The notes beneath the pieces are model-generated. The model made no database searches. It was not told the DNA's origin and was given only the letters and a program-made list of their open reading frames with translations. A stretch of 64,000 bases of DNA, taken from assembly GCA_021205095.1 (NCBI GenBank), contig JAJPYE010000009.1, positions 18,082 to 82,081 of the forward strand, given 5' to 3'. A program made the position numbers and the translations under genes. Shown here piece by piece: positions 1 through 64,000 of the stretch. Numbering within the stretch: the stretch's first letter is position 1; each line of letters begins with the position of its first letter. The stretch comes from Oscillospiraceae bacterium (lineage in GTDB: Bacteria; Bacillota; Clostridia; Oscillospirales; Oscillospiraceae).

Positions 1-846
1 CCAGAACTGGAAAGCGCTGGTTTTCAGATAGGGCTTGTCGATAGGGGTGACGCCGCCCATGATTTCGATGTCCTCCGTGGCCTCCGTCTCCATGACGTCC
101 ATGGCGTCGTCCACGGTGATGATGCCCACCAGACGGCCCTCTCCGTCCACCACCGGCAGGGCCGTGAAGTTATACTTGGTGAACATGGAGACGGCCTCCT
201 CCTGGTCGGCCAGGGTGCCGATGGAGATGACGTTGTCCTCCATAACGTCCGCCATTGGCTCCTCGTCCTCCGCCAGGATGATGGCCCGGATGGACACGGC
301 GCCTATGAGCTTTTTTCCGTTGTCGGTGATATAGCAGGTGTTGATGGTCTCCGAGTCCACGCCGGTGCGCTTGATGTGCTTGATGGCGTCCGCTGCGGTC
401 ATGGTGGGCCGCAGGTCTACAAACTCCGTGGTCATAATGGAACCGGCGGAATCGTCCGGGTATTTGAGAATTTCATTTATCAGCTTGCGGGTCTCCGCGT
501 CCGCCTGGCGCAATATGCGCTTGACGACGTTTGCGGGCATTTCCTCCACGAGATCCACTGCGTCGTCCACATACAGCTCGTCCACGACCTCCTTCAGCTC
601 GCTGTCGGAGAAGCCGCGAATCAGAAGCTCCTGGGTGTCGGCGTCCATCTCCACGAAGGTTTCCGCCGCCTGATCCTTTGGCAGAAGCCGGAACAGCAGG
701 GGGAGGGTATGCTCCTCCAGCTCGTCAAACAGCGCCGCCACGTCGGCGGGGTTCATGGTGACAAGAATGTCCCGCAGGGCGGGGTATTTTTTCTGCTCCG
801 CCAGGGCGCTGATGGTTGCTTCCAGGGTTATACTGCGTTCAGCCAT
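1..846 (-). CDS. mgtE: Magnesium transporter MgtE, N-terminal and CBS domains (3' part runs off the window)
   Basis: Reverse-strand translation MAERSITLEATISALAEQKKYPALRDILVTMNPADVAALFDELEE...AGSIMTTEFVDLRPTMTAADAIKHIKRTGVDSETINTCYITD matches MgtE_N plus CBS pattern; RBS GGAGG upstream of ATG at 846. Confidence 0.9.
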   Translation of the reverse strand, partial: MAERSITLEATISALAEQKKYPALRDILVTMNPADVAALFDELEEHTLPLLFRLLPKDQAAETFVEMDADTQELLIRGFSDSELKEVVDELYVDDAVDLVEEMPANVVKRILRQADAETRKLINEILKYPDDSAGSIMTTEFVDLRPTMTAADAIKHIKRTGVDSETINTCYITDNGKKLIGAVSIRAIILAEDEEPMADVMEDNVISIGTLADQEEAVSMFTKYNFTALPVVDGEGRLVGIITVDDAMDVMETEATEDIEIMGGVTPIDKPYLKTSAFQFW

Positions 847-1041
847 TGTTCTTCCTCCTTTTCTAAGTCTGGGATTGCTCCCAAGCCGGGCATAGCCCAG
901 CCCTGCGGATTGCTCCGCTCAGGCAGGAGTAAGACACAAAGGGGTTCTATATCAGCGGGCAATGGATGCCCGCCGCCGTCGCCCTCGTTTTGTGCCGGTA
1001 CTGTTGCCTGCATCCATTGTGCTGTCACATCCTTTCAATAT
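847..1041 (-). promoter_or_regulatory. Structured 5' leader of mgtE (several hairpins; class unknown)
   Basis: 10-bp inverted repeat CAATGGATGC (960-969)/GCATCCATTG (1010-1019), followed toward mgtE by three short hairpins at 902-923, 885-901 and 870-883; two carry the same GGAGCAATCC core on the minus strand. Confidence 0.4.
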
Positions 1042-1275
1042 TAAATTTTGATAAAAAGCGAGCTTTTTATCAAAATTTAGAGATTGCGGCCCGACTGCAG
1101 CGCACGCGCCGCCCGCCTATCGGCGGTCATTGCGCACGTTTGCGGGCCGAGCGGTATTTTTTCCGACGTACACGCCGCCGGAAAAAATGATTCCATTTTA
1201 TTCGCGCCTGCGGGCGCGGGGGCTGGCCGTGCTTCGCACGGCTTCGCGGGGGGAGGGGGTTGGCCCGCTCCACAC
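1042..1275 (+). repeat. Dispersed multi-hairpin intergenic element, copy A
   Basis: 18-bp perfect stem TAAATTTTGATAAAAAGC/GCTTTTTATCAAAATTTA (1042-1079), then TTGCGGCCCGAC, a CCGCC-TATC-GGCGG hairpin, ATTTTTTCCG-ACGTACACGCCGC-CGGAAAAAAT, and GCGCC-TGCG-GGCGC; homologous to copy B. Confidence 0.8.
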
Positions 1276-1291
1276 ACCACATATTATAATA

Positions 1292-1936
1292 TCATGTTAA
1301 AAGCAAGGCCGCAAGGGAAAAAACAGAATCGGCTATCCATTTTGCGCCGGCTTCCTCCAATTCCTGACGGCTGCCGAAGCCGTAGGTCACGCCGATGCAG
1401 TCAATGCCGCAGGCCCTGGCCCCCTCTACGTCGTGGCGGCGGTCGCCCACCATGACGGCGCTGGACATATCCACCTGGCACCTGTCCCTTGCGTAGGCGA
1501 TCACGTCCGCCTTGGTGTTGTCCCTCTCCGGATTGCTGCCGGATATAAGCTCAAAATAGGGGGTCAGGCCGAACCGCTCCGCGATGCGCAGGGAGGATTC
1601 TGTGGGCTTGGTGGTGGCGATGAACAGGCGGCGGCCCTGGTCCTTCAGGGACTGGAGCAGGGCGGGGATGCCGTCGTAGACGCTGTTTTCAAAGAGACCC
1701 TTTTCCATAAAGTATTCCCGGTAATCGGCCAGGAAACGCTCCGCGTCGGGCCGGGAAAAGCCCCAGTAGTCCTGAAAGCTCTGGGGCATAGGGGGGCCGA
1801 TGAATTTGTAATAATCCGCCGGGGGGCCTGTGGGCAGGCCCCATTTTTTCCGGGCGTAGATAATGGCGTTGGTGATGCCTGGAGCCGAGTCCGTCAGCGT
1901 CCCGTCCAGGTCGAAGAAAATACTCTGAAAGTCCAA
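1292..1936 (-). CDS. HAD family hydrolase (phosphoglycolate phosphatase-like)
   Basis: MDFQSIFFDLDGTLTDSAPGI (DxDGT motif), TTKP and VMVGDRRHDVEGA motif III/IV. Confidence 0.85.
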   Translation of the reverse strand: MDFQSIFFDLDGTLTDSAPGITNAIIYARKKWGLPTGPPADYYKFIGPPMPQSFQDYWGFSRPDAERFLADYREYFMEKGLFENSVYDGIPALLQSLKDQGRRLFIATTKPTESSLRIAERFGLTPYFELISGSNPERDNTKADVIAYARDRCQVDMSSAVMVGDRRHDVEGARACGIDCIGVTYGFGSRQELEEAGAKWIADSVFSLAALLLT

Positions 1937-1958
1937 GATGTTTCGTTCCTTTTTTGGT

Positions 1959-2942
1959 TTATCGTTCTTCTCTAAAGTAGCTCTGGCCCAGGCTTTCCGG
2001 GGGCTGGGATTCCTTGGAGTGGCGCATACTGACCACGATCAGCACGATGATTGTTACCACATAGGGAAGCATTTTAAACAGCTCTATGCTGGCTCTGGTC
2101 AGGCCGCTGATATAGTTATAAGCCCAGTAAAGGATGCCGAAGAGATACGCAGACCAGATGGCCCGCGCCGGCTTCCAGGTGGCGAAGATGACCAGAGCCA
2201 CCGCCAGCCAGCCCAGGGCCTCGATGGTGCTGTCCGTCGTCCAGGTGCCTTTGATGTAGTCCATACAGTAGTACAGACCGCCCAGGCCGGAAATGCCCGC
2301 GCCGATGCAGGTGGCCAGGTATTTGTATTTGGTGACGTGTATGCCTGCGGCGTCCGCCGTGGCGGGATCCTCGCCCACGGCCCGCAGGTTCAGTCCCACG
2401 CGGGTGCGGTTTAAAAGCCAGCTTGCGATCAGGGCAATGATGATGGCCAAATAGGCCATAAAGCCATAGGAAAACAGAAGCTTTCCCGGCACGCCCAGAT
2501 TGGCCAGGCCGGAGAAATAGGCCCGATAAGTGCGGGAGGTGAGGGAGACGCTGATCTGACCCACGCCGCCGGCCAGCTTGTTCAGACTGCCGCCATATAG
2601 GTTCGCAAGCCCCGCCCCAAAGATGGTCAGGGTCAGACCTGTGACGTTCTGGTTAGCCCGGAGGGTGATGGTCAGGAAGGAGTAGATAAGTCCTCCCAGG
2701 GCCGCCGCCAGAAACGCGGCGATGAAGCTCAGCAGCAGACTGACGATGCCGATGGGATTTGCCGCCAGCATTTCATAGTAGAAGGCGGTGGCGAGGCCCG
2801 CGATGCCCCCCAGGTACATGATGCCCGGCACGCCAAGGTTCAGGTTGCCGGATTTCTCCGTGATGATCTCGCCGATGGCGCCATAGAGGATCACGGTGCC
2901 GAAGATGACGGCGTTGTTCAGCAGGGATATAAGGCTTGTCAT
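1959..2942 (-). CDS. ABC transporter permease, BMP/nucleoside (simple sugar) family
   Basis: Multi-TM protein with GEIITEKSGNLNLGVPGIMYLGG and GEDPATADAAGIHVTKYKY motifs typical of this permease family; overlaps next permease by 4 bp. Confidence 0.85.
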   Translation of the reverse strand: MTSLISLLNNAVIFGTVILYGAIGEIITEKSGNLNLGVPGIMYLGGIAGLATAFYYEMLAANPIGIVSLLLSFIAAFLAAALGGLIYSFLTITLRANQNVTGLTLTIFGAGLANLYGGSLNKLAGGVGQISVSLTSRTYRAYFSGLANLGVPGKLLFSYGFMAYLAIIIALIASWLLNRTRVGLNLRAVGEDPATADAAGIHVTKYKYLATCIGAGISGLGGLYYCMDYIKGTWTTDSTIEALGWLAVALVIFATWKPARAIWSAYLFGILYWAYNYISGLTRASIELFKMLPYVVTIIVLIVVSMRHSKESQPPESLGQSYFREER

Positions 2943-4036
2943 GCTTTGGCCTCCTTTTCACGCCGGCGGAAATGGACGGTATAGTTGATGAAAAACTCGC
3001 TGCCCAGCAGGAAGAACAGGATAATGCCCATGACCACGTTGGAGGCGTAGTCGTTCAGGTTAAACTGGGAGGCGATCTGCGTAGCGCCCTTTTCCAGGAA
3101 CACCAGCAGCAGGGCGATAAGGATCATGACGAAGGTGTTAAATTTCGCCATCCAGGCCACGATGATGGCGGTGAAGCCCCGGCCTCCGGCAGTACTGGTG
3201 GAAATGGTATGACTGGCTCCGGCCACGGCCACGAATCCGGCCATACCGCACACGGCCCCGGAGAGGGCCATGGTGCGGACGATGACGCGCTTCACGCTGA
3301 TACCTGCATAGCGGGCGGTGTTCTCGCTCTGGCCTACCACGGCGATCTCATAGCCGTGCTTGGAGTATTTGAGGTAGAGATACATGGCCACGGTGACGGC
3401 CAGCACCAGCACGATGTTCCAGCCGTACTGCTGCCCGAACAGGGAGGGAAACCACCCCGCCTTGGTGGACTGGTTGATAATGCCCACGGTGTTGGAGCCG
3501 TAGGGATTTTCCCATTTGGCCACCAGAAAGCAGGTGAGCTGGATGGCGATATAGTTCATCATCAGGGTGAAAAGGGTCTCGTTGGTGTTCCAGCGGGCCT
3601 TGAATACGGCGGGGATAATGCCCCAGACGGCCCCGGCGATCAGGCTGACCACAATGCCGATGAGGAGTATCACCCAGGTGGGAAGACCGGGGCAGTATAT
3701 CATCACGGCGGCGGTGGCGCAGCCCCCCACCAGCACCTGGCCCTCGGCCCCGATATTCCAAAAGCGCATTTTAAAGGCCGGTGCCAGCCCTACGCCAATA
3801 CAAAGCAACATCATGGTGTCCCGCAGCGTGACCCAGGTACGTTTGCTGGTGCCGAAGGCGCCGTTCCACATGGCTCCGTATACCTTTACGGGATTCATTT
3901 TTGTCAGGGAATAGATAAACAGGGCGCTGACCACCAGAGCCAGCAGGGCGGCGGCAATGCGTATCAGCCAGCCCTTCCACCAGGCCATGCCGTCCCGCTT
4001 GGCGATATGCACCAGCGGCTCATGTGAGGTTTTCAT
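2939..4036 (-). CDS. ABC transporter permease, BMP/nucleoside family
   Basis: Start at MKTSHEPLVHIAKRD (4036) rather than the longer ORF start; FWNIGAEGQVLVGG and GQSENTARYAGISVKRV motifs. Confidence 0.85.
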   Translation of the reverse strand: MKTSHEPLVHIAKRDGMAWWKGWLIRIAAALLALVVSALFIYSLTKMNPVKVYGAMWNGAFGTSKRTWVTLRDTMMLLCIGVGLAPAFKMRFWNIGAEGQVLVGGCATAAVMIYCPGLPTWVILLIGIVVSLIAGAVWGIIPAVFKARWNTNETLFTLMMNYIAIQLTCFLVAKWENPYGSNTVGIINQSTKAGWFPSLFGQQYGWNIVLVLAVTVAMYLYLKYSKHGYEIAVVGQSENTARYAGISVKRVIVRTMALSGAVCGMAGFVAVAGASHTISTSTAGGRGFTAIIVAWMAKFNTFVMILIALLLVFLEKGATQIASQFNLNDYASNVVMGIILFFLLGSEFFINYTVHFRRREKEAKA

Positions 4037-5595
4037 GCCTTGCCCTCCTCTCGCTCGGTTCCGGCTACGTTTGTCATCATAAAGCCTACCTGCTCCTTGG
4101 TGGCGGTGCGGGCGTCCAATATGCCGCTGAGCCGACCGCCGCACAGGACGGCGATTCGGTCGCACAGCTCCAGCAGCACGTCCAGATCTTCGCCAACATA
4201 CAGCACGGCCACGCCTGCCTTTTTCTGTTCGTTCAAAAGCCGATAGATGGTATAGGAGGTGTTGATGTCCAGGCCCCGGACGGCGTAGGCGCTGAGAAGC
4301 ACCGTGGGGTTTGCGGCGATCTCCCGGCCCACCAGCACCTTCTGCACGTTCCCGCCGGAGAGGCGGCGCACAGGGGTGGATATACTGGGCGTGACCACCT
4401 CAAGCTCCTCCACCACATTTTCCGCCAGCCTGCGGGGCGGCTTGCGGTCGGTGAAGGCCCCACGGCCTTCCCGATAGCTTTTGAGCATCATGTTGTCCGC
4501 GAGATCCATGCTCCCCACAAGACCCATGCCCAGCCGATCCTCCGGCACGAAGGCCAGGCGAATACCCATGTCCGCAATGGTGCGGGGATTCTGGCCGATC
4601 AGCTCCTCTGCCGGGCCCTCCGGGCCCTGGGGGAAGTATTTTACGCTGCTGCCGTCTTCGGCGTCCTGAAGTCCGGCGATGGCCTCCAGCAGCTCCTTCT
4701 GGCCGCAGCCGGAGATACCGGCCACGCCCAATATTTCCCCGCCGTTCACGTCCAGGTTTATGTCGTCCAGGCGCAGCACTCCGTCCGCATCCTTCACGGT
4801 CATGTGACGCAGCTCCAGGCGGCGGACGGGATTTTCCGGCGCGGCCCGGTCGATGTTCAGGTTCACGGCCCGGCCCACCATCATGTCGGAGAGGGTCTGG
4901 GTGTCTGCCCCGGCGGTGGTCATGTCCCCTACATAGGCGCCCTTCCGCAGCACGGCCACCCGGTCGGAGATTTCCAATACCTCATGGAGCTTGTGGGTGA
5001 TGATGATAATGCTCTTGCCGTCCGCCTTCATGTTCCGCATAACGGCGAACAGCCGCTCCGTCTCCTGGGGGGTCAGCACGGCGGTGGGCTCGTCCAGTAT
5101 GAGCACGTTTGCCCCCCGGTAAAGGGCCTTGACAATCTCCAGGGTCTGCTTTTCCGATACGGACATATCATAGACCTTCTTCTCCGGCTCCACCACAAAG
5201 CCGTAGCGGTCGCAGATTTCCCGAATCCGCTGGGCGATGGCCTTTTTGTCCACCACCAGCTTCCCCGGCAGACCAAGCTCGATATTCTCCGCCGCCGTCA
5301 GCACGTCCACCAGCTTGAAATGCTGATGCACCATGCCGATGCCGAGGGTATAGGCGTCATGAGGGGAGGCGATCGTCACCTCCTGCCCGTCCACAAAAAT
5401 GTGGCCGCTGTCCGGGAAATAAATGCCGGAGAGCATATTCATCAGGGTGGTCTTGCCGCTGCCGTTTTCACCCAGCAGGGAGAGAATCTCCCCCTTTTTC
5501 AGCTCCAAATGCACCCGGTCGTTGGCGGTAACAGCCCCGAAGGTCTTGGTGATGTCCACCATTTTTACCGCGTATTCCTCTGCCAATCGTATCAC
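4033..5595 (-). CDS. ABC transporter ATP-binding protein with two NBDs (BMP/nucleoside-type)
   Basis: First NBD GENGSGKTTLMNMLSG and LILDEPTAVLTPQE; second NBD degenerate (GISGCGQKELLEAIAGL, VLLSAYAVRGLDIN); operonic with two permeases. Confidence 0.88.
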   Translation of the reverse strand: MIRLAEEYAVKMVDITKTFGAVTANDRVHLELKKGEILSLLGENGSGKTTLMNMLSGIYFPDSGHIFVDGQEVTIASPHDAYTLGIGMVHQHFKLVDVLTAAENIELGLPGKLVVDKKAIAQRIREICDRYGFVVEPEKKVYDMSVSEKQTLEIVKALYRGANVLILDEPTAVLTPQETERLFAVMRNMKADGKSIIIITHKLHEVLEISDRVAVLRKGAYVGDMTTAGADTQTLSDMMVGRAVNLNIDRAAPENPVRRLELRHMTVKDADGVLRLDDINLDVNGGEILGVAGISGCGQKELLEAIAGLQDAEDGSSVKYFPQGPEGPAEELIGQNPRTIADMGIRLAFVPEDRLGMGLVGSMDLADNMMLKSYREGRGAFTDRKPPRRLAENVVEELEVVTPSISTPVRRLSGGNVQKVLVGREIAANPTVLLSAYAVRGLDINTSYTIYRLLNEQKKAGVAVLYVGEDLDVLLELCDRIAVLCGGRLSGILDARTATKEQVGFMMTNVAGTEREEGKA

Positions 5596-5705
5596 CCCTA
5601 TTCGTTGCAGGCATTAATATTACTAATCTGACACTTTATTCTATCATATAAGAGGTCATTTGTAAAAATAAATTTGTCTTTTTTTCCACTAATTTTAGAA
5701 GACCG

Positions 5706-6305
5706 TCACTGCAGCCCCGCCCGCCCGGCGGTGGCATTTTTGAGTTGCATGAGAAAATCCTCCGCCCGGTCGGACAGAAGCTCCGCCGTCAAAATCGCCT
5801 GCGTAGGGTCGGACTCATAGTCGGAGGCCAGGAGAACTCCTTCCTGCTGACGGAGCAGGCGATGGGCCTTGTCCAGGCTGTCCCAGGGGCAGGAGATGGT
5901 CAGAACCGTTTTTTCCGGGTCAGGCTCTGTTCCGGCGTCGGCCAGGGCCAGGGCCGCCGCTTTGGAATAGGCCCGCACCAGGCCGCCGCTGCCCAGCAGC
6001 GTGCCGCCGAAATAGCGGGTCACAACGCATAAGACGCCGTAGACCGTCCCGCCTTTGAGGATGTTTGCGATAGGCCCTCCGGCAGTGCCGCCCGGCTCTC
6101 CGTCGTCCGACCAGCGGCAGGCTCCGTCCGGCATGACCCAGGCCCAGCAGTGGTGGCGGGCGTCCGGGTAGTGCTTTTTCACCTGGGCGATCAGGGCCTT
6201 GGCCTGCTCCTCATCGGAAACGGGCCAGATTTCCCCGATGAAGCGGGAGCGCTTTTCCTCATATTCCCCGGTTCCGTAGCCCTGGGGGCGAAGCCGGTCA
6301 CTCAT
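5706..6305 (-). CDS. YigZ/IMPACT family protein
   Basis: EEKRSRFIGEIWPVSDEEQAKALIAQVKKHYPDARHHCWAWV...SDDGEPGGTAGGPI signature; probable start MSDRLRPQGYG at 6305. Confidence 0.88.
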   Translation of the reverse strand: MSDRLRPQGYGTGEYEEKRSRFIGEIWPVSDEEQAKALIAQVKKHYPDARHHCWAWVMPDGACRWSDDGEPGGTAGGPIANILKGGTVYGVLCVVTRYFGGTLLGSGGLVRAYSKAAALALADAGTEPDPEKTVLTISCPWDSLDKAHRLLRQQEGVLLASDYESDPTQAILTAELLSDRAEDFLMQLKNATAGRAGLQ

Positions 6306-7548
6306 GGATCTGATAGGGGGCGACAAGATGCAAAAGCTCTGGCCCCACTGCGGCCAGCACCTCCGTCCCCTCCTCCCGATAGGTCAGCTCCAGCACGTTC
6401 GCCTGATTTTCCAGGGTCGTCACCAGCGCGCCGCTGGTGTAGGGGATCAGCAGCCGCACGCGGGTCAGGCCGCCCTCCAGGCGCTTTTCGATGGCATAGA
6501 GCAGGGTGAGCGTTCCCTCTCCTGTGCGGGCGCAAACGCATACCTCGTCCTCCCGGCTGGGCAGACGGCCAAAGAAGGCGTCGCACTTGTTGTATACCCG
6601 CAGGCAGGGGGTCTGGCCCGCCCCCAGGCGGTCAATCAGCTCGTCCACCACCTGTGCCTGGGTCTCATACTCCGGGTTCGATATGTCGATGACGTGGAGC
6701 AGAAGGTCTGCGTAGGTCAGCTCCTCCAGGGTGGCCTTGAAGGCGTCCACCAGCTCCGTGGGGAGCTTTCGGATAAAGCCCACGGTGTCGGACAGCAGCG
6801 CCTGGCCCCCGCCGGGCAGGGCGATGCGCCGGGTGGTGGTGTCCAATGTGTCGAACAGCCGGTCGCCGGTCTGGATGCAGTCCCCGGTCAGGGCGTTCAG
6901 AAGCGTGGATTTTCCCGCATTGGTATAGCCTACGAGAGCCACCACGGGCAGGACGTTTTTCTCCCGACGGCGGCGCTGGGTGTTCCGCACCCGGCGCACC
7001 TGCTCCAGCTCCTCCGTCAGCTTCTGGATGCGGCGTCGGATATGCCGCCGGTCGGTCTCAAGCTGTGTCTCGCCGGGGCCGCGGGTGCCGATGGGGGCGG
7101 AGGTACCGGCCTGCCGCTTCAAATGCGTCCACATACCCGTCAGCCGGGGTAGCAGGTATTGATACTGGGCCAGCTCCACCTGGAGCTTTCCCTCTCTGGT
7201 GTGGGCCCGCTGGGCGAAAATGTCCAGAATCAGGCCCGTCCTGTCCATGACCCGCACGCCCAGCAACTCCTCCAGCACCCGCGCCTGGGAGGGGGATAGG
7301 TCGTTATCGAATATAACAAGGGAACATTCCTCGTTTTCCGCCAGCTCCTTCAGTTCCTCCACCTTGCCTGTTCCCAGGAAGGTGCGGGGTTCCGGCTTAT
7401 CCCTTGTTTGCAGCAGGGTGCAGACAGGCTCTGCCCCGGCGGTCTCCGCCAGCCGCCAAAGCTCCGCCATGCTGGCCTCGTCGCTGCGCTCCGCCGCGTC
7501 CATGGCGGCGGCGGATAGTCCCGCCAGCGCCGCCCGTTCCTTTTTCAT
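6298..7548 (-). CDS. hflX: GTPase HflX
   Basis: GTRGPGETQLETDRRHIRRRI; G1 GYTNAGKSTLLNALTG; DTVGFIRKLPTELVDAFKATLEE. Confidence 0.93.
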   Translation of the reverse strand: MKKERAALAGLSAAAMDAAERSDEASMAELWRLAETAGAEPVCTLLQTRDKPEPRTFLGTGKVEELKELAENEECSLVIFDNDLSPSQARVLEELLGVRVMDRTGLILDIFAQRAHTREGKLQVELAQYQYLLPRLTGMWTHLKRQAGTSAPIGTRGPGETQLETDRRHIRRRIQKLTEELEQVRRVRNTQRRRREKNVLPVVALVGYTNAGKSTLLNALTGDCIQTGDRLFDTLDTTTRRIALPGGGQALLSDTVGFIRKLPTELVDAFKATLEELTYADLLLHVIDISNPEYETQAQVVDELIDRLGAGQTPCLRVYNKCDAFFGRLPSREDEVCVCARTGEGTLTLLYAIEKRLEGGLTRVRLLIPYTSGALVTTLENQANVLELTYREEGTEVLAAVGPELLHLVAPYQIHE

Positions 7549-7618
7549 CGTTGTGTCTTCTATGGTTCTGCCCTCGAATCTTTATAAAATTGGTCGTTAC
7601 ATGAATTTGTGGTTATGG

Positions 7619-10600
7619 TTATTTTACTACAACGTTCTCCGCCCCAAAGCGCTCCTGCAGCTCTTCCACAAGAGCGGGATGAATCAGACATCTGGCCCCC
7701 AGACGCTTTTTCGTATCCGCGAAATAAATGACCAGGGGGTCTGTGCCGGGGAACATGGTCAGCACCAGCTCGATGCGGTGAAGGGCCTTTTCATCCCGTG
7801 CCGGAAGCTTGACCCACAGGGTCTGACGCTGGGGAAGCTCCTCCTGGGCAGGCGACTGCTCCCGGCGGGCCGGACGGCGGTATTGGGCCACCGTTTCCGG
7901 CGTCAGGCCCTTCAGCGGCAGAGCCATATCCAGCATAATCTGCGGCTCCTTTTCATCCCGAACGGAGATGCGGCCTGCACAGTATATGGCGCTGTTTTCC
8001 GTGAGATACCCTGCCGCCTGATCCAGCACCCGCTGGAAGGCCAGCAACTCCATGGAGCCGGTATCGTCCTCCAGGGTGACGTAGCTCATTAGGGTGTTGT
8101 TTTTGGTGGTGCGGGTGCGGGCGGCCTGGACGATACCGGCCACGCTGACGGTCTGGCCGTCCTGGAAGGCGGGAACCTCCTCATGTCCGGCGAAGGCCTC
8201 CAGAATGGAGCCGATGGACACAGCCCCCAGCCGCTGGGCGTCCCTGCGGTAGTCGTCCATGGGGTGGCCGGTCAGATACAGACCCGTGTATTCCTTCTCC
8301 ATGGCCATCCGCTCCTGGGGGGTAAATTCCTCCACGTCCGGCAGGGCCAAAGGCGGCTCCGGGTCTGCATCCGCCATGGAAAACATATCCATCTGGCCTA
8401 CTACATTGCTGCGCCCCGTTCGGTTCACACCGTCCAATACGCTGTCCAGCACAGCCAGAAGAGCGCGGCGTTTATAGCCCATGGAGTCGAAGGCCCCGGC
8501 CCGAATGAGACTCTCCACCGGGCGGCGGTTCAGCTCCCTGCCGTACATCCGGCGGCAGAACTCATCGAAGGAGGTAAACGGCCCGTCTGCCTCCCGCTGG
8601 GACATCAGCTCGGTGACGAAGCCTCGTCCCACGCCCTTCACCGCCGCGAGACCGAAGCGGATGTTCCCGCCGACCACGGTGAAGTCCGCGTCCGACTCGT
8701 TCACGTCCGGGGGCAGCAGGGCGATGCCCAGGTTTCGACACTCGGCGATATACTCCGCTACCTTCCCGGAGGAATCCAGCACGCTTGTCAGCAATGCTGC
8801 CATATATTCCCGCGGCCAGTGACGCTTCATCCAGGCCGTCCGATAGGCCACAATGGCGTAGCTGACGGCGTGGGCCTTGTTGAAGGCATAGGAGGCGAAG
8901 TCCAGAATCTCGTCGTAAATGCTGTTGGCGGTGGCCTCGTCCACGCCGTTCGCCACGCAGCCGGGGATATTTCGGGACGGGTCGCCGTGGACGAAGGCCT
9001 TTCGCTCCGCGTCGATGACGTCGTGCTTTTTCTTGGACATGGCCCGGCGAATTAGGTCGGCCTGGCCCAGGGAGAAGCCCGCCAGATGGCGGAAGATGTC
9101 GATGACCTGCTCCTGATAGACGATGCAGCCATAGGTGACGTCCAGGATGGGCTGGAGCAGGGGGTGCTTGTAAACAATTTTCTCCGGGTGGACGGCGCAC
9201 TCCAAAAACCGGGGGATGGAATCCATGGGGCCGGGGCGGTAGAGGGCGATGACGGCGGTGATGTCCTCGATGCTCTTGGGCTTGAGGCCCACGCACACCC
9301 CGGTCATGCCGGTGGATTCAAGCTGAAACACCCCGCAGGTGTTCCCCTCGGTGAGCATTTGGAAGGTGTCCGGGTCGTCCTCCGGGACGTCCTCTATGCG
9401 AAAGTTCGGCTCCGTCCGCTGCACCAGCACCTCCACGTCCCGCAAAACCGTCAGGTTCCGCAGACCCAGAAAGTCCATCTTCAAAAGGCCCAGCTCCTCC
9501 AGCGTGGTCATGGGGAACTGGCAGACGATGGACTCGTCGTTTCGCGCAAGCGGCACATAGTCCGTCAGAGGCCGCTCGGATATGACCACCCCGGCGGCGT
9601 GGGTGGAGGCGTGCCGGGGCATACCCTCCAGGGCGCGGGCGGTGTCGATCAGGTCGTGGAGCCGGGGGTCGCCGTCGTAGTATTCCTTGAGGGGCTTGGA
9701 AAGCCGCAGGGCCTCGTCCAGGGTCATGTTCAGAGTGGAGGGCACCTGCTTTGCCACCGCGTCCGTCTCCCCATAACTGATGTTCATGGCCCGGCCCACG
9801 TCCCGTATGGCGGCCCTGGCCGCCATAGTGCCGAAGGTGACGATCTGGGCCACATGGTCGGAGCCGTATTTGCGGTTTACATAATCAATAACCTCGCCCC
9901 GACGGCGGACGCAGAAGTCCATGTCGATGTCCGGCATGGTCACGCGCTCCGGGTTTAAAAACCGCTCGAAGAACAGCTTATATTTGATGGGGTCAACGTC
10001 CGTGATGCCCAGGGTATAGCTGACGATGGAACCGGCGGCGGAACCCCGTCCGGGGCCGACGGGGATGTTTTCCCCCTTGGCGAAGCGGACGAAGTCCCAC
10101 ACGATGAGGAAGTAGTCCACAAACCCCATCTGCCGGATGACCCCCAGCTCGTATTCCAGCCGCTCCGTCAGGGCCTTGTCGTATCCCGGATAGCGGCGGG
10201 CCAGCCCCTCATAGCACAGCTTTTGCAGATAGGCGAAGCCGTCCGTCTCGCCCTCCGGGAGTTGGAAACGGGGCAGATGGTAGTGGCCGAACTCAAAGTC
10301 GAACCGGCACTGCTCCGCGATTTTCACCGTGTTGTCATAGGCCTCCGGCAGGTCGGGGAACAGGGCGCGCATTTCCTCCTCGCTTTTGAGATACAGCTCC
10401 TGAGAGTTGAAGCGCATACGATCCGGGTCGTCCACGGTCTTGCCCATCTGGATGCACATCAGTACATCCTGGAGGCGGCTGTCCTCCCGGCGCAGGTAGT
10501 GGGCGTCGTTTGTGACGGCGAGGGGGATTCCCGTCTCCCGGTGGAGGCGGATCAGTCCCTGGGCAGCCCGGCGCTCCTCCGGGATGCCGTGATCCTGAAT

Positions 10601-11119
10601 CTCCAGATAAAATCCATCCGGGCCGAAAAGCTCCGCAAGCTCCAGGGCCTTGGCCTTGGCGGCCTCATAGTCCCCGGCAATCAGCTTTTGGGGGATCTCC
10701 CCCGCTACGCAGCCGGACAGGCAAATGAGACCCTCCGCGTGCTGGTGGAGCAGGGGCCAGTCGATCCGGGGCTTCACATAAAAGCCGTCTACGAAGGCCC
10801 GGCTGACCAGCTCGCAGAGATTGTGGTAGCCGGTCTGATTTTTGCACAGCAGGATAAGATGGGAATAATTGCTGTCCAGGCCGTGTTCCTTGTCTGTCAG
10901 AGCGCGGGGGGCCACATACACCTCGCAGCCGATGATAGGCTGTATGTCAGCCTCCCGGCAGACCTTATAAAAGGCCACGGCCCCGTACATGACCCCGTGG
11001 TCGGTGATGGCCAGAGCCGTCTGCCCCAGACCTTTGGCGTACTCCGCCATCTCGCGGATGCGGCACGCGCCGTCCAGCAGACTGTATTCGCTGTGAACAT
11101 GAAGATGGACAAAGGCCAT
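7619..11119 (-). CDS. dnaE: DNA polymerase III subunit alpha (DnaE)
   Basis: MAFVHLHVHSEYSLLDGACRI PHP start; PDIDMDFCVRRRGEVIDYVNRKYG; GPGRGSAAGSIVSY; start 11119 rather than 11596 (the longer ORF runs into whiA). Confidence 0.95.
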   Translation of the reverse strand: MAFVHLHVHSEYSLLDGACRIREMAEYAKGLGQTALAITDHGVMYGAVAFYKVCREADIQPIIGCEVYVAPRALTDKEHGLDSNYSHLILLCKNQTGYHNLCELVSRAFVDGFYVKPRIDWPLLHQHAEGLICLSGCVAGEIPQKLIAGDYEAAKAKALELAELFGPDGFYLEIQDHGIPEERRAAQGLIRLHRETGIPLAVTNDAHYLRREDSRLQDVLMCIQMGKTVDDPDRMRFNSQELYLKSEEEMRALFPDLPEAYDNTVKIAEQCRFDFEFGHYHLPRFQLPEGETDGFAYLQKLCYEGLARRYPGYDKALTERLEYELGVIRQMGFVDYFLIVWDFVRFAKGENIPVGPGRGSAAGSIVSYTLGITDVDPIKYKLFFERFLNPERVTMPDIDMDFCVRRRGEVIDYVNRKYGSDHVAQIVTFGTMAARAAIRDVGRAMNISYGETDAVAKQVPSTLNMTLDEALRLSKPLKEYYDGDPRLHDLIDTARALEGMPRHASTHAAGVVISERPLTDYVPLARNDESIVCQFPMTTLEELGLLKMDFLGLRNLTVLRDVEVLVQRTEPNFRIEDVPEDDPDTFQMLTEGNTCGVFQLESTGMTGVCVGLKPKSIEDITAVIALYRPGPMDSIPRFLECAVHPEKIVYKHPLLQPILDVTYGCIVYQEQVIDIFRHLAGFSLGQADLIRRAMSKKKHDVIDAERKAFVHGDPSRNIPGCVANGVDEATANSIYDEILDFASYAFNKAHAVSYAIVAYRTAWMKRHWPREYMAALLTSVLDSSGKVAEYIAECRNLGIALLPPDVNESDADFTVVGGNIRFGLAAVKGVGRGFVTELMSQREADGPFTSFDEFCRRMYGRELNRRPVESLIRAGAFDSMGYKRRALLAVLDSVLDGVNRTGRSNVVGQMDMFSMADADPEPPLALPDVEEFTPQERMAMEKEYTGLYLTGHPMDDYRRDAQRLGAVSIGSILEAFAGHEEVPAFQDGQTVSVAGIVQAARTRTTKNNTLMSYVTLEDDTGSMELLAFQRVLDQAAGYLTENSAIYCAGRISVRDEKEPQIMLDMALPLKGLTPETVAQYRRPARREQSPAQEELPQRQTLWVKLPARDEKALHRIELVLTMFPGTDPLVIYFADTKKRLGARCLIHPALVEELQERFGAENVVVK

Positions 11120-11124
11120 GATAT

Positions 11125-12045
11125 TTATTCCTCCTGGGGCGGTTCGGTCAAACGCTGGGCCAAGTCGGTCAACTTTCGCATACGGTGGCTGATGCAGCTT
11201 TTTGTCACCGGGGGATCCGCAAGCTGGGCCAGATCGGAGAGACTGCACTCCGGGTTTGCAATGCGCAGCAGGGCGGTCTCCTGCAGGACGGCGGGCAGGG
11301 AGGCGATGCCCGGCCCGGCTTCGATGGCCCGGATGGCGGCCATCTGGTTGGCGTTGGCCGTAACGATTTTGTCCGTGTTGGCCAGGTCGCAGTTTGTGAT
11401 TCGGTTCATGGCGTTTGCCATGTGCTTTTCCACCGTGGTCTGCATGATTTCCATGGCGCAGACGGGAGCGCCCATGGTGGTGAGCAGATCCTCGATTACC
11501 TCGCTGCGCTTGAAATAGGTCAGATAGTGGGAGCCGCGCCGTCCGTCTCCCGGCGTAAAGCCCATGTCCAGCAGCAGGGCGCGTACCTCCCGGCACACGC
11601 TGGCGTGGCTGGTGGACATCTCCAAATGATAGCTCCGCCGGGGATCGGTGACGCTGCCTCCCGCCAGGAAGGCGCCCCGGAGGAAGGCCACCCGGTCGCA
11701 GTCGTTTTCCACAACCGGCAGATTAATGTGATGGGACACGGCCTTTCCCGCGTCATAGCCGATGGCGGAAAAAACAGTGGCCAGCTTTTTGGGGTCTGTG
11801 ATGCAGAAGGAACGCTTGCTTTCCTTCTCCGGCGGGGGAACCTGGTCGAAATCCAGGCCGAAGGCCCGGCGAAACAGCTTAGGCAGGCGGGCGGCAAAGG
11901 CGTCGTTCGCTGTCATGACCCGTACCTGTGCGGCGGTGAAGCTGTTGGCATACAGCAGTACCCCATAGGCCTCTGCCAAGGCGCAGCATTTTTTGCCCAG
12001 CCCGTCCTTGCACAGCTCTGTTTTTACCTGAGAGGAAAATGTCAT
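11125..12045 (-). CDS. whiA: DNA-binding protein WhiA
   Basis: MTFSSQVKTELCKDGLGKKCC..., FLRGAFLAGGSVTDPRRSYHLE, C-terminal HTH LSDLAQLADPPVTKSCISHRMRKL; conserved neighbourhood rapZ-yvcK-whiA. Confidence 0.95.
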   Translation of the reverse strand: MTFSSQVKTELCKDGLGKKCCALAEAYGVLLYANSFTAAQVRVMTANDAFAARLPKLFRRAFGLDFDQVPPPEKESKRSFCITDPKKLATVFSAIGYDAGKAVSHHINLPVVENDCDRVAFLRGAFLAGGSVTDPRRSYHLEMSTSHASVCREVRALLLDMGFTPGDGRRGSHYLTYFKRSEVIEDLLTTMGAPVCAMEIMQTTVEKHMANAMNRITNCDLANTDKIVTANANQMAAIRAIEAGPGIASLPAVLQETALLRIANPECSLSDLAQLADPPVTKSCISHRMRKLTDLAQRLTEPPQEE

Positions 12046-12078
12046 GGCCGCTCCTCCTTTCCTGACGGATTACATGGT

Positions 12079-13080
12079 TTATAAAAATGCGGTTTTTGTC
12101 TCCGCTCTGTCGTGGTACAGGCCCATCAGAGCGTTTGCCAGAGCCGCCGGGTCGTGGCGGACAAGACCCCCGGCCCAGCTTGCCACCGGGGCGTATATTG
12201 GCTCCACGCCCAGGCGCAGGAGGGCCTCCTCGTCCACCTCCACCTGACCGGCGCCCTCCTTTTCATAGGAGGCCAGAACGGCTGCGTCCACGGGGCGGCT
12301 GTTCAGGAGAATATAGTCGAAAAGGCCTGGCCCGCCGTGTTCCAACAGCGCCCTGGCGTGACCGGCGGCGGTATAACGCTCTGTCTCCCCGTTCTGGGTC
12401 ATAATGTTCATCACATATACCTTCACGGCGGAGGAGGCGCACACTGCCTCTGCCACGCCCTTGGTGAGAAGGTTCGGTATTACGCTGGTAAAAAGGCTGC
12501 CAGGCCCCAGGACGATCATATCCGCCTGGCGGATAGCTTCCAGCACTGCCGGTACGGCGGCGGGCTCTTCCGGGTCGAGGGATATGCGGCGAATGACCGC
12601 GTCCGTGTTGCGCTTATAGTCCGTGATACGGGTCTCGCCCCGAATCACAGCTCCGTCGGTGAACTCTGCCTGCAAAACAAGATTTTCATTGGTGACGGGC
12701 AGCACCTGGCCGGTAATGGCCAGCACCTGGCCCATGGCGGCCACAGCCTGGTCGAAGGTGGGGAACATATCGTTCAGCGCGGCCAGAACCAGGTTTCCCA
12801 GGCTTTGCCCAGACAGAGAACCCTCCCGAAAACGGTAGCTTATCATGCTCTCCATAGCCGGCTCTGCGTTGGCCAGGGCCAGAATACAGCTTCGTATGTC
12901 ACCGGGAGGGGGCATACCCAGCTCCCGGCGGAGAACGCCGCTGCCGCCCCCGTCGTCTGTGACGGTGACGATGGCGGTGATGCGGCTGGTTTTGCGCTTC
13001 AGCCCCCGAAGCATGGTGGAGAGGCCGGTTCCGCCGCCAATGACCGCCACGCTGGGGGGCGCATATCGACTCATGCCCAT
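12079..13080 (-). CDS. yvcK: YvcK/CofD-like gluconeogenesis factor
   Basis: VAVIGGGTGLSTMLRGLKRKTSRITAIVTVTDDGGGSGVLRRELGMPPPGDIRSC. Confidence 0.94.
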   Translation of the reverse strand: MGMSRYAPPSVAVIGGGTGLSTMLRGLKRKTSRITAIVTVTDDGGGSGVLRRELGMPPPGDIRSCILALANAEPAMESMISYRFREGSLSGQSLGNLVLAALNDMFPTFDQAVAAMGQVLAITGQVLPVTNENLVLQAEFTDGAVIRGETRITDYKRNTDAVIRRISLDPEEPAAVPAVLEAIRQADMIVLGPGSLFTSVIPNLLTKGVAEAVCASSAVKVYVMNIMTQNGETERYTAAGHARALLEHGGPGLFDYILLNSRPVDAAVLASYEKEGAGQVEVDEEALLRLGVEPIYAPVASWAGGLVRHDPAALANALMGLYHDRAETKTAFL

Positions 13081-13084
13081 GGCT

Positions 13085-13933
13085 TCAGCGCTCCAGATCC
13101 CGATGGAACACCGTCACTGTGCAGCTTTCCCCGGAAAGGGACTGGGCCAGCGCCGCCGCTACCGCCACGCTGCGGTGATGGCCGCCGGTGCAGCCGATCG
13201 CGACCGTCAGCTCCGAGCGGTCGAGCTGATACATGGGCAGAAGGAATATCAGCAGATCCGTCAGCTTTTTCAGAAGGGTCTGCGCGTTTTCGCTGCGAAA
13301 CACATAGTCCGCTACCGGGCCGTCCAGACCGTTCAGATCCCGCAGATCCGCCTCATAGAAGGGATTGGGCAGGCATCGCACGTCGAAAACCAGATCCGCC
13401 TCCGGCGGAATACCGTATTTGTACCCGAAGGAGCAGATGTTCACGGCAAAATAAACGGACTCCGGCTGAAGCGCCTCCCGGATTCGGGCCTGCAGGCGGT
13501 TCAGGGACAGGCCGGTGGTGTCGATGATCACGTCCGCCCGCTGGCGCAGCGGGGCCAGAAACGCTTGCTCCCGCTCTACCGCCTGCTGGATGGTGCAGCC
13601 GGGCTGGGCCATGGGATGGGGACGGCGGCTTTCCTTATAACGGCGGATCAGGGCGGACTGGGCCGCCTCCAGATATAAAATGCGGCAAGGACAGTCAAGC
13701 CTCTCCATCTCCTGGAGGGCGCTGTTCAGCTCCCCATAATCCGCCACGCTGCGTACATCCATTACCAGCGCTACCCGCTCATACCGGCCATGAGTGGCCA
13801 GGCACAGGGCTGCGAACCGGCCCAGCAGGGCGGGGGGCAGATTGTCCACGCAGTAATAGCCAAGATCCTCGCACACGTCCGCCGCCCGACTTTTTCCGGC
13901 CCCGGACAGGCCTGTGATGATGAGAAGTTCCAT
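13085..13933 (-). CDS. rapZ: RNase adapter/nucleotide-binding protein RapZ (YvcJ)
   Basis: MELLIITGLSGAGKSRAADVCEDLGYYCVDNLPPALL; FGYKYGIPPEADLVFDVRCLPNPFY; IGCTGGHHRSVAVA. Confidence 0.95.
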   Translation of the reverse strand: MELLIITGLSGAGKSRAADVCEDLGYYCVDNLPPALLGRFAALCLATHGRYERVALVMDVRSVADYGELNSALQEMERLDCPCRILYLEAAQSALIRRYKESRRPHPMAQPGCTIQQAVEREQAFLAPLRQRADVIIDTTGLSLNRLQARIREALQPESVYFAVNICSFGYKYGIPPEADLVFDVRCLPNPFYEADLRDLNGLDGPVADYVFRSENAQTLLKKLTDLLIFLLPMYQLDRSELTVAIGCTGGHHRSVAVAAALAQSLSGESCTVTVFHRDLER

Positions 13934-13981
13934 GTCGTCACGCCTCCTTGCAAAGCGCTGCGCGCTGAGATTGGGATGGCA

Positions 13982-14899
13982 TTATGCTTCGCGTTGGAGG
14001 ATGCGTACCTCCGGCTCCAGCAGAATACCGCTTTGGGCCAGCACGGTTTTTTGAATATGCTCCATCAGCCGCAGCACGTCGGCGCTGGTGGCCCCGCCGG
14101 TGTTCACCACAAACCCGGCGTGCTTGGTGGAGACCTGCGCCCCGCCGATGGAAAAGCCCTTCAGCCCGGCCTGATCGATCAGGGCGGCGGCATAGCCCTC
14201 CCTGGGCCGCTTGAAGGTGCTGCCGGCAGAGGGCATATCCAGGGGCTGGCTGTCCCGGCGGCGTCTGTCCAGCTCACGCATACGGGCGAAAATCGCCTCT
14301 CGGTCGCCCGCCTCCAGGGCGAAGGCAACAGACAGAGCGACGCAGCGCCGCCCGGAAAGAAAGCTGTGCCGGTAGGATAAATCCTGTGCCGAACCTTCCG
14401 CCTGGCAGAGGCGAAGCTCCTCGTCCAGGTATTCCGTTTGCACGGCGGCGTCCTTCAGCTCCCCTCCGTAGGCCCCGGCGTTCATCACAATGCCGCCTCC
14501 TACGGTGCCGGGGATGCCGTGGGCAAACTCCAGGCCGGTCAGTCCTGCTTCTGCCGCTGCATTGGAGAGAGCGGCCAGGCTGGCTCCGCAGCCGACGGTC
14601 AGCCTGCTGCCATCCAAAACCATATCGTCCAGGCCCCGGCTGGTGTTTATCACCACCCGGCGCAAACCCTCGTCCGGGGGGAGAAGGTTGGTGCCGCGGC
14701 CTATAACAAGAGGCATTTCTCCCTTTTGACGCAGGAGAAGGCACAACGCGGTCAGCTCTTCCCTGGAGGCGGGAAAGGCCATAACCGCCGCAGGCCCCCC
14801 AATGCGGAAGGAGCAGTGGCGGCTCATGGGCTCTTCTTCCCGCAGCTTCAAACCCGGCAGTGCGGCGCGAATATCAGCAATTAATGCGGTATAATCCAT
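13982..14899 (-). CDS. murB: UDP-N-acetylmuramate dehydrogenase
   Basis: HCSFRIGGPAAVMAFP; GTVGGGIVMNAGAYGGELKDA; PSAGSTFKRP; IDQAGLKGFSIGGAQVSTKHAGFVVN. Confidence 0.95.
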   Translation of the reverse strand: MDYTALIADIRAALPGLKLREEEPMSRHCSFRIGGPAAVMAFPASREELTALCLLLRQKGEMPLVIGRGTNLLPPDEGLRRVVINTSRGLDDMVLDGSRLTVGCGASLAALSNAAAEAGLTGLEFAHGIPGTVGGGIVMNAGAYGGELKDAAVQTEYLDEELRLCQAEGSAQDLSYRHSFLSGRRCVALSVAFALEAGDREAIFARMRELDRRRRDSQPLDMPSAGSTFKRPREGYAAALIDQAGLKGFSIGGAQVSTKHAGFVVNTGGATSADVLRLMEHIQKTVLAQSGILLEPEVRILQREA

Positions 14900-14934
14900 A
14901 TAGAAAGTCCTTATATATCAAATTAAAATCCCCA

Positions 14935-15125
14935 AACGCAGGCACCCCCGCAGCGTGGCACCCCCGCCCGCAGGCGCAAATAAAGTTAAATCATTTTTTG
15001 CCGCGGCGTGTACGTGGCAAAAAATTCCTATCGGTCCGGGAGTGTGCGGCTTGCCCGCCAAAGGCGGGCGAGCCGCGCGCGGGTCGGGCCGCAACCCCCT
15101 CATCCGCGATGCCAATCGCGGATGA
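14935..15125 (-). repeat. Dispersed multi-hairpin intergenic element, copy B
   Basis: Minus strand: TCATCCGCGAT-TGGC-ATCGCGGATGA hairpin directly after the hprK stop, TTGCGGCCCGAC, GCCCGCC-TTT-GGCGGGC, ATTTTTTGCC-ACGTACACGCCGC-GGCAAAAAAT, TTTATTTGCGCCTGCGGGCG; collinear with copy A. Confidence 0.8.
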
Positions 15126-15126
15126 T

Positions 15127-16080
15127 TTAGTAGTCTTCTCCGGCGTCCACCAAACTGTCTACCCGCTGAGCCAGCTCCTCGGCGGCGTTGTAGCCGCTTT
15201 TCCGCTGCCGGTTGGTCATGGCGGCCAGCTCCAGAATCACGGCCAGATTCCGGCCAGGGTGGACGGGGATCGTCACCAGCGGCACGGACACGCCCAGATA
15301 TTCCGTGCTTTCCCGGTCAAGGCCCAGACGGTCGTATTTTTTGCTGCTGTCCCACAGCTCCATGGCGATGACCATGTCGATGGGGCAGGAGGAGCGGACG
15401 GCCCCGATGCCGAACACGCTGGGGACGTTGATGACCCCGATGCCCCGCAGCTCCATGAAATGCTTGATAATGGCGGGGGCGCGGCCCTCCAGGGTGGAGC
15501 GGGAGGTGCGCAGAATCTCCACCGCGTCGTCTGCAATCAGCCGATGGCCCCGCTTGATAAGCTCCAGGGCTGTCTCCGACTTGCCGATGCCGCTGTCCCC
15601 GGTAATCAGCATACCCTCTCCGTGAACCTCCACCAGCACGCCGTGGACGGTCTCTCTGGGGGCCAGGTGGCGGCGCAGGGTGCCGATGAGCTGAGCATAA
15701 AATTCCGAGGTGTCCAGATCCGTGGTCAGAACGCTGACCTGGTATTTTTTGGCCATCTCCAGACACTCTGGCAGAACCGGCTGATCGTGGGCCACGATCA
15801 CAGCGGGGACGCGCTGGCTCATAACGGCCTCGAACCCGGCCAGACGGCGTTCGTGGTCGAAATCCTCCATCAGGGTGGTTTCCGACTTTCCGATCACCTG
15901 CAGACGGGAGGCGTCGAAGTGCTTTAAATAGCCCATAAGCTGCATACCGGGCCGGTTCAGATCCACAGAGTCCACCAGCTTTTCCCCATAATCCGGGGCG
16001 GCATAAGCTACGTGCAGGGCGTGTTCCGCCGCAATCTGGGCCAGTTTAACGGAATATTTCTTTTCAAATGCTCTCTCCAT
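15127..16080 (-). CDS. hprK: HPr kinase/phosphorylase
   Basis: GVLVEVHGEGMLITGDSGIGKSETALELIKRGHRLIADDAVEI; RGIGVINVPSVFGIGAV; start MERAFEKKYSVKL at 16080. Confidence 0.95.
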   Translation of the reverse strand: MERAFEKKYSVKLAQIAAEHALHVAYAAPDYGEKLVDSVDLNRPGMQLMGYLKHFDASRLQVIGKSETTLMEDFDHERRLAGFEAVMSQRVPAVIVAHDQPVLPECLEMAKKYQVSVLTTDLDTSEFYAQLIGTLRRHLAPRETVHGVLVEVHGEGMLITGDSGIGKSETALELIKRGHRLIADDAVEILRTSRSTLEGRAPAIIKHFMELRGIGVINVPSVFGIGAVRSSCPIDMVIAMELWDSSKKYDRLGLDRESTEYLGVSVPLVTIPVHPGRNLAVILELAAMTNRQRKSGYNAAEELAQRVDSLVDAGEDY

Positions 16081-16294
16081 GATTCCACCTCGCAAGCTCC
16101 GGGCCGTCCGGCCCTTTCCCCTATTTTAATACATAAGTATGAACTTTCGCAATCAATATCCCCAATTTTTTTGAGATTTTCCCATTTCAAAGGGGCAAAC
16201 GGGAAAAACTCCGGCAGCCCCGCCACAACAGGGCCGCCGGAGAGAATTTTTGGGCCGCCCGACAAAACTAGTGCGGGTTCGACCTTTTTTGCTC

Positions 16295-16323
16295 TTTACA
16301 AATCCGCTTGACAGAGGTATGAT
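16295..16323 (+). promoter_or_regulatory. Sigma70-type promoter with no annotated + strand gene downstream
   Basis: TTTACA (16295-16300), 17-nt spacer, TATGAT (16318-16323). Confidence 0.55.
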
Positions 16324-16329
16324 GCAGAT

Positions 16330-16428
16330 ACAGCTTATCCAATGGGTTCTGGAGAACCCGGCTCATATCTTTATCCCACAACCCTATCTTTAACATGGGC
16401 CGTATCTTAAGATACGGCCCCCTTTTTT
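16330..16428 (+). ncRNA. Candidate small RNA of about 100 nt, unknown family
   Basis: Promoter-to-terminator unit in the hprK/SH3-protein intergenic gap; contains a GGGTTCT-GG-AGAACCC hairpin and ends in a strong intrinsic terminator. Confidence 0.45.
16397..16428 (+). terminator. Rho-independent terminator (+ strand)
   Basis: GGGCCGTATCTTAAGATACGGCCC perfect palindrome then CC and TTTTTT; the T-tract is only on the + side. Confidence 0.8.
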
Positions 16429-16432
16429 ACCT

Positions 16433-16534
16433 GCGAGGGCGGGTCTTTTGTCCGCTGAGCTTCGTTGGGCCTTCTCGATGTGCTTATCAGCACGCCTTCG
16501 TCGGCCCGCCTCGTCAGCGAACAAAATCCCTCGC
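16433..16534. repeat. Long nested palindrome (about 100 nt, five collinear helices)
   Basis: GCGAGGG/CCCTCGC, TTTTGT/ACAAAA, GCTGA/TCAGC, GGGCC/GGCCC, GTGCT/AGCAC nested in order around a TATC apex. Confidence 0.65.
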
Positions 16535-16597
16535 CCTGCATTGTCTTTACAACCTGGTGGGTTAATCCGGCGGTTTGTTTTTGCTGCGGCGGTAGCG

Positions 16598-17632
16598 TTA
16601 GCTGATGTAGTCCGTGCTGCACCAGCCCCAGGTGTCGCCGTCGTAGAGAACCAAGGCCCAGCCGTTTTTGTAGGCGTATACCTCCAGCTTGGAGCCGTTT
16701 TCCATCAGGATGATCTGCCCGTAGCTGGAACCGGGGCCTCGGCGGAGGTTCAGGCCGCTGCTGGTGTTTACGGTGGCGGTGGTCTCCTCCGTGACATAGT
16801 CTTCCTCTTCGGGATAGGTACTCAAGGTGGCGTTGGCGATCTCGTCCTTGATCTCCTCGCTGGGATAGTCGGAGGTCGCTGCCTCTTCCTGGGTATCTTC
16901 CTCCTCCTGTTCCACAATGGCAGGAGTGGGGACGACGGCATCCTCTTCGGCGGCCTTATTTTTCCGGCCTGTGATAATCATAATGGTGATCAGAAGGGCC
17001 AGCAGCACGCAGACGGCAATGCAGATGATCTCCACCCGTTTCCATTTGCTGTCCCCCCAGCGGGAGAAAAGGCCCTTCGCCCCTCCGCCGCCTGTTTTGG
17101 CTCGGCGGCTGCCGCTGCCTGTCTCTTCCGTCTCCTGACCGTTTTTCCCGGCCCCCAGGCGCTGGAAGGTTTTTTGCAGCCCCCGCCCGGCCATACCGAT
17201 GACCGCGGCTGCCTTGGCGGCGGCGCCGGGGGCGGCCTCGCCGGAGGAGCGTTCCCGTTCCGGCTGCTGATAACCGTCCCAATCGAAGTCCCCTGCGCTG
17301 TCTTCCTCCTGCTCCGCAGGGCGGGGAGCCGTTTGCCTTGGCTTGGCCGGGGCGTCGTTTTGGGAATGTGCCGGGGCATTTGCGTCCGGCGCTGCCTCTG
17401 CGCCCGCCTCAGTCTGGTGCAGAAGGTGAGCGGTATGCTCTACCGCCGGGGCATACCCGGCCTGGGCCGCCTTTACCAGACATTTTGCGGCCAGCCGGTT
17501 CCAGCGTTCCTCCTCCGGCTCCGCTTCCGCCTGATCCAGCGCCCAGAGAGCCAGCTCATAGTTGGCCTGAGGGTCGCCCCCCTTGGCCCGTTGTATCATG
17601 TCTTGCCGTTCCTGTTCCGATAGGTCGTGCAT
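16598..17632 (-). CDS. Membrane-anchored protein with Sel1/TPR-like N-terminus and C-terminal SH3-like domain
   Basis: N-terminal GDPQANYELALWALDQAE...AAKCLVKAAQAGYAPAVEH repeat pattern; TM IICIAVCVLLALLITIMIITG; C-terminal SSGLNLRRGPGSSYGQIILMENGSKLEVYAYKNGWALVLYDGDTWGWCSTDYIS. Start MHDLSEQE (17632) fits the RBS spacing. Confidence 0.75.
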   Translation of the reverse strand: MHDLSEQERQDMIQRAKGGDPQANYELALWALDQAEAEPEEERWNRLAAKCLVKAAQAGYAPAVEHTAHLLHQTEAGAEAAPDANAPAHSQNDAPAKPRQTAPRPAEQEEDSAGDFDWDGYQQPERERSSGEAAPGAAAKAAAVIGMAGRGLQKTFQRLGAGKNGQETEETGSGSRRAKTGGGGAKGLFSRWGDSKWKRVEIICIAVCVLLALLITIMIITGRKNKAAEEDAVVPTPAIVEQEEEDTQEEAATSDYPSEEIKDEIANATLSTYPEEEDYVTEETTATVNTSSGLNLRRGPGSSYGQIILMENGSKLEVYAYKNGWALVLYDGDTWGWCSTDYIS

Positions 17633-17634
17633 TA

Positions 17635-18462
17635 TCATATTCCTCCCTTGTCTCGATCTCTTATGGGGATCCAGCACTCAAAATAGCCGCACAGCTCGTC
17701 GTCCTCCAGCAGGGAGGCGGCCAGCGTTCCCTGGGCCGCGCCCGCTATTGCAAGGCCCTGCTCCTCCGCCCAGGCCAGGGCGTAGTCCAGATGTCGTGCG
17801 GAAAAGTTGTTTTTGCCCCGGCTGCGGAAAAAGGTGTGTATGCTCCGGCTGGCTGGGATGGTCTCCATGGGCGGCTCCACGGGAAAGTCCAGCTCCTTCA
17901 CATAATCCGGCTCCAGGGCGAAGCCCCAGCGGAAGTCCATTTCGTCTCCGCCCCCCAGGGCGGCCTGGGAAATTTCAAAATAGCGATGACTAAACGGCAT
18001 GGCCCGAAGCCACTGGCGGGCGAAGCGCTCCAGTCCCTCCCCTGTGGGGTATTCGTTTCCCACCCGGTTTATAAACCGCACCACGGCGGGGCTTTCCGCA
18101 ATCTCGCACTTCTCCAGCAGGCCGGGGATGGCGTCTAGCTGGGCCCGGTACTCCTCGCTCCGGCGCAGAAGCATCTGGCAGCGCTGGATGGTGGAGCGCA
18201 GCTCGTCCTCCTTGTAGATAAAGATGTCCTTCAAATCGTCCGCGGAGGGGATACGCACCATGTCCGCGATCTGCTCAATGGAGAAGCCGAAGTTTTTAAA
18301 CCACAGGCAGTCCATGAGAAAATTTATGTCCCAGGAGTCGTAGTACCGATAATCATTATGCGCGTCTTTGTACGGCGTGACAACCCCTTTTTTTTCATAA
18401 TATCGCAGAAGATCGGTGGAAATGCCCAAAATTCGGGCAACATCCCCAATTTTGTATCGCAT
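17635..18462 (-). CDS. MerR family transcriptional regulator with GyrI-like effector region
   Basis: MRYKIGDVARILGISTDLLRYYEKKGVVTPYKDAHNDYRYYDSWDINFLMDC MerR HTH; divergent from the cyclase gene. Confidence 0.88.
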   Translation of the reverse strand: MRYKIGDVARILGISTDLLRYYEKKGVVTPYKDAHNDYRYYDSWDINFLMDCLWFKNFGFSIEQIADMVRIPSADDLKDIFIYKEDELRSTIQRCQMLLRRSEEYRAQLDAIPGLLEKCEIAESPAVVRFINRVGNEYPTGEGLERFARQWLRAMPFSHRYFEISQAALGGGDEMDFRWGFALEPDYVKELDFPVEPPMETIPASRSIHTFFRSRGKNNFSARHLDYALAWAEEQGLAIAGAAQGTLAASLLEDDELCGYFECWIPIRDRDKGGI

Positions 18463-18504
18463 ACCATGTCCTCCCTTGTTTCTAAAAATTTCTTTCCAAA
18501 CACA

Positions 18505-18533
18505 ATTATAACTTGACTTTCGCACAATTCCAA
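18505..18533 (-). promoter_or_regulatory. Predicted promoter of the MerR gene
   Basis: Minus strand TTGGAA (18528-18533), 17-nt spacer, TATAAT (18505-18510); overlaps the divergent promoter. Confidence 0.55.
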
Positions 18534-18543
18534 GGTTTAAAAT
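18513..18543 (+). promoter_or_regulatory. Predicted MerR-type promoter with 19-bp spacer for the cyclase gene
   Basis: TTGACT (18513-18518), 19-nt spacer, TAAAAT (18538-18543), adjacent to a divergent MerR gene. Confidence 0.55.
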
Positions 18544-18588
18544 TTAAATATAGGAAAAAATTTTTTTGTTTTAGGAGGACATACACCT

Positions 18589-19491
18589 ATGGCCTATATG
18601 CCTTTGGACAAGAGCAAGTTCTATCTGGACGACTCTAAGATGACCAAAATCTATGATCTGTCCGCCCCCTGGGGCGTGGACACGCCGCTGTGGCCCTTCC
18701 CCGGCGCCCGGCAGGATCTGATCTTCCTCCGCGGCCAGTATCTGGGCCGCTTCCACAAGCGTACCATGACCTACACCGGCACTCTGCACGCCGGCACTCA
18801 CATGGACGCCCCCAACCACGTTCTGCACGAGGAGGAGGTCGACCGGGAGGCCAATGGCTACAACCTCTCTGAGATTCATCTGGAGCGCTGCATCGGCACC
18901 GGCGTCATCGTGGATATGCGCTATCTCCGGGATGAGTTCGAGGAGAAGTGGAACGCCGCCGGCGGCGACCCCGCCAAGATGGGCGACATCTGGCACGAAA
19001 TCAAGCCCGCCGAGGTAGAGGCGGCCTGCGCCAAGGACGGCCTGGAGATCCGGGAGAACGACTGGGTCGTCATCAACACCGGCTTCCATCACTATTGGCG
19101 TCAGAACAACGACAAGTACTATAACTACTACCCCGGCGAGGGTCCGGATCTGGCCAACTACCTCTGCTTCGAGAAGCACATCAAGGGTATTTCCGGCACC
19201 TGGGGCGCTACTGACGCTCCTCTGTGGCACGATCCCCTGTCCGAGCAGATGCCCTGGCTGGACAAGGCTTATCGCAAGGCCACCGGCAAGGATCCCACGG
19301 TGGAGTTCCCCGACTACGAGCCCTGCCACCGCATTTATATGCAGCACGGTGTCTGCACCGTGGAGAACGCGGGCGGCGACATCGATGAGGTAACGGGCAA
19401 GCGCATGATCATCGCGGCCTTCCCCTTCCGCTGCGAAATGGCCGACGGCGGCTTCGTCCGTCTGGTGGCCTGGGAGCCGGGCAACTTCTAA
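18589..19491 (+). CDS. Cyclase family protein (kynurenine formamidase-like metal hydrolase)
   Basis: IYDLSAPWGVDTPLWPFPG and HAGTHMDAPNHV (HxGTHxDxPxH) motifs; RBS AGGAGG. Confidence 0.85.
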   Translation: MAYMPLDKSKFYLDDSKMTKIYDLSAPWGVDTPLWPFPGARQDLIFLRGQYLGRFHKRTMTYTGTLHAGTHMDAPNHVLHEEEVDREANGYNLSEIHLERCIGTGVIVDMRYLRDEFEEKWNAAGGDPAKMGDIWHEIKPAEVEAACAKDGLEIRENDWVVINTGFHHYWRQNNDKYYNYYPGEGPDLANYLCFEKHIKGISGTWGATDAPLWHDPLSEQMPWLDKAYRKATGKDPTVEFPDYEPCHRIYMQHGVCTVENAGGDIDEVTGKRMIIAAFPFRCEMADGGFVRLVAWEPGNF

Positions 19492-19599
19492 TCAAAGACA
19501 CTGCGCCAACAGGCGCGGGAGCGGCACTGTTCCGTCATCATACCGTGGAAACATGAAAGGTACATGAAACGGAACACAGATATTTTCATACAAAAAAAT

Positions 19600-19624
19600 C
19601 CGGGGCCGGTTTTTCCGGCCCCGG
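19600..19624 (-). terminator. Hairpin with T-tract on the minus strand only
   Basis: CCGGGGCCGG-TTTTT-CCGGCCCCGG; the minus-strand continuation is ATTTTTTTG, the plus-strand continuation has no T-run. Confidence 0.5.
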
Positions 19625-19641
19625 CAATTAGGGAGTTTGTG

Positions 19642-20607
19642 ATGAAAACCATTGGAGACATCAAAAAAATAGCTGTGCTGGGGGCCGGTACCATGGGGCC
19701 AGGCATCGCCCAGACATACGCCATGGGCGGTTACGCCGTTACCATGTGGACCCGCCGGGAGGAGACCAGAGAGAAGGCTAAGGCCGCTCTCAAGACCTCC
19801 ATTGCCACCTTCGTAGAGGAGGGGCTGATAAAGCCTGAGGAGCAGGAGGCGGTGTATAACCGCATTTCCTTCGCGGAAACGGTGGAGGAAACCGTGGCCG
19901 GGGCTGATTTTATACAGGAAACCATCGTGGAGAATCGGGACGCCAAGGCCGCGCTGTATGAGCAGCTCGCCGGACTGGTAGACCCGGAGGTCATTATCGC
20001 CTCCAACACCTCCGCGCTGAATATATTTGAGGTGGCGCCGGAGGCTCTTCTGCCCCAGCTCTGCATCGCCCACTGGTACGCCCCGCCCCAACTCATCCCC
20101 CTGGTGGAGGTGGTCAAGAGCGAGCAGGCCCCCCAGGAGATGGCGGACGTGATCATGGAACTGCTGAAAAAGTGCGGCAAAACCGCTGTGTATATGAAGA
20201 AATTCATCCGGGGCTATATTGTGAACCGCCTGCAGCAGTGCCTGAACCGGGAGATCTTCTATCTTCTGGACAACGGTTACTGCGACGCGGAGAGCGTCGA
20301 CCTGGCGGCCAAGGCCAGCTTCATCCCCCGTGCCGTGGTGCTGGGACTTCTCAAGCGGGCCGACTTCGGCGGCCTGGACATGACGGCCAACAACTACCGC
20401 AACCACAGCTACACCATGCCGGAGCATGGGGACGAAATGCCCAAGACGCTGGAAAAGCTGGTGGAGGAGGGGAACCTCGGCATCAAGACAGGCAAGGGCT
20501 TCTACGACTATACCGGCCAGGACATCGACGCCCTGAAGGCCAAGCGGGACAAGCAACTTTTCGAGGTGTTCCGTCTGGCTCAAAAATTCATGGATGATCC
20601 CGTATAA
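19642..20607 (+). CDS. 3-hydroxyacyl-CoA dehydrogenase family protein (NAD-binding)
   Basis: IKKIAVLGAGTMGPGIAQTYAMGGYAVTMW; IASNTSALNI; HWYAPPQLIPLVEVV; LGIKTGKGFYDY; start MKTIGDIKK at 19642. Confidence 0.85.
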   Translation: MKTIGDIKKIAVLGAGTMGPGIAQTYAMGGYAVTMWTRREETREKAKAALKTSIATFVEEGLIKPEEQEAVYNRISFAETVEETVAGADFIQETIVENRDAKAALYEQLAGLVDPEVIIASNTSALNIFEVAPEALLPQLCIAHWYAPPQLIPLVEVVKSEQAPQEMADVIMELLKKCGKTAVYMKKFIRGYIVNRLQQCLNREIFYLLDNGYCDAESVDLAAKASFIPRAVVLGLLKRADFGGLDMTANNYRNHSYTMPEHGDEMPKTLEKLVEEGNLGIKTGKGFYDYTGQDIDALKAKRDKQLFEVFRLAQKFMDDPV

Positions 20608-20622
20608 GTTTTGCAAAGAGAT

Positions 20623-20651
20623 TTGACATTCCCCGGACAACACTATATAAT
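20623..20651 (+). promoter_or_regulatory. Consensus sigma70 promoter upstream of the CoA-transferase genes
   Basis: TTGACA (20623-20628), 17-nt spacer, TATAAT (20646-20651); RBS AGAAAGGATG before ATG 20699. Confidence 0.8.
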
Positions 20652-20698
20652 ATTACTGTTTGATTTATTATAAATTTTTTCAGAAAGGATGATTTCCA

Positions 20699-21427
20699 AT
20701 GGCTACTTCAAAGGTTATGTCTGTTGAGGAAGCAATCAAAAAGTATTGCTTCTCCGGCATGACAGTCCTGCTCCCCGGCTTTGTGAATGTGGGCGTGCCT
20801 GAGGTTCTGATTGAGGGCCTGCTGGACGCCGGCATCGGGGATCTGAGCGTTATCTCCAACAACACCAGTGTTCCTGGCCGCGGCATCGGCAAGCTTGTCC
20901 GCGCCAACACCATCAAGAAAATCACCTGCTCTCATATCGGCAACAACTCCGAGACTGTTGCCAAGGTCGTGGCCGGTGAGATTGACCTGACCTTCGTGCC
21001 TCAGGGTTCCCTGTGCGAGAAGGTGCGCGCTGGCGGCGCCGGTATCGGCGGCGTCCTGACCCCCACCGGCCTGTATACCCCCATGATGGACGGCAAGCAG
21101 GTTCTGGAGTGGGACGAGGAGAAGGGCGAGTATAAATTCCTGGAGGGCGAGATCGTTCCCGACCCCACCAAGAAGCGCTACATTCTCGAAAAGCCCCTGC
21201 ACGGCGATGTGTGCCTTGTCCACGCCTATAAGGCGGACAAGATGGGCAACGTCGTCTATCGCCGTACCTCCCGCAACTTCAACGAGTGCTTTGCCACCGC
21301 CGCTGACCACGTCATCGTGGAGGCGGAGCAGATCGTGGAGATCGGTGAGCTTGACCCGGACGAGATCATGACGCCGGGCTTTGTAGTGGATGCCGTCGTC
21401 CAGGGCCGCACCCTGACAGAAGCGTAA
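20699..21427 (+). CDS. 3-oxoacid CoA-transferase subunit A family
   Basis: GMTVLLPGFVNVGVPEVLIEGLLDAGIGDLSVISNNTSVPGRGIGKLV; FVPQGSLCEKVRAGGAGIGGVLTPTGLYT; paired with subunit B. Confidence 0.88.
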   Translation: MATSKVMSVEEAIKKYCFSGMTVLLPGFVNVGVPEVLIEGLLDAGIGDLSVISNNTSVPGRGIGKLVRANTIKKITCSHIGNNSETVAKVVAGEIDLTFVPQGSLCEKVRAGGAGIGGVLTPTGLYTPMMDGKQVLEWDEEKGEYKFLEGEIVPDPTKKRYILEKPLHGDVCLVHAYKADKMGNVVYRRTSRNFNECFATAADHVIVEAEQIVEIGELDPDEIMTPGFVVDAVVQGRTLTEA

Positions 21428-21440
21428 GGAGGTAATCGAA

Positions 21441-22106
21441 ATGGCTCTTACTGGAAAAGATTTGATCGCTTACCGCACCGCCCGTTTCTTCCAGGACGGG
21501 GATGTGGTGAACCTGGGCATTGGTATGCCCACCAAATGCCTGGACTACCTGCCTGAGGGCGTGGATGTCTGGGTTGATTCCGAGAACGGCGTTGTGGGCC
21601 TGACCGGCGCTCCCAAGGAGGGAGACGAGGTGGATCCCAACGTGGTGGATGCCGGCGGCAAGGCCTCCATGCTCCGCACCGGCGGCGCCTGCTTTGACAG
21701 CTTCCGTTCCTTCGGTTTCATCCGCGGCGGCCATGTGGACGCTACCGTCCTGGGCGCTTACGAGGTGGACGCTGAGGGCAACCTGGCCAACTGGATGATC
21801 CCCGGCAAGACTGCTGCTGGTATGGGCGGCGCTATGGATCTGGTGACTGGCTCCAAGATTACCATCGTCATGACCACCCAGACCGACAAGGCCGGCAACC
21901 CCAAGATCGTGGAGAAGACCACCATGCCCCTGACCGGCTATCACTGCATCGACTACATCGTCACCGAGATGGGCTGCTTCCATGTGCTGCCTGAGGGCCT
22001 CAAGCTGTTTGAGGTGGCCCCCGGCGTCACCGTGGAGGAAGTGCAGGCCAAGACCGGCGCGAAGCTCATCATCCCCGAAAACGTGGGCTGCATGGTGAAG
22101 GAGTAA
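21441..22106 (+). CDS. 3-oxoacid CoA-transferase subunit B family
   Basis: ARFFQDGDVVNLGIGMPTKCLDYLPEGVDVWVDSENGVVGLTG (SENG motif). Confidence 0.88.
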   Translation: MALTGKDLIAYRTARFFQDGDVVNLGIGMPTKCLDYLPEGVDVWVDSENGVVGLTGAPKEGDEVDPNVVDAGGKASMLRTGGACFDSFRSFGFIRGGHVDATVLGAYEVDAEGNLANWMIPGKTAAGMGGAMDLVTGSKITIVMTTQTDKAGNPKIVEKTTMPLTGYHCIDYIVTEMGCFHVLPEGLKLFEVAPGVTVEEVQAKTGAKLIIPENVGCMVKE

Positions 22107-22116
22107 TCCTCCGGCC

Positions 22117-22452
22117 ATGACACGACCTACAGGGCAAGTCCTGCTGTCAGGCTATGCCAAGCTCCCCTCCAACACCGCCGCCCAGAAGATGTATGATCAG
22201 CTTGTGGTGGTGGCCAATGTGGATTTTGAGTCCGGCATTGTGCTGGAGGTGGACTGCACCATGGCCACTGACCTTGGCCGACGCTTCGTGTCGACCATGA
22301 TGCGGGGCTATGACCTGAACCGCGGCCCTGAGCCGCTGCTGGACGCCATCACAGCAAAGTATTACGGACACCTGAAAAAGGCCCTTCTCACCGCTGTGAA
22401 GGAAATTTGCCAGCACTATTCAGACCTTAGAGCGGGCGTGGCAAGCCATTAA
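22117..22452 (+). CDS. DUF3870 domain protein
   Basis: LLSGYAKLPSNTAAQKMYDQLVVVANVDFESGIVLEVDCTMATDLGRRFV...KYYGHLKKALLTAVKEICQHY pattern. Confidence 0.75.
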   Translation: MTRPTGQVLLSGYAKLPSNTAAQKMYDQLVVVANVDFESGIVLEVDCTMATDLGRRFVSTMMRGYDLNRGPEPLLDAITAKYYGHLKKALLTAVKEICQHYSDLRAGVASH

Positions 22453-22513
22453 GGCCCCGCCCCTATAGCGAAAACCGTCCCGACAGGAGCCGACTGCAAA
22501 ACAGCCGGAGTAT

Positions 22514-22584
22514 CCCACCGGGAGCCGGCGCTTCACCGGCGGGAGAGGAAAATTTCCCCTCCCAGCCGGTGGGCGTCGTTTTTT
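22514..22584 (+). terminator. Complex hairpin terminator after the CoA-transferase/DUF3870 genes
   Basis: CCCACCGG (22514-22521)/CCGGTGGG (22566-22573) closing inner hairpins, then GCGTCGTTTTTTG. Confidence 0.6.
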
Positions 22585-22657
22585 GTTGCCCTGTTTTTAT
22601 TTTGACAACCAACAAACGGCGCGTATATACTTTTATCTCAGGAAGGTATATTCGCAA

Positions 22658-23392
22658 ATGGACTCCATTCACGGTATAAGCGACGCGGAACACAGCCGGT
22701 ATCTCATGTGTGAGCGGAAGGGTGTTTTTGAGCTTTTGATGATCAGCGCGGGAATGATGGGCGCTTACACCTATAATCTGCGGGGCGGCGTGTTCTGCAA
22801 CGCGCAGACGGCAAATGTTTTGCTGATGTCACTGGCCTTCGGAAGGGGCCAATGGGCGAGGGGACTGTATTATCTCATTCCCATCAGCGCGTATATTGCG
22901 GGAGCCTTCGTGTCGGAGCTGCTCCCCAATCGCGTGAAGAAATGGGGGCTGCTGCGGTGGGACACCTATTTGATTGGGGCGGAAATGGTTGCCCTGTTTC
23001 TCATAGGGTTTATTCCCTTTTCCGCGCCGAATCAGGTGGTGCAGGTGCTGATAAACTTCATCTGCTCCATGCAGTATAACACCTTCCGTCAGGCGGAGGG
23101 CGTTCCCATGGCGACGACCTTCTGCACCAATCACATCCGGCAGATTGGCATATCGCTGGAAAAGCTCCTCCGGCACCGCGACCGGGCCGCCCTTCGGCGG
23201 TGCCTGTCCCATGCCGCCATGGTGTTTTGCTTTTTGGGAGGCGGTACTGTGCTGACGGCGTTTTGCAATCTGCTGGGAACGAAGGCCATATGGCTGGCGT
23301 TGCTTCCCCTGGGGGCGGATTTCTGCCTGTTGGTTCATGCGGATCTTTTTCAGGAGCATACCCTGTTGCGGCAAAAGCCTTTAGGGCATTGA
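22658..23392 (+). CDS. DUF1275/YoaK family membrane protein
   Basis: MISAGMMGAYTYNLRGGVFCNAQTANVLLMSLAFGRGQW...YLIPISAYIAGAFVSE typical of DUF1275; start at MDSIHGISDAE. Confidence 0.8.
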   Translation: MDSIHGISDAEHSRYLMCERKGVFELLMISAGMMGAYTYNLRGGVFCNAQTANVLLMSLAFGRGQWARGLYYLIPISAYIAGAFVSELLPNRVKKWGLLRWDTYLIGAEMVALFLIGFIPFSAPNQVVQVLINFICSMQYNTFRQAEGVPMATTFCTNHIRQIGISLEKLLRHRDRAALRRCLSHAAMVFCFLGGGTVLTAFCNLLGTKAIWLALLPLGADFCLLVHADLFQEHTLLRQKPLGH

Positions 23393-23523
23393 TGGTACTT
23401 CCTGCCAAGTGTCCTGAAAAATAGCAAAAGCCGTGCAGAATTATACGCAGAGACTTTTTATTTTATATCGGATGTGTATAAACAAACACGGACTATACCG
23501 TGGGAACTTGGTAGGACAGTATT

Positions 23524-24933
23524 ATGGTACTTACAACAGCACAGGCCATCGGCCTGCTAATCAGCATTTTGGGCATTGCCGCCATCGCGATTTATTCCGG
23601 CAGCAAGCCCCAGACCTTCGACAACGTTAATGGCGCGCCCATTGTGGCGGGCATTATCATCGGCACCCTGGTGGGTGGCTCCTCCACCGTGGGCACTGCC
23701 CAGCTCGCCTATAACTACGGCCTGTCCGCCTGGTGGTTCACCCTGGGAGGGGGTCTCGCCTGTGTGGTGCTGGGTCTGTTCTATGTAAAGCCCCTGCGCC
23801 GCTCCGGGTGCATGACCCTGACGGGCATCCTGGGCCGGGAATTTGGAGAGGGCGCGGATATGGCCGCCTCCTGTCTCAGCTCCGTGGGGATGTTTATTAA
23901 CATCATCTCCCAGCTCATCGCCGGAACGGCGGTGCTGGCCGTTGTTCTCCCGAATATGGGCATCGTGGTGGAGCTTGTTATCACCGCGGCGTTCATGGCG
24001 GTGTACGTCATCTGCGGCGGCACCCAGGGCGCGGGCCGCGTGGGAATTTTGAAGGTAGTGTTGCTGTATATCTCCATGGCCTTCTGCGCCGTGGTGGTGC
24101 TGCAACTGTGCGGAGGCTTTAGCGGATTTATGACTCAGGTGGAGTCCATCGACACCACGGTGAATCTGAAAAGCCTGTTCGCCCGCGGGGTGGGAACGGA
24201 TACGGGGGCCTGCCTGTCCCTGATTCTGGGCGTTCTGACCACCCAGACCTACGCCATGGCCGTCATGTCCAGCAAGTCCGACAAAGCGGCCCGTACCGGG
24301 GCTTTAGTCAGCGCTGTGCTGATACCGCCCATCGGCGCGGGTGGCGTTTTGGTGGGCCTTTATATGCGGGCCAACTACCCCGGCATTGCGGCCAAAACCG
24401 CCCTGACCACCTTCGCCTTGGAGCATCTGCCCGGCCTGGTGGGCGGCATCGTGCTGGGAACCCTGTTTATCGCCGTGGTGGGCACCGGGGCGGGCCTGGC
24501 CATGGGTATCTCCACGGTGATTCGGCGGGACATCGTCTTCCGTTTCACCGACCGCTTCCAGAACCCCCGGAAAAATCGTCGGCTGAGTCATATCATCACC
24601 CTGGTGGTGCTGGCGCTGGGCTGCTGCCTGTCCACCGGCAGTCTGGGCGATACCATTCTGAACTTCGCCTTTATGAGCATGGGCCTGCGGGGGGCGGTGG
24701 TGTTCGCGCCGCTGTGCTGCGCTCTGTGGCTGCCGGGCCGGGTAAATAAAAAATGGGTCATGGCCGCCATTATCGCCGGCCCGGTGTGCGTGCTGCTGTT
24801 CGGCACGGTCATCCCTATGCCGTGGGGCTTGGACTCTCTGTTTGCCGGTATGCTGGCAAGCATCCTCTGCTGCGCCGTGGGCCTGGCCGTGGGACGGAAG
24901 GAGCCGGGGCTGGATACTGCTTCGGAATCCTAG
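23524..24933 (+). CDS. Sodium:solute symporter family protein
   Basis: 469-aa multi-TM protein; VAGIIIGTLVGGSSTVGTAQLAYNYGLSAWWFTLGGGLACVVLGLFY, sodium-solute-symporter-like. Confidence 0.78.
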   Translation: MVLTTAQAIGLLISILGIAAIAIYSGSKPQTFDNVNGAPIVAGIIIGTLVGGSSTVGTAQLAYNYGLSAWWFTLGGGLACVVLGLFYVKPLRRSGCMTLTGILGREFGEGADMAASCLSSVGMFINIISQLIAGTAVLAVVLPNMGIVVELVITAAFMAVYVICGGTQGAGRVGILKVVLLYISMAFCAVVVLQLCGGFSGFMTQVESIDTTVNLKSLFARGVGTDTGACLSLILGVLTTQTYAMAVMSSKSDKAARTGALVSAVLIPPIGAGGVLVGLYMRANYPGIAAKTALTTFALEHLPGLVGGIVLGTLFIAVVGTGAGLAMGISTVIRRDIVFRFTDRFQNPRKNRRLSHIITLVVLALGCCLSTGSLGDTILNFAFMSMGLRGAVVFAPLCCALWLPGRVNKKWVMAAIIAGPVCVLLFGTVIPMPWGLDSLFAGMLASILCCAVGLAVGRKEPGLDTASES

Positions 24934-24988
24934 AACCTGGGAGTATAGGTTCTTAACGCCTGGCGGTAGATGTAAGCCTTGGAACAGA

Positions 24989-25017
24989 TTGCTTTTATTG
25001 CGAAAATCGGCTATAAT
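24989..25017 (+). promoter_or_regulatory. Predicted promoter of the lipid kinase gene
   Basis: TTGCTT (24989-24994), 17-nt spacer, TATAAT (25012-25017). Confidence 0.45.
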
Positions 25018-25038
25018 GGCCCCGGTGATAAAGGCTTT

Positions 25039-25968
25039 ATGAAATCTTTACTTCTTATTATCAATCCCGCCGCCGGGAAGGGTTCCTTCCGAAACGGTCT
25101 GGGGGACGTGCTGCTGACCTTCCACAAGGCTGGCTTTCAGCCTACAGTGGCGTTTACCAGTCAGCATGGAGATGCCACGGACATCGTCTCCCAGTCGGGG
25201 GCCGGATATGACCGGCTGGTCTGTGTGGGAGGAGACGGCACCCTGGGGGAGACCGTCACCGGCCTGATGCAGCTTCCGCCGGAAGCCCGACCCGCCCTGG
25301 GCTATATCCCCATGGGAACTACCAACGATTTCGCCCGTACCCTGGAGCTGAGTCACGACCCTGTGCAGGCCGCCTATGTGGCCGCCTACGGCAATCCTCT
25401 GACCGTGGACGTGGGCCGCTTTAATAATCGGGGCTATTTTACCTATGTGGCCGCCTTCGGGGCCTTTACAGAGGTGACGTATGAGACCCCACAGGATCAG
25501 AAGAACAACATGGGTTTTTTTGCCTATGTGCTGGACGCCATGCGACGCCTGCCCAACCTGACCCATCGCTGGACAAGAGTGGAGTATGACGGGGGCATCC
25601 TGGAGGACGATTTTCTCTTTGGAGCGGTGTCCAACAGCCGCTCCATTGCCGGCATTATCAAGCTGAAGGAGTCGGCGGACATTTCTCTGAACGACGGGAT
25701 GTTCGAGGTGATTCTGATTCGCACGCCGGAGACGCTGCTCCAGCTTGGGCCAATCCTCACGAACATCCTGACCAGCAACTTTACCAGCGATGATATTATC
25801 ATTCTGCACACCCAAAGCGTCCGCTTCACCTTCCGCGACCCGGTAGCCTGGACGCTGGACGGGGAGGACGGCGGCGGCCACGCCGTTGTTCAATGTCAAA
25901 ACGCCCACCACGCACTGCAATTCATCGTAGACCCCGCCCGCGTAGATAAGGAAAACGACCAAAGGTAA
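25039..25968 (+). CDS. Diacylglycerol kinase family lipid kinase (YegS/DagK-like)
   Basis: LLLIINPAAGKGSFRN; VCVGGDGTLGETVTGL; LGYIPMGTTNDFARTL. Confidence 0.9.
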   Translation: MKSLLLIINPAAGKGSFRNGLGDVLLTFHKAGFQPTVAFTSQHGDATDIVSQSGAGYDRLVCVGGDGTLGETVTGLMQLPPEARPALGYIPMGTTNDFARTLELSHDPVQAAYVAAYGNPLTVDVGRFNNRGYFTYVAAFGAFTEVTYETPQDQKNNMGFFAYVLDAMRRLPNLTHRWTRVEYDGGILEDDFLFGAVSNSRSIAGIIKLKESADISLNDGMFEVILIRTPETLLQLGPILTNILTSNFTSDDIIILHTQSVRFTFRDPVAWTLDGEDGGGHAVVQCQNAHHALQFIVDPARVDKENDQR

Positions 25969-25982
25969 ACCAAAATCGGAAA

Positions 25983-26017
25983 CGTCCCCACCAAAGCCAG
26001 CGGCTTTGATGGGGACG
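25983..26017 (+). terminator. Intrinsic terminator after the lipid kinase gene
   Basis: CGTCCCCACCAAAGCC-AGC-GGCTTTGATGGGGACG then CTTTTATTCTTT. Confidence 0.7.
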
Positions 26018-26020
26018 CTT

Positions 26021-26146
26021 TTATTCTTTCAGGGCCTCCATCAGCTCGGAGACGCTGTCAAAGGGGCCGTACACGTCCTCCCCCTTTTCCACCGCCTTTA
26101 TTGCCGCGCAGGTGGTCTCGTTCGGCTCATAAAATGTACTGCACAT
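26021..26146 (-). CDS. Small protein (41 aa) resembling the C-terminal region of RelB/DinJ-type antitoxins
   Basis: MCSTFYEPNETTCAAIKAVEKGEDVYGPFDSVSELMEALKE with GAGGTG RBS; not in the ORF track because of its length. Confidence 0.55.
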   Translation of the reverse strand: MCSTFYEPNETTCAAIKAVEKGEDVYGPFDSVSELMEALKE

Positions 26147-26157
26147 AATTTTTCACC

Positions 26158-27471
26158 TCACAGCCCCGCCCTGCTGCGGCGGAGGCAGACTGCGGCGACC
26201 ACGGCTGTCAGCGCCTCCGAAAGGGGGAGAGCCAGCATGACGCCGTTTGCTCCCAGGGCCATGGGCAGCAGCCACAGGGCCAGGCCGCTGAGGGCAAAGC
26301 TGCGCAGCACCGACACGGCCATGGACATCCGAAACCGCAGAATGGACTGGAGATAATAGGTGGCCAGCACTGTGACGCCAAGGGGCAGGAACACCAGGAA
26401 GTACCGCCGCACCAGTCCCGGCGCGATGGCCAGCACCTCCGCCGAGGGAGACATGAAAAGCCGCATAAGTCCTGCGGGGAACAGCTCGCCAATCAGAACA
26501 AAGGCTACCCCCAGGCCCAGCACTGTGACCAGGGACAGGCGGAACAGCCGCCCGATCCGATCCGTCTTTCCTGCGCCGAAATTGGTGGAGGCAATGGGCT
26601 GGATGGCCTGGCCTACCCCGCCGAACAGGGACTGGAAGAGAGAGGTGATGGTGGTCAGTACCCCATAGACGGACAGCGCCGCCGTACCCCCGTATTTCAT
26701 AAGCTGGTTGTTGGTGACGACCCCAATGAACACGGTGCCCAAATCCAGCACCCCGGCCCCGAAGCCCAGGGACAGGATCTGGCCCATGGCCTTTCCCAGC
26801 CGCCGGGGACGGCGGAGCCGCAGGCGGCAGGATTTGCGGAAGAGATACCCGGTCATCACCACGGCCTGCAAAACCGTTCCGGCCACGGTGGCCATGGCCG
26901 CTCCCCGGATGCCCAGGCCCAGGAAGAACACCAGAAACCAGTCCCCGAATATGTTCAGCGCGCCTCCGGCAATCACCGCCCCGGTGGCCAGGCCAGGCGC
27001 GCCGTCGTTGCGGATGAACGCCCCCAGAAAGATGGGATAGATGATGGCTGGCCAGAAGCCAATAATCCACCGGGCGTATTTCATCACCATGGTCAGGGTT
27101 TCGCCCTCCGCGCCGAAAAAGGCCATGATTGCTTTTCCAAACAGGGCAAGCACCAGCCAGGAGACCAGTGTCAGCGCCGCCATGAGCAGCACGGAGGCGG
27201 TGAAACAGGCGTCCCCCTTCTCCCAGTCCCCCTGGCCCCTGGCCTCGCTCATCAAAACGGAGCCGCCCACGCCGCACATGATGGCGAGAAACACGCTCAC
27301 CCCGAACAGAGGGCCGACCACCGCCATGGCCGCCGCCCCCACAGGCCCCTCCGACTGGCCCACGGCGATGGAGTCCACAAAGCTGTATATGGTCATCACC
27401 AAAGCCCCGCCCAGACCGGGCAGCAGGAATTTTCGATAAAGCCGCCGGATGTCGCCGGTCAATAGCTCCAT
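26158..27471 (-). CDS. MATE family efflux transporter
   Basis: MELLTGDIRRLYRKFLLPGLGGALVMTIYSFVDSIAVGQSEGPVGAAAMAVVGP MATE N-terminus; 12-TM-like. Confidence 0.9.
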   Translation of the reverse strand: MELLTGDIRRLYRKFLLPGLGGALVMTIYSFVDSIAVGQSEGPVGAAAMAVVGPLFGVSVFLAIMCGVGGSVLMSEARGQGDWEKGDACFTASVLLMAALTLVSWLVLALFGKAIMAFFGAEGETLTMVMKYARWIIGFWPAIIYPIFLGAFIRNDGAPGLATGAVIAGGALNIFGDWFLVFFLGLGIRGAAMATVAGTVLQAVVMTGYLFRKSCRLRLRRPRRLGKAMGQILSLGFGAGVLDLGTVFIGVVTNNQLMKYGGTAALSVYGVLTTITSLFQSLFGGVGQAIQPIASTNFGAGKTDRIGRLFRLSLVTVLGLGVAFVLIGELFPAGLMRLFMSPSAEVLAIAPGLVRRYFLVFLPLGVTVLATYYLQSILRFRMSMAVSVLRSFALSGLALWLLPMALGANGVMLALPLSEALTAVVAAVCLRRSRAGL

Positions 27472-27659
27472 AGGGAAACCCCTTTCCATAAAATCCTTTG
27501 ATAAGAAGGATATTTTTTGTCGAATAATCGTATTATATCTGTCCCCGTCTGTGCTGTCAATTCGGTTTCGGGCCGGGCAGCCTGGATAGCTTCGCTGAGC
27601 AGTCATAAAAAACCCCGGCAAAGAGCGTGCCCTTCGCCGGAGATGTTGATTTTTTTGTA

Positions 27660-29057
27660 TTAAAATTCCGCGTTTCCTACGGTGCGGGGGTGCAGTTCCA
27701 CGTCCCGGATGTTGGTCACGCCGGTGAGGTACATGACCATCCGCTCGAAGCCCAGGCCGAACCCGGCGTGGCGGCAGGAACCGTAGCGCCGCAGGTCGAG
27801 ATACCACCAGTAGTCCTCCTGCTTCAGGCCCAGCTCGTCCATCCGGGTCAGCAGCACGTCCAGCCGCTCTTCGCGCTGGCTGCCGCCGATGATCTCCCCG
27901 ATGCCCGGCACCAGACAGTCCGCCGCCGCCACGGTCTTGCCGTCGTCGTTCAGGCGCATATAGAACGCCTTGATCTCCTTGGGGTAGTCCGTGACGAACA
28001 GGGGTTTTTTGAATATCTGCTCGGTGAGATACCGCTCATGCTCCGTTTGCAGGTCGATGCCCCATTCCACCGGGAACTTGAAGTCCGCCCCGGATTTTTG
28101 CAGCAGCTCCACCGCCTCCGTGTATGTCACCCGGCCAAAATCGCTCCCGGCCACGTGCTCCAGCCGGGCCAGCAGGCCCTTGTCCACAAAGCTGTTGAAA
28201 AACGCCATCTCCTGGGGGCATTTTTCCAGCACGGTGCGGATGATGAACTTCACCATGTCCTCCATGCAGGCCAAGTCCCCCTCCAGGTCGCAGAAGGCCA
28301 TTTCCGGCTCGATCATCCAAAACTCTGCCGCGTGGCGCTGGGTGTTGGAGTTTTCCGCCCGGAAGGTGGGGCCGAAGGTGTACACGTCCCCGAAGGCCAT
28401 GGCAAAGTTTTCCGCGTTGAGCTGGCCGGAGACGGTCAGGTTCGTCTCTTTGCCGAAGAAGTCCTGGCTGTAGTCTACAGAGCCGTCCTCATTCCGGGGC
28501 GGGTCGTTTATATCCAGGGTCGTGACCCGGAACATCTCTCCCGCGCCCTCGCAGTCTGAGCCGGTGATGATGGGGGTGTGGACGTACACAAAGCCCCGCT
28601 CCTGGAAGAAGGTGTGAACCGCCTGGGCCGCCACGGAGCGCACCCGGAACACGGCGGAAAACAGATTCGTCCTGGGCCGCAGATGCTGGATGGTACGCAG
28701 GTACTCCACGGTGTGGCGCTTCTTTTGCAGGGGATAGTCCGGAGCGGAGACGCCCTCCACCTGGATGGTCTCGGCCTTTATCTCAAAGGGCTGTTTGGCC
28801 TCCGGCGTCAGCACCAGCGGCCCGGTGACGATCAGGGCCGCCCCCACGTTCAGCTTGGCAATCTCGTCGTAATTATCCAGAACGGCCCGCTCAAACACCA
28901 CCTGCACCCCCTTGAAGGCGCTGCCGTCGTTTAAGTCGATGAAGCCGAAATTTTTCTGATCCCGTATGGTTCTGGCCCAGCCGCACACGGTTATGCTTTC
29001 CCTGTCGGAAAACCTGGCCGGGTCGGCATACAGGGCGGAAACCTTTGTTCTCTCCAT
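27660..29057 (-). CDS. asnS: Asparaginyl-tRNA synthetase
   Basis: [103 protein letters not shown]. Confidence 0.95.
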
Positions 29058-29243
29058 TCCAATACCCTCCCAATCAACATGGTGAATAAACTTATTATAA
29101 CAGTATGGAGGGGGATTTTCAAGAAATACCTGAGATGATACGATCTGCTCAGGCGCAGCGGTACCGCGTTCGTTCGGCGCTTATTTCAAAAACCCCGGAG
29201 AGCTGTTTGGTCAGCGAAAGCCGGATGATGTATAATAAATATG

Positions 29244-29316
29244 TTAGGATGACAAATTGAAACTTGTGCAGGCAAAAGGCCTGTATTATAATATAAAGAT
29301 ATTGAAATCATCCTAA
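29244..29316 (+). promoter_or_regulatory. Structured 5' leader with closing stem at the predicted transcript 5' end
   Basis: -10 TATAAT at 29231-29236; 9-bp stem TTAGGATGA (29244-29252)/TCATCCTAA (29308-29316) enclosing hairpin CAGGC-AAAAG-GCCTG. Confidence 0.45.
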
Positions 29317-29344
29317 ATATTGGGCGTTGGGAGGTCAGACAGAT

Positions 29345-30118
29345 ATGACAATAAAGGAAAGCAAGGGGAAACTAACCGGCGTAATTGTCGTTATCGCCGT
29401 CGTTATCGCTGTGGTTATATATTTTATGTCAGGTCTGTGGCCAATCCGCTTTAAAAATGAACTGGACGCCTTCTTTGGCGAAGGGAACTGGGAGAAAATT
29501 TCCTCCGAAACCAATACCAGCATGATGTATACCGTCCACCACTATACCTCAGACGGCTTATATAATTATGACTCCGACGGCACTTATACAAAGTGGTATA
29601 TCCTCTTTACCCGCGATGATGAAGAAGAGATCTGGACGATCAGCAACCATACTTACAAAATCAATCACAGCAAATACAGCATATTAAGCGCTGACAGGTA
29701 TTCGGCAAAGCAGGCCCTTGTGCAGCAGCTTATGGATATATCCTGCGAGGTTGCCGCCGAAAAGGTTCAGTATGATTTGCTGAGCGAGATCCTAAACGAA
29801 GAACAAATCGAAAGCCTGCGCGTTAGCATTTCCTACCGCAATGGAAACCCGTCGCCCACCTTTTACAACCGATTGTTTAAGCAGGACTGGTTCAATGTGG
29901 AGAACTCGACAGCCGAAAATTACCTGAAAACCGACCTGTATGAGTTTTATATCGATATACTGGCGTATGATTATAAATTCAACCAGCTCTCGGATGAGGA
30001 TCAGGCGGATTTGCTGAACAGCCTGGATGAAATCGAGCAATTACTTTTAGATACCTATGGCGAATACGCGGCGTATGAGATTTACCTTGGGGAAGGCTAC
30101 AGCGCGGAGGCGGAGTGA
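29345..30118 (+). CDS. Hypothetical single-pass membrane protein
   Basis: 257 aa from MTIKESKGK; N-terminal TM GVIVVIAVVIAVVIYFMSG, acidic/tyrosine-rich exterior; RBS GGGAGG; no family recognised. Confidence 0.7.
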   Translation: MTIKESKGKLTGVIVVIAVVIAVVIYFMSGLWPIRFKNELDAFFGEGNWEKISSETNTSMMYTVHHYTSDGLYNYDSDGTYTKWYILFTRDDEEEIWTISNHTYKINHSKYSILSADRYSAKQALVQQLMDISCEVAAEKVQYDLLSEILNEEQIESLRVSISYRNGNPSPTFYNRLFKQDWFNVENSTAENYLKTDLYEFYIDILAYDYKFNQLSDEDQADLLNSLDEIEQLLLDTYGEYAAYEIYLGEGYSAEAE

Positions 30119-30355
30119 CCGCCGCTGTGCCAATCCCTTGCGGTCTGAAATTTGCCCATTCTCAATCGTATCATAAAAACATTATACGCGACGAGTAACT
30201 TTATCCGATGAATACTGGATTTTCCCTTGTCTGGCAGGCCGCGCGGCAAAAAATTTCAATATGTGAAGAAATTAATTATAAAAAATATCTACCATTGTGG
30301 GTGTTTCTATGTTATTATAAAGTTGTCAGAAATAAAGCACGAGGTGTCATGAACT

Positions 30356-32482
30356 ATGGTGAAACTGTATATTGACGGGCGGGAAATAGAAGCCGTAGAG
30401 GGGCAGTCCGTATTGGACGCGGCCCTGGCTGCGGACATCTATATCCCTCATCTGTGTTCCCATCCCGATCTGCCGGTGCAGTCCAACTGCAAGCTGTGCG
30501 TGGTGAACGTGGAAGGGAAGGAAGGCGCCGTCTGCTCCTGCGAGCTGAAAGTGCAGGAGGGGATGCGCGTCACGACCAAGAGCGACGATCTGATGCACCG
30601 CCGCCGGATGGCCATGGAGCTTATGCTGGCCGGCCATCCCCATGACTGCACGGGCTGCAAGCGGTTCGGAAAATGCGAGCTGCAAACCCTGATGCAGTAC
30701 CTGAGCGTGGTTCACGCCCGTATGCATCATGTAATCAAAAACTGCAACAACATCAACACCGTGAACCCCATCGTCAGCCGTGAGATGGAGCGCTGCATTC
30801 AATGCGGTCGCTGCGTGCGGGCCTGCCGGGATCTGCGGGAGGTTGGCATTTTGCAGTACAACAAGAAAAACGGCGAGACCTACATCGGCACGGAGGGCGA
30901 CGTTCCTCTGGCGGAGGCGGGCTGTCGCTTCTGCTCCGCCTGCGTGGCCGTGTGTCCCACCGGCGCTCTGACCGATATGGAGGGCCTGTTCCGGGCCGAC
31001 GTACCCGCCGAGCAGAGCATCGTACCCTGTCAGGTGGAGTGTCCCGCTCATATCGACATCCCCGCCTATATCCGGGCGGTGAAGGAAGGCCGCTATACCG
31101 ACGCGGTGGGCATCATCCGGGAGAAGGTCACATTCCCCCACACCCTGGGTTACATCTGCAATCACCTGTGCGAGACCGGGTGCAAGCATAAGGCCCTGGG
31201 CGAGCCGCTCGCCATCCGGGATCTGAAGCGCTTTGCCGTGGAGAACGACAAGGATCAGACCTGGAAGACCAAGGGCTTCCACAAGCCCCGCACGGGCAAG
31301 AAGGTCGCCGTTATCGGCGGCGGCCCCTGCGGCATGACCGCCGCCTATTACCTCAACAAGCTGGGCCACGACGTAAAGGTCTTTGAAAAGCGTCCGCAGC
31401 TCGGCGGCCCCATGACCAGCGGTATGCCCTCCTATCGTCTGCCCCTGGAGGCGGTGCAGGAGGAGCTTCAGTACATCGTGGATTCCGGCGTGGACTATGA
31501 GTGCAACTGCGAGATCTCTGATGTGGCGGCCCTGAAAAAGGACTACGACGCGGTGCTGATCGCCGCCGGCGTCTCCAAGGGCAAGAAGTTGCCCATCCCC
31601 GGCTCCGACTTCAAGCAGGTCTACTGCGCCATCGACATCCTGGCGGAGATTCACGCCGGGGAGAGCATGGAGAAGCTCGGCAAGACCGTCTGCATCATCG
31701 GCGCCGGCTCCGTGGGCTATGACTGCGCCCGTACCCTTGTCCGCAAGGGTCTCACCGTGAACCTGGCCTGCCTCGAAAAGGGCGACAAGATCCTCGCCGA
31801 CGAGGAGGATCAGGTGCAGGGCCGCGAGGAGGGCATCATCTCCTTCCCTGGCCGCTCCTTCGAGGCCATCGAGGGCACTCCCGACCAGGTTACGGGTCTG
31901 CGGGTACATACCGTTATCTCTTCTACCTACGACAAGGCCACGGGCCGCGTCACCGAGGTGGCGGAGGAGGGCAGCCAGATGGTCATCCCCTGCGACTCCG
32001 TCATCTTCGCCACCGGCCAGCGCCCCGGCCTGGACGACTTTGAAAACTTCGGCATCGACCTGTCCCGTGGCTTCCCCATCAATCCTGCCAACGGCAAGCC
32101 GGAGCATATCACCAGCCTGGACGGCGTGTTCGCTGCCGGCGACGTGATCACCGGCATCAGCTTCGTCATCAAGGCCATTGCCCAGGCCCGCGAGGTTGTT
32201 CCCATTGTTGACCAGTATTTGGGCGGCGACGGCCAGATCGACGAGACGCTTGTGGAGCGTACCCTGAACCCTGCCATCGGCAAGGTGGAGGACTTCGCCA
32301 AGCTGCCCCGCGTGGAAATGGATTTGCTCACCCCGGAGGAGCGCCTTGCGAACCCGGATCAGTCCGTCTTCACCACCTATACCTGCCAGCAGGCCGGCTG
32401 CGAGGCCCAGCGCTGTCTCCAGTGCGATTTGCGCCGGGAGATCAAGCAAAACCGCCTGTGGACTGAGTATTCCATCAAATAA
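30356..32482 (+). CDS. 2Fe-2S/4Fe-4S ferredoxin (NuoG N-terminus-like) fused to GltD-type FAD/NAD(P) oxidoreductase
   Basis: VEGQSVLDAALAADIYIPHLCSHPDLPVQSNCKLCVVNV 2Fe-2S; CTGCKRFGKCELQ; CIQCGRCVRAC and CRFCSACVAVCPTGAL; KKVAVIGGGPCGMTAAYYLNKLGHDVKVFEK and FAAGDVITGISFVIKAIAQAREV. Confidence 0.88.
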   Translation: MVKLYIDGREIEAVEGQSVLDAALAADIYIPHLCSHPDLPVQSNCKLCVVNVEGKEGAVCSCELKVQEGMRVTTKSDDLMHRRRMAMELMLAGHPHDCTGCKRFGKCELQTLMQYLSVVHARMHHVIKNCNNINTVNPIVSREMERCIQCGRCVRACRDLREVGILQYNKKNGETYIGTEGDVPLAEAGCRFCSACVAVCPTGALTDMEGLFRADVPAEQSIVPCQVECPAHIDIPAYIRAVKEGRYTDAVGIIREKVTFPHTLGYICNHLCETGCKHKALGEPLAIRDLKRFAVENDKDQTWKTKGFHKPRTGKKVAVIGGGPCGMTAAYYLNKLGHDVKVFEKRPQLGGPMTSGMPSYRLPLEAVQEELQYIVDSGVDYECNCEISDVAALKKDYDAVLIAAGVSKGKKLPIPGSDFKQVYCAIDILAEIHAGESMEKLGKTVCIIGAGSVGYDCARTLVRKGLTVNLACLEKGDKILADEEDQVQGREEGIISFPGRSFEAIEGTPDQVTGLRVHTVISSTYDKATGRVTEVAEEGSQMVIPCDSVIFATGQRPGLDDFENFGIDLSRGFPINPANGKPEHITSLDGVFAAGDVITGISFVIKAIAQAREVVPIVDQYLGGDGQIDETLVERTLNPAIGKVEDFAKLPRVEMDLLTPEERLANPDQSVFTTYTCQQAGCEAQRCLQCDLRREIKQNRLWTEYSIK

Positions 32483-32496
32483 GGAGGCCGGGAGAA

Positions 32497-32937
32497 ATGT
32501 ATCAAGAAGAAAATTCCTATACCATCCCCTCCAGGGACACCCTTCAGCCGGGTATGTGCCCTGTGAAGTGGGCGCTGGACATCGCCAAGAACACCCGTGA
32601 GGGTTCGGATGGCAAAAACGTTATGGGCCGGGACGGCATGACCCAGCTCACCCAGATTTTGACCGATCTGACCACCGGCAACGCGGAGGACGACGACCTG
32701 GAGCTGGTGCGTGAGATCTGCAACGTGATTATCACCACCCCCGGCTGCGAGATTTCTGCCCAGGCCGCCGGGAACATCCTCTGGAGCCTGGAGAATAACA
32801 CCGTCGAGTGGAACAACCACCGGCGCAAGCGCTGCGCCACCCAGGAGTGCTACCAGAGCGCTGCCCCCGCCGCAGGCCCCGCCGAGGGCCGTCAGCGCCG
32901 CCGCCGCAGAGGCGCCAGCGCCGCAACGGAGGAGTAA
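32497..32937 (+). CDS. Small protein resembling the C-terminal iron-sulfur domain of NuoF, with cysteines mostly lost
   Basis: MCPVKWALDIAKNTREGSDGKN...LTQILTDLTTGNAEDDDLELVREICNVIITTPGCEISAQAAGNILWSLENNTVEWNNHRRKRCATQEC follows the NuoF C-terminal layout; 14 bp after the flavoprotein gene. Confidence 0.6.
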   Translation: MYQEENSYTIPSRDTLQPGMCPVKWALDIAKNTREGSDGKNVMGRDGMTQLTQILTDLTTGNAEDDDLELVREICNVIITTPGCEISAQAAGNILWSLENNTVEWNNHRRKRCATQECYQSAAPAAGPAEGRQRRRRRGASAATEE

Positions 32938-32953
32938 AAAAAACCAAAACAGC

Positions 32954-32989
32954 AAATTGCGGGAGACGAAAGCCGTCTCCCGCAATTTT
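32954..32989. terminator. Bidirectional terminator between convergent genes
   Basis: AAATTGCGGGAGAC-GAAAGCC-GTCTCCCGCAATTT. Confidence 0.7.
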
Positions 32990-33013
32990 GTTTGTACAGG
33001 CGATTCTCTCGCC

Positions 33014-34018
33014 TTATCCTGCGTCCTCGTTCCCGGAGGTGTCGTAGCTTTCCAGCACCTCCAGAAGCTGGTCTACCATCTCCTCGTCTGCCAGGCGGAA
33101 TTTTATCTCCACCCGGCGGCTGGCGTCCGCGTCCACGGTGCCGTCGCTGGCATAGATGGGACTGCTCCAGGAGCGACCGCTGACGGATACCAGCTCCCGT
33201 ACCAGGCTAAGCATATCGGAGGAGAAGATGGCCTGGTCGTCGTCCAGACAGTAGGCGGCCACGGAGGCGGCCCGCGCCTGGCTCAGATCCAGGTTGTAGA
33301 TATAAGAGCCGGAGGTGTCTGTGTGGCCCTCGATGATGATTTCGGAGATATAGTCGATGTACTCGTCGGACAGCACCACGTCGAAATAGGCGGGGAGGAA
33401 GGCGGCCAACGTTTCCTTACCCTCCTCGCTCAGATCCGCGCTGTCATAGTCAAACAGCACGCTGGCGTCCAGGGTAATAGCCCCGGTCTGGGAATCCACG
33501 GAAAGGCTCAGGTCGGTGTTGGCGAAGGCGTCGGACAGAGCGGCGATGATCTCCTTTTTCACGCCGATGATCTCCTCGATCTGGGCCTGCTGACTGGCCA
33601 GGGCCGCCTCCTGATCCTGAATCTTGGTCTCTTTTTCTTCCAATTCGTCCTGCTGCTGGGCCAGCAGAAGCAGGGCGTCCTCCAGCTCCAGCTCTCTGGC
33701 GTTCAGGGCGTCCTGGGCTTCGTCCAGGTCTGCCTGCTGCTCATCCAGGAGCGCCTGCTGCTCGTCCAAAAGGGCCTGCTGGGCCTCGGTCAGGTCGATG
33801 TAGCCCAGTTTTTCGGAGATTTCCTCCTCCAGCTCGGCCTCCCGCTCCTGAAGCTCCAGTTCGCTGGCGTCATAGGAGTTTTTCACCTGCATCAGCACGA
33901 ACAGCGTGCCGCAGATGATAAGGATGAACATCAGCAGCACCCCGGCCATCATGTCGGAATAGGACTGCCAGTAGGATACCTCCTGAAATTCCGTGGGCTT
34001 TCGGTTTCGTCTTGCCAT
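33014..34018 (-). CDS. OmpA/MotB (ZorB-like) family protein: TM helix, coiled coil, OmpA domain
   Basis: YWQSYSDMMAGVLLMFILIICGTLFVLMQ TM with Asp; LLDEQQALLDEQQADLDEAQ coiled coil; SEIIIEGHTDTSGSYIYNLDLSQARAASVAAYCL OmpA core; DASRRVEIKFRL. Confidence 0.85.
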   Translation of the reverse strand: MARRNRKPTEFQEVSYWQSYSDMMAGVLLMFILIICGTLFVLMQVKNSYDASELELQEREAELEEEISEKLGYIDLTEAQQALLDEQQALLDEQQADLDEAQDALNARELELEDALLLLAQQQDELEEKETKIQDQEAALASQQAQIEEIIGVKKEIIAALSDAFANTDLSLSVDSQTGAITLDASVLFDYDSADLSEEGKETLAAFLPAYFDVVLSDEYIDYISEIIIEGHTDTSGSYIYNLDLSQARAASVAAYCLDDDQAIFSSDMLSLVRELVSVSGRSWSSPIYASDGTVDADASRRVEIKFRLADEEMVDQLLEVLESYDTSGNEDAG

Positions 34019-34029
34019 AGGATACCTCC

Positions 34030-35784
34030 TTACCTGTCAATCCGGCGATCCAGGTCGGCGTTAAAGCGGGACAGGCTCCTCTGCGTGTCGGACACGGCCT
34101 TCAAAAGCAGCTTCAGCTCCGTGTCGATGGTCTTGGCGGAGGCCTTAATATCTCCGTCCAGCGAGTTGACGGTTTTGGGCATAGCCCGGAGGGATTGCGT
34201 TACGCTGGTGACGACGGCGGAGGTGTGGTTCAGGCTGTCGTTCAAATGAGCCAGGCTGTCGTCCATCTGGGCCAGGCTGTCGCTGATGCTGCGGGACATG
34301 ACCCCGTCCAAATCCCCGGCGGCCCGCTCCAGCCGCGCGGCGGCGGCATTGATGTCTGTGGTGACGGCCCCGGCCATCTCCTTCACGGACTGAGCGGCGT
34401 TCGCCATCTGACGGCCCGCTTCCACGGCCTGCTGAGAGCTGGCGGTCTGGGCGGTCTCCATCTGGTTGGCCATGCGCTGAATGGCCTGGGCCACTGTCAG
34501 GCTCTTGTCCATGCTGTCGGCAGCGGACTGGGCGGCGGCGGACAGGGAACGCACCAGGGCGTCCTCCGTCTCGTGGTGCTGCCGGTAATCCTCCATAAAG
34601 CTCTCCATTCCCTGCACTACCGCAGTCTGCGCACCGGTCAGGGCCTGGATGGTGTCCGTATAGGCGGACATGGCCTTGACCATGTCCTGGCAGTATGCCT
34701 GGGTCTGGGCCAGATCCCGGCCCGTCTTGCCAATGCTGTCGGACATGGTGCGGAAGCTGTCGATGGTGTCCTTTTCCCAGCGGGTCAGATCCTCCGTCCG
34801 GGCCTTGAGCTGCACGAAAATACTGCCCATGGCGGTGTTCATGTTCTCCAAAAAGTAACGAACCACCTTGTCCATGCCTGCGCGCTGATCCTCAATGGAC
34901 ACAGTGACATAGTTTTCCACGCTGTCCTGAAGCTTTTGCACCATAGGCTGCATCAGAGTGATGATAGACTCGCTGACCTGCTCGCCAACGCTGGCGCCGA
35001 AGCGCTCCAGGGAGGCGTTCTGCTCCGCCTGCATACGGAGCATGGCGTTTTCCGCCGCGTGTTCATTGCTGGGACGCACCCGCTCGGTGTAGACGTCCTG
35101 GAAATCCCGAAGAGCCTGCACGCTGCTGCGGACAAGATTTTTATAAACCAGGTTAAACAGCAAAGAATAAATCAGACCGAAAATAGAGGTCAAAAAGGCG
35201 ATCTTAATGCCCGCCATCAGCGCCTGGGTGCTGGACTGCATCAGGTCTACGGAGGAGGCGTCAAAATTCCGCAGGCCGTACACCAGGCCGATAAAGGTGA
35301 ACAGAATACCGAGACCGCTCATAATGCCACCAAGCTGATCGCAGAAGGGCTTGTTCACCGCATCGTATATGACATTCTCATCGATGTAGTCCTCAATATC
35401 GCAGTCGGCGGTCAGGGTGTTCTGCCTTTGCAGACGCTGCGTCTCCTGGATATAGGAAGCATACCGCTCGTCCAGACGGCGGCAGCCGAAGGGGGCGATG
35501 TCCCGGCTGTATCGGTTCCACAGAGTTTTCTGATCCTCCCCAGAGGATTGGATGTCCCGCGTTACGGAATCCAGCGCCCATACGGTTTTGGCCAGGGGAC
35601 GGGCGCAGGTTTCAAAATAGATGACCAGAAACAGGACGGCGATGGCGTCGAAGGCCATGTTGATGGCAAAATCCACCCAGTTATCGCCGGTGTGGGTCAT
35701 AAAAAACACGCCCAGGGAGATGACGAATACCAAAAGAAACAGCAATCGGCTAAGCAGATTCCAGGTCTTAATGTGTTTTCCCAT
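34030..35784 (-). CDS. MotA/TolQ/ExbB (ZorA-like) family protein with long cytoplasmic helical tail
   Basis: LGGIMSGLGILFTFIGLVYGLRNFD and STQALMAGIKIAFLTSIFGLIYSLLFNLVYK; about 350-aa coiled tail; gene ends 11 nt before the OmpA/MotB gene. Confidence 0.8.
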   Translation of the reverse strand: MGKHIKTWNLLSRLLFLLVFVISLGVFFMTHTGDNWVDFAINMAFDAIAVLFLVIYFETCARPLAKTVWALDSVTRDIQSSGEDQKTLWNRYSRDIAPFGCRRLDERYASYIQETQRLQRQNTLTADCDIEDYIDENVIYDAVNKPFCDQLGGIMSGLGILFTFIGLVYGLRNFDASSVDLMQSSTQALMAGIKIAFLTSIFGLIYSLLFNLVYKNLVRSSVQALRDFQDVYTERVRPSNEHAAENAMLRMQAEQNASLERFGASVGEQVSESIITLMQPMVQKLQDSVENYVTVSIEDQRAGMDKVVRYFLENMNTAMGSIFVQLKARTEDLTRWEKDTIDSFRTMSDSIGKTGRDLAQTQAYCQDMVKAMSAYTDTIQALTGAQTAVVQGMESFMEDYRQHHETEDALVRSLSAAAQSAADSMDKSLTVAQAIQRMANQMETAQTASSQQAVEAGRQMANAAQSVKEMAGAVTTDINAAAARLERAAGDLDGVMSRSISDSLAQMDDSLAHLNDSLNHTSAVVTSVTQSLRAMPKTVNSLDGDIKASAKTIDTELKLLLKAVSDTQRSLSRFNADLDRRIDR

Positions 35785-36038
35785 AATGATAGTTTCCTCC
35801 CGTTTGGTTGATTTTGCGGGGTGCGTCCTTTCGATGCAGAAGCGGAAAATCCGCTTTCTTTATTGTATCACATTTGGCAATATGGTACAATGGATAATAA
35901 TACAGGGGGTACGACGCCCCGTCCCGCCCTTCTATGGTACGGCGAAATTATGAAATTAGTATGAAATCATCATGAGTTCCGGCAAAATTTCAGAAAAACC
36001 GGCGATTCATGGAAAAATATGAAAAGCGAGGAGAGATT

Positions 36039-36881
36039 ATGTTCCGAATTGGATGTCATATATCCGCTGCCGGAGGTTATCTGGCTATGGGAAAACGGGC
36101 AGACGCCCTGGGGGGCAACACCTTTGCCTTCTTCACCAGAAATCCGCGTGGCGGTGCGGCCAAGGCCATTGACCCGGCGGATGTAGCCGCGTTTGCGGAT
36201 TTCTGCCGGGAAAAGGACATAGACCGTCTGGTGGCCCATGCGCCCTATACCTTAAACCCCTGCGCGGCCAAGGAAAACGTCCGGGAATTTGCTCTGATGA
36301 CCTTTCAGGACGACCTGCAGCGGATGGAAAACACCCCCGGCCAATACTATAACTTTCACCCCGGCAGCCATGTGGGCCAGGGGATAGAGGTGGGCATCGA
36401 AAAGACGGCGGAGGTACTCAACCAGGTGCTGTTTCCCACCATGACCACCACCGTCCTGCTGGAGACCATGGCCGGAAAGGGCAGCGAACTGGGGGGCCGC
36501 TTTGAAGAGCTGCGGGCCATCATTGACCGGGTGGAGCTGAACGACAAGCTGGGTGTCTGCCTGGATACCTGCCACATCTGGGACGGGGGCTATGACGTGG
36601 TGAACAACCTGGACGGGGTGCTGACGGAATTTGACCGGGTCATCGGCCTGGACAGGCTGAAGGCTGTCCATCTCAACAACAGCAAAAATCCCCTGGGCGC
36701 GAAAAAGGACCGGCACGCAAAGCTTCTGGAGGGGGTGTTCCCCCTGGAGGCCATTGCACGCATTGTCACCCACCCTGTGCTGGAGAATCTGCCCTTTATC
36801 CTGGAGACTCCCAACGAGGAGGAGGGCTACGCGGAGGAGATCGCCCTCTGCCGCCGCCTCCATGAGGGCGGGAACGCATAG
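36039..36881 (+). CDS. nfo: Deoxyribonuclease IV (endonuclease IV)
   Basis: FRIGCHISAAGGYLAMGKRADALGGNTFAFFTRNPRG; YYNFHPGSHVG; LLETMAGKGSELGGRFEEL; GVCLDTCHIWDGGYDV; HLNNSKNPLGAKKDRHA. Confidence 0.94.
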   Translation: MFRIGCHISAAGGYLAMGKRADALGGNTFAFFTRNPRGGAAKAIDPADVAAFADFCREKDIDRLVAHAPYTLNPCAAKENVREFALMTFQDDLQRMENTPGQYYNFHPGSHVGQGIEVGIEKTAEVLNQVLFPTMTTTVLLETMAGKGSELGGRFEELRAIIDRVELNDKLGVCLDTCHIWDGGYDVVNNLDGVLTEFDRVIGLDRLKAVHLNNSKNPLGAKKDRHAKLLEGVFPLEAIARIVTHPVLENLPFILETPNEEEGYAEEIALCRRLHEGGNA

Positions 36882-36923
36882 AAGCTCCCATCCCCGGCCA
36901 AACTAAGGCGCGGGTGATGAAAT

Positions 36924-37142
36924 GTGAAGAAGAATTATGTAAACGGAGAAGACGTTCCCCTGGGCTTCGGCATGGCGCTGGCCCAAAATCCGGACGCCAT
37001 GGATGTATTCGCAGGGCTGACAGAGGCGCAGCGGCGGCAGGTGGTGGAAAAAACGGGCCGCATCCGTTCCAGGGAGGAAATGCGCTCCTATGTGGATTCT
37101 CTGGTGGATCCAGGCTGGCAGCCGGACTCCGCAAAGTCCTGA
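36924..37142 (+). CDS. Small hypothetical protein (72 aa)
   Basis: MKKNYVNGEDVPLGFGMALAQNPDAMDVFAGLTEAQRRQVVEKTGRIRSREEMRSYVDSLV; 42 bp after nfo; possible GTG start. Confidence 0.6.
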   Translation: MKKNYVNGEDVPLGFGMALAQNPDAMDVFAGLTEAQRRQVVEKTGRIRSREEMRSYVDSLVDPGWQPDSAKS

Positions 37143-37211
37143 AGGACGTTGCGGAGGAGAGGCGGCCTGTGACTCCAGGCGATTCGCTTCAGGCCGCTGA
37201 ATCTCTACAGA

Positions 37212-37246
37212 CGAAAAAAGGGGATGGTTATTTTCAAACCATCCCC
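37212..37246 (-). terminator. Intrinsic terminator after the secreted protein gene (minus strand)
   Basis: GGGGATGGTT/AACCATCCCC stem; minus-strand continuation CTTTTTTCG. Confidence 0.65.
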
Positions 37247-37270
37247 CAATTTTATGCGTGGAGTAAGGAT

Positions 37271-38776
37271 TCAGCCCATGCTGGCCTCGCCGGAGGCAGC
37301 CTCCGCAGAGGCTGTAGCTTCAGCGGGGGTCAGGACGATTTCGCCCTCGTAGGTTCCGGCGACGATTTCGGTCTCTACCCCGTCCACGGTCATAACGCCG
37401 GTGATGGTGGAGGTCTCGTCGATGGTCAGGCCCAGAAGGGTGCTTTCCTCCGTGACGACCCAGGAGGAGCCGTCGGTCAGGGTCAGGTAGGCGCCGTGAA
37501 CGGTCTCATAGGTCTCGTCCAGGGCGTAGTCCGTGAAGCCCTCTGCCTCGGCTGCTTCGTTCCAGTGGGCGCAGTCGTAATAGTTGATCGCCCCGGTCAG
37601 GGAGGCGGCGGACAGGGTCAGGTACAGATCCCGCTGGTAGTCCTCGTGGATCACATCGCCGGTCACGGCCATGTCCGTCATGGTGACGGAGACGCCGGGG
37701 TAGTATTCCCCGTCGGGGACGGCGTTCATAAAGCCGGTGTCGTTGTTATAGACCGTGTGGATGACGGCCCCGGTGCCGTTTTCGTCGGCGATGAGCTGGG
37801 AGTCGGTGAGCTGGATGTCGGTGTTGGTACTCTTGATCAGAATGACGCTGCCGGCGGTGTGGTCGATGTAGGCCTGCTTCTGCTCCTCATATTCCACACC
37901 CTGATCCAGGGACAGGTCGGTAGTCAGAATACTGCCGTTTACGGTGATTTCCGTGGCGTACAGGGGCAGCTCCTCCTCGGAATAGCCCTCATATTCCCAA
38001 TAAGGGGGCAGGTTTACGCTGTGAATCATCAGAGCGTTCCGGCCACCGGCGATGGTGCTGCCCAGGGTCTTGTCCTCCTGGGGAGTCATGTCCTCCTCGG
38101 TCAGGTATTCGGCCACGTCCTCGTCCGCCTCGCCATCGGCGATGGTGCCGATAACCACCCGGCCATAGGTGCCGGAGATAATGCCGATTTCCGCGGACTG
38201 GATGGTGGAGCCGTAGACCAGCAGATTGCAGAACAGGTCAGAGTAGGCCCCGTAGCCCCCCTCGGTAGTGATGGCGGTGGAGCCGTAGGCATAAAGACTA
38301 AGCTCGGTCTGGCCCTCCTCGGTCACAGGCTCCGCCCCGTCGGTGGAAAGAGCCGCCCAGTTCTGGGATACGATGGTGGAGTTGATATAGAAGCTGTGGG
38401 CCTGGCCCAGGGCCAGGGTGGTGCGGATGCTCCCGGCCACCAGCAGGTTTCCGGGGTTGCCGGTCAGCGGCTCGGTTTCGGCGGTGGTGCTGCCCTCCAC
38501 ATAGGAGTTGCGGACGACCACCACGGAGTCGCCGGAGTTCTGGATGGCGGTGCCGTCCACGGCGGTGATGGTCTCTCCGTCGATGACCTCCACGCCGCTG
38601 GTGATGGTGATGGAGTCCTCATTGGTGATGATATCCGTCAGACCGTCGGTCAGGTCGTTGGAGGCCTCCCCGGAGGCTTCCCCGGACGCCTCCCCGGAGG
38701 CGAAGGCGCCGCAGCCCAGCCCCAGGCAAAGGGCCAGAGACAGCAGCAGAGACAGCAGTGCCTTGAAATGCTTCAT
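37271..38776 (-). CDS. Secreted protein, probable beta-helix-like repeats, GEAS-rich at both ends
   Basis: Signal peptide MKHFKALLSLLLSLALCLGLGCGAFA followed by SGEASGEASGEAS; C-terminus AEATASAEAASGEASMG; many short beta-strand-like turns (ITVNGSILTTDL, VSVTMTDMAVTGDV). Confidence 0.7.
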   Translation of the reverse strand: MKHFKALLSLLLSLALCLGLGCGAFASGEASGEASGEASNDLTDGLTDIITNEDSITITSGVEVIDGETITAVDGTAIQNSGDSVVVVRNSYVEGSTTAETEPLTGNPGNLLVAGSIRTTLALGQAHSFYINSTIVSQNWAALSTDGAEPVTEEGQTELSLYAYGSTAITTEGGYGAYSDLFCNLLVYGSTIQSAEIGIISGTYGRVVIGTIADGEADEDVAEYLTEEDMTPQEDKTLGSTIAGGRNALMIHSVNLPPYWEYEGYSEEELPLYATEITVNGSILTTDLSLDQGVEYEEQKQAYIDHTAGSVILIKSTNTDIQLTDSQLIADENGTGAVIHTVYNNDTGFMNAVPDGEYYPGVSVTMTDMAVTGDVIHEDYQRDLYLTLSAASLTGAINYYDCAHWNEAAEAEGFTDYALDETYETVHGAYLTLTDGSSWVVTEESTLLGLTIDETSTITGVMTVDGVETEIVAGTYEGEIVLTPAEATASAEAASGEASMG

Positions 38777-38878
38777 GTGATATTCTCCTCGTATTGTAAG
38801 GTATGATTATAGTATAACATAGATTGGGATTACAAGGAGCATAAATGTAGACACCATGCAAAGAAGTTGAGATAGACG

Positions 38879-40918
38879 CTACAGAAGTTGCCGGTAATAC
38901 AGCCCTCCGGTGCGGGGCAGGGCGGAGGGACGGCCTTCCAGAAATTCCCCGATGACCTGGCCCCGGCGGTCGTTGTCCTCGTCGGTGAAGTACAAAAGCC
39001 GGAAATCCCCTGGGTCGTCCCGGTCTCCTATGTGGAGGGGGACGCTGTTGAGAAGGGTGGAATACCGCCGCCGGTCACATTCCACGGGAAAGACCACGCC
39101 CCGGCGGTCTGTCAGGGTTCCGTGGCCGCCGCAGGACGCGCAGCCCATGCTAGCTTTGACCGGGCAGCTCCGAAACCGCATGAGCGGCAGCCGCCCATAG
39201 GCGACCAGTCCCAGGGGGATGGAGCCGCCCAGTCGCCGCAGCTTTTCCATAGGCAGCTCAAAGGAGGCGGTCAGGCTGGTCAAACCCAGGGCCTCGTAAA
39301 AATCCACGGTCTGGGTGTTGGTCACGTTCAGCCCCCAGCCGCCCCGGACGGTCAGACCCAGGCGTTTTCCCAGGGGGATGCCGTATATATTATCTGTCCA
39401 GATTTCCGTCAGCCCAGCCTCCTTCAGCAGCCGAAGCCGGGCCTCCAGGGCCTCCTCGTCCCCCGGAAAGAGGAGAGCGGGAAGCTGGGCCGTGAGCCGT
39501 GGGCCGTATCGGGCCAGAAGGGCCGGGGTGATAGCCTCCACCGGCAGAAGCAGCCGGGCAAGGGAATCCAGATGGGGCGTCGCTTCAAGCCGGGCGGCGT
39601 CGGGAAACCTGGCCCACAGGGGAGAGGGGGCATGGGTCTCGCGGAATATGATGGGAACCGGTCTGTAATCCCCCCGCTCCGGCGCGGGAGCCGCGGCCCG
39701 TATCTCGTCCAGTTCCTCCAATGCCTGACGGCGCAGGGCGTTCAGAGCGGCGGCGGACATGGTCAGGCCGGCATCCAGGTGAACATTCAGATGGTTTACA
39801 TAATATTGTGTATTCCCTGTTTTCTCCAGGCTCCGCCCGGCTGTGGCCTCGTCCAGTGACCGGGTGCGGGCCGCCTCCGGGGCGGGGCCGGGGACGGTCA
39901 GGGTGTTTTCTCCGTCGGAAACGGCCAGACGGCTGCCCTGGGCGGTCATGGAAAAGGCCATATTCACCGGCACCAGGGGTGTTTCCCGCCGGTAAAGGGC
40001 GGCAAGGCTCCCCAGCACCGCCTCGGCGCTGGCTGCGTCCGCTTCCGTCCGATGGCCGAACATGGCCCGGTTCCGCTGGCCGGTGAGATACCCGTCGGTG
40101 AAGCCGCTGCGGGAGAACACCGCCTCCAGGGTCTTCTGGTCGTATGGCTCCCCGGCGCGGGCTTTTTTGCAGGCGGTGACGGCGGCGGCCACGTATTCGG
40201 GCCGCTTCATCCGGCCCTCGATTTTCAGGGTATGCACCCCCGCCTGGCGCAGCTCGTCCATGTGGGCCAGCAGGGACATATCCTTCAGGGACAGGGCGTA
40301 GTCCCGCCCACCGCAGCGCCAGTTGAGGCGGCAGGGCTGGGCGCACAGGCCCCGGTTCCCGCTCCGGCCTCCCAGCATGGCGGAGAGATAGCAGGCCCCG
40401 GAAAGGCTCATGCAGTGGGCCCCGTGGACGAAAGCCTCCGCCGGGATGGACACGGTGGCGCAGATGTCCCCCATCTCCTCCGCCGTCAGCTCTCTTGCCA
40501 GGACAAAGCTGTCAAAGCCTGCGTCCTGCAAAAATCTGGCCCCGTCCCGATTGTGTACCGCCGTCTGGGTGGAGGCCACCCGATGCAGGCCAGGCCAGCG
40601 CTTCTGAAACAGCCGCAAGGCGGCCATGTCCTGCAAAATAACGCCATATACCCCGGCCTGGGCAATTTGCTCCGCCGTCTCCTCCAGGGAGGGCTGCTCC
40701 TCGTCCAGCACCAGGGTATTGACTGTCACATATAGCTTTACATTCCGCGCCCGGCAGTACCGGGCGGCCTGGGCCAGACCGGCCCCGTCGAAGTTGGCGG
40801 CGTTTTGCCGGGCGTTGAAGCGGGGCAGACCCAGATATACCGCCTCCGCCCCGCAGCGCACTGCCGCCACAAGCTGCTCCTGCCCCCCGGCAGGGGCCAA
40901 TATCTCCGGCATAGCCAT
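38879..40918 (-). CDS. U32 family peptidase
   Basis: EILAPAGGQEQLVAAVRCGAEAVYLGLPRFNARQNAANF; AEAFVHGAHCMSLSGACYLSAMLGGRSGNRGLCAQPCR; LKIEGRMKRPEYVA. Confidence 0.92.
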   Translation of the reverse strand: MAMPEILAPAGGQEQLVAAVRCGAEAVYLGLPRFNARQNAANFDGAGLAQAARYCRARNVKLYVTVNTLVLDEEQPSLEETAEQIAQAGVYGVILQDMAALRLFQKRWPGLHRVASTQTAVHNRDGARFLQDAGFDSFVLARELTAEEMGDICATVSIPAEAFVHGAHCMSLSGACYLSAMLGGRSGNRGLCAQPCRLNWRCGGRDYALSLKDMSLLAHMDELRQAGVHTLKIEGRMKRPEYVAAAVTACKKARAGEPYDQKTLEAVFSRSGFTDGYLTGQRNRAMFGHRTEADAASAEAVLGSLAALYRRETPLVPVNMAFSMTAQGSRLAVSDGENTLTVPGPAPEAARTRSLDEATAGRSLEKTGNTQYYVNHLNVHLDAGLTMSAAALNALRRQALEELDEIRAAAPAPERGDYRPVPIIFRETHAPSPLWARFPDAARLEATPHLDSLARLLLPVEAITPALLARYGPRLTAQLPALLFPGDEEALEARLRLLKEAGLTEIWTDNIYGIPLGKRLGLTVRGGWGLNVTNTQTVDFYEALGLTSLTASFELPMEKLRRLGGSIPLGLVAYGRLPLMRFRSCPVKASMGCASCGGHGTLTDRRGVVFPVECDRRRYSTLLNSVPLHIGDRDDPGDFRLLYFTDEDNDRRGQVIGEFLEGRPSALPRTGGLYYRQLL

Positions 40919-40970
40919 CGGCAGTTGCCTCCGTTTGTGATATGAGTCAGGGCTTGCTTTTTAACATATT

Positions 40971-41546
40971 CTAGGGCAGGTCGAACTCCCGGTCGACCAT
41001 GTCCCGAAGCATTTCCAGCGAGTCTTCGTCATAGGCCAGCTCCCCGTTTTCAAACATCAGGGCCGCGCCGTACATCAGGGAGCGAAGGACGAATTTTTTG
41101 CGGATAAATACGTCCATCGGCATATTGACCTGCTCCCGGTATTTTTCCGCCGCCTCATTGGGAAGCCTGGACAGCTTGCTCCGCAGGCCCTGGTGTCTGC
41201 TGTCAAGGGAATCGTCCTTGATCATCAGCGCCGAGCGGAAGTGGGGATTTTCCACCAGAAAGCAGGTGTAGGTGACGAGCATCTCCGTGATCTGACGGCG
41301 GTAATCGTCGGGATAGGCCTCCAGAATGGTATGGAGCTTTTCATACCAAAGGGAGTAGTTATAGGAGATGATGGCCGCGATAAACTCGTTTTTGTTGACA
41401 AAATGCTTGTAGGGGGCGGCGGGGGACAGGCCGCAAGCCTCCGCCACCCGTCGGACGGAAAAATCCACAATGCCGTGCTGGTTCAGCTCCTGGACACCGG
41501 CCAGGAGAAGCTCCTGCTTTTTACTTTTTCTGTGTCCCTCCGCCAT
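40971..41546 (-). CDS. TetR family transcriptional regulator
   Basis: KQELLLAGVQELNQHGIVDFSVRRVAEACGLSPAAPYKHFVNKNEFIAAII TetR HTH. Confidence 0.88.
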   Translation of the reverse strand: MAEGHRKSKKQELLLAGVQELNQHGIVDFSVRRVAEACGLSPAAPYKHFVNKNEFIAAIISYNYSLWYEKLHTILEAYPDDYRRQITEMLVTYTCFLVENPHFRSALMIKDDSLDSRHQGLRSKLSRLPNEAAEKYREQVNMPMDVFIRKKFVLRSLMYGAALMFENGELAYDEDSLEMLRDMVDREFDLP

Positions 41547-43197
41547 GGGCTGTCTCTCCTCCGTCTCTTTCTTCCTTCAGGGAGGCCCGGCATATTTTGC
41601 CGCTGATGGTCTTGGGCATGGAGGACACAAACTCAATGGAGCGTATCCACTTGTACTCCGCAAGCCGGGCGTTGGCAAAATCCATGATCTCCTTTTCCAG
41701 AGCGCGGTCAGGCTGGCGCTGTGGGGTGGGGACGATGATGGCCTTGATGGCCTGGCCCCGCCACTTGTCGGGTATGCCGATCACGCTGCACTCCAGCACG
41801 GCGGGATGCTCCGCCAGCACCCGCTCGATCTCATAGGGGCCTACCCGGTAGCCGCCTGTTTTTATTATATCATCAAACCGGCCAAAAAACCAGTAGCATC
41901 CGTCCTCGTCCCGCCAGGCGGCGTCCCCTGTGTGATAGACCCCGTTCCGCCAGACGTTTGCCAGAAGCTCCTGGTTTTCCCAGTAGGCGGTGAGAAGGCC
42001 GCACTGGACGCCGTTCTCCGGCGGGCGGATGACGATCTCGCCTACCTCGCCGTCCGGGACGGGGCTGCCGTCCGGGGCCTGGAGCTGGATGTCGTAGAGG
42101 GGAGAGGGGTAGCCCAGGGAGGCGTCCTTGGGAGCGCTCCAGGCGAAATTCGCCAGCAGCAGGGTGGTCTCTGTCTGGCCGTAGCCCTCCGCCAGGGTCA
42201 GGCCCGTCTTTTCGTAAAACAGCCGGAATACGTCGGGGCTGAGAACCTCCCCGGCGGTGGTGGCATGCTTCAGGGTGGGCATTGGGTCGATGGTTTTCCG
42301 CACCAGATAGCGGTACACCGTGGAGGGGGCGCAGAAGGAGGTCACGCCGTATTTGTTGATGACGGACACAAGCTGCCTGGGACTGAAGCTGTCGAAGTCA
42401 TACACCATCACCGCGCTGCCCACCAGCCACTGGCCGTACAGCTTGCCCCAGGAGGCCTTGGCCCAGCCGGTTTCGGACACGGTGAAGTGCAGGCCCCCGT
42501 CCTCCGCCTGCTGCCAGTATTTGGCGGTGACGATATGGGCCAGGGGGTAGGTCTGGTCGTGAATGACCCCCTTGGGGTACTCCGTGGTGCCGGAGGTGAA
42601 GTATAAAAACATGGGGTCGTGGGCCAATGTCTCCTGCCGGGGCAGAAGGTCTGAGGCGGTCTCTGCCTCCTGGGAGAGACAGCGAAAGCCCTCCGTCGGC
42701 TCCCGCGCCGTCCACAAAAGGGCCTCCATGTCCGTTTGCGCCAGCGCAGCCTGGATTTTCCGGGGAAACTCGTTTTCCACGGTGCAGATCACGGCGGAGG
42801 GGCGGGCCTGCCGGAAGCGGTAGGCGATGTCCTCCTCCGTGAGCATATGGGTCACGGGCATCATCACCGCCCCAATCTTGTGCAGGGCTATGGCGGTAAA
42901 CCAATACTCCACATGGCGCTTTAAGGCTACCATGACCCGGCTCCCCCGGCCCAGCCCGGCGGCCAGAAACACGTTTGCATACTGGTTGCTGATCCGGGCC
43001 ACCTCGCCGAAGGAGACAATGCGCTCCTGCCCGGCGGGATTGGCCCACACAATGGCCCGCCTGTCCGGCTCCTGGGCGGCAATGGCGTCCACCACGTCGT
43101 AGCCGAAGTTGAAGTTTTCGGGATAGTTTAGCTCGATATGGGTCAGACGATTTGTCTCGTCAAAGGTCTCGGTGCAAAATTTCTGGTAAATACTCAT
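41521..43197 (-). CDS. AMP-binding acyl-CoA synthetase (medium-chain acyl-CoA ligase-like)
   Basis: LYFTSGTTEYPKGVIHDQTYP (AMP-binding P-loop); AEGYGQTETTLLLANF; YHTGDAAWRDEDGCYWFFGRFDDIIKTGGYRVGPYEIE; start MSIYQKFCTETF at 43197. Confidence 0.88.
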   Translation of the reverse strand: MSIYQKFCTETFDETNRLTHIELNYPENFNFGYDVVDAIAAQEPDRRAIVWANPAGQERIVSFGEVARISNQYANVFLAAGLGRGSRVMVALKRHVEYWFTAIALHKIGAVMMPVTHMLTEEDIAYRFRQARPSAVICTVENEFPRKIQAALAQTDMEALLWTAREPTEGFRCLSQEAETASDLLPRQETLAHDPMFLYFTSGTTEYPKGVIHDQTYPLAHIVTAKYWQQAEDGGLHFTVSETGWAKASWGKLYGQWLVGSAVMVYDFDSFSPRQLVSVINKYGVTSFCAPSTVYRYLVRKTIDPMPTLKHATTAGEVLSPDVFRLFYEKTGLTLAEGYGQTETTLLLANFAWSAPKDASLGYPSPLYDIQLQAPDGSPVPDGEVGEIVIRPPENGVQCGLLTAYWENQELLANVWRNGVYHTGDAAWRDEDGCYWFFGRFDDIIKTGGYRVGPYEIERVLAEHPAVLECSVIGIPDKWRGQAIKAIIVPTPQRQPDRALEKEIMDFANARLAEYKWIRSIEFVSSMPKTISGKICRASLKEERDGGETAHGGGTQKK

Positions 43198-44018
43198 TCG
43201 TTGATTTCCTCTTGGGGTTGGGTTAGGGCCGGCGCCGCCAGGGGCGCCGCGCCGATTTTTCGAAACCGGGCGTAACGCTTTTCCGTCAGCTCCGACTCGG
43301 TCTTCAGCTCTTGCAGGGTATCCCGCAGCCGCTGCTTTATAAAGGCGTTCAGCTCCTCTGTGGTGCGGCCATCCTCCTGGATGACCTCCTCGATAATGCC
43401 GAAGCCGTAGGCGTCTGCCGCTGTCAGGCGCAGGCAGCTTGCCGCCTCCGCCGCCAGCTTCGCGTTTTTCCACAGAATACTGGCGCAGCCCTCCGGGGAG
43501 ATGACGGAATAGATGGCCGATTGGAGCATCCACACCCGGTCAGCCACGGCCAGGGCCAATGCGCCGCCGCTGCCTCCCTCGCCGATGACGATGGAGACGA
43601 TAGGGGTGTTCAGGGCCATCATTTCCATCAGATTTTCCGCGATGGCCTGGCCCTGGCCCCGCTCCTCGGCCCCTATGCCGCAGTAGGCCCCGGAGGTATC
43701 CACCAGGCAGACGACGGGCCGGTGGAATTTTTCCGCCTGCTTCATCAACCGCAGGGCCTTGCGGTAGCCCTCCGGGTGGGGGGAGCCGAAATTCCGCATG
43801 GCCCGCTCCTTGGCGGCGTGGCCCTTCTCGATGGCGATCACCGTCACGGGCATACCGTCCAGGGTGCCGATACCCCCCACGATGGCGGCGTCGTCTCCGT
43901 AGCGCCGGTCGCCGTGCAGCTCCACAAAATCGGGGAGCAGGGCGTGGATATAGTCAAGGCCCGTCTGTCTGCCGTTGCTGCGGGCCTTTTGCACGATGTC
44001 AAAGGCTGTGTTACTCAT
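43194..44018 (-). CDS. accA: Acetyl-CoA carboxylase carboxyltransferase subunit alpha
   Basis: DFVELHGDRRYGDDAAIVGGIGTLDGMPVTVIAIEKG; GSPHPEGYRKALRLMKQAEKF; VIGEGGSGGALALAVADRV. Confidence 0.94.
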   Translation of the reverse strand: MSNTAFDIVQKARSNGRQTGLDYIHALLPDFVELHGDRRYGDDAAIVGGIGTLDGMPVTVIAIEKGHAAKERAMRNFGSPHPEGYRKALRLMKQAEKFHRPVVCLVDTSGAYCGIGAEERGQGQAIAENLMEMMALNTPIVSIVIGEGGSGGALALAVADRVWMLQSAIYSVISPEGCASILWKNAKLAAEAASCLRLTAADAYGFGIIEEVIQEDGRTTEELNAFIKQRLRDTLQELKTESELTEKRYARFRKIGAAPLAAPALTQPQEEINE

Positions 44019-44874
44019 GGGGTTCCTCCCTGTGCCATAAAAGGAGCTTTGCGATCAGCTCCCGCTGCTCGCTGCGGGGGACGATGGCGTCCACAAATCC
44101 ATGCTCCAGCAAAAATTCCGAGCGCTGGAAGGTCTTGGGCAGGGCCTTGTGGGTGGTCTGCTCGATGACTCTGGCCCCGGCGAAGCCCACGGTGGCCTCC
44201 GGCTCGGCCAGAATCACGTCCCCGCCCATGGCGAAGCTGGCGGTGACGCCCCCGGTGGTGGGGTCTGTCAGTACCGTCAGGTAGAACAGCCCCGCGTCGC
44301 TGTGCTTTTTCAGCGCCCCGCAGGTCTTGGCCATCTGCATCAGGGACAGCAGTCCCTCCTGCATCCGTGCGCCCCCGGACAGGGTACAGCCCACCACCGG
44401 CAGGCGTTCCGCCGTGGCGGCCTCAAAGGTGCGGGTAATCCGCTCGCCCACGGCGGTTCCCATGCTGCCCATCATAAAATAGGGCTCCATGACAAACAGC
44501 CAGCAGGGCTGCCCCCCGATGGCGGCGCGACCGCAGACCACCGCCTCCGTCTCCCGGCTGGCGCTTTGGGTGGTGCTCAGTTTTTCGGGATAGCCGGGAA
44601 AGGAAAGCGGGTCGGAGGATGTCACGTCGCCGAAGTACTCCTGAAAGGAACCGGCGTCGCACAGCATTTTCAGGCGCTGCCGGGCTTTCATCCGAAAATG
44701 ATGGCCGCAGGAGCAGACGCTGTTGTTATACCAAAGCTCGCTCAGGGGTATGCTTTGGTGGCAGTTGGGACATTCCTTGGAGGGTTCGTTTTCGTCCGCC
44801 ATCGCGGCCAGACGGCTGCGTCCTCCTTTTTCCAGCTCGTTTTTGTCCCGGAGGGAAAAGGTTAAAAAGCTCAT
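44011..44874 (-). CDS. accD: Acetyl-CoA carboxylase carboxyltransferase subunit beta
   Basis: CPNCHQSIPLSELWYNNSVCSCGHHFRM zinc ribbon; TLSGGARMQEGLLSLMQMAKT; GGVTASFAMGGDVILAEPEATVGFAGARVIEQT. Confidence 0.94.
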   Translation of the reverse strand: MSFLTFSLRDKNELEKGGRSRLAAMADENEPSKECPNCHQSIPLSELWYNNSVCSCGHHFRMKARQRLKMLCDAGSFQEYFGDVTSSDPLSFPGYPEKLSTTQSASRETEAVVCGRAAIGGQPCWLFVMEPYFMMGSMGTAVGERITRTFEAATAERLPVVGCTLSGGARMQEGLLSLMQMAKTCGALKKHSDAGLFYLTVLTDPTTGGVTASFAMGGDVILAEPEATVGFAGARVIEQTTHKALPKTFQRSEFLLEHGFVDAIVPRSEQRELIAKLLLWHREEPHE

Positions 44875-46187
44875 TGTGTCACCTGCCGTTCCAAAAAGGT
44901 GCAGTCGTAATCTCCCTGGGAGAAACGGCTGTCGCTGACCAGCCGGAGCTGCTCGGCGATGTTGGCCTCCACTCCGTCTATCACAAGCTCGCACAGAGCG
45001 GCCCGCATTTTCCGCAGAGCCTCCTCTCTGGTGCTGGCGTATACCATCAGCTTGCCGATCAGGGCGTCGTAAAAGGCGCTGACCTCCGTTCCCACCACCA
45101 GGGCGCTGTCAAAGCGCACAAAGGGGCCGCCGGGGATGTGAAGCTGCCTTACCTCGCCGGGGGAGAGAGCGTTAATGCGGCACTCTATGCAATTTCCTGT
45201 CATGGTGACGTCCCGCTGACGGAAGGGCAGCTCAATGCCCGCCGCCGTGCGTATCTGCCACTTCACCAGGTCGATGTGGGTGAGAAGCTCGGTGATGCCA
45301 TGCTCCACCTGAAGCCGCACGTTCATCTCCATGAAATGCAGATCTCCCTTGCCGTCCAGCAGGAATTCCAGAGTACCCACCCCGGTGTAGCCCAGAGCCT
45401 TTACCGCTTTGGCGGCATAGGCGAACAGCTCTCGGCGCTGCTTCTCGCTGACGCCGGGAGAGGGGGTCTCCTCGATGAGCTTCTGGTGGTGCCGCTGGAT
45501 GGAGCAGTCCCGCTCCCCCAGACAGACCGACCGGCCCATCTCGTCCGCCAGCACCTGCACCTCGATGTGCCGGGCGGGGTAAATATATTTTTCCAGATAG
45601 AGGGAGCCGTCCCCAAAGGCGGCCTGGGCCTCCGCCTCCGCCAGGGGAAACTGCTCCGCCAGCTCCTGGGGGTTGTTGATCAGACGGATGCCCCGCCCGC
45701 CTCCCCCAGCGGTGGCCTTGAGCATGACGGGGTACCCCAGCTTCTGGGCCGCTGCCGCCGCCTTGTCCTTATCGGGCAGGGTGGCCGTGCCGGGAATGAC
45801 GGGCAGACCCGCGCTTTTCATCTGGCGCTTCATCTCCGTCTTGTCCGCCACCTGCTCCATCAGCTCCGGGCTGGGGCCGATGAAGGCGATGCCGTGCTGC
45901 TGGCAGAGCTTGGCAAAATGGGGGCTTTCGGACAGAAAGCCGTAGCCGGGGTGAATGGCCTCCGCCTTGGCGGCCAGGGCCGCTCGGACGATTTGCTCCT
46001 CATCCAAATAGCTGCGGGAGGCGGCGGCAGGGCCGATGCAGAAGCTCTCGTCCGCCAGATCCACATGGAGGGACTGACGATCCGCCTGGGAGTACACCGC
46101 CACGGAGGCGATGCCCATCTCCTTGCAGGCCCGGATGATGCGAACGGCGATCTCGCCCCGGTTCGCGATCAGGATTTTTGAAAACAT
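44871..46187 (-). CDS. accC: Acetyl-CoA carboxylase biotin carboxylase subunit
   Basis: MFSKILIANRGEIAVRIIRACKEMGI; HPGYGFLSESPHFAKLC; KATAGGGGRGIRLI; ERDCSIQRHHQKLIEE; FMEMNVRLQVEHGITELLTHIDLV. Confidence 0.95.
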   Translation of the reverse strand: MFSKILIANRGEIAVRIIRACKEMGIASVAVYSQADRQSLHVDLADESFCIGPAAASRSYLDEEQIVRAALAAKAEAIHPGYGFLSESPHFAKLCQQHGIAFIGPSPELMEQVADKTEMKRQMKSAGLPVIPGTATLPDKDKAAAAAQKLGYPVMLKATAGGGGRGIRLINNPQELAEQFPLAEAEAQAAFGDGSLYLEKYIYPARHIEVQVLADEMGRSVCLGERDCSIQRHHQKLIEETPSPGVSEKQRRELFAYAAKAVKALGYTGVGTLEFLLDGKGDLHFMEMNVRLQVEHGITELLTHIDLVKWQIRTAAGIELPFRQRDVTMTGNCIECRINALSPGEVRQLHIPGGPFVRFDSALVVGTEVSAFYDALIGKLMVYASTREEALRKMRAALCELVIDGVEANIAEQLRLVSDSRFSQGDYDCTFLERQVTQ

Positions 46188-46606
46188 ATGCTTTTCTCCG
46201 TAATGGCAAAGGAGAAGGACGCCTTCACGCACAGGCGATTCTCCACGTAGCCCTCTCCCTCCCCAAAATAAAAGGGGTGCTTGGAGCGGGTCAGCCGGCA
46301 GCGGGTGGTGAACTCATCCCCCGGATAGACCGGGGATTTGAACCGCACCTTGTCAAGGCCGGTATACAGGGGGATCTGGTCGGCGCTGTCGATTTTCGGT
46401 ATTAAAATGCAGGCGGACTGGGCCAGTATCTCGCACAAAATCACCCCAGGCACCACGGGAAAGCCAGGAAAATGCCCCTGCAAGAACCACTCGTTCCCGG
46501 TGATTTTGAGCTTGCCGCAGGCGTATTCCCCGTCCCGCTCCAGGCTGTCCAGTAGCAGCATATTGTCCCGGTGGGGCAGTATGGTCTTGATCTCCTCCTG
46601 TGTCAT
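46169..46606 (-). CDS. fabZ: 3-hydroxyacyl-ACP dehydratase FabZ
   Basis: ILPHRDNMLLLDSLER; LQGHFPGFPVVPGVILCEILAQSA. Confidence 0.93.
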   Translation of the reverse strand: MTQEEIKTILPHRDNMLLLDSLERDGEYACGKLKITGNEWFLQGHFPGFPVVPGVILCEILAQSACILIPKIDSADQIPLYTGLDKVRFKSPVYPGDEFTTRCRLTRSKHPFYFGEGEGYVENRLCVKASFSFAITEKSICFQKS

Positions 46607-47028
46607 TCCTGGGCCTCCATTCTAAAAAGTACGCAGCCGTAATCCACAAGCTGCCCGTCCTGGACGCAGATGTCGGTGATGACTCCGTCCGCCTCCGCCA
46701 CGATCTCATTCATCAGCTTCATGGCCTCCACAATGCACAGCACGTCCCCCTTCTTCACCCGGTCGCCGATTTTCACATACGGTTCCGCATTCTCCATAGG
46801 GGCGGCGTAGAACACGCCCACAATGGGGGAGGAGACGGTCAGCGCCCCCGCCGGAGCCGCCTCCAGAGCGGGAGCCGCCGGGGCGGCGGTCAGGGTCGGG
46901 GTAGGGGCCGGGGAGGCGAGCTGGGCGCACTCCAGCCGAAGGGTGCCTTTGGCTTCGTCTATTTCCAGGCCAGTCAGCCCCAGCTCCCGCATTAGCCGGG
47001 CGTATCTTCTGATGTCTGCGTCCGTCAT
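46603..47028 (-). CDS. accB: Acetyl-CoA carboxylase biotin carboxyl carrier protein
   Basis: VSSPIVGVFYAAPMENAEPYVKIGDRVKKGDVLCIVEAMKLMNEIVAEADGVITDI (EAMKLMNEI biotinylation motif). Confidence 0.93.
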   Translation of the reverse strand: MTDADIRRYARLMRELGLTGLEIDEAKGTLRLECAQLASPAPTPTLTAAPAAPALEAAPAGALTVSSPIVGVFYAAPMENAEPYVKIGDRVKKGDVLCIVEAMKLMNEIVAEADGVITDICVQDGQLVDYGCVLFRMEAQE

Positions 47029-48269
47029 TGGGCGGCCCTCCGAAAGGCCAGGCAGGCGTTGTGGCCCCCGAATCCAAGGGAGTTGGAAAGAGCCAGGGTG
47101 ATGTCCGCCTGGGCGGCCTGGTTGGGCGTGTAATTCAGATCGCAGTCCGGGTCAGGCTCCAGCAGATGAATCGTGGGCGGGATGATCCCCGTTTCCAGGG
47201 CCTGCACGCAGGCGATGGCCTCGATAGCACCCGCCGCGCCAAGCATATGGCCGGTCATGGACTTGGTGGAGCTGATGCAGGCGTCCTCCGCCGCCTGGCC
47301 CAGGGCGTTTTTGATGACCACGGTCTCCAGCCGGTCGTTCATGGGGGTGCCGGTGCCGTGGGCGTTCACGTAGACCCGGTCGGCGGGGGTGTAGCCCGCT
47401 TCCTCCATGGCAAGCTCCATGGCCCTGGTGCCGCCCAGCGCGTCCGGGCGGGGGGCCGTCATGTGATAGGCGTCGCAGGTGGAGCCGTAGCCGCATACCT
47501 CGGCATATATGGTTGCGCCGCGTGCCAGGGCGTGGTCGTAATCCTCCAAGATCAGGGCCGCCGCGCCTTCGCCCAGGATGAAGCCTCCCCGCCGCCGGTC
47601 AAAGGGCAGGGACGCGGCCTCCGGGTCGGTGACGGTGGACAGAGCCTGCATATTGGAAAAGCCCGCGATGGCTACCCCGCAGACCGCCGCCTCCGTGCCG
47701 CCGGTGATGACTGCGTCCGCATAGCCGTGGCGAATCAGCCGCATAGCCTCGCCGATGGCATTGGAGCCGGAGGCGCAGGCCGTCACCGCCGGCATGACGG
47801 AGTTCATGCAGCCAAAGCGAATGGCGATGGCCCCCGCCGCCATATTGGGGATCATCATGGGAACGAAGTAGGGAGATACCCGCTTCGGCCCACGCTCCAG
47901 CAGCTTGCTGTGTTCCGACTCCAGGGTGCGGATGCCTCCGATGCCGGAGCCAAAAATGCAGCCGAAGCGATCCGGGGCTACCTTTTCCTGGATTCCGCTG
48001 TCCTCCATAGCCTGACAGGCGGCGGCTATGGCGTACTGGGTGAACAGGTCGCTTCTCAGCACCTCCTGCTTTTCCATGTACTGCCGGGGGTCGAAGTCCT
48101 TCACCTCCGCCGCCAGGGTGGCCTTGTATCCTTCGGTATCAAAGCGGGTAATCGGCCCGATGCCGTGGACGCCGTTTACCATGCTCTCCCACGTCTGGGA
48201 CACCGTCAGCCCAATGGGCGTGACCGCGCCCATGCCCGTCACCGCCACTCGATGTAATGTCTGTTCCAT
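47025..48269 (-). CDS. fabF: Beta-ketoacyl-ACP synthase II
   Basis: RVAVTGMGAVTPIGLTVSQTWESMVNGVHGIGPITRFD; VTACASGSNAIGEAMRLIRHGYAD; NAHGTGTPMNDRLE; SKSMTGHMLGAAGAIEAIAC; NSLGFGGHNACLAF. Confidence 0.95.
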   Translation of the reverse strand: MEQTLHRVAVTGMGAVTPIGLTVSQTWESMVNGVHGIGPITRFDTEGYKATLAAEVKDFDPRQYMEKQEVLRSDLFTQYAIAAACQAMEDSGIQEKVAPDRFGCIFGSGIGGIRTLESEHSKLLERGPKRVSPYFVPMMIPNMAAGAIAIRFGCMNSVMPAVTACASGSNAIGEAMRLIRHGYADAVITGGTEAAVCGVAIAGFSNMQALSTVTDPEAASLPFDRRRGGFILGEGAAALILEDYDHALARGATIYAEVCGYGSTCDAYHMTAPRPDALGGTRAMELAMEEAGYTPADRVYVNAHGTGTPMNDRLETVVIKNALGQAAEDACISSTKSMTGHMLGAAGAIEAIACVQALETGIIPPTIHLLEPDPDCDLNYTPNQAAQADITLALSNSLGFGGHNACLAFRRAAQ

Positions 48270-48339
48270 GTGTTGCTCCTTATCTTAAAATCCAATAAAA
48301 ATTTTTATTGAATGTCAGTTGTCAGTCTTTTTCTTTTCT

Positions 48340-48472
48340 CAATCCCATATCCCGCCGTCAGGCGGTGTGCAACGCGCAACCGTGCGAGGCACGGCTCTTA
48401 GCGCGTGCAGTGCGCGGTTCAGGCCGCAGCCCCTAATCTGGAATAAAAAGCAGAGCTTTTTATTCCAGATTA
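48340..48472 (-). repeat. Hairpin-rich element between fabG and fabF, possible relative of copies A/B (copy C)
   Basis: 18-bp perfect stem TAATCTGGAATAAAAAGC-TCT-GCTTTTTATTCCAGATTA (48434-48472, minus-strand reading) followed by CTGCGGCC and hairpins CCGTGC-CTC-GCACGG and CCGCC-TGAC-GGCGG; lacks the ACGTACACGCCGC core. Confidence 0.5.
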
Positions 48473-48473
48473 T

Positions 48474-49211
48474 TTACATGGCGATACCGCCGTCAACGCG
48501 TAAAACGGTGCCGGTGATGTAGTCGGAGGCAATCAGAAACGCCGCTGCGTCGGCTACCTCCTCCGGCCTGCCCATACGGCCCAGGGGGATGGCGGCGGCA
48601 ATGGCCGCCTCCTTGTCGGAGACGTCCTTGGTCATGGCCGTCTCGATAAAGCCGGGGGCGATGGCGTTGCAGGTGACGTTTTTGGAGGCCAGCTCCTTGG
48701 CGATGGACTTGGTAAGCCCAATCAGCCCCGCCTTGGAGGCGGCGTAGTTGGCCTGGCCGGGATTCCCCATCAGGCCGGAGACGGAGCTGATGTTAATAAT
48801 CCGCCCCTCCCGGCTGCGAAGCATCATGGGGCTGAAATGGCGAATCATGTTGAAGGCCCCCTTCAGGTTCGTGTCCAGCACCGCGTCATAGGACGCCTCG
48901 GACATCACCATGGCCAGCCCGTCGCGGGTAACGCCGGCGTTGTTCACCAGAATATGCACCGTGCCGAACTCCTTTTTGATGTCGGCGGCAAGCTGCTTCA
49001 CGGCGGCAAAATCCGCCACGTCGCAGCCATAGGCGGCGGCCTTGACGCTGTACTGTTCCCGGCAGTCCTGGCAGACCGCCTCCGCCGCCTCCTGTCCGGC
49101 GGCGTATATCACCGCCACGTTGGCTCCCAGGGAGGCCAGCTTTCTTGTGATGGCCGCCCCAATGCCTCTGGAACCGCCGGTGACAACGGCGATTTTGTCT
49201 TTCAGCTCCAT
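48474..49211 (-). CDS. fabG: 3-oxoacyl-ACP reductase FabG
   Basis: IAVVTGGSRGIGAAITRKLASLGANVAVIY; LVNNAGVTRDGL; NISSVSGLMGNPGQANYAASKAGLIGLTKSIAKE. Confidence 0.95.
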   Translation of the reverse strand: MELKDKIAVVTGGSRGIGAAITRKLASLGANVAVIYAAGQEAAEAVCQDCREQYSVKAAAYGCDVADFAAVKQLAADIKKEFGTVHILVNNAGVTRDGLAMVMSEASYDAVLDTNLKGAFNMIRHFSPMMLRSREGRIINISSVSGLMGNPGQANYAASKAGLIGLTKSIAKELASKNVTCNAIAPGFIETAMTKDVSDKEAAIAAAIPLGRMGRPEEVADAAAFLIASDYITGTVLRVDGGIAM

Positions 49212-50122
49212 GCCTGTACCTCCTGAATCGTCTCCTCCAGGGTCTTGGCGTCCGCCGCGCTGAATATGCGGGCCTCCGGGAGAATACGGCGTATCATGCC
49301 TCCCAGGGTAGTACCCGGCCCCAACTCAATGAATGTATCCGCTCCGTCGGCGGCCATGCGCCGGACGGACTTCTCCCACAAAACGGGGGAGCATATCTGC
49401 CGGGTTAGGGTTCCGGCGATGTCCGCCGGATAGACCTCCCCGGTGAGATTGGCGTATACGCCGATTTCCGGGGCGGCGAAGTCATAGCCTTCCAGCGCCT
49501 GCCCAAACCGGCGGGAGGCGTCGTTCATAAAGGGGGAGTGGAAGCCGCTCTGCACCTTCAAGGGCAGCGCCCGGCCTCCGGCGGCCTTGACCGCGGCGGT
49601 GAAGGCCGCCTTCTCCTCCATGGCCCCGGCCACGGTGATCTGGCCCGGACAGTTGTAGTTGACGGGATATACCTCCTGGAAGGCGGCGCAGACCGCCCGC
49701 ACCGCTTCGTCGGACAGCTTCACCACCGCCGCCATAAAGGCGGGGCGGGCCAGGGCCGCCTCCTGCATCAGGGCTCCCCGCTGACATACCAGCGCCAGAC
49801 CCTGGGAAAAGCTCATGCTCCCGGCGCAGGTCAGAGCGGCCAGCTCTCCCAGGGAGAAGCCCGCCGCCATCTGGGGCCGGATACCGGCCTCAGCCAGGGC
49901 CGCCGCTGCGGCCAGCTCCACCGTGAACAGGCAGGGCTGGGTGACGGCGGTGTCCTTCAGCTCCTCTTCGCTGCCGGTGAAGCACTGGGCGGAGGTGCCG
50001 GGACGAACCGCCTCGGCCTGGCGGAAGATTTCCGCCGCCGCCGGACTTTTCTGGGTCAGCTCCTGGCCCATCCCGGCGTGCTGCGCCCCCTGACCGGGGA
50101 AGACAAAGGCTATTTTACCCAT
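49202..50122 (-). CDS. fabD: Malonyl-CoA:ACP transacylase
   Basis: IAFVFPGQGAQHAGMGQEL; AAGFSLGELAALTCAGSMSF (GxSxG); QSGFHSPFM. Confidence 0.94.
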   Translation of the reverse strand: MGKIAFVFPGQGAQHAGMGQELTQKSPAAAEIFRQAEAVRPGTSAQCFTGSEEELKDTAVTQPCLFTVELAAAAALAEAGIRPQMAAGFSLGELAALTCAGSMSFSQGLALVCQRGALMQEAALARPAFMAAVVKLSDEAVRAVCAAFQEVYPVNYNCPGQITVAGAMEEKAAFTAAVKAAGGRALPLKVQSGFHSPFMNDASRRFGQALEGYDFAAPEIGVYANLTGEVYPADIAGTLTRQICSPVLWEKSVRRMAADGADTFIELGPGTTLGGMIRRILPEARIFSAADAKTLEETIQEVQAWS

Positions 50123-51054
50123 GCCGCCGCCCCCTTCAGATAAGGCTCTGCCCCCTCCATCAGCTCCCGCACGATGACTGCCGCGGGCTGTATCTCATGA
50201 ACCATGGCGGCGGACTGGCCGGACATGAAGCAGTTCTTCGTCCAGTTGCCCTCTTCCACCGCACCGCGAAAGGCACCCACGCTCATTTTTTCCAGCTCCT
50301 CGTCCGGCGCGCCGCCGTATTCCGCCTTGGAATAGGCCCGCGTGAAGCCGTTTCGCAGACAGCGGATGGGATGATCCAGCCGCTTGCCCACAACCGTGGT
50401 GCCGCGGTCGGTGGCCTTTAAAATGCGCTCCTTGTAGGTGGGGTGGATGGTACACTCCTCCGCGCTCAGAAACCGGGTGCCAACCTGCACGCCGCAGGCC
50501 CCCAGCATCAGAGCCGCCGCTACGCCCCGGCCATCCGCAATGCCTCCGGCGGCGATCACAGGCAGATCTGTGGCGTCGCACACCAGAGGCACCAGCACCA
50601 TGGTGGTCAGCTCGCCCACATGGCCGCCGCTCTCCCCGCCCTCGGCGATCAGGGCGGAGGCCCCGGCGCGGGTCATCAGCTTCGCCATAGCCACGGAGGC
50701 CACTACCGGGATGACCTTGACCCCGGCCTCCCGCCACATGGCCATATAGCCGGCGGGGTTGCCCGCCCCGGTGGTGACAGCCGCCACACGCTCCTCCGCC
50801 GCTATGGCGGCCACATCGTCCGCATAGCGGCTCATGAGCATGATGTTCACCCCGAAGGGCTTGTCGGTCAGGCTCCGGGCAATGTGGATCTGCTCCCGGA
50901 CATAGTCCGCGCGGGAGTTTCCGGCGGCGATAATGCCAAGGCCCCCCGCCTCCGACACGGCGGCGGCCAGCCGCCCGTCGGCGATCCAGGCCATGCCCCC
51001 CTGAAACAGGGGGTACTGGATGCCAAGCATCTCACAGATAGGACTGTTAATCAC
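50110..51054 (-). CDS. fabK: Enoyl-ACP reductase II FabK
   Basis: LGIQYPLFQGGMAWIADGRLAAAVSEAGGLGIIAAGNS; ALIAEGGESGGHVGELTTMVLVPLV; VIAAGGIADGRGVAAALMLGACGVQVGTRFL. Confidence 0.94.
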   Translation of the reverse strand: MINSPICEMLGIQYPLFQGGMAWIADGRLAAAVSEAGGLGIIAAGNSRADYVREQIHIARSLTDKPFGVNIMLMSRYADDVAAIAAEERVAAVTTGAGNPAGYMAMWREAGVKVIPVVASVAMAKLMTRAGASALIAEGGESGGHVGELTTMVLVPLVCDATDLPVIAAGGIADGRGVAAALMLGACGVQVGTRFLSAEECTIHPTYKERILKATDRGTTVVGKRLDHPIRCLRNGFTRAYSKAEYGGAPDEELEKMSVGAFRGAVEEGNWTKNCFMSGQSAAMVHEIQPAAVIVRELMEGAEPYLKGAAAWVK

Positions 51055-51284
51055 CCCTCCTGCTCCGCCTTCTTCGCCTCAATAAAGGCCACCAGCTCGC
51101 CCACGGTCTCCACCTTCTGGTCAAGCTCGACCTCCATGCCGATCTCGTCCTCAAGCTGCATAAGAAGCTCCACCGTGTCCAGGGAATCGATGCCCAGGTC
51201 GTGGAATTTGCTGTCCATGGTGATGTCGGCGGGGTCGCACTCCAGCCGGTCTGCGATCAGTGCTGCGATACTTTCAAAAATCAT
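51051..51284 (-). CDS. acpP: Acyl carrier protein
   Basis: MIFESIAALIADRLECDPADITMDSKFHDLGIDSLDTVELLMQLEDEIGMEVE; DSLD phosphopantetheine site. Confidence 0.95.
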   Translation of the reverse strand: MIFESIAALIADRLECDPADITMDSKFHDLGIDSLDTVELLMQLEDEIGMEVELDQKVETVGELVAFIEAKKAEQEG

Positions 51285-51348
51285 GATTATACCCTCCAAA
51301 AGTTAAAAAATTAAAAGTAATCAGCGTTTACCTATACGCGAAAAAATA

Positions 51349-51407
51349 CGAGGGTAATCATTGATTACCCTCGTGGTGATAATACCATATCAGTCGGTGG
51401 ATGTCAA
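51349..51407 (-). promoter_or_regulatory. Promoter and palindromic operator/attenuator of the acp-fab operon
   Basis: Minus strand TTGACA (51402-51407), 17-nt spacer, TATTAT (51379-51384); palindrome CGAGGGTAATC-AAT-GATTACCCTCG (51349-51373) then TATTTTTTCG. Confidence 0.7.
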
Positions 51408-51444
51408 CCAAATATTGTGCTGATTTTATGGAGCGGCGCGCTTT

Positions 51445-52482
51445 CTACAGCATCAGCGCGACGTCCCGGCAAAGGGCGGCCACGTCCTGGGGGTCGGTGC
51501 TCCAGCTTGTGCAGAAGCGAACGCACTGGTGGGTATCGTCCACACGCTCGTATTGCTCGAAGATGTATTTTTCCGCGAGACGCTGGGCCTGCCCGTCCTC
51601 CACGACGAGGAAGAGCTGATTTGTGCAGCTTTCGATGTAGCAGGAAACGCCCTTTTGGGCGAAGGCGGATTTCAGCGCCATGGCGTACTCGTCGGCCTGG
51701 CGGGTTATCTCGAAATACAGCCCGTCCCGGAACAGCGTGTAAAACTGCACGCCCAGAAGCCAGCCCTTCGCCAGCATGGCCCCGCCCTGCTTCATGTAGT
51801 GGCGGAAGCCCACGTTCAGGGCGGGATTGGTGATGACCAGGGCCTCGCCGAACATCGTGCCGCATTTGGTGCCGCCGATGGTGAATATATCCGCAAGCCG
51901 CGCGAGATCTGCCATGGTCACGTCGTTTTCCGCGGCCCCCAGGCCGTAGCCCAGCCGCGCCCCGTCGATATAGAGATACAGGCCGTACTGCTCGCAGAGA
52001 GCGTGTATCGCCTCCAGCTCGGAGAGGGAATAGATGGTGCCGTACTCCGTCGGGAAGGCCAGGGACACAAGCTTAGGCTGGGCGATTTGGTCCTGATGGG
52101 TGCTGGTGAGATAAAGCTCCATCTGGGCCGTGATGAAGGCCGGATCGAGCTTTCCCTCCCGGCCCGGACAGGTGACGAGCTTTATCCCCGCGTGCTCCGG
52201 CGCGCCGCTCTCGTGGACGTTTATGTGGGCCGTGTCCGCGCATAAAACGGCCTGATAGGGCCGCAGGGCGGCGGAGAGGGCGAGGACGTTCACCTGCGTC
52301 CCGCCGGGGATGAAGTGGACAGCGGCCTGGGGACAGTCCAGGTATTTTCCGATCTCCTGTGCCGCCGCCCGGCACCACTCGTCCTCCCCGTACCCGGCGT
52401 AGGAGGTGGAATTGATTTCCGTGAGCGCCTGCAATATGCTGGGGTGACAACCCTGGCTGTAGTCGTTATTGAAGCGTATCAT
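51445..52482 (-). CDS. Low-specificity L-threonine aldolase family (PLP beta-eliminating lyase)
   Basis: [83 protein letters not shown] (PLP-lysine region). Confidence 0.87.
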   Translation of the reverse strand: MIRFNNDYSQGCHPSILQALTEINSTSYAGYGEDEWCRAAAQEIGKYLDCPQAAVHFIPGGTQVNVLALSAALRPYQAVLCADTAHINVHESGAPEHAGIKLVTCPGREGKLDPAFITAQMELYLTSTHQDQIAQPKLVSLAFPTEYGTIYSLSELEAIHALCEQYGLYLYIDGARLGYGLGAAENDVTMADLARLADIFTIGGTKCGTMFGEALVITNPALNVGFRHYMKQGGAMLAKGWLLGVQFYTLFRDGLYFEITRQADEYAMALKSAFAQKGVSCYIESCTNQLFLVVEDGQAQRLAEKYIFEQYERVDDTHQCVRFCTSWSTDPQDVAALCRDVALML

Positions 52483-52898
52483 GCCTTGGCCTTCGCGTCG
52501 CAGTAGATGCAGCGGTAGATTTTCTTTTCCCGGTCGGCCAGGCGGAAGATCTGCGGCAGCTCCTGCTCGGTGGTGGTGATGCAGCGGGGGTTCTTGCAGC
52601 GGACGATGTCCCGTATCTGCTCCGGCAGGGTGGGGTGATATTTCCGCAGGCAGCGCTCGTTCTGGATGATGTCGATGGTGATGTCCGGGTCGATGTAGCC
52701 CAGCACGTTCAGGTCGAGGCCCAGCTCGCCGTCTATTTTGATGATGTCCTTTTTGCCCATCTGGTGGCTGACCACGTTTTTCATGAGCGCCACGGGGCAG
52801 TCCAGGCTTTCCAGCCCCAGGAAGCGGTATATCTCCATTCCCTGACCGGCCTTGATGTGGTCGATGACGATGCCGTTTTTGATTGCGTCTACGTTCAT
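52479..52898 (-). CDS. pyrI: Aspartate carbamoyltransferase regulatory subunit
   Basis: [51 protein letters not shown]...[10 protein letters not shown] zinc cysteines. Confidence 0.95.
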
Positions 52899-53818
52899 AG
52901 CGTCCCTGCCTCCTTCAGCAGCATGAGAATAAGGGCCATGCGGGCAAATTTGCCGTTCGCCACCTGCTTGAAATAGCAGGCGCGGGGGTCTGCGTCCACT
53001 GCGAGAGAGATCTCGTTCACCCTGGGCAGCGGGTGGAGGATAATCATGTCCTTCCGGGCGGAGGTCAGCCGCTCCGGGGTCAGGATGTAGCTGTCTTTCA
53101 GGCGCAGGTAGTCCTCCTCGTTGAAAAACCGCTCCCGCTGTACGCGGGTCATATACAGCGCGTCAAGCTCCGGCAGGGAGCCTTCCAGGTCGGTGGTCTG
53201 GACATAGGGGATGCCCTGGGCCTCCAGGATGTCCTTTTTCACATAGCTGGGGAGCTTCAGCTCCTCCGGGGATATGAGAACGAACCGGGTGCCGGGGTAG
53301 CGGCTCATGGCCTCCAAAAGGGAGTGGACGGTGCGGCCAAATTTCAGATCGCCGCATACGCCGATGGTCAGCCCGTCCAGATGGCCCTTCTCCCGCTGGA
53401 TGGTCAGCAGGTCTGTCAGCGTCTGGGTGGGGTGGTTGTGGCCGCCGTCCCCGGCGTTTATCACCGGCACGGTGGCGTTCACGCTTGCCACATAGGGCGC
53501 GCCCTCCTTGGGATGGCGCATGGCGATGATGTCGGCGTAGCAGCTCACGGTCTTGGCCGTGTCCGCCACGCTCTCGCCCTTAGCGGCGGAGCTGGAATTG
53601 CCGTCGGATACGGACAGCACGTTCCCGCCCAGATCGTACATGGCCGCCTCAAAGCTGAGCCGCGCCCGGGTGGACGGCTCAAAAAACAGCGTGGCCAGCT
53701 TCTTGCCGTGGCACACCTCCGCGTACTGTTTCGGGTGGGCGATGATGTCGCTTGCCGTGGCGTTCAGCGCGGCGATCTCCTCCACGGATAAATCCCCGAT
53801 GCGGATAACACTTCTCAT
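52895..53818 (-). CDS. pyrB: Aspartate carbamoyltransferase catalytic subunit
   Basis: [70 protein letters not shown]. Confidence 0.95.
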
Positions 53819-54468
53819 TGCTCCTTCGTCCCTCCTATCCAGCTCTCATCGCTGGGATTATCCCGGAAGGCCAGCACCTGCGCCGCCTCCCGGTCTGTGA
53901 TATAGCCCGCCTCGACCCCGGCGGCGGCCACCGCGTCCAGGTTTGTCAGGCTTATGTTTTGAAGTCCGGCCTTTTCCAGGCGCTCCAGCCCCGCCTTCAT
54001 GCCGTAGGTGAAGATGCTGGCGATGCCCAGCACCTCGGCCCCCGCGTCCCGCAGGGCCTGGGCCGTCTCAATGCAGCTTCCGGCGGTGGAGATGAGATCC
54101 TCTACGACCACCACCTTCTGCCCCGGCTCCAGGCGGCCCTCGATGCGGTTTTGCCGCCCGTGATCCTTGGCCCCGGAGCGGACGTAGCCCATGGGCAGGC
54201 CCAGAATATGCCCCGCGATGGCGGCGTGGGCGATGCCCGCCGTGGCGGTGCCCATCAGCACCTCCGCCGTGGGATAGGCGGATTTCACTGTGTCCGCCAG
54301 GGCGTTTTCCACCAGATCCCGCACGGCGGGGGCGGTCAGTATCAGCCGGTTGTCGCAATAGATGGGGCTTTTGATGCCGCTGGCCCAGGTGAACGGCTCC
54401 CCTGGCCGGAGAAACACGGCCCGGATAGAGAGCAGGGCCTTCGCAACTTGCTTGTCTGTCGTGTCCAT
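53815..54468 (-). CDS. pyrE: Orotate phosphoribosyltransferase
   Basis: [69 protein letters not shown]; start MDTTDKQ at 54468. Confidence 0.93.
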
Positions 54469-54487
54469 AGTGCCTCCTGTATGATGA

Positions 54488-55201
54488 TTATTCATTATTA
54501 TCGGTTAAAAAATCCTTCAGGCATTTTTCATAGGCGGCCAGCGGGTCGGGGGCCTGGGTGATGGGGCGGCCCACCACGATGTAGTCCGAGCCAAGGCTTC
54601 TGGCCCCGGCGGGAGTGGTAACGCGCTGCTGGTCGTCTCCGGCGGCTCCGGCGAAGCGAACGCCCGGCGTGACGGTCAAAAAGCCCTCCCCGCAGGCGGC
54701 GTGGATGGTTCCCGCCTCCAGAGGGGAGCAGACCACCCCGTCCAGCCCCGCCGCTTTGGCGGTGCGGGCATAGGAGGTCACGACCTCCTCCATGGGCCGG
54801 GGGATGAGAAGCTCCTGCTCCAGCCGCTCCTGGCTGGTAGAGGTGAGCTGGGTCACGGCGATCAGCAGAGGCCGCTGGCCGCCGCCCCTGGAAAGCCCCT
54901 CCATAGCCGCCTCCATCATGGCGGAGCCGCCCGCCGCGTGAAGGTTTATCATATCCGCCCCCAGGCGGGACAGCACCTCCATGGCCCGGCCCACGGTGTT
55001 GGGGATGTCGTGGAGCTTTAAGTCCAGAAAAACCGGGTGGCCCCTGTCCTTGAGCCGCTTTACAATGTCCGGCCCCTGGGCGTAGAAAAGCTCCATGCCG
55101 ATCTTTACATAGGGCCTGGCCCGGCCCTGGAACTTGTCCAGAAAGGCCAGCGTCTCCTCCCCGGAGGGGAAGTCGCAGGCGATAATAACGTCCTTTGCCA
55201 T
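54488..55201 (-). CDS. pyrF: Orotidine 5'-phosphate decarboxylase
   Basis: [79 protein letters not shown]. Confidence 0.94.
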
Positions 55202-55202
55202 G

Positions 55203-56114
55203 TCAGTGCGCGCCTCCTATTATATCCGAAAGATTTTGTATTCCATATTTCTCCATCGCCTCCGGCAGGGCGGCGATAATGTCCCGGCAGGCGTAGGGAT
55301 TTACGAGATTTGCGGCCCCGATCTCTACCGCCGTGGCCCCGGCCAGCAGCATTTCCAGCACGTCCTCGGCGGACGATATGCCGCCCACGCCCACGATGGG
55401 GATGCTGACCGCCTCATAGACGGCGTACACCATCCGCAGGGCCACGGGGAACACCGCCGGGCCGGAGAGGCCGCCGGTGGTGTTGGCCAGCAGGGGCTTT
55501 CGGGATTTCAGGTCTATCCGCATACCCAGCAGGGTGTTAATCAGGCTCACGCCGTCCGCTCCCGCATCCTCGCAGGCTTTCGCGATGGCGGCGATGTCCG
55601 TCACGTTGGGGGAGAGCTTCATAATGACCGGCTTTGTGGTCACAGCCTTCACGGCCTTGACCACCTGGGCGGCTAGGGCGGGGTCGGCCCCAAAGCTCAT
55701 GCCGCCCCCGTGGACGTTGGGGCAGCTAATGTTCACCTCCAGCCAGCCCACCTGGGGCTGGGCGTCCAGCAGGCGGCAGGTCTCGGCGTATTCGTCGATG
55801 GAAAAGCCGCTGACGTTTGCCATCACAGGCTTGTGAAATACCTGGGCGAGTTTTGGCAGCTCCTGGCTTATGACCGCCTCCACGCCGGGATTTTGCAGAC
55901 CCACGGCGTTTAACATCCCCTGGGGACGCTCGGCAATGCGGGGCTGGGGATTGCCCGTCCGGGCCTGGCTGGTGGTACCCTTGAAGCTGAAGGAGCCGAG
56001 GCAGTTAATGTCATACAGCTCCGCGAACTCGTACCCATAGCCAAAGGTTCCGCTGGCGGCCAGAATCGGGTTATCCAGTCCCACGCCGCACAGATTGACG
56101 GCTGTGTTTACCAT
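55203..56114 (-). CDS. pyrD: Dihydroorotate dehydrogenase, catalytic (PyrDB type)
   Basis: [50 protein letters not shown]; paired with PyrK. Confidence 0.93.
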
Positions 56115-56842
56115 AAAAGCTCCTCTCTGTCAAAGACCGGCCCCTCCCGGCAGACCCGCTTCGGGCCGGAGCGGGTCTCGATGGTGCAGCCCATGCAGGC
56201 CCCGAAGCCGCAGCCCATCCGGGCCTCCAGGCTGTATTGCCCGCCGGTGTGAGCCAGGGCGTCGATGCCCCGCAGCATGGCCGTGGGGCCGCAGGCGTAA
56301 AGATAGGTGTAGTCCTCGAAACCGGCCATGGCGTCTGTCACCAGGCCCTTTTTCCCTGCGCTGCCGTCGGCGGTGCAGAGGACAGGGGCAAGGCCCAGGG
56401 CCTCAAATTTACCGAAATAAAAGATGTCCTCCGCCCGGTTGAACCCCAGGATAACCGTGGGACGCTTCCCCTCCGCCAACAGGGCGCGGCACAGGCCGTA
56501 TATGGGGGGCAGGCCCACGCCCCCCGCCACCAGCAGGGGAGCCGGGCCGCTTTTGGCAGTGTCGAAGCCCTTTCCCAGGCCTGTGAGAACGTCCAGCCTG
56601 TCCCCAGGCCGGAGGGCGGTCATCCCGGCGGTGCCGCTGCCCAGTATTTTATATAGTATCGTGACCCGCTCCGCCTCATAGCAGCACACGGAGATGGGCC
56701 GCCGGAGGAATTTCCCCTCCAGCCGGATGTTCAGAAACTGTCCCGGCCCGGTGAAGGCCGAGCAGTCCCCCAAAAGGGTCATCTCGTATACGTCCCCGGT
56801 CAGGGGGCGGTTTTCCTCAACGGTAAAAATTCCCTGCTTCAC
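56108..56842 (-). CDS. pyrK: Dihydroorotate dehydrogenase electron transfer subunit
   Basis: GQFLNIRLEGKFLRRPISVCCYE; CGPTAMLRGI; C-terminal YSLEARMGCGFGACMGCTIETRSGPKRVCREGPVFDREEL 2Fe-2S; probable GTG start 56842. Confidence 0.92.
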   Translation of the reverse strand: MKQGIFTVEENRPLTGDVYEMTLLGDCSAFTGPGQFLNIRLEGKFLRRPISVCCYEAERVTILYKILGSGTAGMTALRPGDRLDVLTGLGKGFDTAKSGPAPLLVAGGVGLPPIYGLCRALLAEGKRPTVILGFNRAEDIFYFGKFEALGLAPVLCTADGSAGKKGLVTDAMAGFEDYTYLYACGPTAMLRGIDALAHTGGQYSLEARMGCGFGACMGCTIETRSGPKRVCREGPVFDREELLW

Positions 56843-58104
56843 TGTCCGGCCTCCTTTGCGAGCATGGGGTCTATATAGACCTCCCGGCCCTGGCAGACCG
56901 TCATCAGGCACCGGCCCCGGACAGGAACCCCCTCAAAGGGGGTGGCCCGGCCCAGGGAGGCAAATTCCTCTGGGTCGATGCGCCAGGTGTGGGCCAGGTC
57001 GAACAGGGCGAAGCCTGGGTCGCTTGTAAGGCCGAACCTTGCCCGCGGCGCGTCGCTCATCAGCGCCACCAGCTTTTCCAGGGGCAAAATGCCCGTCTCC
57101 ACCAGACCGGTGTAGAGGACGGGAAAGGCACATTCCAGCCCCACCACGCCCATGGGGCTGTCCTTCAGGCCCAGGCTCTTTTCCTCCCGGCTGTGGGGGG
57201 CGTGGTCGGTGGCGATCATGTCGATGGTGCCGTCCAGCAGCCCTGCCAGCAGGGCCTGCCTGTCCTCCGGGCTGCGGAGGGGGGGATTCATCTTGAACCG
57301 GCCCTCCTCCTGGAGCATGGAGTCGTCCAGCAGCAGATAGTGGGGGGCCGTCTCGCAGGTGATGTTCACCCCCTGGCTCTTGGCGTGGCGGATAATCTCC
57401 ACGCTCTCCTTTGTGGAGACGTGGCAGACGTGATACGCGCAGCCGGTCTTTTTCGCAAGGGCCGCGTCCCGCCGGATGGGGCCATATTCGCTCTCGGAGC
57501 ATATCCCCCGGTGGCCGTGGGCGGCGGCGTAGGCCCCGTCGTGGATGTAGCCGCCGTTTAAGAGGGAATTGTCCTCGCAGTGGGCGGCGATGATTTTCCC
57601 CAGGGTCTTGGCCTTCTCCATGGCCTTTTCCATCATGGCCGGGCTTTGCACGCCCTTCCCGTCGTCCGAGAAGGCGGCCACATAGGGGGCCATGGCCTCC
57701 ATGTCCGCCAGCTCCTGCCCCGCCTCCCCTTTGGTGATGGCCCCATAGGGGACGGTGGGGATGACTGCGTCCCGCCGGATGATAGAAAGCTCCTGCTCCA
57801 GCGTTTCCAGACTGTCCGGCACGGGGTTCAGGTTCGGCATGGGGCATACCGCCGTATAGCCGCCCCTGGCCGCCGCCATGGTGCCGGTGCGTATGGTCTC
57901 CTTGTAAGAAAAACCCGGCTCCCGCAGATGTACGTGAACATCCGCCAAGCCGGGCAATATGCAAATAAAACGGCCATCCACCGCCGTCGCGCTCTCAGGA
58001 GCGGGGCCAGCGGGGAAAAACAGCTCTCCGTCCCGGATCAAAATGTCGCGCCGGGAAAAGGAACCCTGTTGATATATGCGGGTGTTTTTCAGATAAATGT
58101 TCAT
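56839..58104 (-). CDS. pyrC: Dihydroorotase
   Basis: ILPGLADVHVHLREPGFSYKETIRTGTMAAARGGYTAVCPMPNLNPVPD; AHCEDNS; DMIATDHAPHS; start MNIYLKNTRIY at 58104. Confidence 0.93.
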   Translation of the reverse strand: MNIYLKNTRIYQQGSFSRRDILIRDGELFFPAGPAPESATAVDGRFICILPGLADVHVHLREPGFSYKETIRTGTMAAARGGYTAVCPMPNLNPVPDSLETLEQELSIIRRDAVIPTVPYGAITKGEAGQELADMEAMAPYVAAFSDDGKGVQSPAMMEKAMEKAKTLGKIIAAHCEDNSLLNGGYIHDGAYAAAHGHRGICSESEYGPIRRDAALAKKTGCAYHVCHVSTKESVEIIRHAKSQGVNITCETAPHYLLLDDSMLQEEGRFKMNPPLRSPEDRQALLAGLLDGTIDMIATDHAPHSREEKSLGLKDSPMGVVGLECAFPVLYTGLVETGILPLEKLVALMSDAPRARFGLTSDPGFALFDLAHTWRIDPEEFASLGRATPFEGVPVRGRCLMTVCQGREVYIDPMLAKEAGQ

Positions 58105-58122
58105 GCCGTTTCCTCCAAATGC

Positions 58123-58254
58123 AAAAAAAGAACCCTGTCCGCGACAAGGCTCACTCCGCCGGAATACCGGCTCTCTCTTTATTCGCCTTGCCAACGTCCC
58201 GCATTGCGCATCAGGTGCTTTGGGTATTATGACACAAACCCAGCCCCCCGTCAA
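58123..58254 (-). promoter_or_regulatory. pyr operon promoter and transcription attenuator
   Basis: Minus strand TTGACG (58249-58254), 17-nt spacer, CATAAT (58226-58231); hairpins GCCGGTATTCCGGC (58158-58171) and CCTTGTCGCGGACAGGG followed by TTCTTTTTTT just before the pyrC RBS. Confidence 0.65.
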
Positions 58255-58373
58255 TACCTGGCGGGGAGATTTTTTGTGTTCATCTGTCGGAGAGGTTTCT
58301 GTACGTTCTTGTGGAAATGACTAAGATTTTGGAAAACGAGTTGCAAAAACTGTGTATTTTTAGAAAAAGGGTA

Positions 58374-58403
58374 TTGCCAAAATATAATAAAGAGGAGTAT
58401 AAT
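58374..58403 (+). promoter_or_regulatory. Predicted promoter of the sugar ABC operon
   Basis: TTGCCA (58374-58379), 18-nt spacer, TATAAT (58398-58403). Confidence 0.45.
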
Positions 58404-58478
58404 AACGGGTACCAGAGAAAAAGCAATAATTTAACAAAAAACGCCCGGCGGGGCGGGGCAGAGGAGGGAAAACCCGTT

Positions 58479-60017
58479 TTGGAGCAGAAAAGCCCATTTA
58501 TCGAATTGCAGGACATCGTGAAGATATTTCCCGGCGTCCGGGCGCTGGACGGCGTCTCGTTCGACATCCAGGAGGGCGAGGTTCACGCCCTGTGCGGTGA
58601 AAACGGCGCGGGAAAATCCACCCTGATTAAGGTAATGACCGGCGCCCACGAGCGGGACGGCGGGGATTACCGCATCGACGGCAAGTCCGTTCATTTCAAG
58701 TCCACCACCGAGGCCATCGCGACCGGCATCTCCTGTGTGTATCAGGAGCTTTCCATCGCGCCCCAGTTGGACGTGGCCCACAACCTGTTTATCGGCCAGC
58801 TCCCCCTGAAAAAGGGGCTGGTGGATCATAAGACCCTCTACAGCGAGACGCAGCGCATCCTGGATCAGCTTGATATGCCTATATCCCCCAAGGATATTGC
58901 GGGCGACCTGTCCGTGGGGCAGCAGCAGATGATCGAGATTGGCCGCGCTCTGATACGAAATGCCCGGTGCATCATTCTGGACGAGCCGACCTCCTCCCTT
59001 TCCGAAAAGGAGACGGAGACTCTGTTCCAAATCGTGCGGGAGCTGAAAAACGAGCATGGCATCGCCATCGTCTACATCAGCCACAAGCTGGACGAGGTCA
59101 TGGAGCTGTCTGACCGCATCACCGTGATCCGGGACGGGCAGAACATCTGCACCCTGAACACGTCGGAGACCTCCCAGGATGAGCTGATCACCCACATGAT
59201 TGGCCGCCCGCTGGAAAACCAATATCCCAGCAAGGAGGGCCGCCAGCAGGGAGAAGTTCTCATGGAAGTAGAGCATCTGACCGGCGCGGCCTTTGAGGAC
59301 GTGTCCTTCCAGCTCCGGGCCGGAGAGGTTTTAGGCTTCTTTGGGCTTGTGGGCGCGGGACGCAGCGAGATCATGCGCGCCATTTTCGGTGTGGATAAGA
59401 CCCTGGGCGGCTGCGTGAAGGTGGATGGCAAGACCCTGAAGAAAAACAGCACCCCCGCCGCCATCGAGGCCGGCATCGGCTTCTGCACCGAGGACAGAAA
59501 AAAAGAGGGCCTGGCCCTGGGCCTGACCATTCTCCTGAACTCCACCTCCGCCAAGCTCAATCAGCTCGCCCGCCTGGGCGTTATCAACCGGCAGCGCCAG
59601 TTGGAGGATGCGGACAAGTATGTGAAGGCCATGCGCACCAAGACCCCGTCCCTGACCCAGCAGGTGGGGAACCTGTCCGGCGGCAACCAGCAGAAGGTGG
59701 TGCTGGCCAAGTGGCTGACTCTGACGCCGAAGATCCTCATTGTGGACGAACCCACCCGCGGCATCGACGTCGGCTCCAAGGCGGAGATTTACGAAATCAT
59801 CAACGAGCTGGCTCAGGAGGGCATGGGTATTATCATGGTCTCCTCGGAAATAGAGGAAATTTTGGGTGTGTGCGATTCCGTCGTCACTATCTATGAGGGG
59901 CATAAGACCGCCCAGCTCCCCATCGATGAAAATCTCACCAGCGAGACCGTTCTGGCCTGCTCCATCGGCAAGGCGGACGTACTGGAAAGAATCAACAAAG
60001 GGGGTGCCGCTGAATGA
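58479..60017 (+). CDS. Sugar ABC transporter ATP-binding protein (RbsA/MglA-like)
   Basis: IFPGVRALDGVSFDIQEGEVHALCGENGAGKSTLIKVMTG; GRALIRNARCIILDEPTSSLSEKE; LIVDEPTRGIDVGSKAEIYEII; probable TTG start after GAGGAGG. Confidence 0.9.
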   Translation: MEQKSPFIELQDIVKIFPGVRALDGVSFDIQEGEVHALCGENGAGKSTLIKVMTGAHERDGGDYRIDGKSVHFKSTTEAIATGISCVYQELSIAPQLDVAHNLFIGQLPLKKGLVDHKTLYSETQRILDQLDMPISPKDIAGDLSVGQQQMIEIGRALIRNARCIILDEPTSSLSEKETETLFQIVRELKNEHGIAIVYISHKLDEVMELSDRITVIRDGQNICTLNTSETSQDELITHMIGRPLENQYPSKEGRQQGEVLMEVEHLTGAAFEDVSFQLRAGEVLGFFGLVGAGRSEIMRAIFGVDKTLGGCVKVDGKTLKKNSTPAAIEAGIGFCTEDRKKEGLALGLTILLNSTSAKLNQLARLGVINRQRQLEDADKYVKAMRTKTPSLTQQVGNLSGGNQQKVVLAKWLTLTPKILIVDEPTRGIDVGSKAEIYEIINELAQEGMGIIMVSSEIEEILGVCDSVVTIYEGHKTAQLPIDENLTSETVLACSIGKADVLERINKGGAAE

Positions 60018-61039
60018 CCGAGACCACTGAATCCAAGGGCAAGACCCTGGTGAAGAAATTTTTCAGCATGAACGGCGCGGCTGTGTTTGTGGCCATGATT
60101 GTGGTCGCCATCGTCTTTGAGATTGTTCTCCAGATTACCCACGCCGGGAGTAGCTCTGGACTTTTGTTCATTACGCCCTCGAACCTGATGATGATTCTGC
60201 GCCAGCAGGTGTACATCGGCATTATCGCCTTCGGCATGACCCTGGTCATGCTCACCGGAAACATCGACCTGTCCGTGGGCTATATGCTGACCTTCCTCTG
60301 CTCTGTCACGGCGAAGGTCATGATGAGTACCAACAATACGCTCCTGACCGTGCTGGCCGTGCTGGCCGTGGGTCTTCTGTGCGGCCTGTTCAACGGTGTT
60401 CTGGTCAGCTATGTGCGCCTGAACTCCTTTATCACTACCCTGGGCGCCAGCTCTATCTACAGCGCGTTTGCCCTGCTCGTGTCCTCTGGCACGGTGCTGG
60501 TCATTGACTCGAACTGCGCCCCCTCCTTCCGGGCGCTGGGAACCGCTTCCATCGGGCCAATACACATTCTAATTGTCTGGTTTGTGGCCGTGGCTGTGGT
60601 GCTGGGGCTTCTGCTTTCAAAAACCGTATATGGGCAGCAGCTCTATATGATCGGCGCAAACCCGGTGGCGGCCCGGTTTTCCGGTATCCGCTTCAAAAGA
60701 AACACCACCATCGCCTATGTGATACTTGGCCTGTGCGTGGCCCTGGCTGCGGTTATCATGATGGCAAACTCCCTCAGCTCCAACCCCCAGTCCGCCTCCG
60801 GGGCGGAGATGGAGGTCATCCTCTGCGTGGTGCTGGGCGGCTGCGCCGTCAGCGGCGGCAAGGGTTCCGTCTGGGGTACCATCATTGGCGTCCTGTTTTA
60901 TGGCATACTGTCCGCCGGATTCACCAGCCTGCATATGTCCCAGTATTTGCAGTGGGTGGTCATGGGAGCGATCATGCTCTTTGCGCTGTCGCTTGACGTA
61001 CTCCAGTCGAAGGGGGTCAAACTGTGGAAAAGAAAGTAA
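60014..61039 (+). CDS. Sugar ABC transporter permease
   Basis: GMTLVMLTGNIDLSVGYMLTFLC; GVLVSYVRLNSFITTLGASSIY; IGANPVAARFSGIRFKRNT. Confidence 0.9.
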   Translation: MTETTESKGKTLVKKFFSMNGAAVFVAMIVVAIVFEIVLQITHAGSSSGLLFITPSNLMMILRQQVYIGIIAFGMTLVMLTGNIDLSVGYMLTFLCSVTAKVMMSTNNTLLTVLAVLAVGLLCGLFNGVLVSYVRLNSFITTLGASSIYSAFALLVSSGTVLVIDSNCAPSFRALGTASIGPIHILIVWFVAVAVVLGLLLSKTVYGQQLYMIGANPVAARFSGIRFKRNTTIAYVILGLCVALAAVIMMANSLSSNPQSASGAEMEVILCVVLGGCAVSGGKGSVWGTIIGVLFYGILSAGFTSLHMSQYLQWVVMGAIMLFALSLDVLQSKGVKLWKRK

Positions 61040-62034
61040 AGGAAAAATCCGCCGGGGAGCAGAAGCGCGTTGTGCGCCTGCTCAAGGATAATAACTCCAT
61101 CCTCATCCTGGTCATCATGCTGTTTGTGGCCTTCGTTTTCGTGGACGGGTACCGCAACAGCTTCTATAACGTCATCAAATACACCGCCATGTACGGCCCG
61201 GTGTGCCTGGGCCTGGCCCTGGTGATGATAACCGGCAACATCGACCTGTCCGCCGGATTCCAGGCGGGCCTGTCCGGCGTGACGTTGGTCATCGCCTTCA
61301 ACGCCGTCTATGCCGTCAGCGGAAACGGTGTGCTGTCCCTGATTGTGGGTCTCATTGTGGCCATCCTGACCGGCGCTCTATGCGGCGTGATCAACGGCTT
61401 TTTCGTGGCAAAGGTGGGGATTCCCGCCCTGATTGCCACTATCGCCTCCAACTACGCTTTCCAGGGCATCGTGTACTATTTTGCCAAAAGCTCCTTCGCC
61501 CCGGAGGACGCGAACATCGTGAAGCTCTTTGCCCAGACGAAGATATTCGGCCTGCGCTGGTTTACTCCCGCAGTCATTGTGTTTGTGATCGTCGTCGCGC
61601 TGGTGTTTTTCTGGATGTATAAGACCCGCTTCGGCAACCGGCTTCATGTGGTGGGCGATAACCCGGAGGCGGCGGCCTATGCCGGTATCAACGTGCAAGG
61701 CACTGTGTGGGTGGCCTATGTGCTGTGCGGTGTTCTCTCCGCCCTGACCGGTTTCGTCATGGTCTCCCAGGCGGGGTACGCTATCTACACCCAGGGCAGC
61801 AGCCTTTCCACCCTGACCATCTCCTGCTGCGTCATCGGCGGCATCAAGATGACCGGCGGCAAGGGTACCGCCGTCCATGTGCTGATCGGCGTACTCATCA
61901 TGCGGGTCATCTCCCAGATGATGACCTCTCTGTTCCTGCCCCAGTACTGGGTCAACCTCATCACCGGCGCCCTGCTGATCGTGGTGCTTGTCATTGACCG
62001 CTTCACCAGCGGCAAGAGCGTGGATGAGCTGTAA
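61024..62034 (+). CDS. Sugar ABC transporter permease
   Basis: LALVMITGNIDLSAGFQAGLSGV; GVINGFFVAKVGIPALIATIASNYAFQGI; VVGDNPEAAAYAGINVQGT. Confidence 0.9.
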   Translation: MEKKVKEKSAGEQKRVVRLLKDNNSILILVIMLFVAFVFVDGYRNSFYNVIKYTAMYGPVCLGLALVMITGNIDLSAGFQAGLSGVTLVIAFNAVYAVSGNGVLSLIVGLIVAILTGALCGVINGFFVAKVGIPALIATIASNYAFQGIVYYFAKSSFAPEDANIVKLFAQTKIFGLRWFTPAVIVFVIVVALVFFWMYKTRFGNRLHVVGDNPEAAAYAGINVQGTVWVAYVLCGVLSALTGFVMVSQAGYAIYTQGSSLSTLTISCCVIGGIKMTGGKGTAVHVLIGVLIMRVISQMMTSLFLPQYWVNLITGALLIVVLVIDRFTSGKSVDEL

Positions 62035-62100
62035 GCAACTCGTTGATAGCCGCGCCCGGCGCGGATGTCATAAAAAACAATTGAAAGGATGAATTGTAAA

Positions 62101-63168
62101 ATGAAGAAACTTCTTGCCCTGCTCCTGGCTCTGGTCATGGTGCTGTCCCTGGCGGCCTGCTCCGGCAGCTCCGACACCGCCGCTGACACCACCGACGACA
62201 CTGCCGAGGAGGCTTCCACCTCCGAGCAGTCCGGCGCCGCCGCTGCGGAGGGCGCCCAGGCTGGCTGCAACATCGACTACTCCGATGTTGACCTGTCCGG
62301 GTACACCATTGGCTATGTGACCATCAACTCCTCCGCCCCCTGGGGTGGCCGTGTGGGTACCGAGATTGCCCGCATTGCCGAGGAGTGCGGCGCGACGGTG
62401 AAGAGCCTGGACGCGCAAACCGTTGCGGACGACGTGACCAACTATTGCATGCAGATGATTGACGCCGGTGTGGACGCCCTGGCTGTGTTCGGCGGCGACC
62501 CCACCGCCATGGTGGACGTGGCCATCGCCTGCTCTGAGGCCGGCATCCCCCTGTTCCTCTGCGCCCTGGATGTGGCCGAGGAAGGCCGTGAATACGCCAC
62601 CGCCTGCATTGGCCCTGACCAGGAGGAGATGTGCTATCAGATCGGCCAGTACGTCATCGAGCAGAACGGCGCGGACGCGGGCCTGAATGTTGTCCAGATC
62701 TCCGGCGTACCCTTCCTGATGGACTATCAGTATCGCGAGGCCGGCTTCGCCCGTGCTATGGAGGAGACCAACTATAACCTCTATGAGCCGGATTACGCTT
62801 ATTCCTCCCGCACCGACGCCAAGACCTTCATGGAGCAGCACATCACCGCCGACGGCGATGAGATCGACATCGTCATGGGCTATGACGACGACCTGACCAT
62901 GGGCGCTGTGGCAGCCATCCAGGAGGCCGGTCTGGGCGACCAGATCAAGGTCTACTCCCTGACGGGCCAGAACGACGCCATCCAGGCCGTGGCTGACGGC
63001 CAGATGGAGCTGACGGTTATGAACCGGGCTGACGACATCGCCGCCGAGACCTGCGTGGCCATGGCCGAGTATCTGAACGACGGCTCCACCGAGTATTATC
63101 ACTACACCCCGCTGACCTACATCACCGCCGAGAATGTGGCCGACTACATCGGCCAGGGCGAGTTCTAA
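62101..63168 (+). CDS. Sugar ABC transporter substrate-binding lipoprotein
   Basis: Lipobox LLALVMVLSLAACSGSS; periplasmic-binding fold ALAVFGGDPTAMVDVAIACSEAGIPLFLCALD; GYDDDLTMGAVAAIQEAGLGDQIKVYSLTG. Confidence 0.88.
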   Translation: MKKLLALLLALVMVLSLAACSGSSDTAADTTDDTAEEASTSEQSGAAAAEGAQAGCNIDYSDVDLSGYTIGYVTINSSAPWGGRVGTEIARIAEECGATVKSLDAQTVADDVTNYCMQMIDAGVDALAVFGGDPTAMVDVAIACSEAGIPLFLCALDVAEEGREYATACIGPDQEEMCYQIGQYVIEQNGADAGLNVVQISGVPFLMDYQYREAGFARAMEETNYNLYEPDYAYSSRTDAKTFMEQHITADGDEIDIVMGYDDDLTMGAVAAIQEAGLGDQIKVYSLTGQNDAIQAVADGQMELTVMNRADDIAAETCVAMAEYLNDGSTEYYHYTPLTYITAENVADYIGQGEF

Positions 63169-63189
63169 TCCTATCTATCCCAAAATCAG

Positions 63190-63219
63190 GCCGGGCCGCT
63201 AACGCGGCTCGGCTTTTTT
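63190..63219 (+). terminator. Intrinsic terminator of the sugar ABC operon
   Basis: GCCGGGCCGC-TAAC-GCGGCTCGGC then TTTTTT. Confidence 0.85.
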
Positions 63220-63221
63220 CA

Positions 63222-63250
63222 TTGACAAAACCGGGCGTGGAGGATATAGT
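63222..63250 (+). promoter_or_regulatory. Predicted promoter of the HAD-IB gene
   Basis: TTGACA (63222-63227), 17-nt spacer, TATAGT (63245-63250), directly before the start codon. Confidence 0.55.
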
Positions 63251-63256
63251 TTGGGT

Positions 63257-63802
63257 ATGAATGTATATGATTTTGACAAGACCATCTATCCTGTGGACAG
63301 CACCCTGGAATTTTACCGCTGGTGTTTAAAGCGCTATCCCCGGTGCCGCCGAACGCTTTTGTGGTCGGCCTGGACGGGGATCAGCATGGGCCTGCGCCTG
63401 CGGAGCCGGACGAAGGGAAAGCGGGATCTGTTCCGCTTTCTGCCCTATGTGCCGCCGGAGGCCCCGGCGCTTTTCTGGCAGGAGCATCTGAAAAACATAA
63501 ACCCCTGGTACCTGGCCCAGCGGCGGGCGGACGATCTGGTCATCTCCGCAAGCCCGGAGTTTCTCCTCCGCCCTGTGGCGGAGGCCCTGGGCTTTGCCCT
63601 GATCGCCTCCCCGGTGGAGCAGGCCACGGGCCGCTATCTGGGGGAGAACTGTAACGGGGCGGAGAAGGTGCGCCGCTACCGGGAGGTGTATGGCGATACA
63701 CCCATAGAGGGCTTTTGGTCGGACTCGCGGGGGGACAGCCCCATGGCGGCCATCGCGGAGCGGGCCTATCTGGTGAAGGGCCAGGAGCTGCGGCCCTGGT
63801 AA
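63257..63802 (+). CDS. HAD-IB family hydrolase
   Basis: MNVYDFDKTIYPVDSTLEFYRWCL (DxDxT-like), DLVISASPEFLLRPVAEALG, WSDSRGDSPMAAIAERAYLVKG; alternative TTG start at 63251. Confidence 0.82.
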   Translation: MNVYDFDKTIYPVDSTLEFYRWCLKRYPRCRRTLLWSAWTGISMGLRLRSRTKGKRDLFRFLPYVPPEAPALFWQEHLKNINPWYLAQRRADDLVISASPEFLLRPVAEALGFALIASPVEQATGRYLGENCNGAEKVRRYREVYGDTPIEGFWSDSRGDSPMAAIAERAYLVKGQELRPW

Positions 63803-63950
63803 AGGGTTGTGAATAATGCTCACAATTTTTGCTGAAATTTCGCTGAAATTGGAGTATGCGCCTCTTGCCAAGAGGCATTTCGTCGTGTAAAATTATTTTG
63901 TGCTAAAAGAAAAATTTTAATGCTGAAGCGAGCGGGGAGGGTATGAAGCC

Positions 63951-64000
63951 ATGCGGCTTTTGGAAGAGCGTATCCTGGCGGACGGAAAGGTTCGCCCCGG
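63951..64000 (+). CDS. xpt: Xanthine phosphoribosyltransferase (N-terminal fragment, runs off the window)
   Basis: MRLLEERILADGKVRP matches the conserved Xpt N-terminus; GGGAGGG RBS. Confidence 0.7.
   Translation, partial: MRLLEERILADGKVRP

Follow-up and report, generated by a model that had tools for sequence, protein, structure and literature searches.

In the 64,000-nt stretch of an Oscillospiraceae contig analysed here (the window; JAJPYE010000009.1), two intergenic segments, copy A and copy B, carry a hairpin with the same 13-nt loop, while the two arms of its stem change together. The question raised by this locus was whether such paired changes belong to a folded RNA or to a DNA element, and how the element reached its sites. 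A sequence-only reading had described the hairpin of copy A (P4 below) rightly but placed it 2 nt off, at 1158-1190 instead of 1156-1188; it reads ATTTTTTCCG-ACGTACACGCCGC-CGGAAAAAAT. The hairpin proposed near 14990-15025 on the minus strand was confirmed as P4 of copy B. Both opening hairpins (P1) are real as well, with 11 bp in copy B and, by RNAfold, 17 bp in copy A, where 18 bp had been claimed. The features of the two copies are listed here.

1042-1079, plus strand: copy A P1, variable near-perfect opening hairpin, 17 bp, from the fold
1087-1093, plus strand: copy A P2, 5' strand CGGCCCG, partner at 1143-1149, from the fold
1094-1142, plus strand: copy A P3, variable hairpin region inside P2, from the fold; its length and sequence vary among copies
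1143-1217, plus strand: copy A conserved core (P2 3' strand, P4, spacer and P5), models R1/R2, 96.2 bits with R2
1156-1188, plus strand: copy A P4, 10-bp stem with the 13-nt loop 1166-1178 (ACGTACACGCCGC)
1204-1217, plus strand: copy A P5, hairpin GCGCCTGCGGGCGC
14915-15125, minus strand: whole insert of copy B, 211 nt, between hprK-like and murB-like genes, exactly absent in G001, G002 and G004
15100-15125, minus strand: copy B P1, perfect opening hairpin, 11 bp, from the fold; an identical hairpin remains in G005 (L268)
15085-15091, minus strand: copy B P2, 5' strand CGGCCCG, partner CGGACCG at 15032-15038 with one C-A mismatch
14964-15038, minus strand: copy B conserved core, 88.8 bits with R2
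14993-15025, minus strand: copy B P4, loop 15003-15015
14964-14977, minus strand: copy B P5 hairpin, outer pair broken, G at the end

These two copies (96 and 89 bits) were the only ones found by the core model in the window. Whole copies folded better than 200 of 200 shuffled sequences, with z = -4.1 for copy A and -3.7 for copy B. The matching peptides called in both copies had been regarded as spurious, and they are indeed frames running through the element, among them the ORF at 1084-1455 which crosses copy A.

Further copies were present in the host genome, where a 75-position covariance model recovered six full copies with E-values of 5e-19 or better, plus one weak copy. Exact matches to the 13-nt loop number 7 in this 2.34 Mb genome, and its reversed sequence, used as a control, has 0; the match at C48 (L006) sits in an unrelated coding-type repeat and was discarded. 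In the same genome a second, inverted and partial element was observed directly downstream of a copy (L005, 805-1100). At L007 (1223-1300, minus strand) an S10-Clostridia ribosomal protein leader (RF03136, 41 bits) adjoins an element copy.

Model R1 matched 34 of the 35 genomes of the genus, with 1-26 copies each, and 72 of 151 genomes in a sample of the family (58 of 106 genera). For the order, 29 of 295 genomes were matched by model R2, belonging to the five families f1 (that of the window), f3, f7, f13 and f19, and in a phylum sample of 399 genomes the only two with matches were that of the window and another member of the same family. Thus no copy was found outside the order Oscillospirales in that sample, an absence which is soft, like those within the order, because the filters of both searches were strict and few candidates were scored in each genome. 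A deeper search gave 27 copies in G066, 30 in G098, 48 in G100, 16 in G215, 52 in G261 and 70 in G279, so carriers among these gut bacteria hold from 1 to about 70 copies, counts which are not independent events since copies within a genome are related and many genomes are fragmented metagenome-assembled genomes (MAGs). The named carriers in a pattern scan were mostly Oscillospiraceae MAGs, and also included Pseudoflavonifractor gallinarum DSM 107456, Flavonifractor sp. An10, Intestinimonas and Butyricicoccus.

In the copies measured the element is about 200 nt long and has no gene of its own. It starts with P1, a hairpin of free sequence, followed by P2 (consensus about GCGGCCYG/CRGGCYGA), which encloses the highly variable P3; then come GAGAAGT, P4 with its 10 bp and 13-nt loop, an A/T-rich spacer, P5 (about GCGCCTGCGGGCGC) and GAACTCTGCGAGGC, after which complete copies finish with CTTTTTCGACAGnCTG. 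A tail like GAACTCTGCGAGGC lies at most 70 nt from P4 in 148 of 216 copies and was lost from both window copies. Hairpins like P1 were detected in 158 of 199 copies with 122 distinct arms, by a detection that favours perfect arms. The partners of P2 are copy-specific: an exact 7-bp partner exists in 94 of 193 copies, against 13 of 885 pairings with the strand of another copy. In three loci of genus relatives (L022, L025 and L027) a conserved block some 100 nt long (GTCGGAAC...CAAAACTCGA...), possibly a nested element, stands in place of P3.

Direct repeats flank 47 of 193 copies, all in relatives, and 45 of them are palindromic, with a length of 20-60 nt and a median of 33 nt; controls with mismatched flanks gave 0/128 and 0/82. 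A T-rich stretch follows the downstream repeat in 31 of the 47 cases and the upstream repeat in 8, while an A-rich stretch precedes the upstream repeat in 24 and the downstream repeat in 8. Since the A-tract precedes the upstream repeat and the T-tract follows the downstream one, the duplicated unit is the terminator hairpin itself; it is these surrounding tracts that mark the repeats as intrinsic terminators. At the duplicated junctions the element ends in the inverted repeats CAGnCTGTCGAAAAAG and CTTTTTCGACAGnCTG. The duplication was seen in 17 of 19 copies of G098, which suggests a recent burst; the copies of G261 and G279 have essentially no palindromic duplications, and for the six copies of the window's genome no flanking duplication could be detected. 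A clean empty site for a copy with a terminator duplication was not found among the loci examined.

At least one gene 3' end adjoins 159 of the 168 copies that have two called neighbours. With neighbours scored by codon usage (an orientation count from simple ORFs is confounded by spurious frames), 178 copies comprised 76 in convergent, 55 in sense codirectional, 28 in antisense codirectional and 9 in divergent contexts, and the core overlapped a called frame in 15. This location fits insertion at gene ends. The earlier view of a dispersed, non-coding, mostly intergenic and mobile element was thus borne out by the copies in the genome and its relatives, by their positions and by the evidence of mobility. 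Other palindromic repeat families occupy the same niches, e.g. those of the CCCCCTTGTCAAAGGGGG type and of the CGCGGGAAATCGCG...TTACCAATTTCCCGCG type (the hprK-murB gap at L290, L291 and L295; L398-L457 in G261/G279).

The locus of copy B, where the gene names hprK and murB were given by reading the sequence, was compared among congeners. The congeners G001, G002 and G004 lack exactly window positions 14915-15125, and G005 retains a remnant of P1 and the 3' tail only. Because the P1 of G005 is letter for letter that of copy B, the insertion is likely to be older than the split of G000, the window's genome, and G005; the empty sites could either represent the ancestral state or result from precise loss. 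The remaining congeners have their own version of the element, other palindromic repeats or nothing between hprK and murB. In seven orthologues of 14900-15130 (L272, L276, L280, L282, L285, L292 and L294) the tail GCGAGG lies a few bases before the murB start, where it looks like a ribosome-binding site, a possible case of domestication.

Compensatory change was maintained in a larger alignment, as had been expected: over 62 distinct sequences, 99.1% of the P4 and P5 cells were paired and 13 of the 15 P4/P5 pairs had two-sided changes, to which neither shuffles nor register shifts came near. The loop, previously called invariant, is conserved and nearly so, with three main versions across the order. 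It holds extra pairs at positions 2-12 (C:G or G:C) and 3-11 (G:C or A:T), and its positions 4/10 are T/C or C/T (162 and 50 copies), rarely C/C (4) and never T/T. These linked pyrimidine-pyrimidine states are explained by no standard pair. The idea that self-complementary loops form a kissing contact was dropped, since inspection of the sequences showed such complementarity in some loop versions only.

A structured RNA, either cis-regulatory or a small RNA, whose stems are kept by selection on the transcript, would account for the strong two-sided covariation, the conserved loop and its extra pairs, and also for the likely location in 3' untranslated regions with a sense bias (the upstream gene is on the same strand in 135 of 174 copies). 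Stems maintained as RNA are expected to carry G-U pairs. In the 193 copies found by the models, however, P4 had 5 G-U and 15 A-C and P5 had 6 G-U and 10 A-C. Because the model could bias these counts, 234 copies were also located by the 3' tail and the loop alone, with the arms unused; their P4 (sites with fewer than 5 pairs left out) comprised 2304 Watson-Crick, 7 G-U, 17 A-C and 12 other among 2340 pairs, and 203 of the 234 had perfect 10/10 arms. G-U pairs at the rate usual for RNA were thus not found, the tRNA stems of the same loci giving 18 G-U in 171 pairs, from 8 tRNAs only. With G-U nearly absent and mismatches that do not favour it over A-C, the simplest reading is that the stems are maintained in DNA, and the proposed selection on a folded RNA was not supported. 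The Rfam check that had been suggested gave no credible family for the element at the gathering threshold or at a permissive one, and nothing at gathering score in the window; the best sub-threshold match over the element was Xoo1, with 26.5 bits where 70 are needed. Against the transcript stand also the two window copies, of which A is antisense and B sense to its flanking genes, the 28 copies lying antisense between codirectional genes, the lack of a constant downstream gene, and the terminator duplications, empty sites and remnants, so a structured RNA is unlikely. The arms could instead be homogenised by template switching which perfects imperfect palindromes, giving covariation without selection on the stem, and this process, compatible with a mobile element, is a real though not the leading prospect. 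It is documented for E. coli (PMC7202029) and yeast (PMC3820800). Arms that are mostly perfect or absent, missing G-U intermediates and the 122 different, almost perfect P1 arms (perfect ones being favoured in detection) are in line with it, but it leaves unexplained the conserved 13-nt loop, the linked T4/C10 and C4/T10 states and the conservation of stem length across the order. Our best guess is that mobilisation involves recognition of the conserved core (P2-P5, chiefly the P4 loop), which would be retained as a DNA hairpin or cruciform. More speculatively, P4 might be read as folded DNA, in a cruciform or single strand, by a protein that contacts the asymmetric loop and leaves the stem sequence free, while one arm is rewritten from the other by copying at the time of mobilisation or replication; the stems would then co-evolve without RNA. 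If true, the element would represent a new type of non-autonomous mobile element, one that is read by its structure.

A candidate partner was revealed in G100, which carries 48 element copies and an intact IS1182 transposase (NF033551, 386 bits against a cut-off of 270). The ends of this IS1182 are AGACTGTCGAAAAAC..GTTCTTCGACAGTCT, with a duplicated palindrome on both sides. Further IS1182 copies in the same bacterial family have ends in common with the element, and on the left several show the same hairpin facing inward; intact copies lie at palindromes. In copies with intact junctions the terminal inverted repeats of the element are IS1182 ends; in the window's copies they are decayed or absent. 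The opening hairpin, which had been noted as perfect and unrelated between copies, is in this way explained by IS1182-family ends with a hairpin of free sequence. Close IS1182 relatives occurred in 19 of 70 element-bearing genomes and 4 of 79 without it (Fisher p 2e-4), in a hand-built table which assumes that all element-sampled genomes were in the IS1182 search and lists the negatives incompletely. Of the 20 copy-bearing genomes searched, only 3 had IS1182 genes scoring above the curated cut-off; none at all was found in the window's genome, nor any in G066, G261 and G279 with their many copies, and many of the copies may thus no longer be able to move. At its right end the element has no inward hairpin of the kind present in IS1182, and P2-P5 were not seen in the autonomous IS1182 copies that were read, so the core does not appear to be simply a deleted IS.

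Most probably the element is a MITE-like transposable element, short and non-autonomous, that belongs to the IS1182 type and inserts at terminator hairpins. A DDE transposase of the IS1182 family, supplied in trans, would recognise the ends CAGnCTGTCGAAAAAG... with the inward hairpin P1 and join them to a target palindrome, in practice an intrinsic-terminator hairpin, by steps that may follow the model published for IS1272. The target hairpin would then often stand on both sides, and the element would therefore lie in the 3' region of a gene while a terminator with its T-tract survives downstream. Judged from their relatives, the window's own copies were presumably mobile as well. It is highly improbable that the element is a REP/BIME-like repeat moved by a Y1 (RAYT/TnpA) transposase reading the hairpin and its 5' flank GAGAAG: the conserved flank, the intergenic sites and the high copy number would agree with this, and some Y1 transposase exists in half of the tested genomes including that of the window, but PF01797 was unmatched in 10 of 20 copy-bearing genomes (G066, G098, G104, G125, G151, G169, G179, G261, G279 and G403), so the suggested partner was rejected as a general mobiliser. 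Y1 transposition is not known to involve either terminal inverted repeats or duplicated hairpins. One Y1 transposase of the window's genome is split into two pieces (G000:C32:71236-71599). There is equally little to expect from an IS30-family mobiliser of the IS1630 kind, which has the same type of target behaviour, whereas the element's ends and inward hairpin match IS1182-family copies of the same bacteria.

We conclude that this repeat, widely distributed among gut bacteria of the Oscillospirales, forms a new family, MITE-like and of IS1182 type. No published description of it in Oscillospiraceae was found in the literature searched. It also gives a warning, as RNA-like covariation of textbook quality here accompanies DNA-type pairing, and covariation alone would have given a false RNA family. 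Like REP/BIME with RAYT, the element is palindromic, extragenic and of high copy number, but it is larger, has terminal inverted repeats and target duplication, and lacks a Y1 transposase in half of the copy-bearing genomes tested. With BOX and RUP (PMC3049150, PMC10969869) it shares a short, non-coding, multi-copy and partly modular form (variable P3) and presumed mobilisation in trans; unlike them, it is limited to one order, has stem arms that change together from species to species on either side of a conserved asymmetric loop, and duplicates the palindrome when it inserts at terminators. According to the title of Calcutt 1999 cited in PMC3317919, inverted repeats are both targeted and duplicated by IS1630 (IS30 family, Mycoplasma fermentans), and duplications of 16-26 bp are listed in that paper; IS1630 is autonomous and belongs to another transposase family. 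The closest parallel is IS1272 (IS1182 family, Staphylococcus), which is reported to target inverted repeats of any sequence and has ends that form hairpins. In the insertions observed for it the stem-loop was replaced and not duplicated, while one branch of its model (Fig. 13, 3b-6b) duplicates the target stem-loop on both sides (Wan et al. 2017, PMC5678879). The element resembles it in palindrome targets, hairpin ends and the duplication branch, and the IS1182 of its host bacteria shares its ends. It differs from the autonomous IS1272 in having no transposase and in a multi-hairpin core unseen in the IS copies examined, and it offers natural palindrome duplication by IS1182-type ends at terminators, an outcome allowed by the IS1272 model and unobserved in PMC5678879.
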